A stretch of DNA of 64,000 nt from Aliarcobacter lanthieri (lineage in GTDB: Bacteria > Campylobacterota > Campylobacteria > Campylobacterales > Arcobacteraceae): positions 124,001 to 188,000 of the forward strand of contig NZ_CP053839.1 of assembly GCF_013201625.1 (NCBI RefSeq), in the 5' to 3' direction. Shown here one piece after another: positions 1-64,000 of this stretch (positions are counted from its first letter, which is position 1; every line of letters begins with the position of its first letter). Made by a program: the position numbers and the translations under genes. The notes beneath the pieces are model-generated. The model ran no database searches. It was not told where the DNA came from and saw only the letters and a program-made list of their open reading frames with translations.

Positions 1-963
1 CCAACTCTCTCCCCATACTATAACTGCTTTCTCTTCTTGTGATATTTGGTTTTGTGCTTGTTTTGTTATATCTTCTTGTAAAGTTTTTCTATAGTTATTT
101 AGTTCATCTAAAATTGCTAAAGTTTCATAAGCATTTGATTGATTTTTTGCTAGTAAAAATTCCAATGCTATAGAAGCATCATCAATTCTTCCTGCACTAT
201 TTAATTTTGGAGCAATTGTAAATCCAATATCATCAGATACTAAATTGTCTTTTGAAATTATTTGATTTAAAAGTTTAAATGCTTCTCTAGAAGATGTTTT
301 GATTCTTTTAAGACCTTGTTTAACCATCGTATAATTAAGACTTCTCATAGGCATAATATCAGCAATTATTGCTAAGGTTAAAAGATCTAAATAAGATGAC
401 ATATCAACATTTACATTTAATTCTTTTTTTATTGCAGCACAAAAATACCATGCAACTTGTGCTCCACAAATATCTTTAAATTCAAAATTACAGTCTTGTT
501 GTTTTGGATTAATTATTGCTAGTGCTTGTGGTATTTTATCTCCAACTGTATGGTGATCAGTTATGATTAAATCTATATTTTTCTCTTTTAATTTTAAACT
601 AGCTTCATAAGCAGAAATACCATTATCAACTGTAATTACTAATCCACTATCTATTAAATCTACAATTTTAGGAGATAAACCATATCCATGCTCAAATCTA
701 TTTGGAATTATATAATCTACTTTTATACCAATTTTATTAAAAAAATCAAGAGTGATAGTTGTAGAAACAACTCCATCAACATCGTAATCACCTACTATTG
801 TTATTTTTTCATTGTTTTGTATTGCAAGTTTTACTCTTTTTATAGCAATATCAATATCTTTAAAATTAGATGGAGAAGGAAGATTGGCAAGCTTTGAATA
901 AGGATTATTCAAATGTCTTGCACTTAATATCTCAAAAAGTTTTTGCTTTGTAATTTTAGGCAT
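1..963 (-). CDS. recJ: Single-stranded-DNA-specific exonuclease RecJ (partial, C-terminus beyond left edge)
   Basis: RecJ is a 5'-3' single-strand DNA exonuclease used in recombination and mismatch repair. I translated 321 codons with no stop before the window edge, so only the N-terminal DHH-phosphoesterase part is present. Visible motifs are VGDYDVDG (Asp59, Asp61, Asp63), TVDNG near residue 111 and the DHH signature at 136-138 (TDHHTVGD), which form the Mn2+ site. GGA-type sequence upstream lies inside pyrG. The ATG overlaps the pyrG stop codon by one base (TAATG), which points to translational coupling with pyrG. A short plus-strand frame at 688-897 is a shadow of this gene. Identification is firm from the motifs. 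Confidence 0.93.
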   Translation of the reverse strand, partial: MPKITKQKLFEILSARHLNNPYSKLANLPSPSNFKDIDIAIKRVKLAIQNNEKITIVGDYDVDGVVSTTITLDFFNKIGIKVDYIIPNRFEHGYGLSPKIVDLIDSGLVITVDNGISAYEASLKLKEKNIDLIITDHHTVGDKIPQALAIINPKQQDCNFEFKDICGAQVAWYFCAAIKKELNVNVDMSSYLDLLTLAIIADIMPMRSLNYTMVKQGLKRIKTSSREAFKLLNQIISKDNLVSDDIGFTIAPKLNSAGRIDDASIALEFLLAKNQSNAYETLAILDELNNYRKTLQEDITKQAQNQISQEEKAVIVWGESW

Positions 964-2579
964 TATTTAGGAGTATTTGCCTGCTTAATGAAGTCTAAAA
1001 TAATTGGGTTTGGAGTTTCTAAATGTGAAGTAAATTCTGGATGGAATTGTACTCCTACAAACCAAGGATGATCTTTTAACTCAACTGCTTCAATAAGTCC
1101 GTTTGATTGTCCAGAAATTATCATTCCAGCTTTCTCTAAAGCTTCTTTATATTTTGGATTAGCTTCATATCTATGTCTATGTCTTTCTAAATACTCTTTT
1201 TCATTTCCATAAGCTTTTTGAAGTTTTGATCCTTTTAATGGCTCAAATGGATATTCCCCTAATCTCATAGTTCCACCCATAGGTGATTCATGAGTTCTTA
1301 GTTGTTTGTGACCACTTTGATCTATAAATTCATCTATTAAATAAATCATAGGATTTTTTGTATTTTCATCAAATTCGATAGAGTTTGCATCTTCTATTCC
1401 TAAAACATTTCTTGCAAATTCTATTATTGATAATTGCATTCCAAGACAAATTCCTAAAAATGTGATATTGTTTTCTCTTGCATATTGAATAGCTTTTAAT
1501 TTACCTTCAACACCTCTTTGCCCAAAACCACCAGCAACTAAGATAGCATCAACATTACCAATTACTTCATAAGCTCCTAAATCTTCTATATTTTCACTAT
1601 CACACCAATGAATATTGATCTTTGTATTTAAGTGTGCACCAGCATGAATTAATGCTTCAATAAGAGATTTATAAGACTCTTTTAATCCTAAATATTTTCC
1701 AACAAATGCAATTGTCACTTCATCTTGTGGAACTAAGATATTTTTAACTAGCATATCCCATTTTTCCATATTTGGTTTTATTTTAATATTAAAATGGTTT
1801 GAAAGAGGATTTAAAATTCCCTCTTTTATAAAATGAAGAGGAACTTGATAAATTGATTGTGCATCACCAGCTTCAATTACTGCATTTCTATCTATATCAC
1901 AAGATAAAGCTAATTTATCTTTTAGTGCTTTTGGAAGCTCTTTTTCTGTTCTACAAACTAGCATATGAGGTGTAATACCAATTCTTCTTAACTCTTGAAC
2001 AGAGTGCTGTGTTGGTTTTGTTTTAAGTTCTCCAGCTGCTTTTATAAAAGGAATTAAACTTACATGAATATTCATAGTATTTGATTTTGGAAGTTCATGT
2101 CTAATTGAACGAATAGCTTCTAAAAATGGTAAACTTTCAATATCTCCAACTGTTCCACCAATTTCTATGATTAAAAAGTCATTATCATCAGCAGCTGCAA
2201 AAACTCTATCTTTTATTTCATCAACAACATGTGGAATTACTTGAATAGTTTTACCTAAGTATCCACCTTCTCTTTCTCTTTTGATTACACTTTGATAAAC
2301 TTGCCCAGTTGTAAAACTGTTTTTCTTTGTTAAAGTTTTATCTATAAATCTCTCATAATTTCCTAAGTCTAAATCTGTTTCTGCTCCATCAGCAGTAACA
2401 AAAACTTCTCCGTGTTCAAGTGGGCTCATAGTTCCTGGATCAACATTTAAGTACGGGTCAATTTTTAACATACTTACTTTAAATCCAGACTGTTTTAATA
2501 TTGCTGCAATAGAAGCAGAAGTGATACCTTTTCCTAAAGAGCTTAAAACACCACCCGTTACAAAAATGAATTTTGTCAT
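963..2579 (-). CDS. pyrG: CTP synthase
   Basis: Makes CTP from UTP, ATP and glutamine, the last step of pyrimidine nucleotide synthesis. The 538-residue length is normal. The N-terminal synthetase domain shows [10 protein letters not shown] (about residues 9-18) and the [12 protein letters not shown] motif. The C-terminal class I glutaminase domain has GGFGQRG, the nucleophile elbow GICLGMQ and the GVQFHPEF His/Glu pair, so this glutaminase looks intact, unlike that of CarA in this window. The start codon opens directly on [10 protein letters not shown], the family's usual N-terminus. It is followed without a gap by recJ. Confidence 0.98.
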
Positions 2580-2659
2580 TACAAATACTCCAAGATAATA
2601 ATAAATTTTTAAAATATATAAGCTGTGATTTTATCTAAATTTAGTTGATAAGCAATTTA

Positions 2660-2687
2660 AATATAAAGTGCTTTTGCACTTTATATT
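2660..2687 (-). terminator. Hairpin at the end of ccoG
   Basis: Perfect 12-bp inverted repeat: AATATAAAGTGC (2660-2671) and GCACTTTATATT (2676-2687) with a TTTT loop. It abuts the ccoG stop codon and lies between ccoG and pyrG. The tract after it on the minus strand is only weakly T-rich (TTAAATTGC), so termination strength is uncertain. Confidence 0.6.
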
Positions 2688-4069
2688 TATTTTTGAAGTT
2701 TATCTGCTCTAGGGAAGAAGAAAGTAGCAGTTCTAAATACTTTAACTTTTTCTGGGTTCTCTTTAGCATAAGATTTAAATGTAACTTTTATAGGTGTATC
2801 TTTTGTATTGTCATTTACTAAAAGTTTATCTGTTTCAAGAATAACAACTTTTTTAGCCATTTTCCCAGGACTTAATGTAAATGGTTCAAATCTTGTAATT
2901 TTTAAATCAGGATTATCAACTTCTAAGTGATAAGTTAAAGGTACTGACTCTGTATTTTGGAAAAGTAATAAATAGTTATTAGCAACTACATTATTATCTT
3001 TAATTTTATAAAGTTCTGTATCTTTATTTACATTTAAAAGCATATACTCTTTTTCTCCACTCATCACAAATAGTAAGCCAATTACAAGTGATAATGCTAC
3101 AAAGTACATAACTGTTGTTTTTCTTATTACTTTTGTTGGAGTATTTAGTTTTACTTGATTTGTGCTTGACCATTGAACAAGAGAAGGTTTTCCTAGTTTA
3201 CCCATAACTTGTGTACAAGCATCAACACATTCAAGACAATTTATACACTCTAATTGTAAGCCTTTTCTAATATCAATATGTGTTGGACAAACAGTAACAC
3301 AAGATTCACATGCTGTACATTCATTTGTAGGATCAGGTAAATCTTTTATTTTAAATACAATTTTTTCTTTACTCTCATTATAGATATTACCACCTCTATT
3401 TGTAGAATAAATTGCTTGATATGTATTATTATCATATAGAACACTTTGAACTCTTGAATAAGGACAGATATATATACAAAAATCCTCTTTTAACATAATT
3501 ACATCATATACTAAAAAAGCTGCAATACTTGCAACAATACCAATTAAAAATAAATGCTCTGTAGGATTTTGTAAATAAGCAAAGAAATCTTGTGGAGGTA
3601 CAAAATACCACATAAAGTTAGAAGCAGCAACAAGAGCTAATGCAGCCCATATTAGAATACCAATAACTTTTTTAACTTTATTTTCTGTTTTACTTAAGTC
3701 AGGGTTTTTTTGTTTATTTTTTATTCTTCTTAAACCTAAAAGTTTTGATTCAATTAAATCTCTATAAATTACTCTAAATATAGTTTGTGGACATGCCCAT
3801 CCACACCATGCTCTTCCTCCAATAGAAGTAACAGCAAAGATCCCTAAAAATAGTAGCATCAATAAAAATGGCATCAAATACAACTCTTGCATATCAAAAG
3901 CAGTTCCTAAAAGGTGAAGCTGTTTTTTATCAAAAGACAATAAAAATAGTTGATTCCCATTTATTTGAATAAATGGTATAACTAAAGCAAATATAGTTGC
4001 ACTGATATAACCGATATATCTTCTATATCTATAAGGAGTTTTATCTAAAAACTCATTTTTTTCTTTCAT
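2687..4069 (-). CDS. ccoG: Cytochrome c oxidase accessory protein CcoG (FixG/RdxA type)
   Basis: Membrane-bound iron-sulfur protein of the FixG/RdxA family, needed for delivery or reduction of copper during assembly of cbb3-type cytochrome oxidase. The 460 residues show membrane spans near 20-35, 66-85, 135-155 and 172-190, a cysteine motif AWCGWACPQ (Cys89, Cys93) and YICPYSRV near 200. Two ferredoxin-like 4Fe-4S clusters follow (CTACESCVTVCP and CINCLECVDAC, about residues 250-285), then a further span near 320 and a C-terminal Ig-like periplasmic domain. This is the family's standard order. No cbb3 genes are adjacent. The gene stands alone with a hairpin after it. Confidence 0.95.
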   Translation of the reverse strand: MKEKNEFLDKTPYRYRRYIGYISATIFALVIPFIQINGNQLFLLSFDKKQLHLLGTAFDMQELYLMPFLLMLLFLGIFAVTSIGGRAWCGWACPQTIFRVIYRDLIESKLLGLRRIKNKQKNPDLSKTENKVKKVIGILIWAALALVAASNFMWYFVPPQDFFAYLQNPTEHLFLIGIVASIAAFLVYDVIMLKEDFCIYICPYSRVQSVLYDNNTYQAIYSTNRGGNIYNESKEKIVFKIKDLPDPTNECTACESCVTVCPTHIDIRKGLQLECINCLECVDACTQVMGKLGKPSLVQWSSTNQVKLNTPTKVIRKTTVMYFVALSLVIGLLFVMSGEKEYMLLNVNKDTELYKIKDNNVVANNYLLLFQNTESVPLTYHLEVDNPDLKITRFEPFTLSPGKMAKKVVILETDKLLVNDNTKDTPIKVTFKSYAKENPEKVKVFRTATFFFPRADKLQK

Positions 4070-4244
4070 GATTTTATCCTTCGCGACATTTTTTCTATTA
4101 TACTCCTACAAATTATATTTATTTCTTAAATATGTGTAGAAAAAGCTTAATTTTGAGAAAAATATTATAATAAGAAGCCTATTTATGGTTATCCTTATCA
4201 TTTCTTATATAAAATATATAAAATTTTATAGATAAGGATTACTT

Positions 4245-5264
4245 ATGAAAAGTATATTAAAAAGCATTATTATTTTACTTTTTTCAATAGCATTTTTAAT
4301 TACAAGTTTAAGTGCAAAAGAGGGTAAAATTATAGGTGCATCAAATCATGAGATACCAAGATGGTTCAAAGATAGTTTTTTAGATATATCAGAAGATATT
4401 GAAGAGGCAAAAGATAGTAATAAACATTTCATAATATTTTTAGATTTTGAAGGATGTCCATATTGTGAAAAAATGTTAAAGGAGAATTTTATTGAAGATA
4501 ATCAAACTAGTAAATTTATCAAAGATAACTTTGATGTGATTGAACTTAATGTAAAAGGTAGTAAAGAAATTACTTGGATTGATGGTGATGTATTAGCAGA
4601 AAAAGAGCTAACAGAGAAATTAAAAATTCAATATAGTCCAACAGTTTTAATTTTTGGAGAAAATAAAGAAATAGTAGCTAGAGTAAACGGGTATAGAAAT
4701 CCAGTTGACTTTCAAAATATTTTAGAATATGTACAAACAAAAAGTTATAATAAAATAGACTTAACAACATATTTAAGTAAAATTGATAAAAAAGATATTT
4801 ATAGTTTTAAAGATAATAAAATGTTTAAATCTTTAGATGATTTATCAAAAATTAATACTCCTATTGCAATTATAATAGAAGATAATAGTTGTGTTCAATG
4901 TGAGCATTTTCATAATAAAATTTTGACAAATGAAGAAGTTCAAGAAGAGTTCTCAAAATATACAGTTATAAGATTAGATGCAAATAGTACAAAAAAAATA
5001 GTTTTACCAGATGGTGAAAAAATATCTCCTAAAGCTTTTGTAGACAAGATAAATCTTGATTATCGTCCAGCAGTTTTATTGTATGATAATAGTAAACTAA
5101 TATCTACAATAGATGCTTTATTGTTTCCATTTCATTTTAAAGAAGTTCTAAGATATGTTAGTGGAAAACATTATATTCAGTATCCTAATAGTTATTTGGA
5201 TTATTTGAAAGTTAGGCAAGATGAATTAATAAAACAAGGAATTGATATAAATGTAGCAGAGTAA
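4245..5264 (+). CDS. Periplasmic protein with two thioredoxin-like domains
   Basis: The protein has an N-terminal signal peptide (about residues 1-24, ending LSAKEG) and two thioredoxin-fold modules. The first carries GCPYCEK (Cys71, Cys74) and a cis-Pro-type SPTVLIF stretch near 131. The second carries SCVQCEH (Cys216, Cys219) and RPAVLLYD near 275. This resembles the SoxW/thioredoxin_2 group of periplasmic disulfide reductases; the substrate is unknown. A reducing role in cytochrome or sulfur metabolism is possible, but only by analogy, and the nearest gene, ccoG, is divergent. The repeat of two CxxC domains in one chain is the notable property. The 3' end forms a hairpin shared with coaE. 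Confidence 0.8.
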   Translation: MKSILKSIIILLFSIAFLITSLSAKEGKIIGASNHEIPRWFKDSFLDISEDIEEAKDSNKHFIIFLDFEGCPYCEKMLKENFIEDNQTSKFIKDNFDVIELNVKGSKEITWIDGDVLAEKELTEKLKIQYSPTVLIFGENKEIVARVNGYRNPVDFQNILEYVQTKSYNKIDLTTYLSKIDKKDIYSFKDNKMFKSLDDLSKINTPIAIIIEDNSCVQCEHFHNKILTNEEVQEEFSKYTVIRLDANSTKKIVLPDGEKISPKAFVDKINLDYRPAVLLYDNSKLISTIDALLFPFHFKEVLRYVSGKHYIQYPNSYLDYLKVRQDELIKQGIDINVAE

Positions 5265-5278
5265 TCTGTCTACATTTA
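5248..5278. terminator. Bidirectional hairpin across convergent stop codons (thioredoxin-like gene / coaE)
   Basis: TAAATGTAG (5248-5256) pairs with CTACATTTA (5270-5278), and inside it CAGA (5257-5260) pairs with TCTG (5265-5268). The loop is GTAA, which contains the plus-strand stop codon. The minus-strand coaE stop lies in the right arm. The hairpin would serve both transcripts. Confidence 0.65.
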
Positions 5279-5869
5279 ATTTAATATTTTATCTACAAAA
5301 TTTTCAACTTCATTTTGTAAATGTTTTAAGTCTTTTGAATTATCTATTATAAAATCAGATAGTTTTTTCTTTTCTTCTATATCCATTTGATTTGATATTT
5401 TTAGCTTAGCTTCATTCTCATCTATATTATCTCTTTTCATAAGTCTTTGAATCTGTAAATCTTTTGGAGTATAAATAACTAAAGATTTAGGAATTGGATA
5501 ATTCATTTTCTCAAAAAATAGTGGAATATCTATAATATATGGTTTATTTTGTTCTTCAAAGACTTTTGATTCTTTTATAATTTCTTCTTTAATTAGTGGG
5601 TGAAGTAGTGCTTCTAGTTTTAATTTATTGGATTCATTTGAAAAAATTATTTTTCCTAATTCTTTTCTTAAAACTTTGCCATCTTGTACATATTGTTCAC
5701 CAAAAAGCTCTTTTATTTTAGAACTATTTTCATCTAATAACTTATGTGCTATTTTATCAGCATCAATTATCAAAAATCCATGGAGGTTTAAAAGGTTACA
5801 AACTGTACTTTTCCCAGTTGAAATTCCACCTGTTAGTGCTATTGCATTTTTAAATATATTCTCATTCAT
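5276..5869 (-). CDS. coaE: Dephospho-CoA kinase
   Basis: Catalyses the last step of coenzyme A synthesis, the phosphorylation of dephospho-CoA by ATP, in the cytoplasm. The 197-residue protein starts with a P-loop GGISTGKST (about residues 14-22). It continues with IDADKIAH, the HPLI segment and the IDIPLFFEK stretch typical of CoaE, followed by a lid region with KLKISNQM. Size and motifs match the family. It is transcribed divergently from purM with an 83-bp promoter region between them, and convergently to the thioredoxin-like gene. Confidence 0.95.
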   Translation of the reverse strand: MNENIFKNAIALTGGISTGKSTVCNLLNLHGFLIIDADKIAHKLLDENSSKIKELFGEQYVQDGKVLRKELGKIIFSNESNKLKLEALLHPLIKEEIIKESKVFEEQNKPYIIDIPLFFEKMNYPIPKSLVIYTPKDLQIQRLMKRDNIDENEAKLKISNQMDIEEKKKLSDFIIDNSKDLKHLQNEVENFVDKILN

Positions 5870-5906
5870 TTAGTAAGTATAACATAAAAATTTATAAACC
5901 ATTTGC

Positions 5907-5912
5907 TATAAT
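5907..5912 (+). promoter_or_regulatory. -10 element of purM
   Basis: TATAAT preceded by TTTGC, a typical epsilonproteobacterial sigma-70 -10 region without a clear -35. It lies 41 bp before the purM ATG, whose ribosome binding site is AAAAGG. Confidence 0.55.
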
Positions 5913-5952
5913 ATTGCCTAAATATAAAAAGAAAAATATTAAAAGGTGAATA

Positions 5953-6948
5953 ATGGCAACAGTTAGTTACAAAGATGCAGGAGTTGATATAGATGCAGGG
6001 AATCAGTTTGTAGAAAATATAAAACCTTATGTTAAGTCTACTATGATTCCTGGTGTTCTAGGTGGTATTGGCTCTTTTGCTGGAGCTTTTGAGCTACCAA
6101 GTGGATATAAAAAACCTGTTATCTTAGCTGGAACAGATGGTGTTGGTACAAAATTAAAACTTGCGATTGATGCAAAGAAATTTGATACAGTTGGAATAGA
6201 TTTAGTTGCTATGTGTACAAATGACTTACTTTGTAACTTTGGAGAGCCTTTATTTTTCCTTGATTATTATGCAACAGCAAAGCTTGAAGTTGAAGAAGCT
6301 ACACAAGTGGTAAGTGGAATTGCTGAAGGTTGTATAAGAAGTGAGTGTGCGTTAATTGGTGGTGAGACAGCTGAAATGCCTGGAATGTATAAAGAAGGTG
6401 ATTTTGATTTAGCTGGGTTTTGTGTAGGAATAGCTGAAAAAGATGAATTAGATAGAGTTTCAAAAGTACAAGCTGGAGATATTTTAATAGCACTTCCTAG
6501 TTCTGGCGTTCATTCAAATGGTTTCTCACTTGTACGAAAACTACTACTTGAAAAATTAGGTATGAGTTTAGAAGATGATTTTCAAGGAAAAAAATTAAAA
6601 GATGTTTTACTTGAACCAACAAGAATTTATGTAAAAGAATTCAAATCAAATAAAGATAAAATCAATGCTTTAGCCCATATTACTGGTGGAGGAATTACTG
6701 AAAATCTACCAAGAGTTTTACCTGAAAATTTAACAGCAGTAGTTGAAAGAAATAAAATTAAAGTTCTACCAATATTTGAATTTATGAGTAAACATGTAGA
6801 ATTAGAAGAGATGTATAGAACATTTAATATGGGTGTTGGAATGATACTTGTAGTAAATCCTTCAAATGTGGATGCTATTCTATCTAATACTGATGGATAT
6901 ATAATTGGGGAATTAAAAAATGGAAAAAAAGAAGTAGAGTTTATATAA
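5953..6948 (+). CDS. purM: Phosphoribosylformylglycinamidine cyclo-ligase (AIR synthetase)
   Basis: Converts FGAM to aminoimidazole ribotide with ATP, the fifth step of purine synthesis. The 331 residues show the PurM hallmarks: SYKDAGVDIDAGN at the N-terminus, GTDGVGTKLKLA near residue 60, the DLVAMCTNDLL stretch, IGGETAEMPGMY near 140, LPSSGVHSNGFSLVRK near 180 and AHITGGGITENLPR near 240. The start is supported by an AAAAGG box 7 bases upstream. It is a single-gene unit, with no other early pur gene beside it except purA 11 kb away. Confidence 0.97.
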   Translation: MATVSYKDAGVDIDAGNQFVENIKPYVKSTMIPGVLGGIGSFAGAFELPSGYKKPVILAGTDGVGTKLKLAIDAKKFDTVGIDLVAMCTNDLLCNFGEPLFFLDYYATAKLEVEEATQVVSGIAEGCIRSECALIGGETAEMPGMYKEGDFDLAGFCVGIAEKDELDRVSKVQAGDILIALPSSGVHSNGFSLVRKLLLEKLGMSLEDDFQGKKLKDVLLEPTRIYVKEFKSNKDKINALAHITGGGITENLPRVLPENLTAVVERNKIKVLPIFEFMSKHVELEEMYRTFNMGVGMILVVNPSNVDAILSNTDGYIIGELKNGKKEVEFI

Positions 6949-7007
6949 CTTTACTTTCTAAATAAAATACCTTTCTTCTTCAACATAACTTTGATACCAT
7001 TGTATTT

Positions 7008-8426
7008 ATGAAAAAAATAAATACTTTTAAAGACAAATCAAAATTCTTTATTTTAGAAGTTGAACATAAAGTTGTTGTAAAAACTTATGGAAGAGAAGGT
7101 TTGCATTTATTATGTGGACAAAAACTAAAATCAATTTTTAAAAATAAGATATATAATAAACTTAAAAAACTTACCAAAAGAGTTAATAATCTTACTATTA
7201 TAAAATGGAAAAGAAGAAAATATGAGGTTTATTTTAGAAATAATAATTTTTATTTTTATGATATAACTTCTTACTGTAAAATACAATCAAAATTAAATAA
7301 AAGTCTAAATGAACTTACTTCTAAAAAAGAAGAATTACAAGCTGTATTTGATCTTGCTGCAAATGGTATATCTATACTTGATAGAAATGGAAAATTTTTA
7401 TATGCAAATAAATTCTTCCAAAATATGATGGAGTATAGTATGGAAGAGTTATATAATGAATCTTGTATCTCTCTATCATCCACTGAATACTCTAAACCTT
7501 CACAAACAGCAGTGGAACAAGCTATTAAATATGGAAGTGTTAAAAAGTTTAAAAAGGTTTGTGTAACAAAATCTGGAACACATATAAATGCTAGTATGTC
7601 TTTAGCTTATTTAAAAAATCAAGATGAGATAGTTATGATTACATCAGATATTACTGAAGAAATAGAGTATCAGGATAATCTTAGAAAGCAAATAGAAATA
7701 GAAGTTTCAAAAAGAGCTGAACAGTATGAGATATTATTTCAGCAATCAAGACTTGCTGCCATGGGCGAAATGATAAATGCCATTGCTCATCAATGGAGAC
7801 AACCATTAAATAGTTTAGGTATTATTGTTCAAAGTTTAAGACATATTATCTCTTCGAATGTAATTAATATAGATGTTTTAAAAGAGATAGAGTCAGATAT
7901 TATGGAAAAATTAAACTATATGTCACAGACAATAGATGATTTTAGTACATTTTTTAGAATTACAAAAGAAGAAGAGAAATTTGATATATTGGATAGTATT
8001 AAAAATGCAATAAGGCTTATTGATGTACAGTTAAAAAGTAATAACATAGAGATAGAAATAGAAAATAAGTTAAATTCAAATTTAAAAGTTACAGGATTTC
8101 TAAATGAATTTAGGCAAGTTATTTTAAATTTAATACATAATTCTATGGTAGCAATAGTAACTAATAATATAGAAAAAGGTAAAATAATAATAAATATCAA
8201 AGAATATAAAGAACACTTACAAATAAATGTGATTGATAATGGAGGAGGAATAGAAGATGAAAATATACCAAAAATATTTGATCCGTATTTCTCTACAAAA
8301 GAAAAAGGTAATGGAATAGGTCTTTATATGTCTAAGGTAATAATAGAAAACCATATGAATGGTATTTTAAAGGTAAAAAATATAAAAGGCGGAGTTGTCT
8401 TTAGTATTATGCTATCAAAGGATTAA
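7008..8426 (+). CDS. Cytoplasmic PAS-domain sensor histidine kinase
   Basis: The 472-residue protein has no membrane span. Residues 1-95 match no domain I recognise and could be a degenerate sensor. A PAS domain runs from about 105 to 220 (FDLAANGISILDRNGKFLYANKFF), followed by a short coiled coil. The HisKA-type phosphoacceptor is His261 in AIAHQWRQPLNSLG, a form common in epsilonproteobacterial kinases. An HATPase domain follows with NLIHNSM (N box), DNGGGI and GNGIGLYMSK. No clear ribosome binding site precedes the ATG, so the start is uncertain. The response regulator begins two bases after the stop, and sqr follows it. I infer that it senses a cue linked to reduced sulfur or the quinone pool. 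Confidence 0.9.
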   Translation: MKKINTFKDKSKFFILEVEHKVVVKTYGREGLHLLCGQKLKSIFKNKIYNKLKKLTKRVNNLTIIKWKRRKYEVYFRNNNFYFYDITSYCKIQSKLNKSLNELTSKKEELQAVFDLAANGISILDRNGKFLYANKFFQNMMEYSMEELYNESCISLSSTEYSKPSQTAVEQAIKYGSVKKFKKVCVTKSGTHINASMSLAYLKNQDEIVMITSDITEEIEYQDNLRKQIEIEVSKRAEQYEILFQQSRLAAMGEMINAIAHQWRQPLNSLGIIVQSLRHIISSNVINIDVLKEIESDIMEKLNYMSQTIDDFSTFFRITKEEEKFDILDSIKNAIRLIDVQLKSNNIEIEIENKLNSNLKVTGFLNEFRQVILNLIHNSMVAIVTNNIEKGKIIINIKEYKEHLQINVIDNGGGIEDENIPKIFDPYFSTKEKGNGIGLYMSKVIIENHMNGILKVKNIKGGVVFSIMLSKD

Positions 8427-8427
8427 T

Positions 8428-9111
8428 TTGCAAATTATTCATAAAAAATTACACTTATTAAATCTTTTAATTGTTGAAGATGATGAGAGTACATTAAAAT
8501 GGTTGAGTAGAGTATTATCAATATATTTTAATGAAGTAAATATTGCAAAAGATGCTATAAATGCTTTTGAAGTTTTTAAAGAAAAATCATTTGATATAGT
8601 GATATCAGATATAGAAATGCCACAAGTTGATGGATTACACCTTTTACAAAAAATAGCATTATTATCACCAAAAACAATGAGAATTGTAATGACAGCTTTC
8701 AATACTTCTGAATATATAAATAGAGCAATAGAATCTGATGTTCATTTTTATTTTAAAAAACCAATAGATATAGATGAATTATTAGTGGCTATATCAACAT
8801 TTACTTCAAAAAATATCTTAAAAGATAAAGTAGTATTTTTAGGTAATAATTATTTATACTATTCAGATAAAAAGATTATAAAAAACGATGAAAGAAGTAT
8901 TTCTCTAACAAAGAAAGAAGTTTCTCTTTTAGAATTTTTATTACATAAAAATGGGAATATTGTTAGTATAGAAGAAATAGAAAACAATGTATGGAAAGAA
9001 CCTGTAAGAGCAGATGCTATTAGAATGGTAGTTACAAATCTAAGAAAAAAAACATATTCTACATTGATAAAAAATATAAAAGGAATAGGATATAAAGTAG
9101 ATATAGACTAA
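8428..9111 (+). CDS. OmpR/PhoB-type response regulator, cognate to the upstream kinase
   Basis: Two-component transcription factor of 227 residues. The receiver domain shows LLIVEDDES (acidic pair), phosphoacceptor Asp61 in VISDIEMPQVDG, the MTAF Thr switch and FYFKKPID with the conserved Lys. A winged-helix DNA-binding domain follows from about 135, ending ADAIRMVVTNLRKK and IKGIGYKVD. I place the start at TTG 8428, because AAAGGA at 8417-8422 is five bases upstream and overlaps the kinase stop. A longer in-frame TTG at 8395 has no such site. Four 11-bp-spaced repeats just after the gene are a likely binding site for it. Confidence 0.9.
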   Translation: MQIIHKKLHLLNLLIVEDDESTLKWLSRVLSIYFNEVNIAKDAINAFEVFKEKSFDIVISDIEMPQVDGLHLLQKIALLSPKTMRIVMTAFNTSEYINRAIESDVHFYFKKPIDIDELLVAISTFTSKNILKDKVVFLGNNYLYYSDKKIIKNDERSISLTKKEVSLLEFLLHKNGNIVSIEEIENNVWKEPVRADAIRMVVTNLRKKTYSTLIKNIKGIGYKVDID

Positions 9112-9114
9112 ATT

Positions 9115-9158
9115 CTTATATAAAACTTATAATTATCTTATAAATAACTTATAAAATT
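9115..9158 (+). promoter_or_regulatory. Four tandem CTTATA repeats at 11-bp period before sqr (likely response-regulator operator)
   Basis: CTTATA occurs at 9115, 9126, 9137 and 9148, exactly one helical turn apart, and three copies extend to CTTATAA. OmpR-family regulators are known to bind tandem half-sites with this period. A possible -10 element TAATGT sits at 9163-9168, 15 bases after the start of the last repeat, which is the same offset as in the Pho-box promoters of this window. Confidence 0.7.
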
Positions 9159-9199
9159 TAGCTAATGTTTTCTTCTATCTAATATATAGGAGAAATAAG

Positions 9200-10390
9200 A
9201 TGAAGAAAAAAATTCTTATAGTAGGTGGTGGAACAGCAGGTACAATGACTGCAAATAATCTTGCAAAGAAAATGATGCCTGAAATAGATAAAGATGAGGT
9301 AGAAATCACATTAATATCTAATTCAAAAAACCACTATTATAGACCAGGTGCTATGTATGTTGCATTTGGAAAATCGGAAGGATATGAATTTGTAAGAGAA
9401 CAACGTTCTTTACTTATGAGTGAAATAAAATTTGAAGTAGAAGAAGCAGTTGAAATAGATACAAAAAACAATTTTGTTAAATCAAAAAGTGGTAAAAAAT
9501 TTGACTATGATTTTTTAGTTTTAGCAACAGGTTGTGAAGCTGCTCCAGATAGAATTCCTGGATTAAAAGAGGGTGGAGATTTATTCTATACTTATGAAGG
9601 TGCAATGAAACTTGCTGAAAAGTTTCATAAGATAGAAAAGGGTCGAGTATTAATTACAGTTAATTTTCCTAAAACTCCAAATATCCCTCATCAATGTGGT
9701 ATAGCACCAGTTGAAACAACAATTATGTTACATGACTTCTTGGTTGAAAGAGGTGTTAGAGATAATATTGAGATTATATATACATATCCAACAGAAGCAC
9801 AAAGTGTACAAAATGGGTTATTCTTGCAAGAACCTACTTCAAAAGTTCTTCCAGATATTTTTGATGGAATTGGTGTAAAGCATAAGACAGGTTTTACATT
9901 AAATAAAGTTGATGTAGACAAAAAAGTAGCATATTCTCAAGAGGGTGAAGAATTAGAGTTTGATATTCTTATGTCAACACCACCATTTGTAGCTGTTAAA
10001 TTTATTAGAGAATCAGGATTGTCACAAGCTTTGGATAATGAAGGATGGCTTCCTACTGATAAAAAAACTCTAAAAGTAAAAGGATACAACAATATTTATA
10101 CTCTTGGTGATACTGTTGATTTACCAGTTTCTAAAGCTGGTGGAACAATTCATAACCAAACAGATGTTGTTGCTAATAATATTGCTTCTGAATTAAGACA
10201 TGGTTACCCAACAGAAAGCTATGATGGTCTTGTTATAGCCATTGCACAAATGGGATTAACTTGTGGAATGCCACTTTGGTATGATTATGAAGAAGATGTA
10301 AAACCTACACCTTGTAGTAAACTTGGTAGCTTTGTAAGAAAAGGTTTTAACAAAGGTATTTATTGGGCTGCTGCTCGTGGAATGATATAG
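9200..10390 (+). CDS. sqr: Sulfide:quinone oxidoreductase (FAD-dependent)
   Basis: Oxidises sulfide to sulfur or polysulfide and passes electrons to quinone at the cytoplasmic membrane. The 396-residue flavoprotein has an N-terminal FAD-binding loop GGGTAGTM (residues 9-16), ATGCEAAPD, and a second FAD contact YTLGDTVDLP near 300. The three cysteines expected in SQR are present: Cys112 (TGCEA), Cys166 (HQCGIAP) and Cys355 (LTCGMPL). PTPCSKLG near 370 adds a fourth. The C-terminal GSFVRKGFNKGIYWAA is a plausible amphipathic membrane anchor. AGGAG precedes the ATG. Alternative reading: flavocytochrome c sulfide dehydrogenase, less likely without a cytochrome partner. A two-component system and an 11-bp repeat operator lie upstream. 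Confidence 0.9.
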   Translation: MKKKILIVGGGTAGTMTANNLAKKMMPEIDKDEVEITLISNSKNHYYRPGAMYVAFGKSEGYEFVREQRSLLMSEIKFEVEEAVEIDTKNNFVKSKSGKKFDYDFLVLATGCEAAPDRIPGLKEGGDLFYTYEGAMKLAEKFHKIEKGRVLITVNFPKTPNIPHQCGIAPVETTIMLHDFLVERGVRDNIEIIYTYPTEAQSVQNGLFLQEPTSKVLPDIFDGIGVKHKTGFTLNKVDVDKKVAYSQEGEELEFDILMSTPPFVAVKFIRESGLSQALDNEGWLPTDKKTLKVKGYNNIYTLGDTVDLPVSKAGGTIHNQTDVVANNIASELRHGYPTESYDGLVIAIAQMGLTCGMPLWYDYEEDVKPTPCSKLGSFVRKGFNKGIYWAAARGMI

Positions 10391-10399
10391 GAGAATAAT

Positions 10400-10753
10400 A
10401 TGAGTGAAAAAGTAGAAGTTTTAAAAACTAAAGAGATGCAAGAATTAGAAGAGAAAATCACAATGTTAGTTAAAACAGGAAGAATTGATAATCTTATAGA
10501 TCTTCTAGCAGTTGTATCAGATAATATCGAAATGACAACACAACCAATGGTTGAAAAAATGATAGGTACAGTTGATAATCTTGCAACAGCTGGATTTATA
10601 GTTGAAAATGCTGTTCGTTATGCAAAAAGAGAGAATGCAAAAAATTCTAAACAAACACTTTTTGGTCTTTTGAAATTAATGAAAGATGAAGAAACTTTAA
10701 AAGGATTGAGTTTTATGCTTAATTTAACTAAAGGTATAGGAAGACAGCTTTAA
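10400..10753 (+). CDS. DUF1641 family protein linked to sqr
   Basis: Small 117-residue, mostly helical, cytoplasmic-looking protein with the C-terminal pattern typical of DUF1641 (LFGLLKLMKDEETLKGLSFMLNLTKGIGRQL). Members of this family are often encoded beside sulfide:quinone oxidoreductases or formate dehydrogenases, and their biochemical role is unknown. Here it starts nine bases after the sqr stop with its own GGAG site, so the two are co-transcribed. A supporting role for SQR is inference from context. No cysteines or membrane spans are present. Confidence 0.8.
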   Translation: MSEKVEVLKTKEMQELEEKITMLVKTGRIDNLIDLLAVVSDNIEMTTQPMVEKMIGTVDNLATAGFIVENAVRYAKRENAKNSKQTLFGLLKLMKDEETLKGLSFMLNLTKGIGRQL

Positions 10754-10759
10754 AAAAGT

Positions 10760-10790
10760 TTTGTTCTCAAATTTTATATTTGAGAACAAA
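10760..10790. terminator. Bidirectional hairpin between the DUF1641 gene and gap
   Basis: Perfect 13-bp stem: TTTGTTCTCAAAT (10760-10772) and ATTTGAGAACAAA (10778-10790), loop TTTAT. The right arm lies within the last codons of the minus-strand gap gene, and its stop codon begins in the loop. Confidence 0.75.
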
Positions 10791-11805
10791 TACTCTTATA
10801 ATATCTTAAAGTTTCTACAACTTTTGAAGCATATCCCCATTCATTATCATACCAAAGTAAAAGTTTTATCATGTTATTTTTTACTTCTAAATATCTATGA
10901 TCAATTATAGTTGTATATTTTTCTTTTTTAAAATCACTTGATACTAAAGGCTCAAAATTATTTAAGACTATTGGAAACTTTTGATTTTTTTCAAAATTCA
11001 TAAATATATCTATTATTTCATCTTTATTTGAAGCTTGTTTTGTAAAAAGTGTCACATTTATTGCTCCAACCGTATCAGTTGGAACTCTTAAGGAATTTGA
11101 AGAAATTAATTCACTATTGAATTTAGGAAGTACATAAGAACAAGCTTTAATAGTTGTTGTGTGACTTGGTATTATATTTTGAGTTGAGCTTCTTCCAAAT
11201 TCAAAGTTTAAATCAACATCTCTAGTAGCACTTCCTACATAGTTTCCATCGAGCACTCTTTGATGATTTAAAAGTGGGTGAATGGTTACTATATCTCCAC
11301 AAAGTATCTCTTTACTATCATCTATTATTTTTAAAGCTGGAAGAAGTGAAGTTGCATTACATGAACTTGTTGAGATAATTTTATGAATATTTGGATTTAT
11401 TTTATTTTCATTTACTCCTAAAACTAAGTTTATATGTGCATTTCTATTTGGATGAGTTAAAAATATAGCTTTTACAGGTAATTTTTCTAAAAGTTTAATA
11501 TCTTCTTTTTTACCACTGGCATCAATAATAATATCAATATCTTTTAAGTCAATATCTATTAAAGAATTATGATTTAAGATTTTGATTTTTGCTTTAGAAT
11601 TTTGTATAAAATTATTATCAATTATTTTAAACTTATCATCAAATTTTCCATAAGTTGAGTCATAGTTTATAGAATAAACAATATTTTCTATATATGGGTT
11701 TATATCATTTATTGAAACAATTTCAAAATCTTCTATATTTAAAAGCTGTTTTAAAACAGCTTTTCCTATTCTTCCTGCACCATTTATTAAAACTTTCAAT
11801 TTCAT
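10774..11805 (-). CDS. Divergent glyceraldehyde-3-phosphate dehydrogenase paralog
   Basis: NAD(P)-dependent aldehyde dehydrogenase of the GAPDH fold, 343 residues. The Rossmann motif INGAGRIG is at 8-15. The catalytic cysteine is Cys149 in STSSCNATS, and the partner His176 is in TIHPLLNHQ. SQNIIP-type (STQNIIPS) and WYDNEWGY motifs are present. The active site reads SCNAT instead of the SCTTN seen in nearly all GAPDHs, and the ELISSNSLRVPT segment is also divergent. Substrate may be glyceraldehyde-3-phosphate, erythrose-4-phosphate or another phospho-aldehyde. No glycolytic neighbours are present. The upstream genes on the same strand are pirin and a dioxygenase. Confidence 0.8.
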   Translation of the reverse strand: MKLKVLINGAGRIGKAVLKQLLNIEDFEIVSINDINPYIENIVYSINYDSTYGKFDDKFKIIDNNFIQNSKAKIKILNHNSLIDIDLKDIDIIIDASGKKEDIKLLEKLPVKAIFLTHPNRNAHINLVLGVNENKINPNIHKIISTSSCNATSLLPALKIIDDSKEILCGDIVTIHPLLNHQRVLDGNYVGSATRDVDLNFEFGRSSTQNIIPSHTTTIKACSYVLPKFNSELISSNSLRVPTDTVGAINVTLFTKQASNKDEIIDIFMNFEKNQKFPIVLNNFEPLVSSDFKKEKYTTIIDHRYLEVKNNMIKLLLWYDNEWGYASKVVETLRYYKSICSQI

Positions 11806-11851
11806 AAACTTCTTTCATTATTTATTTTCTGAAAGTATAGTTAAAAATATA

Positions 11852-12544
11852 TTATTTCTTCATTTCTATAAATAGTATATGACTCTTTGAAATAGGATTT
11901 ATTATTAATTGTTTTTCATCTACTAATTCCATAGCATCTCCATTTTCTAATAAAATACCATTTATTGTTGCTGTTCCTTCTATTTGTACAAAATAAATCT
12001 GTCTATTTTCATCTATATTGAATTCTAAAGACTTATCTAATTCACTAACATAAATATTTATATCTTGATATATTTTTATTGAACTTTCTCCATTTTGAGA
12101 TGATACAATATTTAATAGTCTATTCTCTCTTTCTTCAAGTTTGTATTTATGAGAACCATAAAGTCTTGGAAGTCCTTTTTTAGGTGGAAAAACCCAAATT
12201 TGAAGAAGTCTTAAATCTTTATTACTTTCATTCTTTTCACTATGGTAAATTCCATCACCAGCACTAAGATATTGAACTTCTCCTCTTTTTAGAATTTCAC
12301 TATTTCCCATAGAATCTTTATGTGTTATTTCACCATCTACAATATATGATATTATTTCCATATTTTCATGAGGGTGCATATCAAAACCACTATGTGGATA
12401 AACTATATCATCATTTAAAACTCTTAAAACTCCAAATTGTATATTTACAGGGTTTCTATACTCTGCAAAACTAAAATGAAAACGACTCTCTAACCAACCT
12501 AGATTAGATTTTCCCATATTCTGTTTTGATAACTTTTTTAACAT
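11852..12544 (-). CDS. Pirin family protein
   Basis: Bicupin protein of the pirin family (230 residues). Some members act as quercetin dioxygenases or redox-sensitive regulators. The metal ligands expected of pirins are all visible in the N-terminal cupin: His57 and His59 (DMHPHENME), then His101 and Glu103 (IYHSEKN). The C-terminal cupin is shorter and more divergent, ending near 230. The ATG follows the stop of the dioxygenase gene directly (TAAATG), so the two are translationally coupled and may act on related aromatic substrates. That link is inference from context. Confidence 0.9.
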   Translation of the reverse strand: MLKKLSKQNMGKSNLGWLESRFHFSFAEYRNPVNIQFGVLRVLNDDIVYPHSGFDMHPHENMEIISYIVDGEITHKDSMGNSEILKRGEVQYLSAGDGIYHSEKNESNKDLRLLQIWVFPPKKGLPRLYGSHKYKLEERENRLLNIVSSQNGESSIKIYQDINIYVSELDKSLEFNIDENRQIYFVQIEGTATINGILLENGDAMELVDEKQLIINPISKSHILFIEMKK

Positions 12545-13318
12545 TTAAAACTCCTTTTGGTCAAATATAAAACTCTCCATGGAAATATTTGAGTACAACA
12601 TTTCACTATTAAAAGATTTCCCTTTTTTATATATAGCATTTCCAAAAGCTATATATAAAGGTAAAAAATGTTCTTTTGATGGATGGTTCTTATAAAAATT
12701 TATATCTTCACTTATACTTATTAATTCCTCTTTATTACCAGTTTCTATAATAGCTTTTATTTTTTCATTAAATTCTTTTGCATAAGGTTTTATTATTGAG
12801 CTAAAACTCATATCACCTAAATTATGAGTAATCCCACCACTAAAAATAATTAATGCTTCATTTTTAAAAGGTTTTAATTTTTCACCTAAATTTATCAATT
12901 CATTTTTATTATAAGAGGAAGGAATACTTAGTTGTAACACAGGGATATTTAATTTTTTATATAATAATGCTAAAACATTCCAAACTCCATGGTCATAACT
13001 TTTTCTATTTTCATCAATTGATATATTTATATTTTCTTTTCTTAATTTCTCTATTAAATTATATGTTAAATTTTTATCACTATTTATTTCATATTTAACT
13101 TCATATAATTCATCTTCAAAACCATAAAAATCATACATTATTTTATTAGCTTCAGGACTTATAATTTTTAAATCTTTTGTAATATAGTGAGCTGAAACTA
13201 TTATTATATATTTTGGTAATTCTAAACCAAGCCCAAATTCTTGGAAATTTCTTTTTGATTTAGAATCACTTAAAATTATATTTGGAGCTCCATGTGAAAT
13301 AAATAGTGTAGGGTACAT
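12545..13318 (-). CDS. Class III extradiol ring-cleavage dioxygenase (DODA/YgiD type)
   Basis: Member of the LigB superfamily that includes plant and E. coli 4,5-DOPA extradiol dioxygenase (YgiD). Length of 257 residues is typical. The motifs of the mononuclear metal site are present: LFISHGAPN (His9), IIVSAHYIT near 40, SYDHGVWNVL near 105 and FSGGITHNLGDM near 165, plus HPSKEHFLPLYIAFG near 212. The physiological substrate is not known. It sits between yceI (21 bp upstream) and pirin (directly abutting), so it is probably in the MarR-linked transcription unit. Confidence 0.88.
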   Translation of the reverse strand: MYPTLFISHGAPNIILSDSKSKRNFQEFGLGLELPKYIIIVSAHYITKDLKIISPEANKIMYDFYGFEDELYEVKYEINSDKNLTYNLIEKLRKENINISIDENRKSYDHGVWNVLALLYKKLNIPVLQLSIPSSYNKNELINLGEKLKPFKNEALIIFSGGITHNLGDMSFSSIIKPYAKEFNEKIKAIIETGNKEELISISEDINFYKNHPSKEHFLPLYIAFGNAIYKKGKSFNSEMLYSNISMESFIFDQKEF

Positions 13319-13338
13319 AGTTTTATATTTTAGCTAAA

Positions 13339-13905
13339 TTATTTAGCTAAAATTCCTTGTATTTCAACATCTATTTTTACAGTTTCATCAACAAGTACAC
13401 CACCAGTTTCTAAAGCTTTATTCCAATTAAGTCCAAAATCTTTTCTATTTATTTTACCTGATAATGCTAATGCAACTCTTGTATTTCCCCAAGGATCAAT
13501 TGCTGTTCCATTATCTTCTAAATTAAGTTTAATATCTTTAGTAATTCCTCTTATAGTTAATTTTCCATAAGCATAATTTCCATCAACTTTATCTAATGTA
13601 AAAGTTAAAGTAGGGTGATTTATTTCATCAAAGAAATCAGCAGATTTTAGATGTGCATCTCTTTTTTCATCATCAGTATTAATTGAAGATACATTAACAT
13701 TACCTTCTAAGCTTTTTAATTTTTTTATTTTTTCATCGTATTCAAATTTTCCATTAAAATTATTAAATTTCCCACTTACATTTGATATCATCAAGTGTTT
13801 TACTTTAAATTCAACATTTGAATGACTTGAATCCACATCATATGTTCCTGCAAATAATGCACTTGAAGCTACTATTGAAGCTAACGTTAATTTTAAAAAT
13901 TTCAT
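13339..13905 (-). CDS. YceI family periplasmic protein (copy 1)
   Basis: Secreted lipocalin-like beta-barrel of the YceI family, whose members bind polyisoprenoids or other amphipathic molecules. Residues 1-19 are a clear signal peptide ending SALFAG. The mature protein begins YDVDSSHSNVEFKVKHLMISNVSGKF, the classical YceI start, and contains KRDAHLKSADFFDEINHPTLTF near 75 and NRKDFGLNWNKALETGGVLV near 152. AAGGA precedes the ATG. Its promoter carries the same 17-bp sequence as the promoter of the adjacent marR gene. Two further paralogs lie upstream on the same strand. Confidence 0.93.
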   Translation of the reverse strand: MKFLKLTLASIVASSALFAGTYDVDSSHSNVEFKVKHLMISNVSGKFNNFNGKFEYDEKIKKLKSLEGNVNVSSINTDDEKRDAHLKSADFFDEINHPTLTFTLDKVDGNYAYGKLTIRGITKDIKLNLEDNGTAIDPWGNTRVALALSGKINRKDFGLNWNKALETGGVLVDETVKIDVEIQGILAK

Positions 13906-13921
13906 TTTTTATCCTTTTTTT

Positions 13922-13950
13922 AATATATTACTAATTAGTACCAATAAAAC
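13922..13950 (-). promoter_or_regulatory. Promoter and putative MarR operator of yceI copy 1
   Basis: On the minus strand a TATATT -10 (13927-13922) directly follows a 17-bp spacer that contains the perfect palindrome TACTAATTAGTA (13929-13940). The corresponding -35 (13950-13945, TTTTAT) is weak. The 17 plus-strand bases TATATTACTAATTAGTA (13924-13940) are identical to those at 14431-14447 in front of marR, in the same orientation and at the same offset from the -10. Confidence 0.7.
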
Positions 13951-13957
13951 AAAAAAA

Positions 13958-14410
13958 TTAATTTGCTTTATAAACTTTATTCAACAAATCATATAAAGTA
14001 TCAAGTTCTTCATCATTTAAAACTTTCATTGCTTGAGTTAAATTTTTTGCATGATTTGGAAATACAATTTCCATAATATCTTTACCTTTTTGAGTAATAG
14101 ATAATATTGAAGCTCTACTATCATTTGGATCTTTTATAGAAGTTATCCAACCATCTCTTTTTAAATTTTTTACAACAACCGTAATATTACCTGGAGTACT
14201 CATAGTCAATTTTGTAATTGAACCTATATTTAAATCTCCTAGATGATATAAAACTTCTAATACTTTAAATTGATTAAACGTAAGATTATGTTGTGATAAA
14301 TAGTTAATTGTTAAATTTACAATTTTTAAACTAGCTTTTTCTAATCTAACAGCTGTTTTCATAGATTTATCAGTTCTTTTTCCATAAGTTTTTAACGATT
14401 TATTTTTCAT
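13958..14410 (-). CDS. MarR family transcriptional regulator
   Basis: Winged-helix dimeric repressor of the MarR family, about 150 residues. The pattern HNLTFNQFKVLEVLYHLG, LTMSTPGNITVVVKNLKRDGWI (recognition helix and wing), DPNDSRASILSITQKGKDI is standard. I start it at the ATG at 14410 (MKNKSLKTYG), which has GGAG at a good distance. The in-frame ATG at 14422 would fall right at the expected transcription start. The gene has a consensus promoter with a palindrome in its spacer, so autoregulation is likely. The same palindrome fronts yceI copy 1. The ligand is unknown; by analogy it may be a phenolic or oxidant. Confidence 0.9.
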   Translation of the reverse strand: MKNKSLKTYGKRTDKSMKTAVRLEKASLKIVNLTINYLSQHNLTFNQFKVLEVLYHLGDLNIGSITKLTMSTPGNITVVVKNLKRDGWITSIKDPNDSRASILSITQKGKDIMEIVFPNHAKNLTQAMKVLNDEELDTLYDLLNKVYKAN

Positions 14411-14428
14411 AACATTCTCCATTCCCGA

Positions 14429-14457
14429 ATTATATTACTAATTAGTAGTAATGTCAA
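14429..14457 (-). promoter_or_regulatory. Consensus sigma-70 promoter of marR with operator in the spacer
   Basis: On the minus strand TTGACA (14457-14452), a 17-bp spacer, then TATAAT (14434-14429). The spacer contains the 12-bp palindrome TACTAATTAGTA (14436-14447). An exact consensus promoter is rare in this lineage, which usually lacks a -35. A repressor bound to the spacer would block polymerase. Confidence 0.8.
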
Positions 14458-14491
14458 GAGTAAAATAAGTAAATTTAAAAAATTATTGTTA

Positions 14492-14524
14492 AAAAGGGTT
14501 ACTTCAGTTTAGAGTAACCCTTTT
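14492..14524 (-). terminator. Rho-independent terminator after yceI copy 2
   Basis: Perfect 12-bp stem AAAAGGGTTACT (14492-14503) and AGTAACCCTTTT (14513-14524) with a 9-base loop. It lies just after the copy 2 stop codon and separates it from marR. On the minus strand the stem is followed by a T-rich end. Confidence 0.85.
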
Positions 14525-14527
14525 GTA

Positions 14528-15076
14528 TTATTGAAGGTTTCCTTGAATATCAATATTTAGTTTTACTTCATCACTAACAGCTACTCCACCAGTTTCTAAA
14601 ACTTTATTCCAAGTAACTCCAAAATCACTCCTATTTATTTTACCAGCTAATGTAAATCCAGCTTTTTTACCTAACGCCCCACCATTTTCTAAATCAAGTT
14701 TAATATTTTTTGTAACACCTTTCATAGTTAAATCACCATAAACTGCATCTTTTTCAACTTTTGTTGATTTGAAACTAATTTTTGGGAATTTCTGTGCATC
14801 AAATATATCATCTGCTTTTAAATGATTGTCTCTTTTTTCATCAGCAGTATCAACAGATGCTACAATAATCTCACCATTTAAAGAAACTAAAGAGTTTGTT
14901 TTATCATCAAATTCAAAAGTTCCAGAAATATCTTTAAATTTTCCATGTACATTTGAAACCATCATATGTTTTACTGTAAAACCTGCATTTGAATTTGTTG
15001 CATCAACTTTGTATTCTCCAGCGAATAGTGAAGATGCAAGAATTACTGATATTAATCCTAATGTTGTTTTTTTCAT
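14528..15076 (-). CDS. YceI family periplasmic protein (copy 2)
   Basis: Second YceI paralog, 182 residues from the chosen ATG at 15076, which has AAGGAAA upstream and opens a signal peptide (MKKTTLGLISVILASSLFAG). A longer frame begins 33 bases upstream with no ribosome binding site. The mature part starts YKVDATNSNAGFTVKHMMVSNVHGKF and keeps the KRDNHLKADDIFDAQKFP and NRSDFGVTWNKVLETGGVAV blocks, so the ligand pocket is probably like that of copy 1. Upstream is a TATAAT -10 (15109-15114) with no copy of the MarR palindrome. A strong terminator follows. Confidence 0.92.
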   Translation of the reverse strand: MKKTTLGLISVILASSLFAGEYKVDATNSNAGFTVKHMMVSNVHGKFKDISGTFEFDDKTNSLVSLNGEIIVASVDTADEKRDNHLKADDIFDAQKFPKISFKSTKVEKDAVYGDLTMKGVTKNIKLDLENGGALGKKAGFTLAGKINRSDFGVTWNKVLETGGVAVSDEVKLNIDIQGNLQ

Positions 15077-15142
15077 TGTTTTCCTTTGTTTTATAATAAA
15101 GAGTATCAATTATACTTTAAAAAAGTTAATGTAAAATTACTT

Positions 15143-15718
15143 TTATTTTTTATCTTTAAAATAAAATTTATCAACTAAATTTGCTTCAATATTTATTTTT
15201 ATTTTAATATCGTTTGAAGTTGCACTACTTCCTATATCTGTAAGCTCATCCCAACTTAAATCAAAGAAACTTCTTTTTATAGTTGTTGTTAAAGTTAAAT
15301 ATAAAGTATCTAAAAATACACCACTATTTTCTAGTTCAAATTCAATATTTCTAACAACATCTTTAATTTTGAGATCACCAGAAATTTTATTCTCTTCAAT
15401 TTTTGTTGTAATAAATGAGATAGTTGGAAAATCTTCTGCATTTAAAATCTTTTTACTTGAAATTAAGTTATCTAACTCTTTATTAATTGATTGTACTGAA
15501 TCTACTTCAATCTCTCCATTTATAGATTTTATAAGATTACTATTTTCATCGTAATCAATTTTTCCATAAAGCTCTTTAAACGATCCCTCTATTAATGTCG
15601 ATTTTTGATAAGTAATTTGAAAATCTACATTAGATAAATTTGTATTTACTCTATACTCTTTTGCAAATAAACTTCCTGTTAAAAGTAGTGTACTAAGCGC
15701 TATTTTTAAAAGATTCAT
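15143..15718 (-). CDS. Divergent YceI family protein (copy 3)
   Basis: Third and most divergent YceI paralog, 191 residues, with a signal peptide ending LFAKEY. It retains the beta-barrel pattern (YRVNTNLSNVDFQITYQ, DFPTISFITTKI, GDLKIKDVVRNIEFELE, KRSFFDLSWDELTDIG). The usual KRDxHLK segment is replaced by KELDNLISSKK, so conserved polar residues of the family are missing. The C-terminus has an extra basic tail (VDKFYFKDKK). Ligand specificity has probably changed. The -10 TATAAT upstream is preceded by TTTAATTAGT, a possible degenerate half of the MarR palindrome; I give that little weight. Confidence 0.8.
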   Translation of the reverse strand: MNLLKIALSTLLLTGSLFAKEYRVNTNLSNVDFQITYQKSTLIEGSFKELYGKIDYDENSNLIKSINGEIEVDSVQSINKELDNLISSKKILNAEDFPTISFITTKIEENKISGDLKIKDVVRNIEFELENSGVFLDTLYLTLTTTIKRSFFDLSWDELTDIGSSATSNDIKIKINIEANLVDKFYFKDKK

Positions 15719-15845
15719 TTTTTTCCTTCATAAAATTAATGTTGGAATTATAACTAATTAAACATATTTTTAACCATTTAATAATGTTTTTTTAGCTAAA
15801 ATGTTCTGTTTTACTGAATAAAAAATTTTATTAAGGATAAAGAAT

Positions 15846-16952
15846 ATGTTATTGACACCAGGCCCAACTCCTGTACCAGAGTTTGCTAGAAAAGCAATGT
15901 CTGATATCACAATACACCATAGAACTAAAGAATTTGAAGCAATTTTTGGAAAAACTAGAGATTTACTTATTGAATTATATGGAATGCCAGAAGTTTTAAT
16001 GCTAGCTTCAAGTGGAACTGGAGCTATGGAAGCTTGTATCACAAATTTAACAAGAAAAAAAGCTCTTACAGTTAATTCTGGAAAATTTGGTGAGAGATTT
16101 GGAAAAATTTGTAAAGCATTTGATATAGATTTTACAGAGATAAAAAATGAGTGGAATACCCCAACTAGTATTGAAGAAGTTGTAAATACGATAAAAAATG
16201 ATGATAAAATTGATGCTATATTTATTCAACTTTGTGAAAGTGCAGGTGGTTTAAGACATCCTGTTGAAGAAATTGCAAAAGAAGTTAAAAAAATTAATCC
16301 AGATATTATGATAGTAGCAGATGGGATTACAGCTATTGGTGTTGAAAAAATTGATGTTACAAATCTTGATGCAGTTATTACTGGAAGTCAAAAAGCATTT
16401 ATGTTACCTCCTGGACTTGCTATGATTGGATTATCAGCTAAAGCAGTTTCTAAAATAGAAGAACAACCAGCTGGATATTATTTTAATTTAGCAAATGAAC
16501 TTAAAAATCAAAGAAAAAACACAACAGCTTATACCGCAGCAACTACTTTGATTATGGGTTTAGAAGTTATTTTAGAAAAATTTAAAGAAGTGGGATTTGA
16601 TAACTTATATACACAAACAGCTTTAAGAGCAAAAGCAACAAGAGAAGCTTTAAAAGCTATTGGATTTGAAATATATCCAAAAATACCAGCAAATGCGATG
16701 ACAACTGTTTATACAGATCAATCAAATGAGATTAGAAAAATTCTAAAAACAAAATATAGTGTAGATATAGCTGGTGGACAAGATCATTTAAATGGCAAGA
16801 TTTTTAGAATAAATCATATGGGATTAGTTGAAGATTTTGAAGCCTCATGGGCTGTAAATGCGATAGAGTTGGTTATGGATGAGTTAGGAATTAGAACATT
16901 TGATGGAACTGCAAATAAAGTTTTTGCAATGACAATGTTTAAAGGAAATTAA
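15846..16952 (+). CDS. Class V aminotransferase (alanine/serine-glyoxylate type)
   Basis: PLP enzyme of 368 residues in the alanine-glyoxylate / serine-pyruvate aminotransferase group. It opens LLTPGPTPVPE, has SSGTGAMEA (55-63) for phosphate binding, Asp159 in MIVADGITAIG and the Schiff-base Lys183 in GSQKAFMLPPGLAM. The C-terminal DIAGGQDHLNGKIFRINHMG is also typical. The amino donor and acceptor cannot be settled from sequence; a role in serine/glycine metabolism is plausible. It leads a tight operon with hisZ (4-bp gap), purA, a DUF507 gene and carA, all tied to nucleotide and histidine synthesis. The RBS is AAGGA. Confidence 0.85.
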   Translation: MLLTPGPTPVPEFARKAMSDITIHHRTKEFEAIFGKTRDLLIELYGMPEVLMLASSGTGAMEACITNLTRKKALTVNSGKFGERFGKICKAFDIDFTEIKNEWNTPTSIEEVVNTIKNDDKIDAIFIQLCESAGGLRHPVEEIAKEVKKINPDIMIVADGITAIGVEKIDVTNLDAVITGSQKAFMLPPGLAMIGLSAKAVSKIEEQPAGYYFNLANELKNQRKNTTAYTAATTLIMGLEVILEKFKEVGFDNLYTQTALRAKATREALKAIGFEIYPKIPANAMTTVYTDQSNEIRKILKTKYSVDIAGGQDHLNGKIFRINHMGLVEDFEASWAVNAIELVMDELGIRTFDGTANKVFAMTMFKGN

Positions 16953-16956
16953 TTTA

Positions 16957-17802
16957 ATGATATTTGAACACGAAATCCCAAAAGGAAGCCGTCTTTATTT
17001 TGGAAAACTTGCTAAAGCTAAAAGAGTTCTAGAAAATAGTGTTTGTGAAATCTTAGAAAGTAACGGTTTTGAAGAGATTTTAACTCCAAACTTTTCATAT
17101 TCACAACACCAATCAATTGCAAATGATAAAAAATTGATAAAATTTTCAGATGAAGAGAATGAGCAAGTTTCACTTAGAGCGGATTCTACTTTAGATGTTG
17201 TAAGAATTATAACAAAAAGATTAGGGAGAACTACAAAACACAGGAAATGGTTTTATATACAACCTATATTTTCTTATCCATCAAAAGAGGATTATCAAAT
17301 TGGTTGTGAATGGATAGAACACACAAATATTACTGATATTATGAATTTAACAGCTGATATTTTAAAGTCTTTAAAAATAGAACCAATTTTACAAATATCA
17401 AATATAAATATACCAAGATTGGTTAGCCAAGAACTGAATATTAATATTGAACTACTTAAAAATGGAGAGATTTCAGAACTTTTAAAATTGAACTGTAATT
17501 GGTTGAATACTCTTCTAAGAGTAAAAGATATAAAAAGTTTAGAATCTACTATAGATGTAGTACCAAATAGTTTAAAAAAAGAGTTAGAAAAACTTCTTAC
17601 AAAAGCAAAAGAAGTACACTACTCAAATATTATAATTGCACCACTATATTATGGAACACTAAAATATTATGATGATATTTATTATAGAGTAATAGAAAAA
17701 AATTTAGTTTTATGTAAAGGTGGTATGTACTCTACAGATGGTATTAGTTCTTTAGGGTTTGCATTATATACAGATAATTTATTAAAAATGTTAGAGGGTT
17801 AA
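16957..17802 (+). CDS. hisZ: ATP phosphoribosyltransferase regulatory subunit
   Basis: HisZ is a histidyl-tRNA-synthetase-like protein without aminoacylation activity; with a short HisG it forms the first enzyme of histidine synthesis. The 281 residues keep the class II synthetase fold: [52 protein letters not shown] (motif 2 region) and KWFYIQPIF. The HisRS anticodon domain is missing, as in HisZ. It lies between an aminotransferase and purA and overlaps neither. No other histidine gene is adjacent; hisIE is 12 kb away. Confidence 0.85.
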
Positions 17803-17803
17803 A

Positions 17804-19054
17804 ATGAAAGCAGATGTAATAGTTGGAATTCAATGGGGAGATGAAGGAAAAGGTAAGATAGTTGATATGCTTGCTCAAAAGTATGATATGGTTTGTCGAA
17901 GTCAAGGTGGACATAATGCTGGACATACTATTTGGGTTGATGGAGTAAGATATGCACTACAATTAATTCCTTCAGGGATTTTAAATCCAAAGGCTATAAA
18001 TATTATTGGAAATGGAGTTGTTGTATCTCCTGAAAGTATTTTAAGAGAGATGAGTCAATTTGACAGCTTAGAAGGAAGAATATATATCTCTGATAAAGCA
18101 CATTTGAACTTACAATTTCATGCTTTAATTGATCAAGCAAAAGAGAGATTAAAAGGTGATAGAGCTATTGGAACAACAGGAAAAGGAATAGGTCCTACTT
18201 ATGCTGAAAAAATTAGTAGAAGTGGATTCAGGGTTGGAGAACTTTTAAATCCAACAAAGCTTTGTGATGATATTTTGGATTATTTTGCACAAAATAAAGA
18301 AATTTTTGATGTTTTAGAAATGAAAACTCCTAAAAAAGATGACCTTCTAAAAGAGATTGAAGAGTATAGTGTAAAATTAAAACCGTATATTACAAATACA
18401 ACAAATATGGTTTGGAAAGCTCTTGAAGAAAATAAAAGAGTTTTACTTGAAGGTGCTCAAGGAACATTATTAGATATTGATCATGGAACATACCCTTATG
18501 TTACAAGTTCAAGTACTGTTAGTGCTGGTGCTTGTACTGGTTTAGGACTTAATCCAAAAGATATTGGAGAAGTTATTGGGATTGTAAAAGCTTATTGTAC
18601 AAGAGTTGGTAATGGACCATTTCCTACAGAAGATTTTACTCAAGATGGTATAAGATTGGGTGAAGTTGGTAAAGAATTTGGAACAATAACTGGAAGAAAA
18701 AGAAGATGTGGTTGGTTTGATGCAGTTGCTGTAAGATATGCAAGTAGATTGAATGGTTGTGATAAGTTAGCATTAATGAAACTTGATGTTTTAGATGGAT
18801 TTCAAAAAATCAAAGTTTGTGTAGCTTATGAACTTAATGGAGAAAGAATAGATTATATGCCATCAGATATGGAAAATGTAACTGCAATTTATGAAGAGAT
18901 TGATGGTTGGGATAGTGTAGTTGGAGTTAGAAAATATGAAGATCTACCAATAAATGCAAAAAAATATATAGAGAAAATTGAAGAGATAACTTCTGTAAAA
19001 GTTGGCATAGTTTCAACTTCACCAGAAAGAGCAGACACAATAATAAGAGGATAG
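17804..19054 (+). CDS. purA: Adenylosuccinate synthetase
   Basis: Joins IMP and aspartate using GTP, the first committed step to AMP. The 416-residue protein shows the family's hallmarks: [14 protein letters not shown] (8-21), GGHNAGHTI near 37, [14 protein letters not shown] near 125, [22 protein letters not shown] near 220 and the loop [11 protein letters not shown] near 298. It starts one base after the hisZ stop and is followed four bases later by the DUF507 gene, so it is in the middle of the operon. Confidence 0.98.
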
Positions 19055-19058
19055 TACT

Positions 19059-19610
19059 ATGAGATTAAGATTACATCACACGCCTTATCTAGCAAGAAGA
19101 ATTACAAGAGATTTGCTAACTTGTGATTTTGTAGAAGTAAGAAAAGAAAAAAATAGTATTGAAGCTGAAATCGAAAGAATTTTAGATGAAGATATAGAGA
19201 AAGAACAGGCTTTAGATGAAAAAGTACAAGAAATTTTAGATGCACAAGAAGAAGAAATTGAGTATCTAAATGCAGATAGACGGCAACTTTTTTGGATGAC
19301 TAAAAAAAGGCTTGCAAATGATTTTGGAGTAATCTTAAACAACGAGGATAGATTTTCTGATATTTCTCACAAAATATTAGATTATCTATGGGAGGAGGAC
19401 TATATACACTTTAGATGTTCAGATAATCAAATTAAAAATGTTATATTTGGTTCGATGGACGATTTTATAAAAGGATTTGAAAAAGCAGACAGTGAGGTTT
19501 TAGCTAAGCTTAAAAACTATAAAAGAAAACTAATTCCTGGAACAGAAGATTATGATTTGGTATATCATAGACTTTATGAAGAAGAGTTAATAAAAAGAGG
19601 ATTAATTTAA
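19059..19610 (+). CDS. DUF507 family protein (two tandem repeats)
   Basis: Cytoplasmic protein of unknown function, 183 residues, highly charged and largely helical. It opens MRLRLHHTPYLARRITRDLL, the usual DUF507 start. The family's roughly 90-residue unit appears twice: residues 1-90 and then RLANDFGVILNNEDRFSDISHKILDYLWEEDYIHF onwards. An acidic coiled coil (about 35-75) links the halves. In this lineage it is a constant neighbour of carA. The stop overlaps the carA ATG by one base, which suggests stoichiometric production with CarA. No catalytic motif is visible. Confidence 0.85.
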   Translation: MRLRLHHTPYLARRITRDLLTCDFVEVRKEKNSIEAEIERILDEDIEKEQALDEKVQEILDAQEEEIEYLNADRRQLFWMTKKRLANDFGVILNNEDRFSDISHKILDYLWEEDYIHFRCSDNQIKNVIFGSMDDFIKGFEKADSEVLAKLKNYKRKLIPGTEDYDLVYHRLYEEELIKRGLI

Positions 19611-20707
19611 TGCAAAAAGTATATATTTATTTAGAAAATGGAATATTTTTAGAGGCAAAATCTTTTGGTGCAGATACGACTGCAATTGGAAAATTAGTTT
19701 ACAATAATGCAACTTTTGGACATCAAGAAATAATTACTGATCCATCAAACACAGGTTTATTTATCAACTTTACACCTGTAGAAGTAGGAAACGTAGGAGC
19801 AAATAGTGCTGATTTTGAAAGTACAAAAGCTTATGCGAAAGGGATACTTGTAAGAACTTACCATAGTGAGTATTCAAATTATAGAGCAGAGCAAAGTTTA
19901 GGAGATTTTTTAAAAGAGCAAGGTGTTATAGGTATTTGTGATATTGATACAAGATATTTAACAAAAATTATTAGAGATGAAGGAAGTATGATGATGATTG
20001 CTTCAACTTTAATTTCTAATAAAGATGAATTGGCAAAAAAATTAAGTGAAGCAAAAAAATATGATGAAATAGATTTTGTAAGTGAAAACTCTGTAAAAGA
20101 GAGTTATATACATAAATCTGGTGCATGGAATCCTGATACACAAGAATATAATAAAGCAAGTATGAGTGATAAAAAAGTTTTAGTTTTAGATTTAGGTGCT
20201 AAAAAATCATTTTTAAATGAACTTGTAGAAGCTGAACTTGAAGTGGAAGTAGTTCCTTACTCTACAAAAGCAGATGATATTATAGCTAGATTTAAAAATA
20301 ATGAAATAGGTGGAGTTGTACTAAGTAGTGGTGCAGGAAACCCAAATATTTTAACTACATTAGTAAATGAAATCAAAAAAATAATTGATGCTAATATTCC
20401 TATTTTTGCTGTTGGTTTAGGACATTATATTGTAGCACTTGCAAATGGTATAAAAGTAGAAAAAATTAACTCTATAAAATATGGAAGTCACCCTATAAAA
20501 GGTGAAAGAACTGTTGAAATATATGGTATAAATACTGATTTTAAAATAGATGATAGCATAAAAAATATAGCAGATGTGACATATACAAAAGTATTTGATG
20601 ATAGTTTAGTAGCTTTAAAATATAAAAATAAAGATATTTTAAGTAGTGAATTTACTCCAGTATCAAACTCTCCAATCTATAAAGAGTTTGCAAATTCTGT
20701 AAAATAA
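19610..20707 (+). CDS. carA: Carbamoyl-phosphate synthase small subunit with degenerate glutaminase site
   Basis: CarA normally hydrolyses glutamine and feeds ammonia to CarB for arginine and pyrimidine synthesis. The 365-residue length and the N-terminal domain are normal (GHQEIITDPSNTG, VGNVGANSADFES, ICDIDTRYLTKIIRDEG). In the C-terminal class I amidotransferase domain the nucleophile elbow reads FAVGLGHYI (266-274), where active enzymes have the GICLGHQ pattern, so Gly269 replaces the catalytic Cys and Tyr273 the substrate-binding Gln. The QGHPEASPG-type His/Glu segment reads SSEFTPVSNSP (345-355), without His or Glu. The SNGPGDP loop is SSGAGNP. The frame is intact over its full length, so this is not simple pseudogene decay. 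It may be a structural or ammonia-using subunit. Confidence 0.88.
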   Translation: MQKVYIYLENGIFLEAKSFGADTTAIGKLVYNNATFGHQEIITDPSNTGLFINFTPVEVGNVGANSADFESTKAYAKGILVRTYHSEYSNYRAEQSLGDFLKEQGVIGICDIDTRYLTKIIRDEGSMMMIASTLISNKDELAKKLSEAKKYDEIDFVSENSVKESYIHKSGAWNPDTQEYNKASMSDKKVLVLDLGAKKSFLNELVEAELEVEVVPYSTKADDIIARFKNNEIGGVVLSSGAGNPNILTTLVNEIKKIIDANIPIFAVGLGHYIVALANGIKVEKINSIKYGSHPIKGERTVEIYGINTDFKIDDSIKNIADVTYTKVFDDSLVALKYKNKDILSSEFTPVSNSPIYKEFANSVK

Positions 20708-20715
20708 ATCTAAAA

Positions 20716-20740
20716 GGCTAAGGATAAAAAATCCTTAACC
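20716..20740 (+). terminator. Hairpin after carA
   Basis: GGCTAAGGAT (20716-20725) and ATCCTTAACC (20731-20740) with an AAAAA loop and one mismatch. It ends the aminotransferase-hisZ-purA-DUF507-carA operon. No good T-tract follows on the plus strand, so it is a weak candidate. The remaining 206 bases up to 20946 are A/T-rich and show nothing else. Confidence 0.5.
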
Positions 20741-20946
20741 TAAAAACTTATCATAATTAAATTTATACAATTTAAATAATATATAGTATTTCTTGTGTAT
20801 TTCATTAATAGTTTTACAATATTTATAGTAACTTTTATTTTCTCTATAAAAAGATTTAGATTGATTTAAATATTGTGAATGTTTATTAACTATAATAATT
20901 TTATAAAATAATTAGTAAAAATATTAAAAATAAACCTTATTATAAA

Positions 20947-21345
20947 TTAGGAAACTTTTAAAATAAATTCTAATACTAATTTATCATTCCACAATACAAA
21001 TAAATAAAATATTAAAATAAAATGTATGATGATTTTTAAGTCTAATGTAGATGTAAAAATAATGAATACTATTGGTACAATAACATATAATTCTAAATCT
21101 TTATTTAGATAATATACAATAGATATTGTAAATATTATTAAAATAATATCCATTAATATAATAAATTTTATATATTTACTCAATCCTTGAGCTTTTTGTC
21201 TAGCTTTATATTCTCTATATCTTTGCATATTTTTATCATAGTTTTTTATATAAAAATATGCAGGAATTAATCCAAAAATAATTACTATAAAAGAAAAAAT
21301 TATAATATTAAGTATTCCTAGGTCAATAAAGTAAGATAAATGCAT
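20947..21345 (-). CDS. Hypothetical membrane protein downstream of pgpA
   Basis: I do not recognise this 132-residue protein. It has three to four hydrophobic spans: about residues 8-32, 60-80, 88-103 and 107-127. A basic segment (YKARQKAQGLSKYIK, about 43-57) lies between the first two. It begins on the last base of the pgpA stop codon (TAATG), so it is translated with pgpA. There are no conserved polar residues in the spans that would suggest a transporter or enzyme. It could be a lineage-specific inner-membrane protein. Confidence 0.6.
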   Translation of the reverse strand: MHLSYFIDLGILNIIIFSFIVIIFGLIPAYFYIKNYDKNMQRYREYKARQKAQGLSKYIKFIILMDIILIIFTISIVYYLNKDLELYVIVPIVFIIFTSTLDLKIIIHFILIFYLFVLWNDKLVLEFILKVS

Positions 21346-21821
21346 TAAAGAATCATCTTATCCATTAGTTGCCAAACTCCTGCTGTACAGATTCCTGCAA
21401 AAATTCCTGCAATAACATCATCTCCCATTACACCTAAACCACCTTTTACATCTTTATCAATTTTTCCAATAATTGAAGGTTTCCAAATATCAAAAATTCT
21501 AAAAAATATAAATGCAAGTGGTGCTAAAATAAATATATTCTCACTATTTATTCCACAAATAGATAAAGCTATCCACATTCCAGCAAGTTCATCTATAACT
21601 ATTTCACTACTATCATGAATTCCTATCTCTTTTTCATAAATATCAATTTGTTTTATAGCAATAACTGTTATAAGTAAAGATAGTAAAAATAATGATGAAC
21701 TATGCAAAAAATCTAGTAAAAATACACCTAATATAAGAGAAACAAAACTTCCAACAGTTCCTGGTGCTTTTGGACTAAGTCCACTATATCCGACAGTTAA
21801 AAAAAATCTTCTAAAGTTCAT
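21345..21821 (-). CDS. pgpA: Phosphatidylglycerophosphatase A
   Basis: Membrane phosphatase that removes phosphate from phosphatidylglycerophosphate to give phosphatidylglycerol. At 158 residues it has the family features: GLSPKAPGTVGS (15-26), VIDELAGMWIA near 80, RIFDIWKPSIIGKIDKDVKGGLGVMGDDVIAGIFAG near 105-140, and three or four hydrophobic segments. It lies two bases after the HP1021-type regulator gene, in the run ispDF, regulator, pgpA, hypothetical. Confidence 0.95.
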   Translation of the reverse strand: MNFRRFFLTVGYSGLSPKAPGTVGSFVSLILGVFLLDFLHSSSLFLLSLLITVIAIKQIDIYEKEIGIHDSSEIVIDELAGMWIALSICGINSENIFILAPLAFIFFRIFDIWKPSIIGKIDKDVKGGLGVMGDDVIAGIFAGICTAGVWQLMDKMIL

Positions 21822-21823
21822 AA

Positions 21824-22714
21824 TTACTTCTTTTTATCAATATCTAGTTTTTTTCTCTTTTCCCAAAGAGACTTTCTTGATATACCTAATCTTTTAGATA
21901 ATTCAGTATCTGGATACCTGTTTTGATAAGTGGTTACCATCATTTTAACATAATCATTAATAGACATTATTTGAGTATTATCAAGAGTTTTATTGTCATT
22001 GTTAAACACTAATTTTTTATATATAAAATCTTCATCTGGTTCTAATGTACATATTACACAATTTCTATCTGCTATTTGCTTTAAAAGTTGATCTTTTATA
22101 TTCTTTTTTAGAACATGATAATCTGTAAGATATATTATAGATTTATCATTGATTGTTGAAAGTTGTTTTTGCCATGTAGAAGAGTTCAAAGAAATAAATT
22201 TTATAGGTAAATCTAGTTTATTTGACATTTCAAAAACAAGTTTGTCTGCGTAAGTTTGGAAATTTGTTTCTATTAGAAGAGGAAAAGATAAAGGCAGTAA
22301 AACATCACTTGTATCTATACTACTCATTGTAAAATTATAATAGTCTCTTAAAACTTGAAGTTCTCTTCTCATACTTCTACAATCTTTATAATGATAGATT
22401 TTTCTTAAAAGTTCATCCATTAAAAATGGTTTCATCATATAATCTTTTGCACCATCTTTAATGGGATTTGTTACTGTTTCATCTGAGATATAAGATACTA
22501 GGAGAAGTATAATTGAATTAGAAGCATATCTTTTTATAATACTTTTTGTAATTGCACTTGGAAGTGAAGTTGATAGTAAAACAATATCATAATCTTTTGT
22601 AAGATTTTCAATATTTACTTGTTCAACATAATCACAGCTATGTCCATCATCAAGTAATCTTGATACAATCTTTTGTGCTAAATAAATTTCATTTTCAATA
22701 ATTAATATATTCAT
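21824..22714 (-). CDS. Atypical orphan response regulator, HP1021 family
   Basis: The gene matches the HP1021 family of epsilonproteobacteria by position (beside ispDF and pgpA) and form. In Helicobacter this protein is an essential-type global regulator reported to act as a redox switch and at oriC; a role here is inference. From the ATG at 22714 (MNILIIENE) it has 296 residues. The receiver lacks the phosphoacceptor Asp: the expected site reads LLSTSLP with Ser48. The conserved Lys of MMKPF remains. The C-terminus has a Fis-like helix-turn-helix (DTELSKRLGISRKSLWEKRKKL). Cysteines at 27, near 110 and in RNCVIC may be redox sensors. The ATG overlaps the ispDF stop (ATGA); a TTG at 22726 is less likely. 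Confidence 0.85.
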   Translation of the reverse strand: MNILIIENEIYLAQKIVSRLLDDGHSCDYVEQVNIENLTKDYDIVLLSTSLPSAITKSIIKRYASNSIILLLVSYISDETVTNPIKDGAKDYMMKPFLMDELLRKIYHYKDCRSMRRELQVLRDYYNFTMSSIDTSDVLLPLSFPLLIETNFQTYADKLVFEMSNKLDLPIKFISLNSSTWQKQLSTINDKSIIYLTDYHVLKKNIKDQLLKQIADRNCVICTLEPDEDFIYKKLVFNNDNKTLDNTQIMSINDYVKMMVTTYQNRYPDTELSKRLGISRKSLWEKRKKLDIDKKK

Positions 22715-23835
22715 CTTTGTGTCCAATCATAATATTTTAGTGTAGCAATACTTTGTACTGCAACTCCTTCTGCTCTCCCTATAAAGCCAAGTTTCTCAGC
22801 AGTTGTTGCTTTTATATTTACAAATTGCTTTTCAAGTCTCAAAAGTTTTGCCATAGATGATTTAATTTCCATTTTAAATGGATTTATCTTTGGTTTTTGA
22901 GCAATTATTGTTACATCAATATTTACAATTTCATACCCAACATTATAAACAAAATTTATAATATGCTCTAAAAGTACTTTTGAATCTATATTTTTATATC
23001 GGTCATCTGTATCTGGAAAAAATTCTCCAATATCTCCAGCACCAATAGCACCTAAAATAGCATCTATAACAGAATGTATCAAAACATCTCCATCACTATG
23101 AGCTTTAAATCCAAATTCATATGGAAGTTTTATTCCTCCTAAAAACATTTCTTTGTTTTCTTCAAAAGCATGAATATCAAAACCAGTTCCTGTAAAAAAA
23201 TTGTTTACTGGTTTTGCTAAACAAGGAATCTCTTTAATCTCATCACCAAAAGTAATCTTTTTACTATCAATGCTACCTTTGATATATAGTACTTGCTCAC
23301 CAAGTTCTTTTATAGCAGTGCTTTCATCAGTAAATTCTTTAGAAGTTTTTAGAGCTTTTTTTAAAATTTCAGTATTTGATAATTGGGGAGTTTGTATAAG
23401 TTTTACTTGATCACGATTTATAGTATTTTGTTCAAATACAACTGTATCACTAACATCTAAAACAGGAACGATACAAGAAGCTTTATTTTTATTGTTTAAT
23501 AGATCTAAAACTATACTTTCTTTAATACAAGCTCTCGCTACATCACTTATCATTACATATTCAGTATCAACTTGTTTTAAAGCATTGTTTATAGAATTCT
23601 GTCTAGTATCTCCACCTTCAATAAAAATATAGTCATCTATAAAATTTTGCATATATCTTAGCTCATCTTTATGTGAAACAATAATTATTTTAGAGAAATT
23701 TGAGTAACCACTTAATCTTTTTGTAACATTTAACCACAATGGTTCATTCTCTATTCGTAACCACTGTTTTTTACACATTCTTTCAAATCTTGTAGAATTT
23801 CCAGCACATAAAATTACTAAGGTAACATCTATCAA
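22711..23835 (-). CDS. ispDF: Bifunctional IspD/IspF isoprenoid synthesis enzyme
   Basis: Fusion of 2-C-methyl-D-erythritol 4-phosphate cytidylyltransferase (IspD, residues 1-about 205) and 2-C-methyl-D-erythritol 2,4-cyclodiphosphate synthase (IspF, about 215-374). It supplies two steps of the MEP pathway. The IspD part shows VTLVILCAGNSTRF and KQWLRI, although the usual GxGxR is reduced to CAGNSTRF. The IspF part shows GTGFDIHAF, LGGIKLPYEFGFKAHSDGDVLIHSVIDAILGA with the metal ligands Asp, His and His, and AEKLGFIGRAEGVAV. The fusion is normal for Campylobacterota. The stop overlaps the HP1021-type gene. Confidence 0.95.
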   Translation of the reverse strand: MIDVTLVILCAGNSTRFERMCKKQWLRIENEPLWLNVTKRLSGYSNFSKIIIVSHKDELRYMQNFIDDYIFIEGGDTRQNSINNALKQVDTEYVMISDVARACIKESIVLDLLNNKNKASCIVPVLDVSDTVVFEQNTINRDQVKLIQTPQLSNTEILKKALKTSKEFTDESTAIKELGEQVLYIKGSIDSKKITFGDEIKEIPCLAKPVNNFFTGTGFDIHAFEENKEMFLGGIKLPYEFGFKAHSDGDVLIHSVIDAILGAIGAGDIGEFFPDTDDRYKNIDSKVLLEHIINFVYNVGYEIVNIDVTIIAQKPKINPFKMEIKSSMAKLLRLEKQFVNIKATTAEKLGFIGRAEGVAVQSIATLKYYDWTQR

Positions 23836-23906
23836 TACTATTCCTTTGAGTAAAAAAGTTACAGATATTACCTAAATGTTACTTATAGAAGAGTTAAATT
23901 GTCCTA

Positions 23907-24728
23907 TTAATAATCTTTTTTAATAATATTTTTTATCTCATCTATTGAAGTTAAAAATAGTTCAATATCAAAATCAAATAATGCTAAATCTTCTAATGCA
24001 ATATGAATATTTTTATCTGATAATGGTTCTCTTAAATTACAAATATTATCTATAATATTTAAAATAATAGATTTTAATCTAAATTCTTTCGGACAGTTTA
24101 CTAAGTCATGTGTAAATGCAATAGGAAGTATGATGTTGTAGCTTAAACCCCAATTCTTTAGAATATTTGCTGTTATTCTTCCTGTTTTATAACCAGTAAA
24201 TTTTTCTTCACTTAAATTTAAACTCTTACTAGTTGAAATATCATTTAAAAATCTTTCAGTTAATTTATTTTCACTAATTGCTAAAGAGATTATTGGCTTT
24301 GAAAGTCCTTGTAAAAAGGCTGGAAGTAGAAGTTCATTTTTTAATTTTTTATCAATTTTATTTATCCAAATATCTGTAATTCTCATTGCTAATGTATTTG
24401 AATATAAGAAATCATCTGTTGTAACTGCATAAGAGAATAAATTTAAGTTTATACTCTTTGTAATTATAAGAGCAGTTGCTAAAGTAGTAACAAACTCTAG
24501 ATTTGTAAAAGCAATAAAGTTTGTAATATTTTTTGGTTTTGTATCAAAATCAAAAATATTAAAATCCATAACTTTAAGAATATCTTGATGCAGATTTTTA
24601 TCTTTTTTTATAATCATTGTTAGTTGTTTAGAGTTTTTATTTTGAGACTTTCTAAAACTATCTAGTTCTATAATAATATCTGGAAGTTTTGGAATATTAT
24701 GAATATACTTTGTTAAACTTTTTATCAT
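23907..24728 (-). CDS. HDOD domain protein
   Basis: Predicted signalling or adaptor protein of the HDOD group, about 273 residues from the ATG at 24728 (MIKSLTKYIHNIPKLP). The HDOD domain starts IPKLPDIIIELDSF and includes LHQDILKVMDFN, but the His/Asp metal residues of true HD hydrolases are absent, as usual for HDOD. I prefer this start to a longer frame from 24773 because the extra residues are unlike the domain and lack an RBS; an AGGA lies 12 bases upstream of the chosen ATG. It is adjacent to ispDF but separated by 71 bp. Its targets are unknown. Confidence 0.75.
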   Translation of the reverse strand: MIKSLTKYIHNIPKLPDIIIELDSFRKSQNKNSKQLTMIIKKDKNLHQDILKVMDFNIFDFDTKPKNITNFIAFTNLEFVTTLATALIITKSINLNLFSYAVTTDDFLYSNTLAMRITDIWINKIDKKLKNELLLPAFLQGLSKPIISLAISENKLTERFLNDISTSKSLNLSEEKFTGYKTGRITANILKNWGLSYNIILPIAFTHDLVNCPKEFRLKSIILNIIDNICNLREPLSDKNIHIALEDLALFDFDIELFLTSIDEIKNIIKKDY

Positions 24729-24820
24729 CTTAAATAAAAATCCTATGGGTGAAATAGTAAATATTATATGCAATTGTAACTTATATTTAAAAAAACTATA
24801 CTTTTAAACATTGTTTATGA

Positions 24821-24826
24821 TAGAAT
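24821..24826 (+). promoter_or_regulatory. -10 element of the thiC riboswitch transcript
   Basis: TATGATAGAAT with the -10 hexamer TAGAAT, about 10 bases before the riboswitch starts. The same TATGATAGAAT string precedes tenA at 47170-47180. Confidence 0.5.
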
Positions 24827-24833
24827 ACCTTTT

Positions 24834-24920
24834 TTATTGCGGGGGGACGCTTATTGCGTTGAGAAGGTTAAAACCTGACCCTTTGAACCTGTTGGTTAAG
24901 ACCAGAGTAGGAAGCGATTT
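24834..24920 (+). ncRNA. TPP riboswitch (THI box)
   Basis: Matches the THI-box consensus: GGGGGGACGC, then GTTGAGAAGG, then AACCTGACCCTTTGAACCTG (the pyrimidine-sensing and P4/P5 core) and GACCAGAGTAGGAAGC. The closing stem P1 pairs ATTGC (24836-24840) with GCGAT (24914-24918). Binding thiamine pyrophosphate should favour the terminator that follows, lowering expression of the SpeE-like gene and thiC. Confidence 0.97.
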
Positions 24921-24961
24921 TAAAATTAAATTTAATAAACTTAATAATAAATTTAATATAT

Positions 24962-24998
24962 AAAAAGGTGCTTTCTTTATGAAAGTACCTTTTTTTTT
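24962..24998 (+). terminator. Intrinsic terminator of the TPP riboswitch
   Basis: Stem AAAAGGTGCTTTC (24963-24975) with GAAAGTACCTTTT (24981-24993), one G-U pair, then a run of T to 24998. It lies between the aptamer and the first gene, which is the expected place for transcription attenuation. The gap between the HDOD gene and the SpeE-like gene (24729-25052) holds only promoter, riboswitch and this terminator. Confidence 0.9.
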
Positions 24999-25052
24999 AC
25001 TCAAAATCCAGCTAACAATAAAAAAACATAACAATCAAAAAAGGATTTAACA

Positions 25053-26964
<1,912 letters not shown>

Positions 26965-27028
26965 TTTAAGACAAAAATTATCCTAATTAAAATATAATTC
27001 CTTTATTAAATATAAAAAGGATATGCAA

Positions 27029-28204
27029 ATGAATATAGAAGATATTAAAAAAGCATTAGAAAACGTGAAATATCCTAATTTTTCGAAGTCAATTGTTGAA
27101 TTTGGATTTGTAAAAGATATTAAGCTTGATGATAAAAATTGTACTATTTTATTAGATATTACATCAACTTCTAAAGAAGTTGAACAAGAATTAAGAGAAA
27201 ATATTTTTGCCTGTTTGAATTCTTTTGGATTAAATTTAATATTAAATTTTAATAAACCAAAAGAACAAGCTCAACAAAGTAATAGTGTAAGTGGTAAAAA
27301 TATTGCTCCTCAAATTAAAAAAATTGTTATGGTAAGTAGTGGAAAAGGTGGAGTTGGAAAATCAACTACAACTGTAAACTTAGCAGTAGCTAGTGCTATG
27401 CAAGGTAAAAAAGTTGGAATTTTAGATGCTGATATTTATGGACCAAACATTCCAAGAATGATGGGCGTAAATGGAGTTGAAGTTGAAGTTGTAGGGAATA
27501 AAGCAAAACCACTAAATGCTTATGGAGTTGATGTAATGTCAATGGGTGTTTTAATGAAAGAGGGTGAAGCTGTTATTTGGCGTGGTGCTATGATAATGAA
27601 AGCAATTCAGCAACTTTTAACAGATATATTATGGGAAGAGTTAGATATTTTATTTATTGATATGCCTCCAGGAACTGGTGATGCACAATTAACTTTAGCC
27701 CAAAGTGTACCTGTTAGTGCTGGAATAAATGTAACAACTCCTCAACATGTAGCTCTTGATGATAGTAGAAGAAGTTTAGATATGTTCCAAAAACTTCATA
27801 TTCCTGTTGCTGGAATAGTTGAAAATATGAGTGGATTTATATGCCCAAATTGTAATACGGAAAGTGATATTTTTGGTATGGGAACTTGTGAAGATTTGGC
27901 AAAAGAGTATAATACACAAGTTTTAGGGAATCTTCCGATTGAACCAGCTATTAGAAAAGGTGGAGATAGTGGAAAACCTATTGTTTATTTTGAACCAGAA
28001 TCAATTACTGCAAAAAGATATATGATGGCTGCTGATAAGCTAATTTCTATTTTAGATAATCAAGATGAGGTTTCAAATGAAGCTATACAACCTATTATGC
28101 CAGCTGGTGTAAGTGCATGTTCAAGTGAAGGGCAAAAAATAAAAGCTGAACATGAAGCTAAAAAAAATAATACAGGGTGTGGAACTGGTTGTGGTTGCCA
28201 CTAA
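27029..28204 (+). CDS. Mrp/ApbC-type iron-sulfur carrier ATPase
   Basis: P-loop ATPase that carries and delivers Fe-S clusters in the cytoplasm. The 391 residues contain a short N-terminal MIP18-like domain (1-80), the deviant Walker A SSGKGGVGKSTTTVNLA near 108, DADIYGPNIPRMMG, the IDMPPGTGDAQLTLAQ switch region and the CxxC motif ICPNCN near 275. I start at the ATG at 27029, since AAGGA is seven bases upstream; an ATG at 27023 is one base from it. The C-terminus ends in a cysteine-rich tail (NTGCGTGCGCH) beyond the usual family end, a possible extra cluster or metal site. Confidence 0.92.
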   Translation: MNIEDIKKALENVKYPNFSKSIVEFGFVKDIKLDDKNCTILLDITSTSKEVEQELRENIFACLNSFGLNLILNFNKPKEQAQQSNSVSGKNIAPQIKKIVMVSSGKGGVGKSTTTVNLAVASAMQGKKVGILDADIYGPNIPRMMGVNGVEVEVVGNKAKPLNAYGVDVMSMGVLMKEGEAVIWRGAMIMKAIQQLLTDILWEELDILFIDMPPGTGDAQLTLAQSVPVSAGINVTTPQHVALDDSRRSLDMFQKLHIPVAGIVENMSGFICPNCNTESDIFGMGTCEDLAKEYNTQVLGNLPIEPAIRKGGDSGKPIVYFEPESITAKRYMMAADKLISILDNQDEVSNEAIQPIMPAGVSACSSEGQKIKAEHEAKKNNTGCGTGCGCH

Positions 28205-28212
28205 TCTTTTTT

Positions 28213-28240
28213 AAACTGGGTTTTTATAAATCCAGTTTTA
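28213..28240 (+). terminator. Hairpin after mrp
   Basis: AAACTGG (28213-28219) pairs with CCAGTTT (28232-28238), extended inward by GTTT/AAAT pairs, nine bases after the mrp stop. The gap of 232 bases to 28436 holds nothing else that I can see; it is very A/T-rich. Confidence 0.6.
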
Positions 28241-28436
28241 TTAATTTCTAATTTATACAGTAAATCATCATTAATAAAGTATAGTTAATATTATATAACT
28301 TTTATTAAATCCATAAGTAATTCTTAAAATATAATATTTCATATATAGATAGTATTCAACTATTCAATATTTATAATTAAGTTATATTTTTTGAGTTTAT
28401 TTAAATGATAGTTTTTTATTTAAAAAAGTGTGGGAG

Positions 28437-28694
28437 TTATCCACACTTATAATACTCTTGAAATAACTCTTCTACTTTCTCAAGTACAAGTTCTTCATGC
28501 CAATTATGTCTTTGAGCAAATGTTTTGATTTCATACTCTTTTTCTTCTTTTGTACAAAAGAAGTACAATTTTTTCACAAAAGGCTTTGGTACCGATATTG
28601 CAATCTTTTGAAAGAAGTTTTCTTTGCAAGTCGGAGAGCAGAAAACCTTTGAAATTGGTATTTTCTTAGAGCAGTATTGACAACTATTTGTCAT
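28437..28694 (-). CDS. Small cysteine-rich putative zinc-binding protein
   Basis: I do not recognise a named family. From the ATG at 28694 (AAAGGAG upstream, good spacing) the protein has 85 residues. Its N-terminal CQYC...FCSPTC arrangement (Cys-X2-Cys, then Cys-X3-Cys over about 18 residues) looks like a small zinc ribbon, seen in many DNA- or protein-binding domains. The C-terminal half is helical and acidic (RHNWHEELVLEKVEELFQEYYKCG). The longer frame from 28730 has no RBS. It is a monocistronic-looking unit between mrp and hisIE. Confidence 0.65.
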   Translation of the reverse strand: MTNSCQYCSKKIPISKVFCSPTCKENFFQKIAISVPKPFVKKLYFFCTKEEKEYEIKTFAQRHNWHEELVLEKVEELFQEYYKCG

Positions 28695-28785
28695 TTTAAC
28701 TCCTTTAAAGCAAGTTTTTAATTGGTGCATTATAACAAGTGATTATTAAATGCAACTTATTTGCATAAGGAATTTTAATAATTTA

Positions 28786-29466
28786 TTAAACTTTTCTTGA
28801 ATTTTTCTCTTCTATTCCAGAAATTCCAAATCTTCTAGCTAACTCTTGTTTTACTCTATCAGGGCTTATGTTTTTACTAGCAAGTGCAACTAAAATATGA
28901 TATGTAATATCAGCTGCTTCATATATGGCTTCATTTTCATTATCATCTTTTATTGCAAAACATAATTCTCCTGCTTCTTCAACTATCTTTTTTAGCATAG
29001 AATTTTGTGAACCTTTTAAAAGTTTTGCTGTATATGATTTTTCTATATCATCATTTTTTCTACTTTGGATTGTATGATATAAAGTATCAATAACTCCATA
29101 GCTAGAAGAAGTATTAATTTTAACATTTTGAACTATCTCCTTTGTATCAAGTTTTGTAAAGAAACAAGATTTTCTTCCTGTATGGCAAGCAACTCCTTCT
29201 TGAATAACTTTTAATAAAATAGTGTCATTATCACAATCTACAAAAATATCAATAACTTTTTGAGTATGATTTGAGCTTTCACCTTTTTTCCAAATTCTAT
29301 TTTTACTTCTACTAAAATAGTGTGCATACTTTGTTTTTAAAGTTAATTCTAATGCTTCTTGATTCATATATCCTAGCATTAAAACTTCATTCGTTTTTTC
29401 ATCTTGTGTAATAACAGGGATCAGATTATTCATCTTTTTCCAATCTATGATTTCAAGCTCTTTCAT
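28786..29466 (-). CDS. hisIE: Bifunctional phosphoribosyl-AMP cyclohydrolase / phosphoribosyl-ATP pyrophosphatase
   Basis: Catalyses steps 2 and 3 of histidine synthesis. The cyclohydrolase domain (HisI, about 1-115) has GYMNQEALELTLKT, HYFSRSKNRIWKKGESSNHTQKV, VDCDNDTILL and CHTGRKSCFF with the metal-binding cysteines. The HisE domain follows (about 125-226): TLYHTIQSRK, SYTAKLLKGS, KKIVEEAGELCFAIKD and AADITYHILVAL, typical of MazG-like pyrophosphatases. The ATG overlaps the stop of the small secreted-protein gene upstream (TAATG). Confidence 0.97.
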   Translation of the reverse strand: MKELEIIDWKKMNNLIPVITQDEKTNEVLMLGYMNQEALELTLKTKYAHYFSRSKNRIWKKGESSNHTQKVIDIFVDCDNDTILLKVIQEGVACHTGRKSCFFTKLDTKEIVQNVKINTSSSYGVIDTLYHTIQSRKNDDIEKSYTAKLLKGSQNSMLKKIVEEAGELCFAIKDDNENEAIYEAADITYHILVALASKNISPDRVKQELARRFGISGIEEKNSRKV

Positions 29467-29735
29467 TAGTTTATACCTTTAAATTTTGTACCTATATCAA
29501 ATTTTAATTTATCAATAGTCATAAGTTCTTTATTTATATCTATATCTAGACCAAAATTATATTTTTCTTCTTTTATTTCTTCTAATTCTAAATCATTAAA
29601 TTTAAAAATTTCATCATATTTTAAATTTAAATCATATTTAATTGGAGGTTTTAGTTTAAGAACAGATTCTATGTTTTGTGCATATAAAGAGCTAAAAAGT
29701 AAAATATTAATAAAAAGTATTAAATAAAATCTCAT
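29466..29735 (-). CDS. Hypothetical small exported protein upstream of hisIE
   Basis: An 89-residue protein with a signal peptide (MRFYLILFINILLFSSLYAQ) and a mature part of about 70 residues rich in Lys, Asp, Glu and Ile. I do not recognise a family. The mature part has repeated LKxKPPIKYDLNLKYDEIFK-like polar stretches but no cysteine and no lipobox. It is coupled to hisIE by a one-base overlap and may share the upstream promoter with it. Its 3' end is firm; the ATG lies at the start of the hydrophobic signal. Confidence 0.6.
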   Translation of the reverse strand: MRFYLILFINILLFSSLYAQNIESVLKLKPPIKYDLNLKYDEIFKFNDLELEEIKEEKYNFGLDIDINKELMTIDKLKFDIGTKFKGIN

Positions 29736-29777
29736 TGAATGCTCTTTTTTATAAATGAGAGTTTTTTAAACTCTCAC

Positions 29778-30860
29778 TTATTTTTGATTTACTACTGTAT
29801 CTCGTGATTTATCTTTTGTATCAACCCAAATATTTGGAGTTGCTCCACCTGGAGTTAAGAAAATCTTTGCATCTTTATTTTCTCTTAAAGCTTCATTAAA
29901 TTTACCTTGAACTTCAATTTGTTGCATTTGAAGTAAATTTTGAGTTAAAGATTGTGCTATTTCTTTATTAGCTTCAGCTTGTGCTTTTGCTTCAATAGTA
30001 ACAGCATCAGCTCTACCTTGAGCTTCAATTCTTCTAGCTTCTGCTTCTCCTGTTGCTAAAGCAGCTCTTTTTTCAGCTTCTTGTTTTGCTCTTTGTACTT
30101 CGTATCTAACTCTCTCAGCTTCTTGATTTGCTATTTGTACTTTTTCTATTTGCTCTTTAATTTTTTCTGGTAATACAATTTCTTTTAATTGTACAGATTC
30201 AACAATAACTGCTTGTTTTGATCTTTCTGTTACTTTTTCTTTAATTAATCTATCAAGACTTTCAGCAACATCATTTCTTTTCATTGGTAGAACTTCTGCA
30301 TTGTATCCTCCAAGAACACTTCTTGCAACTTCTCCAACAACTTGATTTACAATTTTATCTTCCCAAGATGGTCCCCAAGTTGCAATAGTTTGAGGAACAC
30401 CATCTGCAATAATATTGTATTGAACAGTTAATTCAATTGAAATTGGTAAACCTCTTGAATCCAGAACATTAATAGCAGGATTATTTTTGATACTTTGGTC
30501 AAAAGAACCTATATTTTGACTATTCATATATGTTAAAAGTCTAACTTTTGTATCAACTACAATAACTTTTTGAATTACAGGAATATAAAAGTGAAAACCT
30601 GGATTTAAAGGTTCTTTATCATATTTTCCTGTTGTTGCTTTAATACCAACTTGCCCTGATTCAATAATAACAAAAGGCTTAAATAAAAATAAGGCTCCAA
30701 TTATGATAATAACAAGGTAAAGCATACCTGCTTTTTTACCAAAGTTTTTAAAAAACTCTGGAGTTTCGAAAGGTGGTTGAAAGTTTCCACCTCCACCATT
30801 TCCACCTTTATTATTATTCTGTTGTTGCCTGTTTTTAAAATAGTCGTTGTCTATTGGCAT
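29778..30860 (-). CDS. SPFH/Band 7 (prohibitin-like) membrane protein
   Basis: 360 residues. A cytoplasmic glycine- and asparagine-rich N-terminus (about 1-40, NKGGNGGGGNFQPPFE) precedes one span (about 44-66) and a Band 7 domain (FKPFVIIESGQVGIKATTGKYDKEPLNPGFHFY). A long helical coiled coil follows (KVQIANQEAERVRYEVQRAKQEAEKRAALATGEAEARRIEAQGRADAVTI). This is the architecture of HflK- and prohibitin-type proteins that form oligomeric rings on the membrane and regulate proteases such as FtsH. HflC or FtsH is not adjacent. The start carries the RBS AAGGA. Confidence 0.9.
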   Translation of the reverse strand: MPIDNDYFKNRQQQNNNKGGNGGGGNFQPPFETPEFFKNFGKKAGMLYLVIIIIGALFLFKPFVIIESGQVGIKATTGKYDKEPLNPGFHFYIPVIQKVIVVDTKVRLLTYMNSQNIGSFDQSIKNNPAINVLDSRGLPISIELTVQYNIIADGVPQTIATWGPSWEDKIVNQVVGEVARSVLGGYNAEVLPMKRNDVAESLDRLIKEKVTERSKQAVIVESVQLKEIVLPEKIKEQIEKVQIANQEAERVRYEVQRAKQEAEKRAALATGEAEARRIEAQGRADAVTIEAKAQAEANKEIAQSLTQNLLQMQQIEVQGKFNEALRENKDAKIFLTPGGATPNIWVDTKDKSRDTVVNQK

Positions 30861-30903
30861 ATCATTCCTTCATTTTAGATTTTGTCATATATAATAATTT
30901 ATA

Positions 30904-31824
30904 TTAGTTAATATATGTTAAATACTTTGTATATTTTGGGTTTTTACCAGTAACTACATCAAAATATGCAGATTGGATTTTTTCTGTAATTGGTCCTCTT
31001 GAACCACAACCTATAACTCTTGCATCAACTTCTCTAATCGGAGTAATTTCTGCCGCAGTCCCTGTAAAAAATGCTTCATCAGCTACGTAAATTTCTTCTC
31101 TTGTAATTCTTCTTCTTACAACTTCTATTCCTAAATCATTTGCTAATTCTATTGCAGTTGCTTGAGTAATTGATTCTAAAGAGTTGTCATTTGGTGGAGT
31201 TATAAGTTTTCCATCTTTAACTATAAAGAAACAAGCCCCACTAGCTTCTGCTATATATCCTTGATCATCTCTTAAAAGTGCTTCATCATATCCAGCTTCA
31301 ACAGCTTCATATTTTGCCATTTGAGAGTTTAAGTAATTTGCAACAGCTTTTGCTTTTCCCATACCAGAAGTATTAGGAGTTCTTGTAAATGAAGATATTT
31401 TAACTCTTACCCCTTTTTTTAGACCTTCTTCTCCTAGATATGCTCCCCATTCCCAAGCAGAAATACTCACTTTTACAGGGGCATCTTTATGATAAAGTCC
31501 CATAACTCCATAACCTAAATAAACTAAAGGTCTTAAATAAGCACCATTTGTAAGGTCATTTTTTTGTAAAAGCTCAACTTGAGCTTTATTTAATTCTTCA
31601 AGTGAAAATGGAACACTCATTAAAGTCATTTTTGATGAATTTAAAAGTCTTTGTGTATGTTCAGTTAATTTAAAAATTGCACATCTTCCATCAACTGTTT
31701 TATATGCTTTTGTTCCTTCTATTGCACCATTTCCATAATGTAAAGTGTGACTTAAAACGTGAACTTTCGCATCATTCCAAGGAGTAAACTCTCCATCCAT
31801 CCAAATATATTTTGCTTCAGTCAT
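30904..31824 (-). CDS. ilvE: Branched-chain amino acid aminotransferase
   Basis: PLP-dependent class IV aminotransferase that makes leucine, isoleucine and valine from their 2-oxo acids. Length of 306 residues fits the bacterial type. Motifs: YGNGAIEGTKAYKT near 30, RLLNSSKMTLM, AKAVANYLNSQMAKYEAVEAGYDEALLRDDQGYIAEASGACFF near 155-200 including the PLP Lys, and EEIYVADEAFFTGTAAEITPIREVDARVIG near 245. No ilv or leu gene is adjacent, though leuC lies at the right edge of the window. Confidence 0.96.
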   Translation of the reverse strand: MTEAKYIWMDGEFTPWNDAKVHVLSHTLHYGNGAIEGTKAYKTVDGRCAIFKLTEHTQRLLNSSKMTLMSVPFSLEELNKAQVELLQKNDLTNGAYLRPLVYLGYGVMGLYHKDAPVKVSISAWEWGAYLGEEGLKKGVRVKISSFTRTPNTSGMGKAKAVANYLNSQMAKYEAVEAGYDEALLRDDQGYIAEASGACFFIVKDGKLITPPNDNSLESITQATAIELANDLGIEVVRRRITREEIYVADEAFFTGTAAEITPIREVDARVIGCGSRGPITEKIQSAYFDVVTGKNPKYTKYLTYIN

Positions 31825-31929
31825 TTTAATTTGTATCCTAATTTGAATTTTTTAATCAATAATATTATCTAAAAGATAATTAAAATAAGTTCTAAGAATA
31901 AAAAATGTAATATAAATGAAGTTAAAAAA

Positions 31930-32517
31930 ATGGATTACAAAATGTTAAAAAATATCTTTATTTTACTAATAGTCATACTCTTTGGAGGTTGTTCTATAAA
32001 TCAACAGTATTTAAAAGAACCAAAAAAAATAGAAATTAATGATACTCTTTTGAGTCATATAAAATATATTTTATATCTTATTGGTAAAAATGATTTACAA
32101 ACTTTAAATAATTTATATATAAATCATAAATATGGTTTTTATGAAGTTAATGTTGAAGATAGAAAAATAGTAATATCTAATAAATTAGTATTAGAAGATA
32201 TTGATGATTACATAGGTTCTTTTGATATCAACAAGAATGAAGATGTAAATTTTTATTGTAGTCCATATAATGATGCCTTATATGGTTGGACTCAAGATGG
32301 AGTTTTTATTTCAACTAATACTGAACAATATCTATCTGATTATATTAGTGAACAACATTTAGAAAAACAAGATTTTATTAAAAAGATTTTAGAAAATAGT
32401 GTAGAGGTTATTGTCACATATAATATTATCTTTTACTTAACAAAAATTGAAGACAAATATTATATAACCTTAATTGATAATGTAAAAACTGACTGCTCTA
32501 ATTTAGATTTAGAGTAG
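31930..32517 (+). CDS. Hypothetical lipoprotein
   Basis: 195 residues with a type II signal peptide whose lipobox is FGGC (Cys near residue 24, then SINQQYL). The remainder is acidic and unrecognised: about residues 40-60 have leucine- and histidine-rich stretches, and an ISTNTEQYLSDYISEQ segment is near 137. There is no internal cysteine motif or enzyme signature. No good RBS precedes either ATG (31930 or 31942), so the exact start is uncertain. It lies upstream of metH with a 67-bp gap, so it probably belongs to another unit. Confidence 0.7.
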   Translation: MDYKMLKNIFILLIVILFGGCSINQQYLKEPKKIEINDTLLSHIKYILYLIGKNDLQTLNNLYINHKYGFYEVNVEDRKIVISNKLVLEDIDDYIGSFDINKNEDVNFYCSPYNDALYGWTQDGVFISTNTEQYLSDYISEQHLEKQDFIKKILENSVEVIVTYNIIFYLTKIEDKYYITLIDNVKTDCSNLDLE

Positions 32518-32584
32518 TTTTTTAGTAAATTTAAAATATAATATATACTTATCTAATAAAAAAGAAATTCTAATAGAAGAGAAA

Positions 32585-35500
32585 ATGAAAAATATAATAG
32601 AAGAGTTAATTAAAGAAAGAGTTTTAATTATTGATGGTGCTATGGGAACACAGCTTCAATTGGCTGATATCAAATATCATGAGTGGATTTTTGAAAATGA
32701 AAATTTAGAAGGGTGTAATGAACTTTTAAATTTAACTGCTCCACATATATTAGAAAAAATACATGATGAATATGCTTTATCTGGTGCTGATCTAATAAGT
32801 ACAAATACATTTGGTTCTATGCCTTGGGTTTTAGATGAATATGGAATAGGGCATTTGAGTTATGAGTTATCCAAATTGGGAGCTGAACTTGTAAAAAAAT
32901 CTTGTGAAAAATATAGTACAAAAGATAATAAAAAATTTGTCTTGGCTTCTATAGGTCCAGGAACTAAACTTCCATCTTTAGGACATATTACTTATGATAA
33001 TATGTATGAAGGTTATAAAATAATGGCTAAAGGTTTAGTTGATGGAGGTACAGATGTATTTTTACTTGAAACTTGTCAAGATCCACTTCAAATAAAAGCT
33101 GCACTTCATGCTTTAAATGATATTGCACCAAATATTCCAATTATGGTCTCAGTAACCATTGAATTAAGTGGTACTATGCTAATAGGAACAGATGCTATGA
33201 CAATAGCAGCAATTTTATCTCCTTTTAACATTCTATCTTTAGGTTTTAATTGTGGAACTGGACCAATACAAGTTCAAAAACATGTTAAATCTTTAAGTGA
33301 AGTTTGTAAGTTTCCTATTTCTGTTCATGCAAATGCTGGATTACCACAAAATAAAGGTGGAAAAACTTTTTATCCAATGCAAGCAGATGAGTTTTCAAAA
33401 TTACAAAAAGAGTTTTTAAATATCAATGGGGTTTCTTTTTTAGGTGGTTGTTGTGGAACAACACCAGAGCATATTAAGGCTTTAACAGAAGCTGTAAAAG
33501 GTATAATTCCTCTTAAACCTTGTGGATTTTTAAAAGCTTCTTTAGCTTCATTATTCAATGTAGTTCCATTAAAGCAAGAACCAGCACCTCTTTTAATAGG
33601 AGAAAGAAGTAATGCTACAGGGAGTAAAGCTTTCAGAGAGTTACTAAAAGCAAATGATTATGAAGGAACTCTTAGTGTTGCACAACAACAAGTTAGAGCA
33701 GGAGCACACGTAATAGATGTTTCAGTTGGATTTGCTGGTCGTGATGAAACACAAGATATGGATAAAGTAGTTGCGCTATACTCTCAAAAAATACCTCTTC
33801 CTCTTATGCCTGACTCTACACAAGTAAAAGCTTTAGAAACTGCTTTAAAACAAATTGGTGGAAGATGTATTATAAATTCTGTAAATCTTGAAGATGGTGA
33901 AGAGAAGTTTGATATTGTTTGTAAATTAGCAAAAAAATTTGGAGCAGCACTTGTTTGTTTAGTTATCGATGAAGTTGGAATGGCAAAAACAAAAGAAAGA
34001 AAATTAGAAATTGCTGAGAGAATATATGATTTATGTGTTAATAGACATGGATTTGATGGAAGTGATTTAGTCTTTGATATGCTTACTTTTACTATTGGTT
34101 CTGGAGATGATGAATATAGAACAGCTGGAATTGAAACTTTAGAAGCTATAAAAGAGTTTCAAATAAGCCATCCAGAAGTTGGAACTACTTTGGGATTATC
34201 AAATATATCTTTTGGACTTAGTGCAAATGCTAGGATTTATTTAAATTCTATATATTTATATCACTGCGTAAAAGCTGGATTAACAAGTGCTATTGTAAAT
34301 GTAAAGCATATCATTCCTCTAAACAAAATAAGTGAAGAAGATAAAAAAGCTTGTGATGATTTGATTTTCAATAACCAAACACAAGGTGATCCTTTATTTA
34401 AATTTATTGAACATTTTTCAAATGCAGTAGGGCAAGAAGAACAAAGTGATGAAGAGTATCAAAAACTTTCTCCAATAGAAAAAGTTCAAAAACTTTTACT
34501 TGATGGGGATAAAGAGAGAATGATTCCTCTTGTAATGGAATTAAAAGATAAAATAGCTCCTGAACTTATTGTAAATGAGTGGTTAATTGATGGTATGAAA
34601 ATAATTGGAGAACTTTTTGGAAGTGGACAAATGCAACTTCCTTTTGTACTCCAAAGTGCAGAAACTATGAAAGCAACTGTAGATACTCTAAATCCATATT
34701 TACCAAAACAGGAGAAAGCTAGTGAAACTACACTTATTATTGGAACAGTAAAAGGTGATGTTCATGATGTTGGTAAAAATCTAGTAGATATTATTTTAAG
34801 TAATAATGGGTTTAAAGTTGTCAATATTGGAATTAAAGCTGATATATCACAATTTATTGAAAAGTTAAAAGAACATAATGCCCATGCAATTGGAATGAGT
34901 GGGTTATTAGTAAAAAGTACAGCTGTTATGAAAGAAAATCTTGAAGAATTACAAAAGCTTGGAATAAAAATCCCTGTTCTTCTTGGTGGGGCAGCTTTAA
35001 CTAAAAACTTTGTAGATGAGTATTGTAGACCATTTTATGATGGTCCAATCTTTTATTGTAGAGATGCTTTTGATGGAGTTATTTCTATGCAAAGAATTGA
35101 AAAGGGTGATGAAAATAATACAGCCCTTGCTGCTGATTTAATAGAAAGAATTGATACAAGTGATAGAGTTGAAAAAGAAGTTATTGAAATTCCCCCATAT
35201 GAAGAAATAGATATGCCAAAAAGAACTTTTATAATTCCTCCTCATTGGGATAGAATTGTAAAAATTGGAGATGGTATAGATAAAGATTTGATTTTTAAAT
35301 GGATAAATCATAGAGTTTTATTTAGACAAAGATGGGGATATAAAAGAGGGAAACAAACTCCCGAAGCTTTCCAAAAATATGAAAAAGATGTAGTTGAACC
35401 TTTATATGAAGATTTAAAATTAGAGTTGATTTCTAAAAATATTTTTGAGCCAATAGCTATATATGAATATTTCCCTTGCATTTCAAATGATAATAAACTT

Positions 35501-36058
35501 TATATATTTGATAAAAAATATATTTTTAATAATCTTGAAGAAGCAAAAAATATACCACCTTTAAGTGAAGCCATAAAAGTTATGGAGTTTCCAAGACAAA
35601 GAAGAAAACCTTTTAGATGTATAGCTGATTTCTTTAGTTCAGATAAACTTGATGTTGTAGGATTTACACTTGCAAGTGCAGGACTTAAAATAAGTGATTA
35701 TGAAAGAGAATTCTATGATAAAGGTGAATTTACAAAATATTATCAAATTCATGGTCTTGGAGTTGAATTGGCTGAGGCTTTAGCTGAGGTTTTACATAAA
35801 CAAATCAGATTAGATTGGGATATTGTTCCAAATGAAGGATATAAATTAAGTGATGTTCAAATGAAACAATATGTTGGTTGTAGATATTCTCCAGGTTATG
35901 CTGCTTGTCCAGAATTGAGTCAGAATAGAGATATTTTTGATTTATTAAATCCAGAGCAATTTGGAATAGAGCTTAGTGAAACCTTCCAAATGCACCCAGA
36001 ACAGACAACTTGTGCATTGGTTGTTCACAATAAAGAAGCTAATTATTATAATGTTTAA
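32585..36058 (+). CDS. metH: Cobalamin-dependent methionine synthase
   Basis: Transfers a methyl group from methyltetrahydrofolate to homocysteine via cobalamin. The 1157-residue modular protein shows the homocysteine-binding domain first (GAMGTQLQ near 20, GFNCGTGP near 226 and GGCCGTTPEHI near 290, the zinc cysteines). The folate domain follows (GERSNATGSKAFRELLKANDYEG near 340; SVGFAGRDETQDM). The cobalamin domain has DVHDVGKNLVDIILSNNGF near 725 with the His that ligates cobalt. The reactivation domain ends in VGCRYSPGYAACPE near 1100. An obligate B12 requirement is implied. No cobalamin riboswitch is visible upstream. Confidence 0.97.
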   Translation: MKNIIEELIKERVLIIDGAMGTQLQLADIKYHEWIFENENLEGCNELLNLTAPHILEKIHDEYALSGADLISTNTFGSMPWVLDEYGIGHLSYELSKLGAELVKKSCEKYSTKDNKKFVLASIGPGTKLPSLGHITYDNMYEGYKIMAKGLVDGGTDVFLLETCQDPLQIKAALHALNDIAPNIPIMVSVTIELSGTMLIGTDAMTIAAILSPFNILSLGFNCGTGPIQVQKHVKSLSEVCKFPISVHANAGLPQNKGGKTFYPMQADEFSKLQKEFLNINGVSFLGGCCGTTPEHIKALTEAVKGIIPLKPCGFLKASLASLFNVVPLKQEPAPLLIGERSNATGSKAFRELLKANDYEGTLSVAQQQVRAGAHVIDVSVGFAGRDETQDMDKVVALYSQKIPLPLMPDSTQVKALETALKQIGGRCIINSVNLEDGEEKFDIVCKLAKKFGAALVCLVIDEVGMAKTKERKLEIAERIYDLCVNRHGFDGSDLVFDMLTFTIGSGDDEYRTAGIETLEAIKEFQISHPEVGTTLGLSNISFGLSANARIYLNSIYLYHCVKAGLTSAIVNVKHIIPLNKISEEDKKACDDLIFNNQTQGDPLFKFIEHFSNAVGQEEQSDEEYQKLSPIEKVQKLLLDGDKERMIPLVMELKDKIAPELIVNEWLIDGMKIIGELFGSGQMQLPFVLQSAETMKATVDTLNPYLPKQEKASETTLIIGTVKGDVHDVGKNLVDIILSNNGFKVVNIGIKADISQFIEKLKEHNAHAIGMSGLLVKSTAVMKENLEELQKLGIKIPVLLGGAALTKNFVDEYCRPFYDGPIFYCRDAFDGVISMQRIEKGDENNTALAADLIERIDTSDRVEKEVIEIPPYEEIDMPKRTFIIPPHWDRIVKIGDGIDKDLIFKWINHRVLFRQRWGYKRGKQTPEAFQKYEKDVVEPLYEDLKLELISKNIFEPIAIYEYFPCISNDNKLYIFDKKYIFNNLEEAKNIPPLSEAIKVMEFPRQRRKPFRCIADFFSSDKLDVVGFTLASAGLKISDYEREFYDKGEFTKYYQIHGLGVELAEALAEVLHKQIRLDWDIVPNEGYKLSDVQMKQYVGCRYSPGYAACPELSQNRDIFDLLNPEQFGIELSETFQMHPEQTTCALVVHNKEANYYNV

Positions 36059-36090
36059 GATAAAATTACCATTAAAAATTAGGGAGAAAA

Positions 36091-36588
36091 ATGTTACAAG
36101 ATAAAAATATTTTAAATAGAGTTTTAAACTTTGTTTATAATACATCAAAGCAACCAATACTTTTAAAAGACTTACTAGTTGCTTCTAGACAATTTAATAA
36201 TGGAATGGAAGTTGATGCAGGAAGATTAGGTTTTAGATTAAGATTAGCTAGAGCATATTTTGTCTATATACTTCTTATTTTGGCAGTAATTATACCAATA
36301 TCTTTATTGACACATAAAACTTTAGCTATTATTGATCCACATATATCTATTTTAGGTGGTATGATAGTAACAGCATTGATTTTTATAGGATTTAATTTCT
36401 TTAGAGATAAGATAAAAGAAATGATGACAAAAGAAGTTATAAAAAAAGCTTGGAGAGTTCATTTCCCATATTTCGCTTATGAAGAATATAGTAAAAAAGT
36501 AAATGAAATTTTTGAACAAGCTATGAGAGAAGAGATTCCAAAAAGAGATTTACAAAAATATATTTTAGATAGAGTTTCTACTTTATAA
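36091..36588 (+). CDS. Hypothetical membrane protein with two spans
   Basis: 165 residues, no family recognised. Residues 1-50 are polar (a possible cytoplasmic region with ASRQFNNGMEVDAGRLGFRLRLARAYF). Two hydrophobic spans follow at about 54-74 and 84-103 (FVYILLILAVIIPISLL; ILGGMIVTALIFIGFNFF), and the C-terminal half is cytoplasmic, charged and helical. It lies 32 bases after metH with GGGAG upstream, so it may be co-transcribed with metH. The 3' end makes a hairpin with the convergent dacA-type gene. Confidence 0.65.
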   Translation: MLQDKNILNRVLNFVYNTSKQPILLKDLLVASRQFNNGMEVDAGRLGFRLRLARAYFVYILLILAVIIPISLLTHKTLAIIDPHISILGGMIVTALIFIGFNFFRDKIKEMMTKEVIKKAWRVHFPYFAYEEYSKKVNEIFEQAMREEIPKRDLQKYILDRVSTL

Positions 36589-36595
36589 GTAGAAA
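36575..36595. terminator. Bidirectional hairpin between the metH-linked gene and the carboxypeptidase gene
   Basis: Perfect 9-bp stem TTTCTACTT (36575-36583) and AAGTAGAAA (36587-36595). The plus-strand stop codon TAA (36586-36588) is in the loop and right arm. The loop is only three bases; T-rich sequence continues to 36613. Confidence 0.6.
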
Positions 36596-36597
36596 AT

Positions 36598-37410
36598 TTA
36601 TCTATTTTTTAAAACAGTATCTAATGCTAGTTTTGTGTTTTCCCATCTATTTTGAGAGTTTAACATAACCAATAAAATATCCTTTTTACCTTCTTTTGCT
36701 CTTGCAATCAGACAAGGTCCAGCCTTACTTGTATAACCTGTTTTTACACCAATCATATATTTTTCTTTTGGAAGAAGTTTATTACTTGTATGTATTTTAT
36801 ATGTTCTTTTTGTATTTATTGCTTGAAAACTATAGTTTTCCTTTTTTACAATAGCATTAAATGTTTTATTTTTTATAGCATATTCTGTAAGTTTTAGTAA
36901 ATCATTAGCAGTACTTTTATGCTTTGGAGCATCAAATCCACATGGATTTTGAAAATTTGTATTTAGCATACCAATTTTTTTTGCTTTAGCATTCATCATA
37001 TTTACAAAAGTTTGTTTATTACCATTTCCTAAATATATTGCTATTGCGTTTGCTGCATCATTTGCTGATTTTATCATAGCTGCATTTACTAAATCTTTTA
37101 GATAAAATTTTTCTCCAACTTTAAAATTCATAATAGTTGGTTCAACATTTTTCATCTCTTTTGTAATTGTTACAACTTTATCCATCTTACCACTTTCTAT
37201 TGCAATAATAGAAGTCATAATTTTTGTAAGACTTGCAGGGCTTAATTTTTGATTTGCATCTTTTTGATAAATTAGTTGTTTTTTATTTAAATCTTTTACT
37301 ATTATTGAATCTAAATCTTTTTCAATTTTTTGAAAAACCATTTTATCATTATAAGAAAAAGCAAAAATAGAAGTTAGAATAAGTGTGAGGAAGATTTTAG
37401 ATAGTCGCAT
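36598..37410 (-). CDS. dacA: D-alanyl-D-alanine carboxypeptidase (low-molecular-mass penicillin-binding protein)
   Basis: Periplasmic enzyme that trims the last D-Ala from peptidoglycan stem peptides. From the ATG at 37410 (AAGGA upstream) it has 270 residues with a signal peptide about 1-20. All three penicillin-binding motifs are present: Ser60-Leu-Thr-Lys63 (SPASLTKIM), Ser115-Ala-Asn117 and Lys223-Thr-Gly. It lacks the C-terminal domain and amphipathic anchor of E. coli PBP5, so it may be free in the periplasm. The symbol is by family; it could equally be a dacF- or pbpG-type enzyme. Confidence 0.88.
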   Translation of the reverse strand: MRLSKIFLTLILTSIFAFSYNDKMVFQKIEKDLDSIIVKDLNKKQLIYQKDANQKLSPASLTKIMTSIIAIESGKMDKVVTITKEMKNVEPTIMNFKVGEKFYLKDLVNAAMIKSANDAANAIAIYLGNGNKQTFVNMMNAKAKKIGMLNTNFQNPCGFDAPKHKSTANDLLKLTEYAIKNKTFNAIVKKENYSFQAINTKRTYKIHTSNKLLPKEKYMIGVKTGYTSKAGPCLIARAKEGKKDILLVMLNSQNRWENTKLALDTVLKNR

Positions 37411-37455
37411 TTTTTTCCTTGTGCGATAAATTTGCAAAATTATAATAGAAAGTGA

Positions 37456-38199
37456 TTAAATATCATATAAAGCAATTGCATTTGGATTACGAATTTTTTT
37501 TAATTCCATATCTATATAATTTGCATTAATATTTTCTTTTGTCTTTAAAGCTATAGTTATTTTTCTTTTTGTTGGTTTTGTTTCATATATAAAAAATCCT
37601 GCTTCATACATAGATAACCTTATAGGAGTTGCTATTGCATAAGTTGTTAAAATAGCATTGTTTTTACAAATTTTATAAATATCATCAAAGTACTCTTTTG
37701 TCCAAAGTTCAAAATTTACTTCACTTGAAAATGCATCTTGATAAACTATGTCAAAGAATTTTTCTGGAAATTTTTTTATATATTCTCTTGCATCTAAAAT
37801 TTTAACTTCAATTTTTATATTTTCATCTTGATATATTTGATTTATTGATATTTCATTTATAATATTTGTAAAAGCTTCAAATTCTTTTGGATAAGTAAAA
37901 CTTTTTAAAGATTTTATTAAATCAAAATCCAATTCAACAGAATATATATTTATCTTTATATCTAAATTATTTTTATAAATATAGTAAATAGTAGCCATTG
38001 TGTTGTATCCTATACCATAACAAATATCTAAAATATTTAACTCTTTTTTATATTTATGATATGTAAAAGCAGGGATAATATGTTTATTTAAAGCTTCACT
38101 AAGTCCACCATCTTCAGTGTTATGAAAATGTTGTTTATATTTGAAAGAAAAAAGTGTATTTGAACCATCTGATGTGGTTACTAAAATATCATCTTTCAT
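37456..38199 (-). CDS. mnmD: MnmD-type tRNA 5-aminomethyl-2-thiouridine methyltransferase
   Basis: SAM-dependent methyltransferase of the MnmC N-domain group (MnmD when unfused), which finishes the mnm5s2U34 modification of tRNA. The 247 residues show the SAM-binding motif LDICYGIGYNTMA near 57 and the signature DIVYQDAFSSEVNFELWTKEYFDDI near 150-175. They also show LTTYAIATPIRLSMYEAGFFIYE and KRKITIALK at the end. No FAD-binding MnmC C-terminal oxidase domain follows, so demodification would need a separate gene. It abuts the next upstream gene with one base or less between them. Confidence 0.88.
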   Translation of the reverse strand: MKDDILVTTSDGSNTLFSFKYKQHFHNTEDGGLSEALNKHIIPAFTYHKYKKELNILDICYGIGYNTMATIYYIYKNNLDIKINIYSVELDFDLIKSLKSFTYPKEFEAFTNIINEISINQIYQDENIKIEVKILDAREYIKKFPEKFFDIVYQDAFSSEVNFELWTKEYFDDIYKICKNNAILTTYAIATPIRLSMYEAGFFIYETKPTKRKITIALKTKENINANYIDMELKKIRNPNAIALYDI

Positions 38200-38640
38200 T
38201 TATAAACCATATCCCCAATGGTGCATTTTTTTTGCAGTAAAAATTAGTACTTCATCAAAAAGTTCTATTGTATTTGGTGCTTGAAATCCAATATTTTCTA
38301 ACAAATCTAAAATTTCATATTTATTATCATTTGAAATCTTTTCTAAAATTATGATATTCCCAGAATTTTCTAAGGCTTTGTAATGTGATTTTAAAATCTC
38401 TTCTTGGTTTTTACAAGAAGATAAAATATTACTCAAAACTATATATTCATATGCTCTTGCAGTTATTAATTTTGCACTACTTTCATCTACAAAAGGAATA
38501 TATTTTATCTTGCCTTGGTTTTTTTCTTTTATCTCTTCTAAAGTAGAGTTTACTAAACCTAAATTATTATCTATATGTAAAATGGAAATATTTGTATAAT
38601 CACTAAATAAACCTTTAAAAAGTTCTAGTTTTTCTTGCAC
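38200..38640 (-). CDS. Unrecognised protein with a methyltransferase-like end, next to luxS
   Basis: 146 residues, no signal peptide. Internal features such as NISILHIDNNLGLVNSTLEEI, YEYIVLSNILSSC and ALENSGNIIILEKI look like the later strands of a class I methyltransferase Rossmann fold, but the glycine-rich SAM loop is absent. It could be a degenerate or partner methyltransferase subunit for the adjacent mnmD-type gene (it ends just before that start) or unrelated. It lies four bases after luxS. Cysteine content is low and I assign no function. Confidence 0.55.
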   Translation of the reverse strand: MQEKLELFKGLFSDYTNISILHIDNNLGLVNSTLEEIKEKNQGKIKYIPFVDESSAKLITARAYEYIVLSNILSSCKNQEEILKSHYKALENSGNIIILEKISNDNKYEILDLLENIGFQAPNTIELFDEVLIFTAKKMHHWGYGL

Positions 38641-38643
38641 TTT

Positions 38644-39159
38644 TTAGTTTCCTAAACTACTAAGTTTTTCTTCACTTAAAAATAGTTTTTCATTTGACAT
38701 TACACCAATTTCAGATTTTAAAATATTTTTTGCAATATCTTTTGCTTCATCAAGTGAGTGCATAGCACAAGTTCCACACTGAAAAATATTTAGTTCTGGA
38801 ATATCATCTTGTTTCTCAACATTTAAGACATCTTCCATAGCTTTTTTCCAAGCAGATGCAACTTCTTTTTCGCTTGGAGTTCCTATTAAACTCATATAAA
38901 ATCCAGTTCTACAACCCATAGGAGAAACATCAATTATTTCAACTGTAGGTGAATTTAGATGATTTCTTATAAATCCAGCAAATAAATGTTCTAAAGTATG
39001 AGTTCCTTTTTCACTCATCATATCTTTATTTGGTACGCAAAATCTTAAATCAAAAACTGTAATATTATCACCTTTTGGAGTTTGCATAACCTTTGCAACT
39101 CGTACTGCAGGCGCTGGCATAATAGTATGATCAACTCTAAAACTATCTAATAATGGCAT
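38644..39159 (-). CDS. luxS: S-ribosylhomocysteine lyase (LuxS)
   Basis: Cleaves S-ribosylhomocysteine to homocysteine and the AI-2 precursor DPD, part of SAM recycling. The 171 residues contain [17 protein letters not shown] at the start, the metal motif [14 protein letters not shown] (His-X3-His type, near 54), CRTGFYM near 85 and the conserved [14 protein letters not shown] near 128 with the Cys ligand. The product homocysteine feeds metH, 2.6 kb away. It leads a three-gene run with the unrecognised protein and mnmD. Confidence 0.96.
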
Positions 39160-39244
39160 TAAAAATCCTTTTTTAAAATTATAGAAATTATAACTAAAGA
39201 GTTTTTATTTTAGGCTTTTATTGATTCTATTGATAAAATAATAA

Positions 39245-39278
39245 TTGTCTTGACAAGTATTTTATTTTTAAATATACT
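39245..39278 (+). promoter_or_regulatory. Promoter with overlapping inverted repeat upstream of the second marR gene
   Basis: TTGACA (39250-39255), a 17-bp spacer and TATACT (39273-39278): near-consensus sigma-70. The inverted repeat TTGTC-TT-GACAA (39245-39256) overlaps the -35 and would allow repression by the MarR protein it drives. AAGGAG lies five bases before the TTG start. Confidence 0.7.
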
Positions 39279-39304
39279 TCAATTTATTGGTATAAGGAGT
39301 AAAT

Positions 39305-39742
39305 TTGAAGTTTGATATGAATATATCATTAGGATTTATTTTAAATAAAACAGCTTTAATGTCAAAAACAATATTCGCTAAAAAAATTAAAGAATTTGAT
39401 ATTACTCCAGAACAGTGGTCGATTATTTTTAGAGTAGTTGAAGCAGAAGGTTTAACACAAAAAGAGATTTCTGATTCAACATATAAAGATCAAGCAAATA
39501 TCACTAGAATGATTGATAGATTAGAAGAAAAAGGCTTTCTTCAAAGACAGCCAAATAAAACTGATAGGAGAATAAGCAATATTTATCCAACAAAAAAAGC
39601 TATAGATATAGTAGATGATATTGCTTTATGTTCACTAAACTTCAATAAAGAATTAACAAAAGATTTTTCAAAAGATGAAAAGAAACAATTAATAAACTTA
39701 CTTAATAGAGTTTATAAAAACTTAGAAAAGGATAATATATGA
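39305..39742 (+). CDS. MarR family transcriptional regulator (second)
   Basis: 145-residue winged-helix regulator. ITPEQWSIIFRVVEAEGLTQKEISDSTYKDQANITRMIDRLEEKGFLQRQPNKTDRRISNIYPTKKAID is typical MarR sequence including the wing DRR-type motif. I accept a TTG start at 39305 because AAGGAG (39294-39299) sits five bases upstream; the first ATG (39317) is too far away. The stop overlaps the SDR start (ATGA). The regulator is different in sequence from the MarR protein near the YceI genes. It probably controls its own promoter and the SDR. Confidence 0.88.
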   Translation: MKFDMNISLGFILNKTALMSKTIFAKKIKEFDITPEQWSIIFRVVEAEGLTQKEISDSTYKDQANITRMIDRLEEKGFLQRQPNKTDRRISNIYPTKKAIDIVDDIALCSLNFNKELTKDFSKDEKKQLINLLNRVYKNLEKDNI

Positions 39743-40452
39743 ATATTACAGATAAAGAGATTTTAATAACTGGTGCAAATGGTGGGTTAGGACAAACTTT
39801 TATAAATTATTGTTTAGAACAAAATGTAAAAAAGATATATTGTTGTGCTAGAAATATAGATAGTTTAGAAAAATTGTATGGTTCTAATAAAAGAGTTAAA
39901 ATACTTACTTTAGATATTACAAAACAATCAGATATTGATAATGTAGCTAATTCTATAAATTCGATAGATCTTTTAATAAATAATGCAGGATTTAATAGTG
40001 AAAAAAGAATATTTGAAACATTCTCAAATGATTTTGAAGTAAATACTTTTGGAACTTTAAATGTTACAAAAACTTTAAGTTCAAAAATCAAACCAGATGG
40101 GGCAATTATCACTATAAATTCAATTCTTGCTTTTATAAATCTTCCTACAATGGCTTTATATTGTGCTTCAAAGAGTGCTTTACATTCTATAATGCAAGCT
40201 TTTCGTGCAGAGTTACAAAATAAACAAATACAAGTATATGAAGTTTTTCCAGGACCAATTGATACAGATATGGCAAAAAATTTACAAATGCCTAAAGCTT
40301 CTCCTAAACAAATTGTAGAAAAAGCTTTTGAAGCTTTAAAAAATAAAACTTTTGAAGTTTTCCCAGATGACTTTTCAAAAAATATATACTCAATGTTAAA
40401 AATAAATTCAAAAGAGTTAGAAATGGATTTTGCAAGTTCTATAAAAGCTTAA
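39739..40452 (+). CDS. Short-chain dehydrogenase/reductase
   Basis: SDR-family NAD(P)-dependent oxidoreductase, 237 residues. The nucleotide loop is ITGANGGLGQTF (10-21), NNAG is near 79, and catalytic Ser near 126, Tyr and Lys are in ALYCASKSAL (Tyr-X3-Lys). VFPGPIDTDMA follows. This is an active classical SDR; its substrate cannot be told from sequence. Co-transcribed with a MarR regulator through a 4-base overlap, which suggests induction by a compound the enzyme removes. Confidence 0.88.
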   Translation: MNITDKEILITGANGGLGQTFINYCLEQNVKKIYCCARNIDSLEKLYGSNKRVKILTLDITKQSDIDNVANSINSIDLLINNAGFNSEKRIFETFSNDFEVNTFGTLNVTKTLSSKIKPDGAIITINSILAFINLPTMALYCASKSALHSIMQAFRAELQNKQIQVYEVFPGPIDTDMAKNLQMPKASPKQIVEKAFEALKNKTFEVFPDDFSKNIYSMLKINSKELEMDFASSIKA

Positions 40453-40530
40453 AAATAGAGTTGTATTCTATCTTTTTTATAAACTTTAGATACTATAAAG
40501 TATTTTATTTTTAATGAAAGAAAAATTATT

Positions 40531-41649
40531 ATGAATAATGGTATAGAATATATTTTACTTGAAAAACTCGAAAATAGCTATAAACTTATACTCCTAAATA
40601 ATTGGAATAAAAATACACTTCCTATTATTATAGAAAAAATTAAAAAGTTAAATATTGATATAAATAAAAAGTTATTTATAGATTTTAAAGAGTTAAAAGA
40701 ATTAGATAGTATAGCTACAATATATATAATTACACTCTTAAAAAATTTTAAGGAAAATAATCTTTCTTTTATAAATTTTGATAAATATGAACAAACTTTT
40801 AATTTTTATAAAAAACATTATCAAGATGAAATTTTAGAGGATAAAAAAAAGATAAATAGAGTTTTTGAAAAAATAGGACAAAAAACTTATGAAATTTTTA
40901 ATTCATCAAAATTATTTTTAGATTTTGTAGGAAAAGTTTTCTATTTTTTCATATATTCTCTTTTTCATCCCAAAAAGATTAGATTTAAGGCGATGCTAAA
41001 ATATATTGAAACTTCAGCAGTAAATGCTATTTTGATAGTTGTTGTAAGTTCTTTTCTGGTTGGTATTGTTATTGCATATCAAGGTGCAGTTCAACTTGAA
41101 AAAGTTGGAGCAAATATATTTATAGTTGAGATGATAAGTATAACTATGTTTAGAGAAATTGCTCCTCTTGTAACTGCTATTGTAATAGCTGGTAGAAGTG
41201 CAAGTTCATATACAGCAGAAATAGGTGCTATGAAAATAACAGAAGAAGTAGATGCTATGAGAACTATGAACTTTGAACCAATACTTTTTTTAACTCTTCC
41301 TAGAATTTTTGCTTTGAGTATATCTTTACCACTATTAGTTTTTTTTGCAGATATTATTGGAGTTTTTGGAGGAATGGTAATATCATATACGCATTTAGAT
41401 GTAACATTTACAGAATTTATAAATAGACTTCATAATGAAGTAGCAGTAAAACATCTAATAATAGGGGTTTTTAAATCAGTCTTTTTTGGATTTTGTATAG
41501 CAATTATTGGATGTTTTAGAGGTTTTCAAGTTCAAAATAATACTACTAGTATAGGAAAATATACAACTATTAGTGTTGTAAATGCTATTTTTGTGGTTAT
41601 TTTATTAGATGCAGTTTTCTCTGTAATCTTTACTCAAATGGGGATATAA
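40531..41649 (+). CDS. mlaE: Mla-type lipid ABC transporter permease with N-terminal STAS domain
   Basis: Inner-membrane permease of the Mla system that moves phospholipids between the outer and inner membranes. The 372 residues begin with a STAS-like domain (about 1-115, KKLFIDFKELKELDSIATIYIITLL), followed by MlaE spans (about 155-175, 195-210, 245-265, 295-315 and 345-365) with the signature MISITMFREIAPLVTAIVIAGRSASSYTAEIGAMKITEEVDAM. The fused STAS domain would replace a separate MlaB. It heads a four-gene operon with one- to few-base gaps. Confidence 0.93.
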   Translation: MNNGIEYILLEKLENSYKLILLNNWNKNTLPIIIEKIKKLNIDINKKLFIDFKELKELDSIATIYIITLLKNFKENNLSFINFDKYEQTFNFYKKHYQDEILEDKKKINRVFEKIGQKTYEIFNSSKLFLDFVGKVFYFFIYSLFHPKKIRFKAMLKYIETSAVNAILIVVVSSFLVGIVIAYQGAVQLEKVGANIFIVEMISITMFREIAPLVTAIVIAGRSASSYTAEIGAMKITEEVDAMRTMNFEPILFLTLPRIFALSISLPLLVFFADIIGVFGGMVISYTHLDVTFTEFINRLHNEVAVKHLIIGVFKSVFFGFCIAIIGCFRGFQVQNNTTSIGKYTTISVVNAIFVVILLDAVFSVIFTQMGI

Positions 41650-41650
41650 A

Positions 41651-42388
41651 ATGGAAATTATACAAGTTTCAAATCTTCATACAGCTTTTGGAAAGAATGT
41701 AGTTCACAATGATATATCTTTTGATGTAAAAGAGGGTGAAATATTTGGTGTTTTAGGTGGAAGTGGTTCAGGAAAGAGTGTATTAGTAAAACAGATAGTT
41801 ATGCTAAATCAAATTCAAAGAGGCACCATAAAAATTTTTAATAAGGATATTTCAAAATTATCTATTAATGAAATGGAAAAAATGAAGTTACAATTTTCAT
41901 ACTTATTTCAATTTGGAGCTTTATATTCATTCTTGAATGTAATTGAGAATATTTCTGTTATGTTAAAAGAGTATACAAATCTACCATCTTATATAATAGA
42001 AAAGATAGCTTATACAAATTTAGATATTGTAGGGCTTCCTAAATCAGTTGCAAAACTATATCCTAGCGAGCTTAGTGGTGGTATGAAAAAAAGAGTAGCT
42101 TTTGCTAGAAGCCTTGCTATGCAGCCAAAGATTTTATTTTTAGATGAACCTACGAGTGGACTTGATCCCGCAAGTACACAACAAATAAATGAATTATTAT
42201 TATATTTAAAAAATAATTTAGATATTACAACTGTTATAATAACTCATGATTTAGAAACAATTAAAACTGTTCTAGACAGGTTTATAATAATACGAAGAGA
42301 AAAAATATTTGATGGTAATATAAATGAAGCTTTAAGTTCTAAAGATACGTTTATACAAGATTTTTTATCATATAAAAAGGCTAATTAA
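41651..42388 (+). CDS. mlaF: Mla-type ABC transporter ATPase
   Basis: Cytoplasmic ATPase of the lipid transporter, 245 residues. Walker A GGSGSGKSVLVK near 35, Q-loop FQFGALYSFLNVIENIS, ABC signature LSGGMKKRVAFARSLAMQPKILFLDEPTSGLDPASTQQI (signature, Walker B and D-loop) and the switch His in IITHDLETI. Pairs with the STAS-fused permease one base upstream and with the MCE protein that it overlaps downstream. Confidence 0.97.
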   Translation: MEIIQVSNLHTAFGKNVVHNDISFDVKEGEIFGVLGGSGSGKSVLVKQIVMLNQIQRGTIKIFNKDISKLSINEMEKMKLQFSYLFQFGALYSFLNVIENISVMLKEYTNLPSYIIEKIAYTNLDIVGLPKSVAKLYPSELSGGMKKRVAFARSLAMQPKILFLDEPTSGLDPASTQQINELLLYLKNNLDITTVIITHDLETIKTVLDRFIIIRREKIFDGNINEALSSKDTFIQDFLSYKKAN

Positions 42389-43302
42389 TGGATACAAGAA
42401 TTAATTTTTTTAGAATAGGACTATTTGTAAGTATAGTATCTTCTTTACTAATTATTGCAATATTTTGGTTGGGAAAATATGGTTTAGAAGATAAGAAGTA
42501 TGATGAATATATTATACATTTTAATGAATCAATCTCTGGATTAAATATAGGATCTTCAATAAAATATATGGGATTTGATGTAGGAGTCGTAAGAGATATA
42601 AAAATAAATCCACAAAATTCTGAGCAAATCAAAGTAGAATTACAAATTCAAAAAGGAACTCCAATAAAAGAAGATAACTATGGAATTCTAGGAAATCTTG
42701 GTATTACAGGATTAAAATATATTGAATTAAAAGGTGGAAGTAATGATGCGAAACTTTTAAAAGAGAATCAAAATGGAGAAAAAGTTATAAATTCAAAAAA
42801 ATCAGCTTTAAATTCTTTAGTTGATTCAACTGAAGATATTACAAAAGAGATAACTTTATTACTTCATTCTATTAGAAAAGTTTTAAATGAAGAAAATTTA
42901 AAAAATTTATCACTACTTTTAGAAAATAGTCAAAAGAGTATGGCAAATGTAGAGGCATTCTCATCTTATGTCATAGAGAATCAGAATAATATCAATAAAC
43001 TCTTAGATAGTGTAAAAGGTTTTGTCAATATTGGAAGTTCATCTTTTAAAAGTGTAAAGACCTCTGCTGATAATTTTAAAGATTTAACAACTAAAATGAA
43101 AGAAGAGTTTGATAAAGGAACTTTTGATATAAAAGGATTAACTCAAGATTCTCTTGATAATTTAGAAGTAGTTTTAAGAAATTTAGATCATACTTTAAAT
43201 CAAACTCAAGATTTAGTAAAAAATATAAATGAAAGCCCAAGTGATTTACTATTTAAACAAAAAAATATAAAATATGGACCAGGAGAAAAAGATGAAGAAT
43301 AA
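42388..43302 (+). CDS. mlaD: Mla-type MCE-domain substrate-binding protein
   Basis: Periplasm-facing MCE protein, 304 residues. One N-terminal span (about 10-28, FVSIVSSLLIIAIFWLG) is followed by the MCE domain with NESISGLNIGSSIKYMGFDVGVVRDI (about 50-75) and TPIKEDNYGILGNLGITGLKYIELKGG (about 90-118). A long C-terminal helical segment (170-300) resembles the coiled region of MlaD/PqiB relatives that build the hexameric tunnel. It overlaps mlaF by one base and the lipoprotein start by 11 bases. Confidence 0.93.
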   Translation: MDTRINFFRIGLFVSIVSSLLIIAIFWLGKYGLEDKKYDEYIIHFNESISGLNIGSSIKYMGFDVGVVRDIKINPQNSEQIKVELQIQKGTPIKEDNYGILGNLGITGLKYIELKGGSNDAKLLKENQNGEKVINSKKSALNSLVDSTEDITKEITLLLHSIRKVLNEENLKNLSLLLENSQKSMANVEAFSSYVIENQNNINKLLDSVKGFVNIGSSSFKSVKTSADNFKDLTTKMKEEFDKGTFDIKGLTQDSLDNLEVVLRNLDHTLNQTQDLVKNINESPSDLLFKQKNIKYGPGEKDEE

Positions 43303-43876
43303 GATTATATTTTTAATACTCTTTTTAGTATTTACAGGATGTAGTTTAAAACAACAAACAATAATAGATATAAATCATTATTCAATAGATTTTAAATCAA
43401 ATAAAAAGTTAGAAGCACCAAAACTTAGCTCAATTTTTATAGAAGAACCAAATGTAAATAGAAGTTTTAATTTAACATCAATGTTTTATAGTACAAAACA
43501 ATATTCTTTTGAAGAGTATGCAAAAAATAAATGGATAGATTTTCCAAGCAATATGATTCATAATCAACTAATAGACTCTTTTATAACAAGTAATATTTTT
43601 GAAAATATAGTTTTACGAGATAAAAAAATAGATTATGAATATTTACTAAAAACTGAAGTTATAAAATTATATCAAATTTTTGAAGATAATAAATCTTATG
43701 CTATTTTAAAATTTAAATTTAATTTAATAAAAGATAATAAAGTTTTAAAATCTTTTACTTTCGATAAAAAAATTGTATGTAAATCAAATGATGCTTATGG
43801 TTTTGTGAAGGCTGTAAATAATGGTTTTGAAGATAGTATCAATAATCTTTTAAATGACTTAATAAATACAAATTAA
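43292..43876 (+). CDS. ABC-type transport auxiliary lipoprotein of the Mla operon
   Basis: From the ATG at 43292 (AGGAG upstream) the 195-residue protein has a lipobox (FTGC, Cys near 17). The start is inside the last codons of mlaD. It resembles the PqiC/LptE-like auxiliary lipoproteins that end many MCE operons, judging by size, position and acidic-basic alternation; no single hallmark motif is visible. Inferred role: outer-membrane partner for the MCE tunnel. The 3' end shares a hairpin with the convergent gene. Confidence 0.75.
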   Translation: MKNKIIFLILFLVFTGCSLKQQTIIDINHYSIDFKSNKKLEAPKLSSIFIEEPNVNRSFNLTSMFYSTKQYSFEEYAKNKWIDFPSNMIHNQLIDSFITSNIFENIVLRDKKIDYEYLLKTEVIKLYQIFEDNKSYAILKFKFNLIKDNKVLKSFTFDKKIVCKSNDAYGFVKAVNNGFEDSINNLLNDLINTN

Positions 43877-43892
43877 AAATTAATTTGTATTT
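43864..43892. terminator. Bidirectional hairpin between the lipoprotein gene and the AbrB-type gene
   Basis: Perfect 13-bp stem AAATACAAATTAA (43864-43876) and TTAATTTGTATTT (43880-43892), three-base loop. It contains the stop codons of both convergent genes. Confidence 0.75.
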
Positions 43893-44920
43893 AACCTTTT
43901 AGCAATAACTGGTGCAATATTCATAACAATAAAAAGTCTTACAATATGGTGTAAAGTTATATAAGGTAGATTTGCACCAACTAAAATTGCTATCAAGTTT
44001 ATCTCTGTTTGCCCACCTGGTCCAAAGGCAAGCAAAATATCTAAAGCTTCAAAATCCATAAAATGATAGATAATAAAAATAAAAATAGTACATAAAATAA
44101 GCAAAATTATAAAATGTCCTAAAGTAGCCACTAAAGTTTTAAAAATAGTTTTTAAATCAACATTTTTAAAAGTAAAACCAATGATAGTTCCAAAGATAAT
44201 TTGAATAGATTTTAATAATTCATCAGGAATATGTGTATGCACAAATCCACTAGAGTATAGAACTATACTTACAATCATAGGTCCTATTAAGTATGCAGCA
44301 GCAAGGCGTAGTTTTTTTGCAATAATTGCTCCTAATATTCCAAAAATGAATATATATGAAAATTCAAATAAATCAATATCTTTTATAGGAATTGTTAGTA
44401 GTTGGTTACCACGAATGTCTATTTGAAAGATATATTGAATTATAAATGGTAGTGAAATAATAACAAAAAATAACCTTGAACTTTGCATTAAAGTTATTTT
44501 TGAAGTGTCTGCTTTTAACTCTTGTCCTATTATCACCATTTCTATAACCCCACCAGGCATACTTCCTAAATATGAAGTTTTTAAATCATATTTTAAAACT
44601 TTGTAATAGTAATATGTTCCAAAAAATATTACTAATATGGTGAATGGAATAACCAGTAGTAAACTAGCTGTATAGTTTGGAATATATTTTAATATTTCTG
44701 GAGTAAAAGCACTTCCTATGGTAAGTCCTATTAAAATCCTAGCTGGTGGAGAGAAGATCTTTGGGCTTGATATAGGGATATTATTAAATCTTATAGCTAA
44801 ACTTGTGGCAAAAATACTGCCTAGTAACCATGGTAAAGGAAGATTTAAAAATATAAAAATCAGTGAGCCACAAAACCCTATAAATAAGGACAATAGCATC
44901 TTATAAATATTTATTATCAT
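43880..44920 (-). CDS. AbrB family membrane protein
   Basis: 346 residues with about ten hydrophobic spans in two similar halves (GFCGSLIFIFLNLPLPWLLGSIFATSLAIRF in the first; IFGILGAIIAKKLRLAAAYLIGPMIVSIVLYSSGFVH in the second). PWLLGS and the repeat-half GPMIVS match the AbrB duplication, a family once called putative ammonia monooxygenase but of unclear function. PGGQTEIN near 310 is its signature. The ATG overlaps the HAD phosphatase stop (ATGA). The family's role, perhaps regulatory or transport, is not established. Confidence 0.8.
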   Translation of the reverse strand: MIINIYKMLLSLFIGFCGSLIFIFLNLPLPWLLGSIFATSLAIRFNNIPISSPKIFSPPARILIGLTIGSAFTPEILKYIPNYTASLLLVIPFTILVIFFGTYYYYKVLKYDLKTSYLGSMPGGVIEMVIIGQELKADTSKITLMQSSRLFFVIISLPFIIQYIFQIDIRGNQLLTIPIKDIDLFEFSYIFIFGILGAIIAKKLRLAAAYLIGPMIVSIVLYSSGFVHTHIPDELLKSIQIIFGTIIGFTFKNVDLKTIFKTLVATLGHFIILLILCTIFIFIIYHFMDFEALDILLAFGPGGQTEINLIAILVGANLPYITLHHIVRLFIVMNIAPVIAKRLNTN

Positions 44921-45600
44921 AAATTAGATAAATATTTTATAGCTTCTAAAGAGTCTTTTTTTACAATATTTGTATATTTTAAAAGTTCATCTTCTTTTGA
45001 GTAACCACATAAAACACCAATAGAACTTATAGAGGCATTTTGCGCAGATATCAAATCAAGTTTTGTATCTCCTATCATAAAAGCTTGTTGTTTTGAACTA
45101 TCATAATTTAAACTTTGTAAAGCTTTTAAAATAGGTTCTTGATGAGGTTTAGGATTTTCAACATCTTCTCTTCCAATAATTACTTCAAAATGTTTAGTAA
45201 TATCAAAGTTATCTAAAATTGGAGTTGAATAGATTCTAGTTTTTGTTGTAACTATACCAAGTTTTGCAAAACTTGAAGCCAGATTTACAGCTTCAAAAGC
45301 ATTTTCTAATAAAGTTGTTTGTGCAACTGAAATGTCTTTATATCTAGTTTTATAACTATCTACAAAATCCCATACTTTACTTTTAGATACACCTAATTTC
45401 TCAAACATTATATCAAGGGGATAACCAATTTGTTTTTTTATATCTTCAACACTTCCTTTAAAATCGAACTTATGTTTAGAAAAAGCATGTAAAAATGTAT
45501 CTGTGATAGCATCTGTTGAATCTATTAAAGTTCCATCTAAATCAAATAAAATAATCATCTCTTTTTTATCTACACAATGCTGAGTTTTATTTTGTTTCAT
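44917..45600 (-). CDS. HAD-family phosphatase (phosphoglycolate phosphatase-like)
   Basis: HAD superfamily hydrolase of 227 residues. The nucleophile motif is IILFDLDGTLIDSTDAI (about 16-32), motif II Thr in GIVTTKTR near 118, and motifs III/IV are PKPHQEP and MIGDTKLDLISAQNA near 180. It resembles Gph phosphatases that repair 2-phosphoglycolate, but the HAD family is broad. I start at the ATG at 45600 (AAGGA six bases upstream); a TTG just before gives one extra residue. It is coupled to the AbrB gene. Confidence 0.85.
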   Translation of the reverse strand: MKQNKTQHCVDKKEMIILFDLDGTLIDSTDAITDTFLHAFSKHKFDFKGSVEDIKKQIGYPLDIMFEKLGVSKSKVWDFVDSYKTRYKDISVAQTTLLENAFEAVNLASSFAKLGIVTTKTRIYSTPILDNFDITKHFEVIIGREDVENPKPHQEPILKALQSLNYDSSKQQAFMIGDTKLDLISAQNASISSIGVLCGYSKEDELLKYTNIVKKDSLEAIKYLSNL

Positions 45601-45609
45601 CAAAATTCC

Positions 45610-47112
45610 TTATTCTTCAATTTCCCAATCTTTTTGGTTATGCATAATACCTATAAAGGCTGGATCAATATTTTTTATTTTTTTATTTATTGCAGTAATT
45701 CCATCTGGAATATATAAAAATAGATATGGTAAATCATCAGATATAATTTTAAAAATTTCTTTATAAATGATACTTAAATCATCTTTATTTATTGTTCCAC
45801 TACCTTTTTCTATTAGTTCATCTATTTTAGGGTTTTTATAATTTACCAGATTAAACCCACCAAGTTTTGCACTTTTACTATGCCATAATGGATAAGCATC
45901 AGGCATAAGTGCTAAAGACCATCCTAAAAGAATAGTTTCAAAATTTCTAGGATGAACAATTGTATTTAAAAAAGCTTGCCACTCCATAACTCTTATTTTC
46001 ATAGTCACACCAACTTTTGCTAGTTGATACTGTAGAATTTGTGCAGCATTTATTCTTATATCATTTCCTGTATTTGTAATAACTTCAAAGACTAAAGGAT
46101 TTTTTTCATCGTATCCTGCTTCTTCTAAAAGTTTTTTTGCTTTTTCTAAATTTTGTTTTGTTTCTTTTACTTCATCATTATAAGCAAAAGAGTTTGGCAT
46201 AAATGGTCCATTACAAACTTCTCCATAACCAAAGAATAAAATATCTACTAATTCTTGCCTATTTATAGCTAAAGATAATGCTTGTCTTACTTTTTTATCT
46301 TTAAATTTAGGATTTTCAAGATTGAAGCCTAAATAAGAAAAACTAAAACTTGCTTTACTCAAGATATTAAAATTATCTTTAAAATTATCATCGATTTGTT
46401 TTGAAACCTGTATAGGTGTTAATGCTCCAATATCAAGCTTATTTTGTTTTAAATATAAAAAAGAGGTATTTAAATCTGGTAAGAATTTATATAAAATTCT
46501 ATCAATTTTTGGACGACCTTCAAAAAAGTCTTCATTTGCTATAAGTTCTATATCTGAAGCTGTTTTAAATTCTTTTAGCTTATATGAACCAGTTCCTATT
46601 GGATTTTTATTAAAAGAGCTAGTCATTAAATCTTTTTCATCTTTTAAAATATGATAAGGTAGAAGTCCAAACATCCAAATCTCAAGAGCCTTAAAATAAG
46701 GTTTTTTATAATTTATTTCCACAGTTAAATTATCAATTGCTTTTACACTCTCAACTTCTGTAAAATTTGATTTTATAGAGTTAAAAACTTTTGGGTTAAT
46801 TATTTGTTCATAAGTAAAGATTACATCTTGTGAAGTAACTTTTACTTTGTCATGCCATAAAACATTATCTTTTAACTTTATAATTAATTTTGTTGGAGTT
46901 TCAAAATAATATGAAGATGCTATTTCAGTTGTTATATTTCCATTTTTATCATACTTAAAAAGACCATTAAAAAGCCAATCAGATATTTCTGAACTAGCTG
47001 TATCATTTGATAAAATAGGATTCAGCCTACTTGGACTTGAACTCATAGCTAAAGTAAGAGTTGAAGCGTTTAAATATATTAAAAATAGTAGATTAAAAAG
47101 TAAAAATTTCAT
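45610..47112 (-). CDS. Peptide/solute-binding protein of an ABC transporter (SBP family 5)
   Basis: Periplasmic binding protein of the OppA/DppA group, 500 residues from the ATG at 47112, which opens a signal peptide (MKFLLFNLLFLIYLNAST). The longer in-frame start at 47187 has no RBS and lacks a signal. SPSRLNPILSNDTASSEI, RVMEWQAFLNT and LGWSLALMPDAYPLWHS are family segments. The matching permease and ATPase genes are not in the window. An orphan binding protein could serve distant permeases or have a chaperone-like role. The gene precedes the HAD gene by nine bases. Confidence 0.88.
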   Translation of the reverse strand: MKFLLFNLLFLIYLNASTLTLAMSSSPSRLNPILSNDTASSEISDWLFNGLFKYDKNGNITTEIASSYYFETPTKLIIKLKDNVLWHDKVKVTSQDVIFTYEQIINPKVFNSIKSNFTEVESVKAIDNLTVEINYKKPYFKALEIWMFGLLPYHILKDEKDLMTSSFNKNPIGTGSYKLKEFKTASDIELIANEDFFEGRPKIDRILYKFLPDLNTSFLYLKQNKLDIGALTPIQVSKQIDDNFKDNFNILSKASFSFSYLGFNLENPKFKDKKVRQALSLAINRQELVDILFFGYGEVCNGPFMPNSFAYNDEVKETKQNLEKAKKLLEEAGYDEKNPLVFEVITNTGNDIRINAAQILQYQLAKVGVTMKIRVMEWQAFLNTIVHPRNFETILLGWSLALMPDAYPLWHSKSAKLGGFNLVNYKNPKIDELIEKGSGTINKDDLSIIYKEIFKIISDDLPYLFLYIPDGITAINKKIKNIDPAFIGIMHNQKDWEIEE

Positions 47113-47174
47113 ATAGTATTTTATATTATTTTTGCAAAAAATCCCATAAATTGGCTTTAAACTTTTAATTATGA

Positions 47175-47180
47175 TAGAAT
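47175..47180 (+). promoter_or_regulatory. -10 element of tenA
   Basis: TATGATAGAAT with hexamer TAGAAT, 30 bases before the tenA ATG; the RBS is AAGGA. No TPP aptamer lies between. Confidence 0.5.
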
Positions 47181-47209
47181 ATATCAAAATTTAAAAATAA
47201 GGATTTAAA

Positions 47210-47890
47210 ATGTCATTTTCAAGAAATTTAAAAAATAAAGCAAAAAAAGTTTGGGAAGATGGTTATAACCATCCTTTTGTTCAAGAATTAGGAAAAGGAA
47301 CATTAGATAAAGAAAAATTCAAATTTTATTTATTACAAGATTATGTTTACCTTTTAGAATATTCAAAAGTTTTTGCTGCTGCAATGATAAAATCTGAAGA
47401 TGAAGAAATGTTAGCAAGACTTAGTTCTATCCTACATAGTACACTTGTAGATGAAATGCAAGTTCATAGGAAATATATGCAAGAGTTTGGAATTACTAAA
47501 GAGGAAGTAGAAAATGTAAAAGCTTCTTTATTTAATAGAGCTTATACTGCAAATATGTTAGCAGTAGCACAAAAAGGTGACTTAGTAGAAACTTTAGCTA
47601 CAGTATTTCCTTGTGCATGGACATATAGTGATTATGGAAAGAGATTAAAAAAACAATATAAAGATATTTTAGAAAACAACTTTTATAAATCTTGGATAGA
47701 TATGTATTCTGGAGAAGCTTTTGAACAATCATTTGAGTGGTTTTTTGATGCAGTTGATAAATTAGTTGAAAATAAATCACAAGAAGAGAAGGAAAAAATT
47801 GAAGATATTTTTATCTCTAGTGTTGAGTTTGAATATATGTTTTGGGATATGGCATATAAAAAAGAGATGTCATATAACCTTAGTAAATGA
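47210..47890 (+). CDS. tenA: Thiaminase II / aminopyrimidine aminohydrolase (TenA)
   Basis: Salvages thiamine breakdown products by hydrolysing aminomethylpyrimidine. The 226-residue helical protein shows FVQELGKGTLDKEKFKFYLLQDYVYLLEYSKVFAAAMIKS (about 26-64), the catalytic Cys in ATVFPCAWTYSDYGK near 136, and EAFEQSFEWFFDAVDKLVENKS near 167-185. Glu and Tyr residues of the family are present. It complements the thiC locus for thiamine supply. It has no riboswitch of its own but its -10 region matches that of the thiC transcript. Convergent with rpsI. Confidence 0.94.
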   Translation: MSFSRNLKNKAKKVWEDGYNHPFVQELGKGTLDKEKFKFYLLQDYVYLLEYSKVFAAAMIKSEDEEMLARLSSILHSTLVDEMQVHRKYMQEFGITKEEVENVKASLFNRAYTANMLAVAQKGDLVETLATVFPCAWTYSDYGKRLKKQYKDILENNFYKSWIDMYSGEAFEQSFEWFFDAVDKLVENKSQEEKEKIEDIFISSVEFEYMFWDMAYKKEMSYNLSK

Positions 47891-47893
47891 GGC

Positions 47894-47930
47894 ATAAAAA
47901 AAGGAGTGATAAAAACCACTCCTTCGGGGA
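47894..47930 (-). terminator. Rho-independent terminator after rpsI (bidirectional with tenA)
   Basis: AAGGAGTG (47901-47908) pairs with CACTCCTT (47917-47924) around an 8-base loop. On the minus strand it is followed by a run of T, so it ends the rplM-rpsI transcript; on the plus strand it is 10 bases after the tenA stop. Confidence 0.85.
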
Positions 47931-47949
47931 AAATAAAGAAAAATACCAA

Positions 47950-48339
47950 TTATCTTTTTGAGAATTGAGAAGATTTTCTTGCTTTTTTCTTTCCGTATTT
48001 TTTTCTTTCAACACTTCTAGCATCTCTAGTTAATAAACCATGAGGTTTTAAAATAGTTCTAAATTGCTCATCAAAAGCAACTAAAGCTCTTGAAATTCCG
48101 TGTCTTGCAGCGTCTGCTTGAGCAGAGTATCCACCACCTAATGTTTTAACAATAACATTTACTGATGCTTCTTGTTTTGCTACTTGTAATGGTTGTAAAA
48201 CTCTTTTTTTGATAGACTCATGACCACCTAACCAAGCGTCTAGAGTTTGTCCATTAACTGTTAATTGTCCATTTCCTGACTCTAACCATACTTTTGCTAT
48301 TGCAGTTTTTCTTCTTCCAGTTGCATATACTTTTGCCAT
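47950..48339 (-). CDS. rpsI: Ribosomal protein S9
   Basis: Small-subunit ribosomal protein, 129 residues, ending [12 protein letters not shown], the basic tail that reaches the tRNA-binding P site. The conserved segments [28 protein letters not shown] and [20 protein letters not shown] are visible. It follows rplM by five bases, the conserved L13-S9 pair. Its terminator follows. Confidence 0.99.
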
Positions 48340-48344
48340 TACTA

Positions 48345-48764
48345 TTATCCTTTAATTTGAGCAGTATGAGGGTGTTCACTTCCTGCATATACTTTTAATT
48401 TTTTTAACATAGCTTTACCAAGAGTAGTTTTTGGAAGCATACCTCTAGTAGCTAATTTATACAGTTTTTCAGGGTTTTTTTCAATCATATCTGACATTTT
48501 GTGAGTTTTTGTACTTCCAAAATAACCTGAGTGTGTATAGTAGTTTTTCTCTTCTAATTTAGCACCAGTAAATTTAGCTTTACTTGCATTGATGATTATT
48601 ACATAATCTCCACAATCAACGTTTGGTGTAAAACAAGGTTTATTTTTTCCTCTTAATATTGTAGCAACTTCAGTAATAACTCTTCCGAATACTTTACCTT
48701 CTGCATCTACTACAACCCAAGATCTTTCGATTTCGTTGGCTTTAGCCATTTGAGTAAATTTCAT
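48345..48764 (-). CDS. rplM: Ribosomal protein L13
   Basis: Large-subunit protein of 139 residues. The segments [49 protein letters not shown] and [46 protein letters not shown] are diagnostic. GGGAG is well placed before the ATG. It is the first gene of the operon, with promoter sequence in the 75 bases before the phoR stop. Confidence 0.99.
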
Positions 48765-48839
48765 TTATTAACTCCCTTTCTTTAATGAGTTGGAATAATA
48801 TTTAACTATTCCTTTTATATAGCTTAAATTAAGTAAGTT

Positions 48840-50225
48840 TTAATGATAAATTATAAATTTTGATCCAATATCTGATTGAGATTCTATTTCCAGTTTAAAA
48901 TTATGTAATTTTATAATAGATTGAACGATAAACAACCCTAATCCTAAAGAGTTATTCCATTCATTGTTTGAAACTCTATAAAATTTCTTTTTAATTTTTT
49001 CTAAGTCTTCTTTGCTTATACCAATACCTTTATCAATTATTGCAATATAATTTTCTGAAATCTCAACTAAGATATCTTCATTAGAGTATTTTAAAGCATT
49101 TTCTATTAAGTTTGATATTGCTATAGAAAATAATGTTTCATCAACTTTTAAAGAAATATCATTACCAATTACTTTTATTTCTCTGTCTTTATACTTAACT
49201 TTTAAATCACTTATACAATTTTCTAAAATCTTTTTTATAGAGTTTGAAGTTAAAACAAGTTCTTGTTTTTGTTCTTGTAATTTTAAAGTAAGTCTTAATT
49301 TATCTATAATTTGAGACATTTTATTTGAGTTTGAGAAAATCTTATTTAAAAATTTTAGTTTCATATCTTTTGGCATATCTTTATCATTCATTAAAGTTTG
49401 ACTATATCCAGAAATAATTGCAATTGGATTTTTAAACTCATGTGAAATAGCAGAAATAATATCATCTTTTTGTCTATTTGCAATAGTTAGTTTTGCTGTA
49501 TGTTTAGCTTTTGCCTTCTCTTTTTTATATAGTTTTATAGCTACTTTATTTAGAAGTTTTGCAATCTTATAAAATTCAAAAGTATAGTTTGATCTTAAAA
49601 AAATAGGTTTTCTTTTTTTTGATAATTCTTTTAAGAAGTTTAGGATTAAATCTGTTTCTTTTTTTATTTTAATACTTATAAAATATGTGGATAAAAATGC
49701 AATAAAAAGAAATATAGTTATATAAGCAAAGATTTCTAAAGTTAATTTCATAAAATTATCAGTAATTTTATGAGTATAATCAGCCATTCTTATATAAAAT
49801 ATTTTATCATTTATTGTAGTTGTTTTCGCGACATACAAAAGTTCTTTATCTAAAGTTTCAGATTTTCTAGTATCCCTTCCAATTCCTATATTTTTTGCTT
49901 CTATTATCTCTGTTCTAGTTATATGATTATTTATTCCATCTAAATTCTTATGACTTTCTGCAATAACATAACCATCTTCATCAATTAAAGATATTCTTAA
50001 ACTTAGTTTTTCACTTAAATCTTTTACTATATTTCTTATAGTATCAATATTTTGTGAGTTTTCTATTACAACAATTAAGGTATCAATATTCTGGATAAGA
50101 TTTTTTTCTATTTGATTTAAATATAAAGTTCTTGCCCAAAAATATGTAAGTAACGTTACAGTTATTAAGATAGCTACAAATATTGTAAGGTATGTTCGTA
50201 AGAATAGTTGATGAATTTTTAGCAA
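48840..50225 (-). CDS. Phosphate-responsive sensor histidine kinase (PhoR-like)
   Basis: Membrane histidine kinase of 461 residues. It has a span at about 11-30, a periplasmic region of about 120 residues (LSEKLSLRISLIDEDGYVIAESHKNLDG), a second span at about 162-184, and a cytoplasmic part. The HisKA His is in AISHEFKNPIAIISGYS near 265; the HATPase motifs are SNLIENALKYS (N), DKGIGISKED (G1) and LGLGLFIVQSI (G2). Position beside a PhoB-like regulator and the pst genes indicates control of phosphate uptake. The start is a TTG at 50225 overlapping the regulator stop; no good RBS is visible. Confidence 0.88.
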   Translation of the reverse strand: MLKIHQLFLRTYLTIFVAILITVTLLTYFWARTLYLNQIEKNLIQNIDTLIVVIENSQNIDTIRNIVKDLSEKLSLRISLIDEDGYVIAESHKNLDGINNHITRTEIIEAKNIGIGRDTRKSETLDKELLYVAKTTTINDKIFYIRMADYTHKITDNFMKLTLEIFAYITIFLFIAFLSTYFISIKIKKETDLILNFLKELSKKRKPIFLRSNYTFEFYKIAKLLNKVAIKLYKKEKAKAKHTAKLTIANRQKDDIISAISHEFKNPIAIISGYSQTLMNDKDMPKDMKLKFLNKIFSNSNKMSQIIDKLRLTLKLQEQKQELVLTSNSIKKILENCISDLKVKYKDREIKVIGNDISLKVDETLFSIAISNLIENALKYSNEDILVEISENYIAIIDKGIGISKEDLEKIKKKFYRVSNNEWNNSLGLGLFIVQSIIKLHNFKLEIESQSDIGSKFIIYH

Positions 50226-50893
50226 AATATATAACCTTCACCTCTAACAGATTTTATATATTTTTTTTCACTTTTTGGATCAATTTTTGTTTTTAATCGT
50301 TTGATAGCAACATTTACAGTTTTTTCTTTTTTATCTAACGAGTCTTCCCAAACTTTTTCTAATAAATACTCTCTTGAAAGTAGAATATCTTTATTCTTTA
50401 TAAACTCTAATAACAAATTTGATTCAAGTTGAGTTAGTTCTATCTCTTTATTATTTATATAAAACTGTTTGTTAGCAAAATTGTATAAAATATCTCTTAC
50501 TTTTAAAACTTCTATCTCTTTTGAAGTTCTTTTTAATACAGCTTTTACTCTTGCACAAAGTTCTTTTAGATTAAAAGGTTTTGTAATATAATCATCTGCA
50601 TAAGAATTGAAACCATCAATAATATCTTCATCTTTGTCTTTTGCAGTTACATAAATAACTGGTGTAGAGTAACCATCTTTTTTTATATTATTTATAAAGC
50701 TAGTTCCTTCTATTCCACTTAGATTTCTATCCATTAATATTAAATCAATAGTTTCTTCTTCTAAAACTTTTTTTACATTATCATTTATAGATAAAAAACC
50801 TATTGTTTCATATCCTTCTTTTTGTAATGTATATTCAAGAAGTTCTAACATATCTTCTTCATCTTCTATTATCAAAATTAGTTTACTGTTCAT
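50219..50893 (-). CDS. PhoB-like response regulator
   Basis: OmpR/PhoB-type regulator of 224 residues. The receiver shows ILIIEDEEDMLELLEYT, the phosphoacceptor Asp near 54 in LILMDRNLSGIEG, IYVTAKDKDEDI and DDYITKPFN. The winged-helix output ends EKTVNVAIKRLKTKI and SVRGEGYIFC. The ATG overlaps the psiE stop (ATGA). I infer that it binds the 11-bp-repeat boxes before pstS and pstC. In Campylobacter the equivalent pair is called PhosS/PhosR. Confidence 0.9.
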   Translation of the reverse strand: MNSKLILIIEDEEDMLELLEYTLQKEGYETIGFLSINDNVKKVLEEETIDLILMDRNLSGIEGTSFINNIKKDGYSTPVIYVTAKDKDEDIIDGFNSYADDYITKPFNLKELCARVKAVLKRTSKEIEVLKVRDILYNFANKQFYINNKEIELTQLESNLLLEFIKNKDILLSREYLLEKVWEDSLDKKEKTVNVAIKRLKTKIDPKSEKKYIKSVRGEGYIFC

Positions 50894-51312
50894 TGTATCT
50901 CATCTGTTTTTTTTTCATTTAATGGAGAGAATTTGATAGCTAATATTCTAAAAATAAAGAATATAAATATAACTAAAAGTAAAAAAACAATATCAAAATA
51001 CTCTCGATTCTTATTTGTAGCTAGAATTATAACTTCTCTTATTAAAAAAATGATAAAAATATCAATTACATATCTAAGTCTTAAAGTTTCTTTTTTGATA
51101 AAGTCGGAAATCATCTTTACAACTTCCATAATCACAATAAATTCTAACATTAAAATTATTGCTTTATAGAAGTCGTGTCCTGCAACAAGTATCGTAAAAA
51201 AGATAATTGTTGCAACTAAAACTTCAAAATTGGAGCTAAAATATTTTGAGATCTTTTTGATGGCTTTTTTAAAATGTCTAATATAAAAAATTTCAGAATT
51301 ATGACTGTTCAA
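50890..51312 (-). CDS. PsiE family membrane protein (phosphate-starvation-inducible)
   Basis: Integral membrane protein, about 140 residues, similar to PsiE: spans near 30-48, 53-75, 85-100 and 110-130 with HDFYKAIILMLEFIVIMEVVKMISDFIKKETLRLRYVIDIFIIFLIREVIIL. The track frame begins with a TTG at 51351, but that would overlap phoU by 53 bases; the TTG at 51312 (after GGAG) gives a smaller overlap and I prefer it. Its function is unknown even in E. coli, where it is phosphate-starvation induced. Its place inside the pho operon, between phoU and phoB, supports a phosphate role. Confidence 0.75.
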   Translation of the reverse strand: MNSHNSEIFYIRHFKKAIKKISKYFSSNFEVLVATIIFFTILVAGHDFYKAIILMLEFIVIMEVVKMISDFIKKETLRLRYVIDIFIIFLIREVIILATNKNREYFDIVFLLLVIFIFFIFRILAIKFSPLNEKKTDEIQ

Positions 51313-51967
51313 TATCTCCACCAACTTGTGCAAATTGTAGCAATCTTGCAATAGATACTGCTCTATCAGCTATTTTTTCTAATCTTCTTAAACTACTTAA
51401 AATATCAAAATACTCTTTTGATAAATCAAGTTTTTTTGAGATAAGTTTTAAAATATTTTTTTCTATCATAAGATATAAATCATCTGTTTTACTCTCTTCA
51501 ACAACAACTCTATGATATTTCTCTTCTATTTGTTTTTCATCTTTCTCATCTATAATAGAAGTTGCAGTTTGCAAAGATAATAAAGCGGATTTTAATAGAG
51601 GAATAGTGTACTCTAATATAATATTTGTATCTAAATCACTTGAGTATGATTTTTTAAACATTTTTGCAAAATCTTTTGTATTTGCAGCAGTTCTTGCTAA
51701 CTCATTTGTGATTTTTAAAAAAGATACTAATCTTCTTAAATCTTTTGCTTCAGGTGTATATAAAGCCATTGTTCCAACAATAATATTGTCTATTTCATTT
51801 GATTTTATAAGAGTTTTTTTCTCACTAATTTCTACATTACTTAAATCTTCAATTTTTCTATCATTCAATGCTTTTAAACAAACCTCTAAAGCCTCAATTA
51901 CAGAAAATCCTATCTGTTTTACTTCTTCTTTTACTGTTGCTAGTTTTATTTCATATGGTTTTAACAT
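51299..51967 (-). CDS. phoU: Phosphate uptake regulator PhoU
   Basis: Peripheral helical protein (222 residues) that links the Pst transporter to the PhoR kinase and represses phosphate uptake genes in phosphate plenty. Two repeats of three-helix bundles are visible: AVKEEVKQIGFSVIEALEVCLKALNDRK and LRLLVSFLKITNELARTAANTKDFAKMF-like segments, with the second repeat ending RLEKIADRAVSIARLL. The PhoU signature Asp/Glu metal patches (EIDNIIVGTMALYTPEAKDLRRLVSF, KTDDLYLMI) are present. It overlaps the pstB stop by one base. Confidence 0.93.
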   Translation of the reverse strand: MLKPYEIKLATVKEEVKQIGFSVIEALEVCLKALNDRKIEDLSNVEISEKKTLIKSNEIDNIIVGTMALYTPEAKDLRRLVSFLKITNELARTAANTKDFAKMFKKSYSSDLDTNIILEYTIPLLKSALLSLQTATSIIDEKDEKQIEEKYHRVVVEESKTDDLYLMIEKNILKLISKKLDLSKEYFDILSSLRRLEKIADRAVSIARLLQFAQVGGDIEQS

Positions 51968-52737
51968 TATCCAAATCTCCCTGTTATATAATCTTCTGTT
52001 TTTTTATTGTGTGGATTAACAAAAATAGTTTCTGTTATATCGTATTCTATTAATTTTCCTAAATGGAAAAATGCCGTATAATCAGCAACACGTGCCGCTT
52101 GTTGCATATTGTGAGTTACTGTAATGATTGTATAATCTTGTTTTAATTCAAGCATTAAAGCTTCAATTTTTTCTGTTGAAATAGGGTCTAATGCACTTGT
52201 TGGTTCGTCCATTAGAATAATTTCTGGCTTGATAGCAATTGTTCTTGCTATACAAAGTCTTTGTTGCTGACCACCTGAAAGTGAAGTTCCTGGTTGTTGT
52301 AATTTATCTTTTACTTCATTCCAAAGTCCAGATTTTATTAAAGAAGTTTCAACTAATGCATCACACTCTTTTCCTTTTTTTACAAGTCCATGTTTTAATG
52401 GTGCATAAGCAACATTATCATAAATTGATTTTGGAAAAGGATTTGGTTGTTGAAAAACCATTCCAACTCTTTTTCTAACACTTACTTCATCTACATCTTT
52501 ATCATAAATATTTTTTTTATCTATAATAATTTGTCCATCTATCTTAACTATTGGAATTAAGTCATTCATTCTGTTTATACATCTTAAAAATGTTGATTTA
52601 CCACAACCAGAAGGTCCTATTAAAGCTGTAATTTTATTTTCATATAAATCTACATTTATATCAAATAAAGCTTGATTTGAACCATAAAATAGATTTAAAT
52701 CTTTTACATCTATTTTTGATTTTATTTGTGTACTCAT
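51967..52737 (-). CDS. pstB: Phosphate ABC transporter ATPase
   Basis: ATPase of the high-affinity phosphate importer, 256 residues. Walker A is [20 protein letters not shown] near 37, Q-loop [21 protein letters not shown] near 90, signature [40 protein letters not shown] and the switch His in [21 protein letters not shown] is the usual C-terminal end. All are diagnostic of PstB. It follows pstA with a 10-base gap. Confidence 0.98.
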
Positions 52738-52747
52738 ATTTTTCCTT

Positions 52748-53935
52748 TTACCATTTTACTTCTAGTTTTTTTCTCAAATAAATTGCAATTGCATTTAATG
52801 AGATTAATATTGTTAATAACACCAAAATACCTGCTGCAGTTTTTTCTATATACATACCCTCTGGCATTCCAGCCCAAGTAAATAGTTGTGCTGGCATAAC
52901 TGTTGCAGCTTGTGTAACCATAGATGGAGCATCTGGAATAAATGCAATCATTCCTATAATAATAAGTGGAGCAGTTTCTCCCATAGCTTGTGCTAAACCT
53001 ATAATTGAACCAGTTAATATCCCTGGAAAGGCTAATGGTAATACATGGTCTCGCGTTACTTGAATTTTATTTAATCCTAAACCATATCCAGCTTGTCTAA
53101 TACTATCTGGAACTGCTCTTAATGCTGCCCTTGAACTAACAATTATAATTGGTAAAGTCATAAGAGCTAAAGTTAATCCTCCTACAAGTGGAGAACTTCT
53201 TGGCATTCCAAAAAGATTTATAAATATAGCAAGACCTAAAAGTCCAAATAAAATAGATGGAATTGCTGCAAGGTTATTGATGTTTATCTCTATAAATCTT
53301 GTAAATTTATTATCTCCAGCAAACTCTTCAAGATATATTGCAGTCATAACACCTATTGGAAATGCCACTAGCATTGTTATAATTAATGTTAAGATAGAAC
53401 CAACAACTGATGAGAAAATACCAGCATATTCAGGAATTTTTGAATCCCCATTTAAAAAGAATAAAGAGTTAAATCTTTTTTCTATTAGTCCTTTTGCATA
53501 AAGTTCATCAACAATCGCTATATCTTTATCTTTCAAATTATGGTTGTGATTTTTGATATATTGGTCAACTTGGTGGTTTGTTAAAATCCAAAGATTTTGA
53601 GTTGTATCTTTATATTGTGGATTTTTTTCCAATAATTTTGGTAAATCTCTTAAAGCTGCTCTAGAAACTATAGTTCTAAATTCACTTGGAACTGCTAATC
53701 TTGTATCATCTAATGTTTGTTCATTGAAAGTTACATCAACTTTTACAAAAGCTATATTAAATGCTGGAAGTCCTTTATTTATCATATCAAAAAGGAAAAA
53801 TGCCAAAAATGCTACGGAAAATATTAAAGAAGTTATAGTAAACTTTTTGAATCTTCTTGCACTTGCATGTCTTCTTCTTAAAGTTGGGTCATAAAATGGA
53901 TTGTTCTGTTTATTTTTCTTATTTCTTTTTATCAT
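52748..53935 (-). CDS. pstA: Phosphate ABC transporter permease PstA (long form)
   Basis: Permease of 395 residues, about 100 longer than E. coli PstA. After a basic N-terminus ([17 protein letters not shown]) comes a first span (about 33-52), then a long periplasmic insertion (about 60-165, [30 protein letters not shown]), then the usual five spans. The permease loop with EEF-like and [41 protein letters not shown] is present. The overlap with pstC is ATGA. The insertion is seen in other pst operons of this phylum (my recollection). Confidence 0.93.
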
Positions 53936-54864
53936 AATGTATTCACTTTATATTTTTCTTTAAATTTTCTTATCAATGACAATGAAATCATATTTAAAAT
54001 CAAAGTTACGATAAATAGCACCAAACCTAAAGCAAAGGCTGAAAGTGTTTCTGGTGAGTTAAACTCAAAATCTCCAACTAAAGAGTTAACAATTGTAACG
54101 GTAACAGTTGTCATGTCTTCAAGTGGATTGATAGATAAATTTGGTCTAAGACCTGCTGCCATAACAACAATCATTGTTTCTCCTAAAGCTCTTGATAAAG
54201 CTAAAAGACATGCAGAAATAATCCCTGGCATAGCTGATGGCAAAACTATATTTTTGATAGTTTCTCCATGTGTCATACCTAAACCAAATGCTGCTTTTCT
54301 TTGACTATCTGGAACAGCTCGGATAACATCATCAGAAAGTGATGAAACTAAAGGAATTATCATAATACCCATAACTACTCCTGAAGCTAATGCACTATTA
54401 AATGTCGCATCAAGTCCAAAAAAGTTTGCTGCTTTTACAACAAATGGAGCTACTGTAATAGCTGCAAAGAAACCATAAACTACTGTTGGAATTCCTGCAA
54501 GAACTTCCAAAATAGGTTTTAAATAATCTCTTAATCTAGGACTTGCATATTCACTCATATAAATAGCACTCCCAAGTCCAATAGGGATAGCAACTAGCAA
54601 TGCTATAATTGTAATTACAAATGTTCCTGCAAAAATAGGTAATGCACCGAATTTACTATTGGCAGTTCCTGGAGTCCATTCTGTTCCAGTTAAAAAGTAC
54701 CAAAAGCTTCTTAATTTAAAGAACTCTACTGCTTCAAACAAAATTGAAAATAAAATCCCAAAAGTTGTTAAAATAGAGATAGCAGCTGCAAAAATCAAAG
54801 CAGATTTTATAAGCTTTTCATTTAGTTCTCTTCGTTTTTTTTGTGATTGAAAACTACTCAACAA
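53932..54864 (-). CDS. pstC: Phosphate ABC transporter permease PstC
   Basis: Inner-membrane permease of 310 residues with six spans. FILTTFGILFSILFEAVEFF-type first span near 25-45, GTEWTPGTANSKFGALPIFAGTF near 62-85, EYASPRLRDYLKPILEVLAGIPTVVYGF near 127-150, and the loop SDDVIRAVPDSQRKAAFGLGMTHGETI near 190. The start is a TTG at 54864 (AAGG upstream, CGTATT between). It has its own promoter with a Pho-box-like element just behind the EAL gene. Confidence 0.95.
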   Translation of the reverse strand: MLSSFQSQKKRRELNEKLIKSALIFAAAISILTTFGILFSILFEAVEFFKLRSFWYFLTGTEWTPGTANSKFGALPIFAGTFVITIIALLVAIPIGLGSAIYMSEYASPRLRDYLKPILEVLAGIPTVVYGFFAAITVAPFVVKAANFFGLDATFNSALASGVVMGIMIIPLVSSLSDDVIRAVPDSQRKAAFGLGMTHGETIKNIVLPSAMPGIISACLLALSRALGETMIVVMAAGLRPNLSINPLEDMTTVTVTIVNSLVGDFEFNSPETLSAFALGLVLFIVTLILNMISLSLIRKFKEKYKVNTL

Positions 54865-54891
54865 AATACGCCTTTGTATTGAATTTATGGA

Positions 54892-54923
54892 ATTCTAAAA
54901 AAGATTTATTACATTTGAGTTAC
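54892..54923 (-). promoter_or_regulatory. Pho-box-like promoter of pstC
   Basis: Read on the minus strand: GTAAC (54923-54919), then TGTAAT starting 10 bases later (GTAA repeats at an 11-bp period), 10 bases, then the -10 TAGAATTC. The layout is identical in spacing to the pstS element at 57806-57837. The EAL gene stop codon is just before it. Confidence 0.75.
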
Positions 54924-54925
54924 AT

Positions 54926-56656
54926 TTACAAAATTTTATAAATTGGTTCTTTTGAGTTTTTTGACTCTTTTTTGACTAAATTTAAAGTATTATCAAAATT
55001 TGATATGTTAGATTGTGAATTTATTTCTACAATAGCACTTGAAACCGATAATAAATTAAATTTTCTTGTTGTTCCAAATCTATCTTTCCCAATTATAAAA
55101 TTATTCTTTTTATCTTCCTTTGAATATAGATTTTTTACACTATTTTTAAATTCATCTTGAATATCAAAAGTTAATTTAAAAACATCATCAAAATTAAGAT
55201 TTGTTAATCCTATAAAAAAATCATCTCCTCCAATATGAGCTATAAAACTATTTTTAGGGTATCTTTTTTGTAAAAGTTCAGAGAATATAAGTATTGCTCT
55301 ATCTCCTTGTCTAAAACCATAGATATCGTTAAAAGGTTTAAAATCATTAAAATCAAAATAGATTATATGAGTTGTATTGAATTGAATATTTTTAAAAGAG
55401 GTATCTATAAATTTTTCTATTTGGCTATTACCTGGAAGTTTAGTAAGAGGGTTTTGATTTGTTGCTATTTCTATATTTCTTTTATATGATAAAGTTAAAA
55501 GAGAATTTAGATTTATAAAACCTTTATATTTATCTGAATTTGTTATAAAAATCCCTAAAGAATCATTAAATTTTAAATTATACATTTCGAGTATTTTATC
55601 AATTCCCCAAGATATTTCTACACTTAATGCTGGTTTTATATATTTTAATAAAGTTGATGAATATGTTTTATTTTGAGCTAAAGACAATCCATATTGAGAA
55701 TAAGATATTTTCTTTATATCACTTTCATAAATAACTCCTAAAAAATATCCAAATTCATCTACAATTGGTACAAAGTTATTTTTATGATTCTTCTTAAAGT
55801 GTATAAATAAATCATATAAAGAAGTATTAACATCTAGTGGTACAATCTCTTCTATAAACTTATTATCTATAAATCTACTACTATTATTTCTTTTATCTTT
55901 TGCTATTAAATCTACTATATCATGGTATAAAACTTCTATTTCATCAATATTTTTTGTAGGTTTTTGCACCAAATAGCCTTGTATAAAATCAGCACCTATA
56001 TCTTTACAAGTATAAAATTCTTCTATTGTTTCTACACCTTCTGCTATAACTTGCATTCCCATAATATGAGCCATATCAATAATAGAAGAACAAAATAGTT
56101 TTTTCTTTGAATCTTGGTTTATATTTGATATAAAAAATCTATCAATTTTTATTATATTTGCTTCACTAAAATATAGTAGCTTAAGTCCTGAAACTCCTAT
56201 ACCAAAATCATCTATTGCAATAGAGTAACCACTTTGTTTATATCTTTGAAGCATAGGAGAAAGAGCATTTTGTTCTATTGATGTACCTTTCTCACTTAAT
56301 TCAAAAAATATTCTATCTTTGTTTAGATTATACTTTTTTAGGATTCTTTCTGTATTACCTTTTGAATAACTTTTATTATAGATTATTCTATTATCCAAAT
56401 TATAAAATAACTTGAGATTTGTTTGATTTATTCTTGTAAATTTACTTATAGCTTTTTCTCTTAACTGTAAATCAAGTTCATATAAATAGTCATTATTGAA
56501 GGCTAAATCAAATAAATCATCAATATTTGTAAGATTTGGTATCTCTTGAACATTTCTTAAAAGTGCTTCAACTGCGTATATTTTACCGCTATGAGAATAG
56601 ATTATTGGTTGAAAAGCATAATCAAGCTTAGCTATTATTTCAGTCCAATTTGGCAT
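54926..56656 (-). CDS. EAL-CBS-GGDEF cyclic-di-GMP protein inserted in the pst locus
   Basis: 576-residue soluble protein. The EAL phosphodiesterase domain (about 1-245) has all catalytic marks: Glu30 in EALLR, Glu119 (FFELSE), Asp149/Asp150 (DDFG), Lys170 (IIKID), Glu206 (IAEGVET) and Gln226 (QGYLV). Two CBS motifs follow (about 262-395), a possible nucleotide sensor. The C-terminal GGDEF domain (about 395-576) has FDFNDFKPFNDIYG and GGDDF (476-480), close to GGDEF, but the usual inhibitory RxxD site was not seen. It lies between pstS and pstC, each with its own promoter, which suggests coupling of c-di-GMP to phosphate status. Confidence 0.88.
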   Translation of the reverse strand: MPNWTEIIAKLDYAFQPIIYSHSGKIYAVEALLRNVQEIPNLTNIDDLFDLAFNNDYLYELDLQLREKAISKFTRINQTNLKLFYNLDNRIIYNKSYSKGNTERILKKYNLNKDRIFFELSEKGTSIEQNALSPMLQRYKQSGYSIAIDDFGIGVSGLKLLYFSEANIIKIDRFFISNINQDSKKKLFCSSIIDMAHIMGMQVIAEGVETIEEFYTCKDIGADFIQGYLVQKPTKNIDEIEVLYHDIVDLIAKDKRNNSSRFIDNKFIEEIVPLDVNTSLYDLFIHFKKNHKNNFVPIVDEFGYFLGVIYESDIKKISYSQYGLSLAQNKTYSSTLLKYIKPALSVEISWGIDKILEMYNLKFNDSLGIFITNSDKYKGFINLNSLLTLSYKRNIEIATNQNPLTKLPGNSQIEKFIDTSFKNIQFNTTHIIYFDFNDFKPFNDIYGFRQGDRAILIFSELLQKRYPKNSFIAHIGGDDFFIGLTNLNFDDVFKLTFDIQDEFKNSVKNLYSKEDKKNNFIIGKDRFGTTRKFNLLSVSSAIVEINSQSNISNFDNTLNLVKKESKNSKEPIYKIL

Positions 56657-56688
56657 AGATTTCCTATATGGTATTTTAAAGAGGTATT

Positions 56689-56709
56689 AAAAAGTAGAGA
56701 TTCCTCTAC
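56689..56709 (-). terminator. Terminator after pstS
   Basis: Stem GTAGAG (56694-56699) and CTCTAC (56704-56709), loop ATTC. On the minus strand it is followed by TTTTT. It lies 10 bases after the pstS stop, so pstS is probably made in excess of the EAL gene. Confidence 0.75.
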
Positions 56710-56718
56710 CCTTTAATA

Positions 56719-57774
56719 TTAGTGTTTTAAATCAGCTTCTGTTAGTTTTTCACTATTTAAAACTTTTGCTCTAGCTTTTGTTCTTACATCATCAGTTAAT
56801 GGAATAAGTCCAATTTCAGTTAAAATTCCATCTGTTCCAAGCATTTTTTCAGATACAAAAAGTTTTGTAAACTCTTTTAAAGATGGAACATCTTTTGAAT
56901 GTTGATTTTTGATATAAAAATACATAGATCGAGCAATCGGATATGTAGCATTTGCAATAGTATCAACTGTTGGTGAAATATTATCTATACTAAGTCCAAC
57001 AACTTTATCTTTGTTTTCAGCTAAAAATGAGTACCCAAAAATACCAATTGCTGCTTCATTCTTTGTAAGTCTTTGAACAATTAAGTTATCATTTTCACCA
57101 GATTCTACATAAACTCCATCTGTTCTAAGTTCTGAATAAGCTTTATATTTTTTATTTGCTTTTTCATCTTGTTTGAATAAATCTGTATAAACTGACATTT
57201 TTTCAAATACTGTTTGTAATACTAACTCTTCAAAAGAATCTCTAGTTCCAGATGATTTTGGTGGTCCATAAACAATGATTTCTCTATTTGGTAAATTATT
57301 ACTAATATCTGACCATTTTTTGTATGGATTTGCTACTAATGATTTACCATCTTTTGAAGGAACTTCTTTTGCAACTGCCAATGCTAATTGTTCTTTTGTT
57401 ACATTAAAACTTTGTACTTTTGAGCTTTGAGCTATCGCAATACCATCAAATCCAATTAAAGCTTCAGTTATATCTGTAACACCATTATCTTGACACATTT
57501 TTAGTTCACTTGCTTTCATTTTTCTTGAAGCATTTGCAATATCTGGTGTATTTATATCAGCTCCAGTACAAAATAATTTTAATCCACCACCAGTTCCTGT
57601 TGATTCTACAACTGGAGTTGGGTATGATGTAGTAGCTCCAAATTCTTCAGCAACTGAAGATGAAAAAGGATAAACTGTTGATGAACCAACAATTTTAATT
57701 TGGTCTCTTGCACTTAAACTTGACACTAATAAGGCACTCGCTATCAATGCCATAGATGATTTTTTTAAATTCAT
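56719..57774 (-). CDS. pstS: Phosphate-binding protein PstS
   Basis: Periplasmic phosphate receptor (351 residues) for the PstCAB importer. It has a signal peptide about 1-22 (ASALLVSSLSARD). The opening IKIVGSSTVYPFSSSVAEEFG and VVESTGTGGGLKLFC are phosphate-contacting loops, and PKSSGTRDSFEELVL near 175 is the domain hinge binding site. GGAG is placed well before the ATG. It has a Pho-box-like promoter and its own terminator, which fits a highly expressed receptor. Confidence 0.96.
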   Translation of the reverse strand: MNLKKSSMALIASALLVSSLSARDQIKIVGSSTVYPFSSSVAEEFGATTSYPTPVVESTGTGGGLKLFCTGADINTPDIANASRKMKASELKMCQDNGVTDITEALIGFDGIAIAQSSKVQSFNVTKEQLALAVAKEVPSKDGKSLVANPYKKWSDISNNLPNREIIVYGPPKSSGTRDSFEELVLQTVFEKMSVYTDLFKQDEKANKKYKAYSELRTDGVYVESGENDNLIVQRLTKNEAAIGIFGYSFLAENKDKVVGLSIDNISPTVDTIANATYPIARSMYFYIKNQHSKDVPSLKEFTKLFVSEKMLGTDGILTEIGLIPLTDDVRTKARAKVLNSEKLTEADLKH

Positions 57775-57805
57775 TTTTTCTCCGATAAATTTTATTTACG
57801 GAAGA

Positions 57806-57837
57806 ATTCTAATAAGCCTTGATTACAGTTTGGTTAC
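57806..57837 (-). promoter_or_regulatory. Pho-box-like promoter of pstS
   Basis: Read on the minus strand: GTAAC (57837-57833), five bases, TGTAAT (57827-57822), ten bases, then TAGAAT (57811-57806). The two GTAA units are 11 bp apart. The same spacing and motifs recur before pstC. Expected transcription start is near 57800, with a short leader. Confidence 0.78.
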
Positions 57838-58063
57838 TTTTCATATTTAATTTATGAACAATATTGTCTATAATTAGTTCCTCTAGTGCTTGGAAGTTTC
57901 TAATTTACAATTCCAATTTTTACTAAAAGTACTTTTTACAAAAAAACAAAATTTCTATCTTGATAGTTGCTTAACTCTTCTATAAAATTCAAGACTTTAT
58001 CTCTTGCAATTATCGGTAAATATTTATTAAAATTATAGATATTTGTTTAATAAATTCCACTCC
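57838..58063. other. Intergenic stretch upstream of the pst promoter
   Basis: About 226 bases of A/T-rich sequence between the pstS promoter and the last gene of the unknown operon. I find no gene, and no hairpin or repeat that I would stand behind. Confidence 0.5.
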
Positions 58064-58462
58064 TTATAAAATGTACTTAACTATATATATTATTGCACCA
58101 ATAGATATTAATGTAATACCTATTCTATTCCCAATTTTTACACCATATCCATCTAATGCCCATAAATCTAGTTTATCATTTAAACTTATTCTTTCTTTTA
58201 ATTCTTGTTTTTTTCTTAGTTCTTGAAAATACTCTATTATATATGCTCCTGCTATACTGCGGTTATAAACATACGACTTAGAAATATATCCAACTACTAT
58301 AATGGCTATTCCAGATAATATTAAGAAAAAAATTAATGTTTTGTAATCTTCTTCTTTTATAAATATAAATATTAATCTAAACCAAAAATATAGCATCCAT
58401 AACCAAAAAGCTATTAGTAAATAAACTAATATATCTCCTATATATTCTTTAAAAGGTTTCAT
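58064..58462 (-). CDS. Hypothetical membrane protein (last of unknown operon)
   Basis: 132 residues, not recognised. Two hydrophobic spans near the N-terminus (about 8-32 and 40-60), a charged helical cytoplasmic segment (EYFQELRKKQELKERISLNDKLD) and a C-terminal span (about 113-131). The topology is the same as that of the 119-residue gene two positions upstream, so the two may be distant paralogs. Its start follows directly on the stop of the 37-residue gene (TAAATG); the RBS AAGGA is inside that gene. No catalytic motif is visible. Confidence 0.6.
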   Translation of the reverse strand: MKPFKEYIGDILVYLLIAFWLWMLYFWFRLIFIFIKEEDYKTLIFFLILSGIAIIVVGYISKSYVYNRSIAGAYIIEYFQELRKKQELKERISLNDKLDLWALDGYGVKIGNRIGITLISIGAIIYIVKYIL

Positions 58463-58576
58463 TTATTTTTTCCTTACAATATAAGGAGCTAGTTTTTCAG
58501 GAGCTATCTGTGATATAGTGCTTATTGTTGATGTTATTTCATCTAATTTATCTAGATTTGTTTGATTCTTTTCCAT
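58463..58576 (-). CDS. 37-residue small protein in the unknown operon
   Basis: Too short for the usual ORF lists. It starts at ATG 58576 after AAAGG (about seven bases away) and reads MEKNQTNLDKLDEITST..., ending IVRKK. It is polar and mildly helical and has no signal peptide. It is placed 10 bases after the 119-residue gene and abuts the start of the 132-residue gene, so the context and the RBS support real translation. No homolog can be checked here. Confidence 0.55.
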   Translation of the reverse strand: MEKNQTNLDKLDEITSTISTISQIAPEKLAPYIVRKK

Positions 58577-58586
58577 TTTTTACCTT

Positions 58587-58946
58587 TTATTTTAATAGTA
58601 ACACTATACTAACTATGAATAATAGTAATCCAAATAAATTACAAATTTTAATTATATTTTTACTTTCTATCATGAGGTAAAAACTATCAATAAATCTAAT
58701 TCTTTGTCCTGAATGCTTTTTATTTATAATATTTTTAATATAACTATCATAAGAATTTTTGTCATTATCATCAGCATCATAACTTCTTACCATTTTAGGA
58801 TACCACCAATTCCAAAAATATCCAAAAATTATTATTAATAAAGCCATAAAAATTCCAATTTCATAATCATTATCAAAAAATGAAACAATTATTATCCCTA
58901 TTACATAATAAAAAATCACTAAAGCAAGTACTATTATTAAATACAT
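58587..58946 (-). CDS. Hypothetical membrane protein (third of unknown operon)
   Basis: 119 residues, unrecognised. Two spans at the N-terminus (MYLIIVLALVIFYYVIGIIIVSFF and IGIFMALLIIIFGYFWNWW, about 1-24 and 31-49), a polar middle with Asp/Asn/Lys-rich RSYDADDNDKNSYDSYIKN, and a C-terminal span (about 98-118). The same layout is seen in the downstream 132-residue protein. AAGGA lies 10 bases before the ATG. Function unknown. Confidence 0.6.
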   Translation of the reverse strand: MYLIIVLALVIFYYVIGIIIVSFFDNDYEIGIFMALLIIIFGYFWNWWYPKMVRSYDADDNDKNSYDSYIKNIINKKHSGQRIRFIDSFYLMIESKNIIKICNLFGLLLFIVSIVLLLK

Positions 58947-59055
58947 TGTAACGTTATCCTTAAAGTTTAATTATTTTTATGAAACTTTCTTAAATATTTT
59001 ATTATTTCTTCTAATTGAATATGTTGTGTATCAGTTGATATTTTATACTCCTTAC

Positions 59056-60048
59056 TTATTCTTTATTTAAAATTTTAAGAACTTTGGATACTTCTTCTTT
59101 TAAACTATCACAATTGCTTAATGATTTCACTAAATTTTTCAACCATGAAGTTTTGCTAAATACATACGATAAGCCTTTATTATCATGTTTGACTTGTAAA
59201 TTTGTGCGAAAATTTTCAATATCCCTTATATTTTTAAATAATTCTTTATATTTTGGGTTTTGACAATCTACTTTCAAAGTTTGATTCATATCTATACTCA
59301 ATAAATATGACAATATCCTTATCTCAAAATATTTATTATCAATTAGTCGTTTATCATCATTGTTTATTAAATAATGTTTATACAAATTATAAACACTGTT
59401 TATATCATCTAAATATTTTCGTTCTAGTATTAAATTAGATTTTTTTTCTATCAAATAATCATACATAAATTTATAGACTAAATTTAAATATTCTTCAAGC
59501 AAACTATTCATCATTATCAATTTATTATCTATTATAAGAGGTGCATTATATTTAAAGTCAAGTGTTCCTAATCTTGTAATTTTATTTAAGATATCTTCAT
59601 AATATTTTTTATATTCTTCTTCAGATTTAAAATTTTTCTCATAATCTAATGAAATATCATTATTTGATGTAATAACACCTATTCCATATATACCTCTATA
59701 AAGTAACACATACCAAAATACATCTTCTGCTGAATTTTCAGGAAGTAAAGATTTTCCTTTTTCATAATCCTTATTCATTTTATATAGCAATGGCTTCATC
59801 AAAAAATTATCATAATTCACAAAATTATGTAATCTTTCAATATAAGATGCTACTCCCATAGCATTTATAAAATGTTCTGTTGCTTCTGGATTTGAAGATA
59901 ATTGTGGTTGAAACATATCTTTTATTGTTTTTGTTTGGATTTCATATTGAAAAATAGCTAATAAACCTATAAAAAGAGTTACTAATATAAAAATTCTTAG
60001 TTTTATATTTTTTATTTGAAATATTTTTCTAACTAATTGTTTAACCAT
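59056..60048 (-). CDS. Hypothetical membrane-anchored protein (second of unknown operon)
   Basis: 330 residues, unrecognised. After a basic start (MVKQLVRKIFQIKNIKL) there is one span (about 19-37) and a large helical soluble domain rich in Leu, Asn, Lys and Tyr. It contains FHNA-like segments such as EHFINAMGVASYIERLHNFVNYDNFLMKPLLYKMNKDYEKG. A single N-terminal anchor suggests most of it faces the periplasm or cytoplasm as one domain. AAGG is placed before the ATG, which follows the stop of the small GTG gene by five bases. Confidence 0.6.
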   Translation of the reverse strand: MVKQLVRKIFQIKNIKLRIFILVTLFIGLLAIFQYEIQTKTIKDMFQPQLSSNPEATEHFINAMGVASYIERLHNFVNYDNFLMKPLLYKMNKDYEKGKSLLPENSAEDVFWYVLLYRGIYGIGVITSNNDISLDYEKNFKSEEEYKKYYEDILNKITRLGTLDFKYNAPLIIDNKLIMMNSLLEEYLNLVYKFMYDYLIEKKSNLILERKYLDDINSVYNLYKHYLINNDDKRLIDNKYFEIRILSYLLSIDMNQTLKVDCQNPKYKELFKNIRDIENFRTNLQVKHDNKGLSYVFSKTSWLKNLVKSLSNCDSLKEEVSKVLKILNKE

Positions 60049-60053
60049 TTTGC

Positions 60054-60248
60054 TTATAACCTTACTTCTTTTAATTCCAAATATAAAATATTTTTTAAAG
60101 AATTATCATAATTTATTGAATTTATACAATGTATTGTTTTTATATTTTTTGATTTAAAAAAGCAAGTTGCATTAGTTATATATCTAAGTATACAGCTAAA
60201 ACTTATAAGTACAGTATCTAAAGATTTTAATTTTCTAAAAGTTTTCAC
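60054..60248 (-). CDS. Small hypothetical protein with GTG start (first of unknown operon)
   Basis: 64 residues, unrecognised. A GTG start at 60248 has AAGGA five bases upstream, and the gene ends five bases before the 330-residue gene, so I regard it as real though without supporting motifs. It contains three cysteines, in SCILR, TCFF and HCINS, and a basic character (MKTFRKLKSLD). It is not clearly a membrane protein. Coding potential cannot be confirmed from one genome. Confidence 0.4.
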   Translation of the reverse strand: MKTFRKLKSLDTVLISFSCILRYITNATCFFKSKNIKTIHCINSINYDNSLKNILYLELKEVRL

Positions 60249-60467
60249 TTGTTTCCTTGTATAATTTTAATATTCTAAACCCTATTAAAAAATGATATTA
60301 AAAACTTACTTTAAAATCAATTATCATTTTAATATAAAATTATAACAAAAACTTGTCACGATTTGTATTCTTTTATTTATTTAAAGCAAAAGCAATGAAT
60401 ATAAGATTGATTTTTAAAAATTATAAAAGTATTTTTATTTTGTTATTAGTATTTAAAAAAGAAAAAC
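60249..60467. other. Intergenic stretch between the unknown operon and prfA
   Basis: About 219 bases of A/T-rich DNA. The operon promoter must lie here, but no strong -35/-10 pair stands out. I see no RNA gene. Confidence 0.45.
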
Positions 60468-60488
60468 AAAAAAGGCTTTTTATAGCCC
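60468..60488 (-). terminator. Terminator of prfA
   Basis: On the minus strand GGGCT (60488-60484), loop ATAAAA, AGCC (60477-60474) and then TTTTTT. The prfA stop codon lies in it. Confidence 0.7.
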
Positions 60489-61547
60489 ATTTGCTTCGAT
60501 AAGTCTAGATTGATGATCAGCAATAAGAGGATCAATCACTTCATCAAACAGCCCATCATTTAAGATATTTTCAAGTCTGTAAAGAGTCAAGTTTATTCTA
60601 TGATCACTGATACGATTTTGTGGGAAATTATAAGTTCTGATTCTTCCACTTCTATCCCCAGTTCCTACTTGCTCTTTTCGGTTTGCACCTTCAGCTTCCA
60701 TCTTTTTTTCCATCTCAATTTCATAAAGTTTAGCTTTTAAAACTTTCATAGCTCTTTCTTTATTTTTATGTTGAGATTTTTGATCTTGATTTGTTACAAC
60801 AATACCAGAAGGAATATGTGTGATTCTTACAGCCGAATCTGTAGTATTTACAGATTGTCCACCATTTCCACTAGCTCTCATAACATCAATTTTTAGATCA
60901 TTTTCATTTATTTCAACTTCAACATCATCAACTTCAGGCATAACTGCAACTGTAATAGCTGATGTATGAACTCTACCTTGAGATTCTGTTGCTGGAACTC
61001 TTTGAACTCTATGAGTTCCACCTTCAAATTTTAGTTTTGAATACACATGGTCACCTTTTACTAAGATTACTATTTCTTTGTAACCACCCGCTTCACTATC
61101 ACTTGAACTCATGATCTCTACTTTCCAACCATTGTTTTCTGCATATCTTAAGTAACCTCTAAATAAATCACCTACAAATAGTGCAGCTTCATCTCCACCT
61201 GTTCCAGCTCTTAGCTCCAAGTAAATATTTCTATCGTCATTTGGATCTTTAGGAATCATTAAAACTTTTATTTCATCTTCTAAAATTGGTTTAGAAGCTT
61301 CTAATTCTTTTAATTCTTCTTTTGCTAAATCACCTAATTCAGGATCATCAAGTATAAGCTTATTTTCTTCAATATCTTCAAGAACTTTTATATACTCTTT
61401 AGCTTTGTTAACTATTGGCTCTATATTTGATTGCTCTTTTGATAAAGATGTCATTCTTTTTATATCACTTGTGATATCAGGACTCATCAATGATTGAGTT
61501 ATTTCCTCATATCTAGTAATAAATGGTTGAAGTCTATTTTTTAGCAT
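60480..61547 (-). CDS. prfA: Peptide chain release factor 1
   Basis: Recognises UAA and UAG stop codons and triggers peptide release. The 355-residue length is usual. The catalytic GGQ is in [24 protein letters not shown] near 230, and the codon-recognition region shows [25 protein letters not shown] near 178-202. [20 protein letters not shown] is near 110. It is followed by a terminator and preceded closely by rpsT (7 bases). Confidence 0.98.
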
Positions 61548-61554
61548 AAATTAC

Positions 61555-61815
61555 TTATATAGCATTTACTTTTAATTGTAATCTACTTACTTTTCTAGCT
61601 GCAGTACCTTTTGGTAAAACACCTTTAGAAACGCAGTGGTGGAAATATTTATTTGCAACTTTCATTGCTTCAACAGCTTTTTCTTTGTCTCCAGCTGTTA
61701 CTGCTGAAACTACATCTTTTGTAATGTTTTTAATTCTAGTTTTGTAGAATCTGTTTCTTTCAGTCTTAACTAAAGTTTGTCTAGCTCTCTTTTCAGAAGA
61801 TTTGTGATTTGCCAT
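61555..61815 (-). CDS. rpsT: Ribosomal protein S20
   Basis: Small-subunit protein, 86 residues, very basic and helical. It starts [30 protein letters not shown] and ends with [31 protein letters not shown], both standard for S20. It is transcribed just before prfA, an arrangement seen in related genomes. It diverges from glmM. Confidence 0.98.
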
Positions 61816-61897
61816 TTTTTTAACCTCTTTATAAAATTTTAAAGGATAGAATACTATCCAAAATAACTTAAAGAGAGTTTAATTTTAGGAAGATTTA

Positions 61898-63232
61898 ATG
61901 AAACTATTTGGTACCGATGGAGTTAGAGGAAAGGCTGGAGCATTTTTAGATGCTTTTACTGTGATAAAACTTGCACAAGCTGCTGGTGTTCATTTTAGAA
62001 AATATTCAACTACAAATAAAATTTTAGTTGGAAAAGATACTAGAAGAAGTGGATATATGATAGAAAATGCACTTGTTAGTGGACTTACATCAGTTGGATA
62101 TGATGTAATTCAAATAGGTCCTATGCCAACTCCTGCAATAGCATACTTAACAGAAAGTATGAGATGTGATGCTGGTATCATGATAAGTGCTTCACATAAC
62201 CCTTTTGAAGATAATGGAATCAAGTTTTTTGATAATCATGGGAATAAATTGAGTGTCGAAGATGAAAAAGAGATTGAAAAGATTTTTTTTGATAATGATT
62301 TATTGCAAAGTGAACAAGTAACTGGTATGGATATTGGGGCATCAAAAAGGATTGATGATGTTATTGGAAGATACATAGTAGTTATAAAAAGTTCATTTCC
62401 AAAAGATTTAACTTTAAAAGGTTTACGAATAATACTTGATTGTGCAAATGGTGCAGCATATAAAGTTGCTCCTACAGTTTTAGAAGAACTTGGAGCAGAT
62501 GTTATTACTATAAACAATAAGCCAAATGGTTTTAATATTAATGATAATTGTGGTGCAATGCATCCAGAAAATGTATCAAAACTTGTACGTGAGTATAGAG
62601 CGGATATTGGTTTAGCTCTTGATGGTGATGCTGATAGATTGGTTGTTGTTGATGAAAAAGGTGAAATCGTTGATGGAGATAAACTTCTTGGAGCTTTAAC
62701 AATATACTTAAAACAAGAAAATTTACTAAGAGGTGATACTTGTGTCGCTACAGTGATGTCAAATAAAGCTTTAGAAGATTATTTGTCAAAAAGTAAGATA
62801 AAACTTTTAAGAAGTAATGTTGGAGATAAATATGTTCTTGAACTAATGAAAGAAAAAGATATTAATTTTGGTGGAGAACAAAGTGGACATATTATATTCT
62901 CTGATGTAGCAAAAACGGGAGATGGTTTGGCTTCAGCCTTACAAGTTCTAGCTATGATTATTAGAAGTAAGAAAAAAGCAAGTGAAGTACTAAACCCGTT
63001 TGTTCTTTATCCTCAAATTCTACATAATATGAAAGTAAATGAGAAAATACCACTAGAAGAAATAAAAGGTTTAGATGAAGTATTAAAACCTCTAAGGGAT
63101 AAAGGGATGAGAGATTTGATAAGATATTCTGGAACAGAGAATAAAATAAGACTTTTACTCGAAGGAAAGAATAGAAAAGATGTTGAATCTGGTATAGAAA
63201 CTTTAATCTCGTTTTTTAAAAAAGCTTTATGA
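61898..63232 (+). CDS. glmM: Phosphoglucosamine mutase
   Basis: Converts glucosamine-6-phosphate to glucosamine-1-phosphate for UDP-GlcNAc and cell-wall synthesis. The 444-residue protein has the phosphoserine loop [19 protein letters not shown] near 96-113 (Ser100-type active Ser), the metal site DGDADR near 242, GGEQSGHI near 324 and the phosphate-binding [10 protein letters not shown] near 405. AGGAAG-type RBS lies before the ATG. It overlaps lspA (ATGA). Confidence 0.97.
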
Positions 63233-63714
63233 AAAAAGAGTTTAAATTAGCAGTTACTATTTTTGTAACTATTTTTATCATTGATCAAGTTGTAAAATAT
63301 GGTTTTGCAAATTTGGATTGGGACGTAGATGGTCCAGTGATGAGTCTAAAACTTGCATATAATTATGGAGTTGCTTTTTCAATGTTCTCTTTTTTTAATG
63401 AATATTTAAAATATATTCAGCTTTTTATAGTAGTTTTAGGAACACTTTATTTATTTAAGAATAAGTATTTATTTAAAGAATATTATATAGCAATAGGTTT
63501 TTTGTATGCAGGTGGATTGTCAAATATTTTAGATAGATTTACTTATGGAGCTGTTGTTGATTATTTTTATTGGCATTATGGATTTGAATTTGCAATTTTC
63601 AATTTTGCAGATGTTATGATAAATTTTGCGGTAGCTATTATAATCTTTATTCAAATACGAGATAATAGAAGAGAAAAAAAAGCAAAAGAGGCAGAGGAAA
63701 AAATTTCTTTGTAG
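63229..63714 (+). CDS. lspA: Lipoprotein signal peptidase
   Basis: Inner-membrane aspartyl protease that removes signal peptides from lipoproteins, several of which appear in this window. The 161 residues have four spans and the active-site motifs: [11 protein letters not shown] near 43, [18 protein letters not shown] near 93-111 and the second Asp in [17 protein letters not shown] near 120-135. The C-terminus is charged. Its ATG lies within the glmM stop (ATGA). Confidence 0.97.
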
Positions 63715-63733
63715 CTTAAAAGAGTTTTTTGGC

Positions 63734-63739
63734 TATAAT
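63734..63739 (+). promoter_or_regulatory. -10 element of leuC
   Basis: TATAAT preceded by GGC (GGCTATAAT), 41 bases before the leuC ATG. No clear -35. The RBS is AGGA. Confidence 0.5.
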
Positions 63740-63780
63740 CTTGACAAAATTCTCAAAATTAATTTAGTTTAGGAAAAAAT

Positions 63781-64000
63781 ATGGGTCAAACAATTACAGA
63801 AAAAATATTTAGTGAACATGTTGGAAAAAAAGTTTATGCTGGAGAGATTGTAAGAAGTCCAATTGATATGGTTATTGGAAATGATATTACAACACCTATC
63901 TCAATTAGAGCATTTGAAGAAGGCGGTTTTGAAAAATTAGCAAATCCAGATGGTTTTGCAATTGTTTTAGATCACTTTATTCCTGCAAAAGATATAGCTT
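63781..64000 (+). CDS. leuC: 3-isopropylmalate dehydratase large subunit (partial, runs off right edge)
   Basis: The first 73 residues (MGQTITEKIFSEHVGKKVYAGEIVRSP, NDITTPISIRAF, FAIVLDHFIPAKDIA) match the N-terminus of LeuC/HacA-type aconitase-family subunits, which isomerise 2- to 3-isopropylmalate for leucine synthesis with a 4Fe-4S cluster. DHFIPAKD is the diagnostic substrate-binding His motif. AGGA precedes the ATG. The cluster cysteines would lie beyond the window. Homoaconitase is possible but less likely. Confidence 0.9.
   Translation, partial: MGQTITEKIFSEHVGKKVYAGEIVRSPIDMVIGNDITTPISIRAFEEGGFEKLANPDGFAIVLDHFIPAKDIA

Follow-up and report, generated by a model that had tools for sequence, protein, structure and literature searches.

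A glutaminase-dead carbamoyl phosphate synthase small subunit is maintained across a group of Aliarcobacter species

The carA locus and its gene neighbors

The window, meaning the whole 64,000-nucleotide stretch of the Aliarcobacter lanthieri genome analyzed here, carries a carA gene that follows a purA-like gene and a DUF507 gene in one gene string (Table 1). Its translated reading frame is uninterrupted for 365 codons, as a sequence-only reading that preceded this work had claimed. The same reading placed the gene in its normal operon, and this part did not hold: there is no carAB operon, and carB lies about 681 kb from carA (genome positions 825501-828743 and 143610-144704, respectively) in a genome that forms one contig of 2,276,457 bases (2.28 Mb) and is 100% complete by the completeness tool's figure. 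The order purA-like, DUF507-like, carA is also found at loci L147 (genome G356) and L148 (G282), and a DUF507-like frame likewise lies upstream of the carA remnants of G361, G192, G282 and G356. A promoter and terminator scan returned counts not above those of shuffled sequence. Elsewhere in the window, an ORF at 22711-23835 on the reverse strand reads by eye as an IspD-IspF fusion, and PyrG keeps its glutaminase motifs (GICLGMQ and QFHPE), as had been claimed for it.

Table 1. Positions of carA, its parts and its upstream neighbors in the window
Feature	Position	Strand	Remarks
carA with inactivated glutaminase (pseudo-CarA, 365 aa)	19610..20707	+	ATG start; PF00988 and PF00117 matches
N-terminal CPSase_sm_chain domain of CarA (residues 7-129), the better conserved part	19628..19996	+	
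Class-I glutaminase-like domain of CarA (residues 191-365), predicted fold kept, catalytic residues gone	20180..20704	+	
CarA codon 269, GGT (Gly) where the catalytic Cys is expected	20414..20416	+	
What is left of the CarA His/Glu segment, FTPVSNS (residues 348-354), equivalents of E. coli 357-361 deleted	20651..20671	+	
DUF507 gene directly upstream of carA	19059..19610	+	Its stop and the carA start share one base
purA (name read by eye from the translation), upstream, same gene string as DUF507 and carA	17804..19054	+	

The window's CarA scores 127.4 bits on PF00988, well enough to identify the N-terminal domain at a cut-off of 27. On PF00117 it scores 58.6 bits (cut-off 22.8) through a partial match covering only profile positions 1-123 of 190, where an active relative's CarA reaches 148.5 bits. 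The NCBIfam model for the ‘glutamine-hydrolyzing’ small subunit, TIGR01368, rejects it at 268.1 bits against a cut-off of 307.35 (active relative, 444.7), and NF009475, ‘carbamoyl phosphate synthase small subunit’, accepts it at 244.7 against 221. An AlphaFold model (19 sequences; pLDDT 85.9, pTM 0.87) can be superposed on E. coli CarA (360-361 residues, Z about 45, rmsd 1.9-2.0, 29% identity) and on human CPS1 (Z about 39). A G359F mutant of the E. coli protein comes first among the structural matches but is tied with the others. The model thus predicts that the complete CarA fold, including the class-I glutaminase-type domain, is retained.

Loss of the glutaminase site and maintenance of the protein

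Thirteen Aliarcobacter genomes, the window's own included, carry the dead form of CarA and are called the group here. We aligned their CarAs with E. coli K-12 CarA and 15 active-type relatives. E. coli CarA has the Cys of its CLGHQ motif at position 269, so the numbering coincides with that of the Aliarcobacter codon, and in this alignment C269 is replaced by Gly in 13 of 13 group genomes. The other two members of the Cys-His-Glu triad are gone from all 13 as well: H353 has become T, S or N and E355 has become I, V, T or P (C269G, H353T and E355V in the window's copy). Further changes across the group are Q351 to E or G, N240 to S or D, P242 to A and D244 to N, substitution of Q310 and H312, and deletion of G292 and of S357-H361; the SNGPGDP of active CarA accordingly reads SSGAGNP in the window. 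Cys269 and His353 are essential CarA residues (PMC6245113), and the other losses include glutamine-site positions. The deepest group member, G004, retains Gln273, yet it too lacks the triad and the 357-361 loop. Residues 1-150 contain 59 sites that are invariant across E. coli and the 15 active relatives, of which 35 are unchanged in all 13 group CarAs; for residues 190-382 the figure is 26 of 81.

These results confirm that the CarA is glutaminase-dead. The motifs first reported for it (SSGAGNP, FAVGLGHYI and SSEFTPVSNSP) are letter-exact, and the claim that Gly269 occupies the place of the catalytic Cys, with neither His nor Glu further on, is upheld by alignment with relatives and with E. 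coli CarA. An assembly or frameshift artefact was considered and rejected, as identical residues stand in the open frames of 12 other species.

Within the genus, 31 genomes (the window's own included) divide into 13 with the dead form, 17 with the active form (AICLGHQ, HHPEASPGP) and one without a CarA match, G025, which is only 54% complete. Motif comparison covered 41 of 49 loci from the genus, the family and the order, giving 13 dead and 28 active; left out were G036, G032, G035, G054, G057, G059, G052 and G043, and the CarAs of G036 and G032 proved active-type in a separate alignment. The nearest named relative is Aliarcobacter vitoriensis, at 88% CarA identity. The dead form is also found in the named A. 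vitoriensis, A. cryaerophilus gv. crypticus and A. vandammei, which are the same as genomes G027, G022 and G012 and are not independent evidence. Members of the group are associated with hosts and sewage. A CarB tree built from 40 genomes unites all 13 with 100/100 support, so a single loss accounts for them. The closest active relative of the group is unresolved on this tree, where the outgroup genomes nest among the active same-genus genomes. Because the losses are common to 13 species, the dead CarA is more than chance or the decay of a single strain.

Identity comparisons over a paired CarA and CarB set of 28 genomes, which excludes G010, where only half a CarB is present, and G016, which lacks a full one, indicate that CarA has changed fast. 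Mean identity within the group is 70.9% for CarA and 92.1% for CarB; between the group and 15 active same-genus genomes it is 53.1% and 85.1%, and active CarAs are 92.9% identical to one another. The change is uneven along the protein, with mean within-group identity at 77% for residues 1-150 versus 66% for residues 188-365, and identity to active same-genus CarA at 62% in the N-terminal domain versus 45% in the glutaminase half, which evolves faster in the group than in active relatives.

The protein is nonetheless maintained under purifying selection. In nine chosen within-group pairs, dN/dS (NG86) is 0.079-0.206 for the whole of CarA and 0.103-0.251 for its glutaminase half, and these low values of 0.08-0.21 for the protein as a whole argue that it is kept; CarB gives 0.05-0.11 in the same nine pairs, and four active pairs give 0.018-0.094 for CarA. 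No carA frame is broken among the 13 group genomes. The suggestion, made from the window alone, that the N-terminal domain is well conserved and the protein maintained agrees with the dN/dS values and with the 77% identity of residues 1-150.

CarB, other glutaminases and the rest of the phylum

CarB is present as a single copy of 1080 aa that passes both CarB models and lies far above the cut-offs for the CPS (carbamoyl phosphate synthase) large subunit. We checked 20 positions in its active sites and loops. It matches E. coli at 18 of them; positions 237 and 754 differ from E. coli but carry the residue common to every relative in the set. When changes on the stem of the group are polarized with 12 outgroup genomes, 25 are fixed in CarB, 23 under a stricter rule (36 without an outgroup). 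With domain limits taken from a review (PMC6245113), 17 of the 23 map to the carboxyphosphate domain and 5 to the oligomerization domain, with a single change in the carbamoyl-phosphate domain and none in the allosteric domain. Control changes, meaning those that only 1 or 2 of the 27 genomes outside the group show at a site where the rest agree, divide 31/31/28/25 over the same four domains (Fisher p = 3e-5 for the first domain and 6e-5 for the first two). The first two domains, with 22 of the 23 stem changes, are those touched by the small subunit. Judged from the domain limits alone, the pattern is what a single rebuilding of the CarA-CarB contact, frozen afterwards, would produce. Recent CarB changes inside the group divide 15/7/15/7 and show no bias, as would be expected if the stem changes accompanied the glutaminase loss. 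A simpler contrast, 25 stem changes on the group side versus 1 on the active side, was discarded as unfair, because the active same-genus genomes are not one group on the tree.

All 13 group genomes encode two PF02729 carbamoyltransferases, probably one aspartate and one ornithine carbamoyltransferase, so carbamoyl phosphate is still consumed. AmtB is present in one copy in 10 of the 13 and absent from the other 3, versus 1-4 copies in the 17 active-CarA genomes. This is the opposite of what a need for imported ammonium would lead one to expect; it fits an ammonia-rich habitat, and genome size is a confounder.

The sequence-only reading had offered a second functional CarA elsewhere as an alternative. 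No such CarA was found: PF00988, a profile that matches 14 of 14 control genomes, finds a single CarA in the one-contig genome. The case named there as refuting the idea, a second intact CarA with this copy decaying in strains, does not apply here either, this being the only CarA of the genome and the dead form being fixed in 13 species. A PF00117 search and reading by eye likewise revealed no spare CarA-like class-I glutamine amidotransferase (GATase) in this genome. The seven class-I enzymes present read by eye as TrpG/PabA, GuaA, PyrG, HisH, a second HisH-type, PurQ and CarA itself, and none lies near carB within the 5.2 kb examined there. The second HisH-type glutaminase (L035, G000:C1:849987-850574) neighbors a HisF-type gene and an ATP-pyrophosphatase-like ORF; read by eye, the region looks like a surface polysaccharide cluster. 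Class-I counts are 6 or 7 in the 12 group genomes that are at least 99% complete, 5 in the 13th (87% complete) and 5-9 in 17 active-CarA genomes; for relatives only counts were taken, individual identities being read only in the window's genome. The search was limited to class I (PF00988 and PF00117), which leaves class-II and amidase-type glutaminases outside its scope.

We also surveyed 397 Campylobacterota genomes with the pattern HHPExxxGP, which addresses the His/Glu segment only. The survey is blind to a lost Cys beside an intact HHPExxxGP, the 358 matching genomes were not inspected singly, and a match may fall outside carA. The pattern is missing from 39 genomes, 10 of which are the ten group members sampled. 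A full-length CarA that retains its Cys is present in 14 of the other 29, and 13 of these have a variant HPE segment, mostly QYHPE (12 have GICLGHQ and HPE, one has AICLGHQ and QYHPE, and one has GICLGHQ and is cut at a contig end). In three genomes only the N-terminal domain of CarA remains, about 147-148 aa long (L129 in G361, L130 in G192 and L147 in G356). All three short CarAs occupy the usual site, preceded by a DUF507-like gene, and each of these genomes encodes a full CarB at another location; those of G361 and G192 are each 148 aa, 93% identical and evolving at a dN/dS of 0.117, and the G356 copy is diverged. In G282 (L131/L148) a carA remnant with an internal stop lies beside the DUF507-like gene, with carB intact, and this carA was apparently caught in mid-decay.

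The remaining 11 motif-negative genomes have no PF00988 match at E 0.01. CarB is unbroken in 13 of the 15 genomes without a full CarA, namely G361, G192, G356, G282 and nine of the eleven CarA-negative ones. Of these nine genomes with CarB alone, five are drafts in 30 to 160 contigs, in which carA may fall in an assembly gap, and the others are nearly closed (G259, 2 contigs; G310, 1; G426, 1; G431, 3). In G426 (L166) and G431 (L167) the gene string reads pyrB-pyrC-carB without carA, with a CarB 44-45% identical to the local type, and this string may be a pyrimidine operon gained from elsewhere, with a CPS that lacks a glutaminase. Searches for CarA (E 0.01) and CarB (E 1e-50) both came back empty in two drafts that are 99% complete, G290 and G324, and it is conceivable that carbamoyl phosphate synthesis has been lost there entirely. 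Taken together, the three N-domain-only CarAs and the nine CarB-only genomes indicate that glutaminase loss recurs in the phylum. The CarA glutaminase has probably been lost several times and CarB outlasts it, subject to the possible gaps in the five drafts.

An ammonia-dependent synthase, its rivals and known systems

The best reading of these data, to which we give a probability of about 0.8, is an ammonia-dependent CPS with a non-catalytic, structural CarA; the activity itself, ammonia as the donor and CarA-CarB binding are all inferred. In this view, the glutaminase would have been lost once, in the ancestor of the Aliarcobacter group, and CarA kept since as a non-catalytic partner of CarB. 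CarB would make carbamoyl phosphate from bicarbonate, 2 ATP and free ammonia, while CarA may hold or stabilize the carboxyphosphate and oligomerization domains of CarB and so support its fold or oligomer. Ammonia might enter CarB directly or by way of CarA, whose old passage may lie open to solvent now that the 357-361 loop is gone. The reading fits because the dead form is fixed in 13 species and under purifying selection, CarB is intact with clustered stem changes, and losses are repeated across the phylum. It had already been proposed for the window, as an ammonia-dependent CPS with a structural small subunit; comparison supports that proposal, with ammonia dependence itself still inferred.

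Several observations count against this reading. The group has fewer AmtB copies, and the glutaminase half of its CarA evolves faster. The E. coli large subunit does make carbamoyl phosphate from ammonia, and very high ammonia is required in E. coli; the same source (PMC6245113) treats glutamine as the relevant nitrogen donor in E. coli and says so of ‘all bacterial CPSases’. Insertions in carA of C. jejuni, a species with an active CarA, were attenuated in the mouse gut, like carB insertions (PMC5438104), which suggests that CarB and external ammonia are insufficient there.

Of the rival explanations, the one that survives best, though we consider it unlikely, is that CarB alone uses ammonia and the pseudo-CarA is conserved for an unrelated role. 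CarB occurs without detectable CarA in 9 of the 15 re-examined genomes, so CarA seems dispensable in some lineages, and the fast divergence of the glutaminase half from active same-genus CarA is also in its favor. Against it, the CarB stem changes lie in CarA-contacting domains, and three other genomes retain only the N-domain of CarA, both of which suggest that contact still matters. It is somewhat less likely still that another glutaminase, whether a different amidotransferase or a member of an unsearched class, feeds ammonia to CarB and leaves the enzyme glutamine-dependent in the cell. Our class-I search would not have seen class-II or amidase-type enzymes, whose ammonia could diffuse to CarB; however, the group's class-I counts (5-7) show no extra enzyme relative to active genomes, and the window genome's other GATases read as standard biosynthetic enzymes, with none around carB. 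Least likely of all, the carbamoyl phosphate pathway could be decaying or bypassed (by carbamate kinase, or by pyrimidine and arginine uptake) and CarA on its way out, for which the faster glutaminase half and the G282 remnant with its stop can be cited, but dN/dS is well below 1 in both CarA halves, the frames are open in all 13, CarB is strongly constrained and both carbamoyltransferases are retained.

The ammonia-dependent reading can be extended, and we put the odds of the extension slightly below even. Here Campylobacterota would have reverted CPS to free ammonia repeatedly, and the successive forms would coexist as a folded dead subunit in Aliarcobacter, an N-domain-only subunit, and CarB alone; with the 357-361 loop deleted, Aliarcobacter CarA would form an open ammonia intake leading into the CarB tunnel, and CarB would have been adjusted at the interface.

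Overall, the ammonia-dependent reading with a structural CarA is well supported comparatively, with no enzymology behind it. It suggests, by inference, that the group makes its arginine and pyrimidine precursor from free ammonia, like the vertebrate urea-cycle enzyme. If true, the system would be a natural counter-example to glutamine-only bacterial CPS and a bacterial parallel of vertebrate CPS1, and would bear on nitrogen-metabolism models and on the blocking of CPS by glutamine analogues in these species. The natural variant series raises the question of what a chemistry-free CarA does for CarB, and a ‘small subunit’ annotation can mask a switch of nitrogen source. In the open-access literature searched (subscription journals and preprints lay outside its scope), no title or opening abstract dealt with an inactive bacterial CarA or with CPS in Arcobacter or Aliarcobacter. 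The idea of a pseudo-glutaminase CPS is already known from vertebrate CPS1; within the literature searched, the bacterial case appears to be new.

Among known systems, E. coli CarAB (CPS II; PDB 1JDB, 1C30, 1M6V) shares the two-domain small subunit and the same large subunit. Aliarcobacter CarA differs in lacking Cys269, His353, Glu355, Gln310 and His312 and in the deletion of 357-361, and two of the same sites are altered in the E. coli small-subunit mutants C269S (1C30) and G359F (1M6V), so named in the PDB titles. Vertebrate CPS1 (CPS I; PDB 5DOT, 6UEL) retains a CarA-like region, with residues 33-377 of 5DOT aligning to Aliarcobacter CarA, and ammonia is its sole nitrogen donor (PMC6022934). 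The catalytic Cys is replaced in the CPS1 glutaminase-like region, and a glutaminase-like domain without catalytic residues is the CPS I-like feature present in Aliarcobacter CarA. CPS1 is one fused mitochondrial chain and requires N-acetylglutamate, a defining feature of CPS I (PMC6022934), whereas Aliarcobacter has two separate bacterial subunits whose site eroded independently. By analogy, and with ammonia use inferred, the Aliarcobacter CPS would work like a CPS I, a class in which we do not claim membership for it. A plant CPS is termed ammonia-dependent in a figure legend of a nodule paper (PMC6246699). The 41-kDa carbamoyl phosphate synthetase of Methanobrevibacter smithii is a dimer of synthetase domains (PMC6022934) and is therefore inferred to lack a glutaminase; that enzyme is archaeal and minimal, whereas Aliarcobacter pairs a full-length CarB with its pseudo-CarA.
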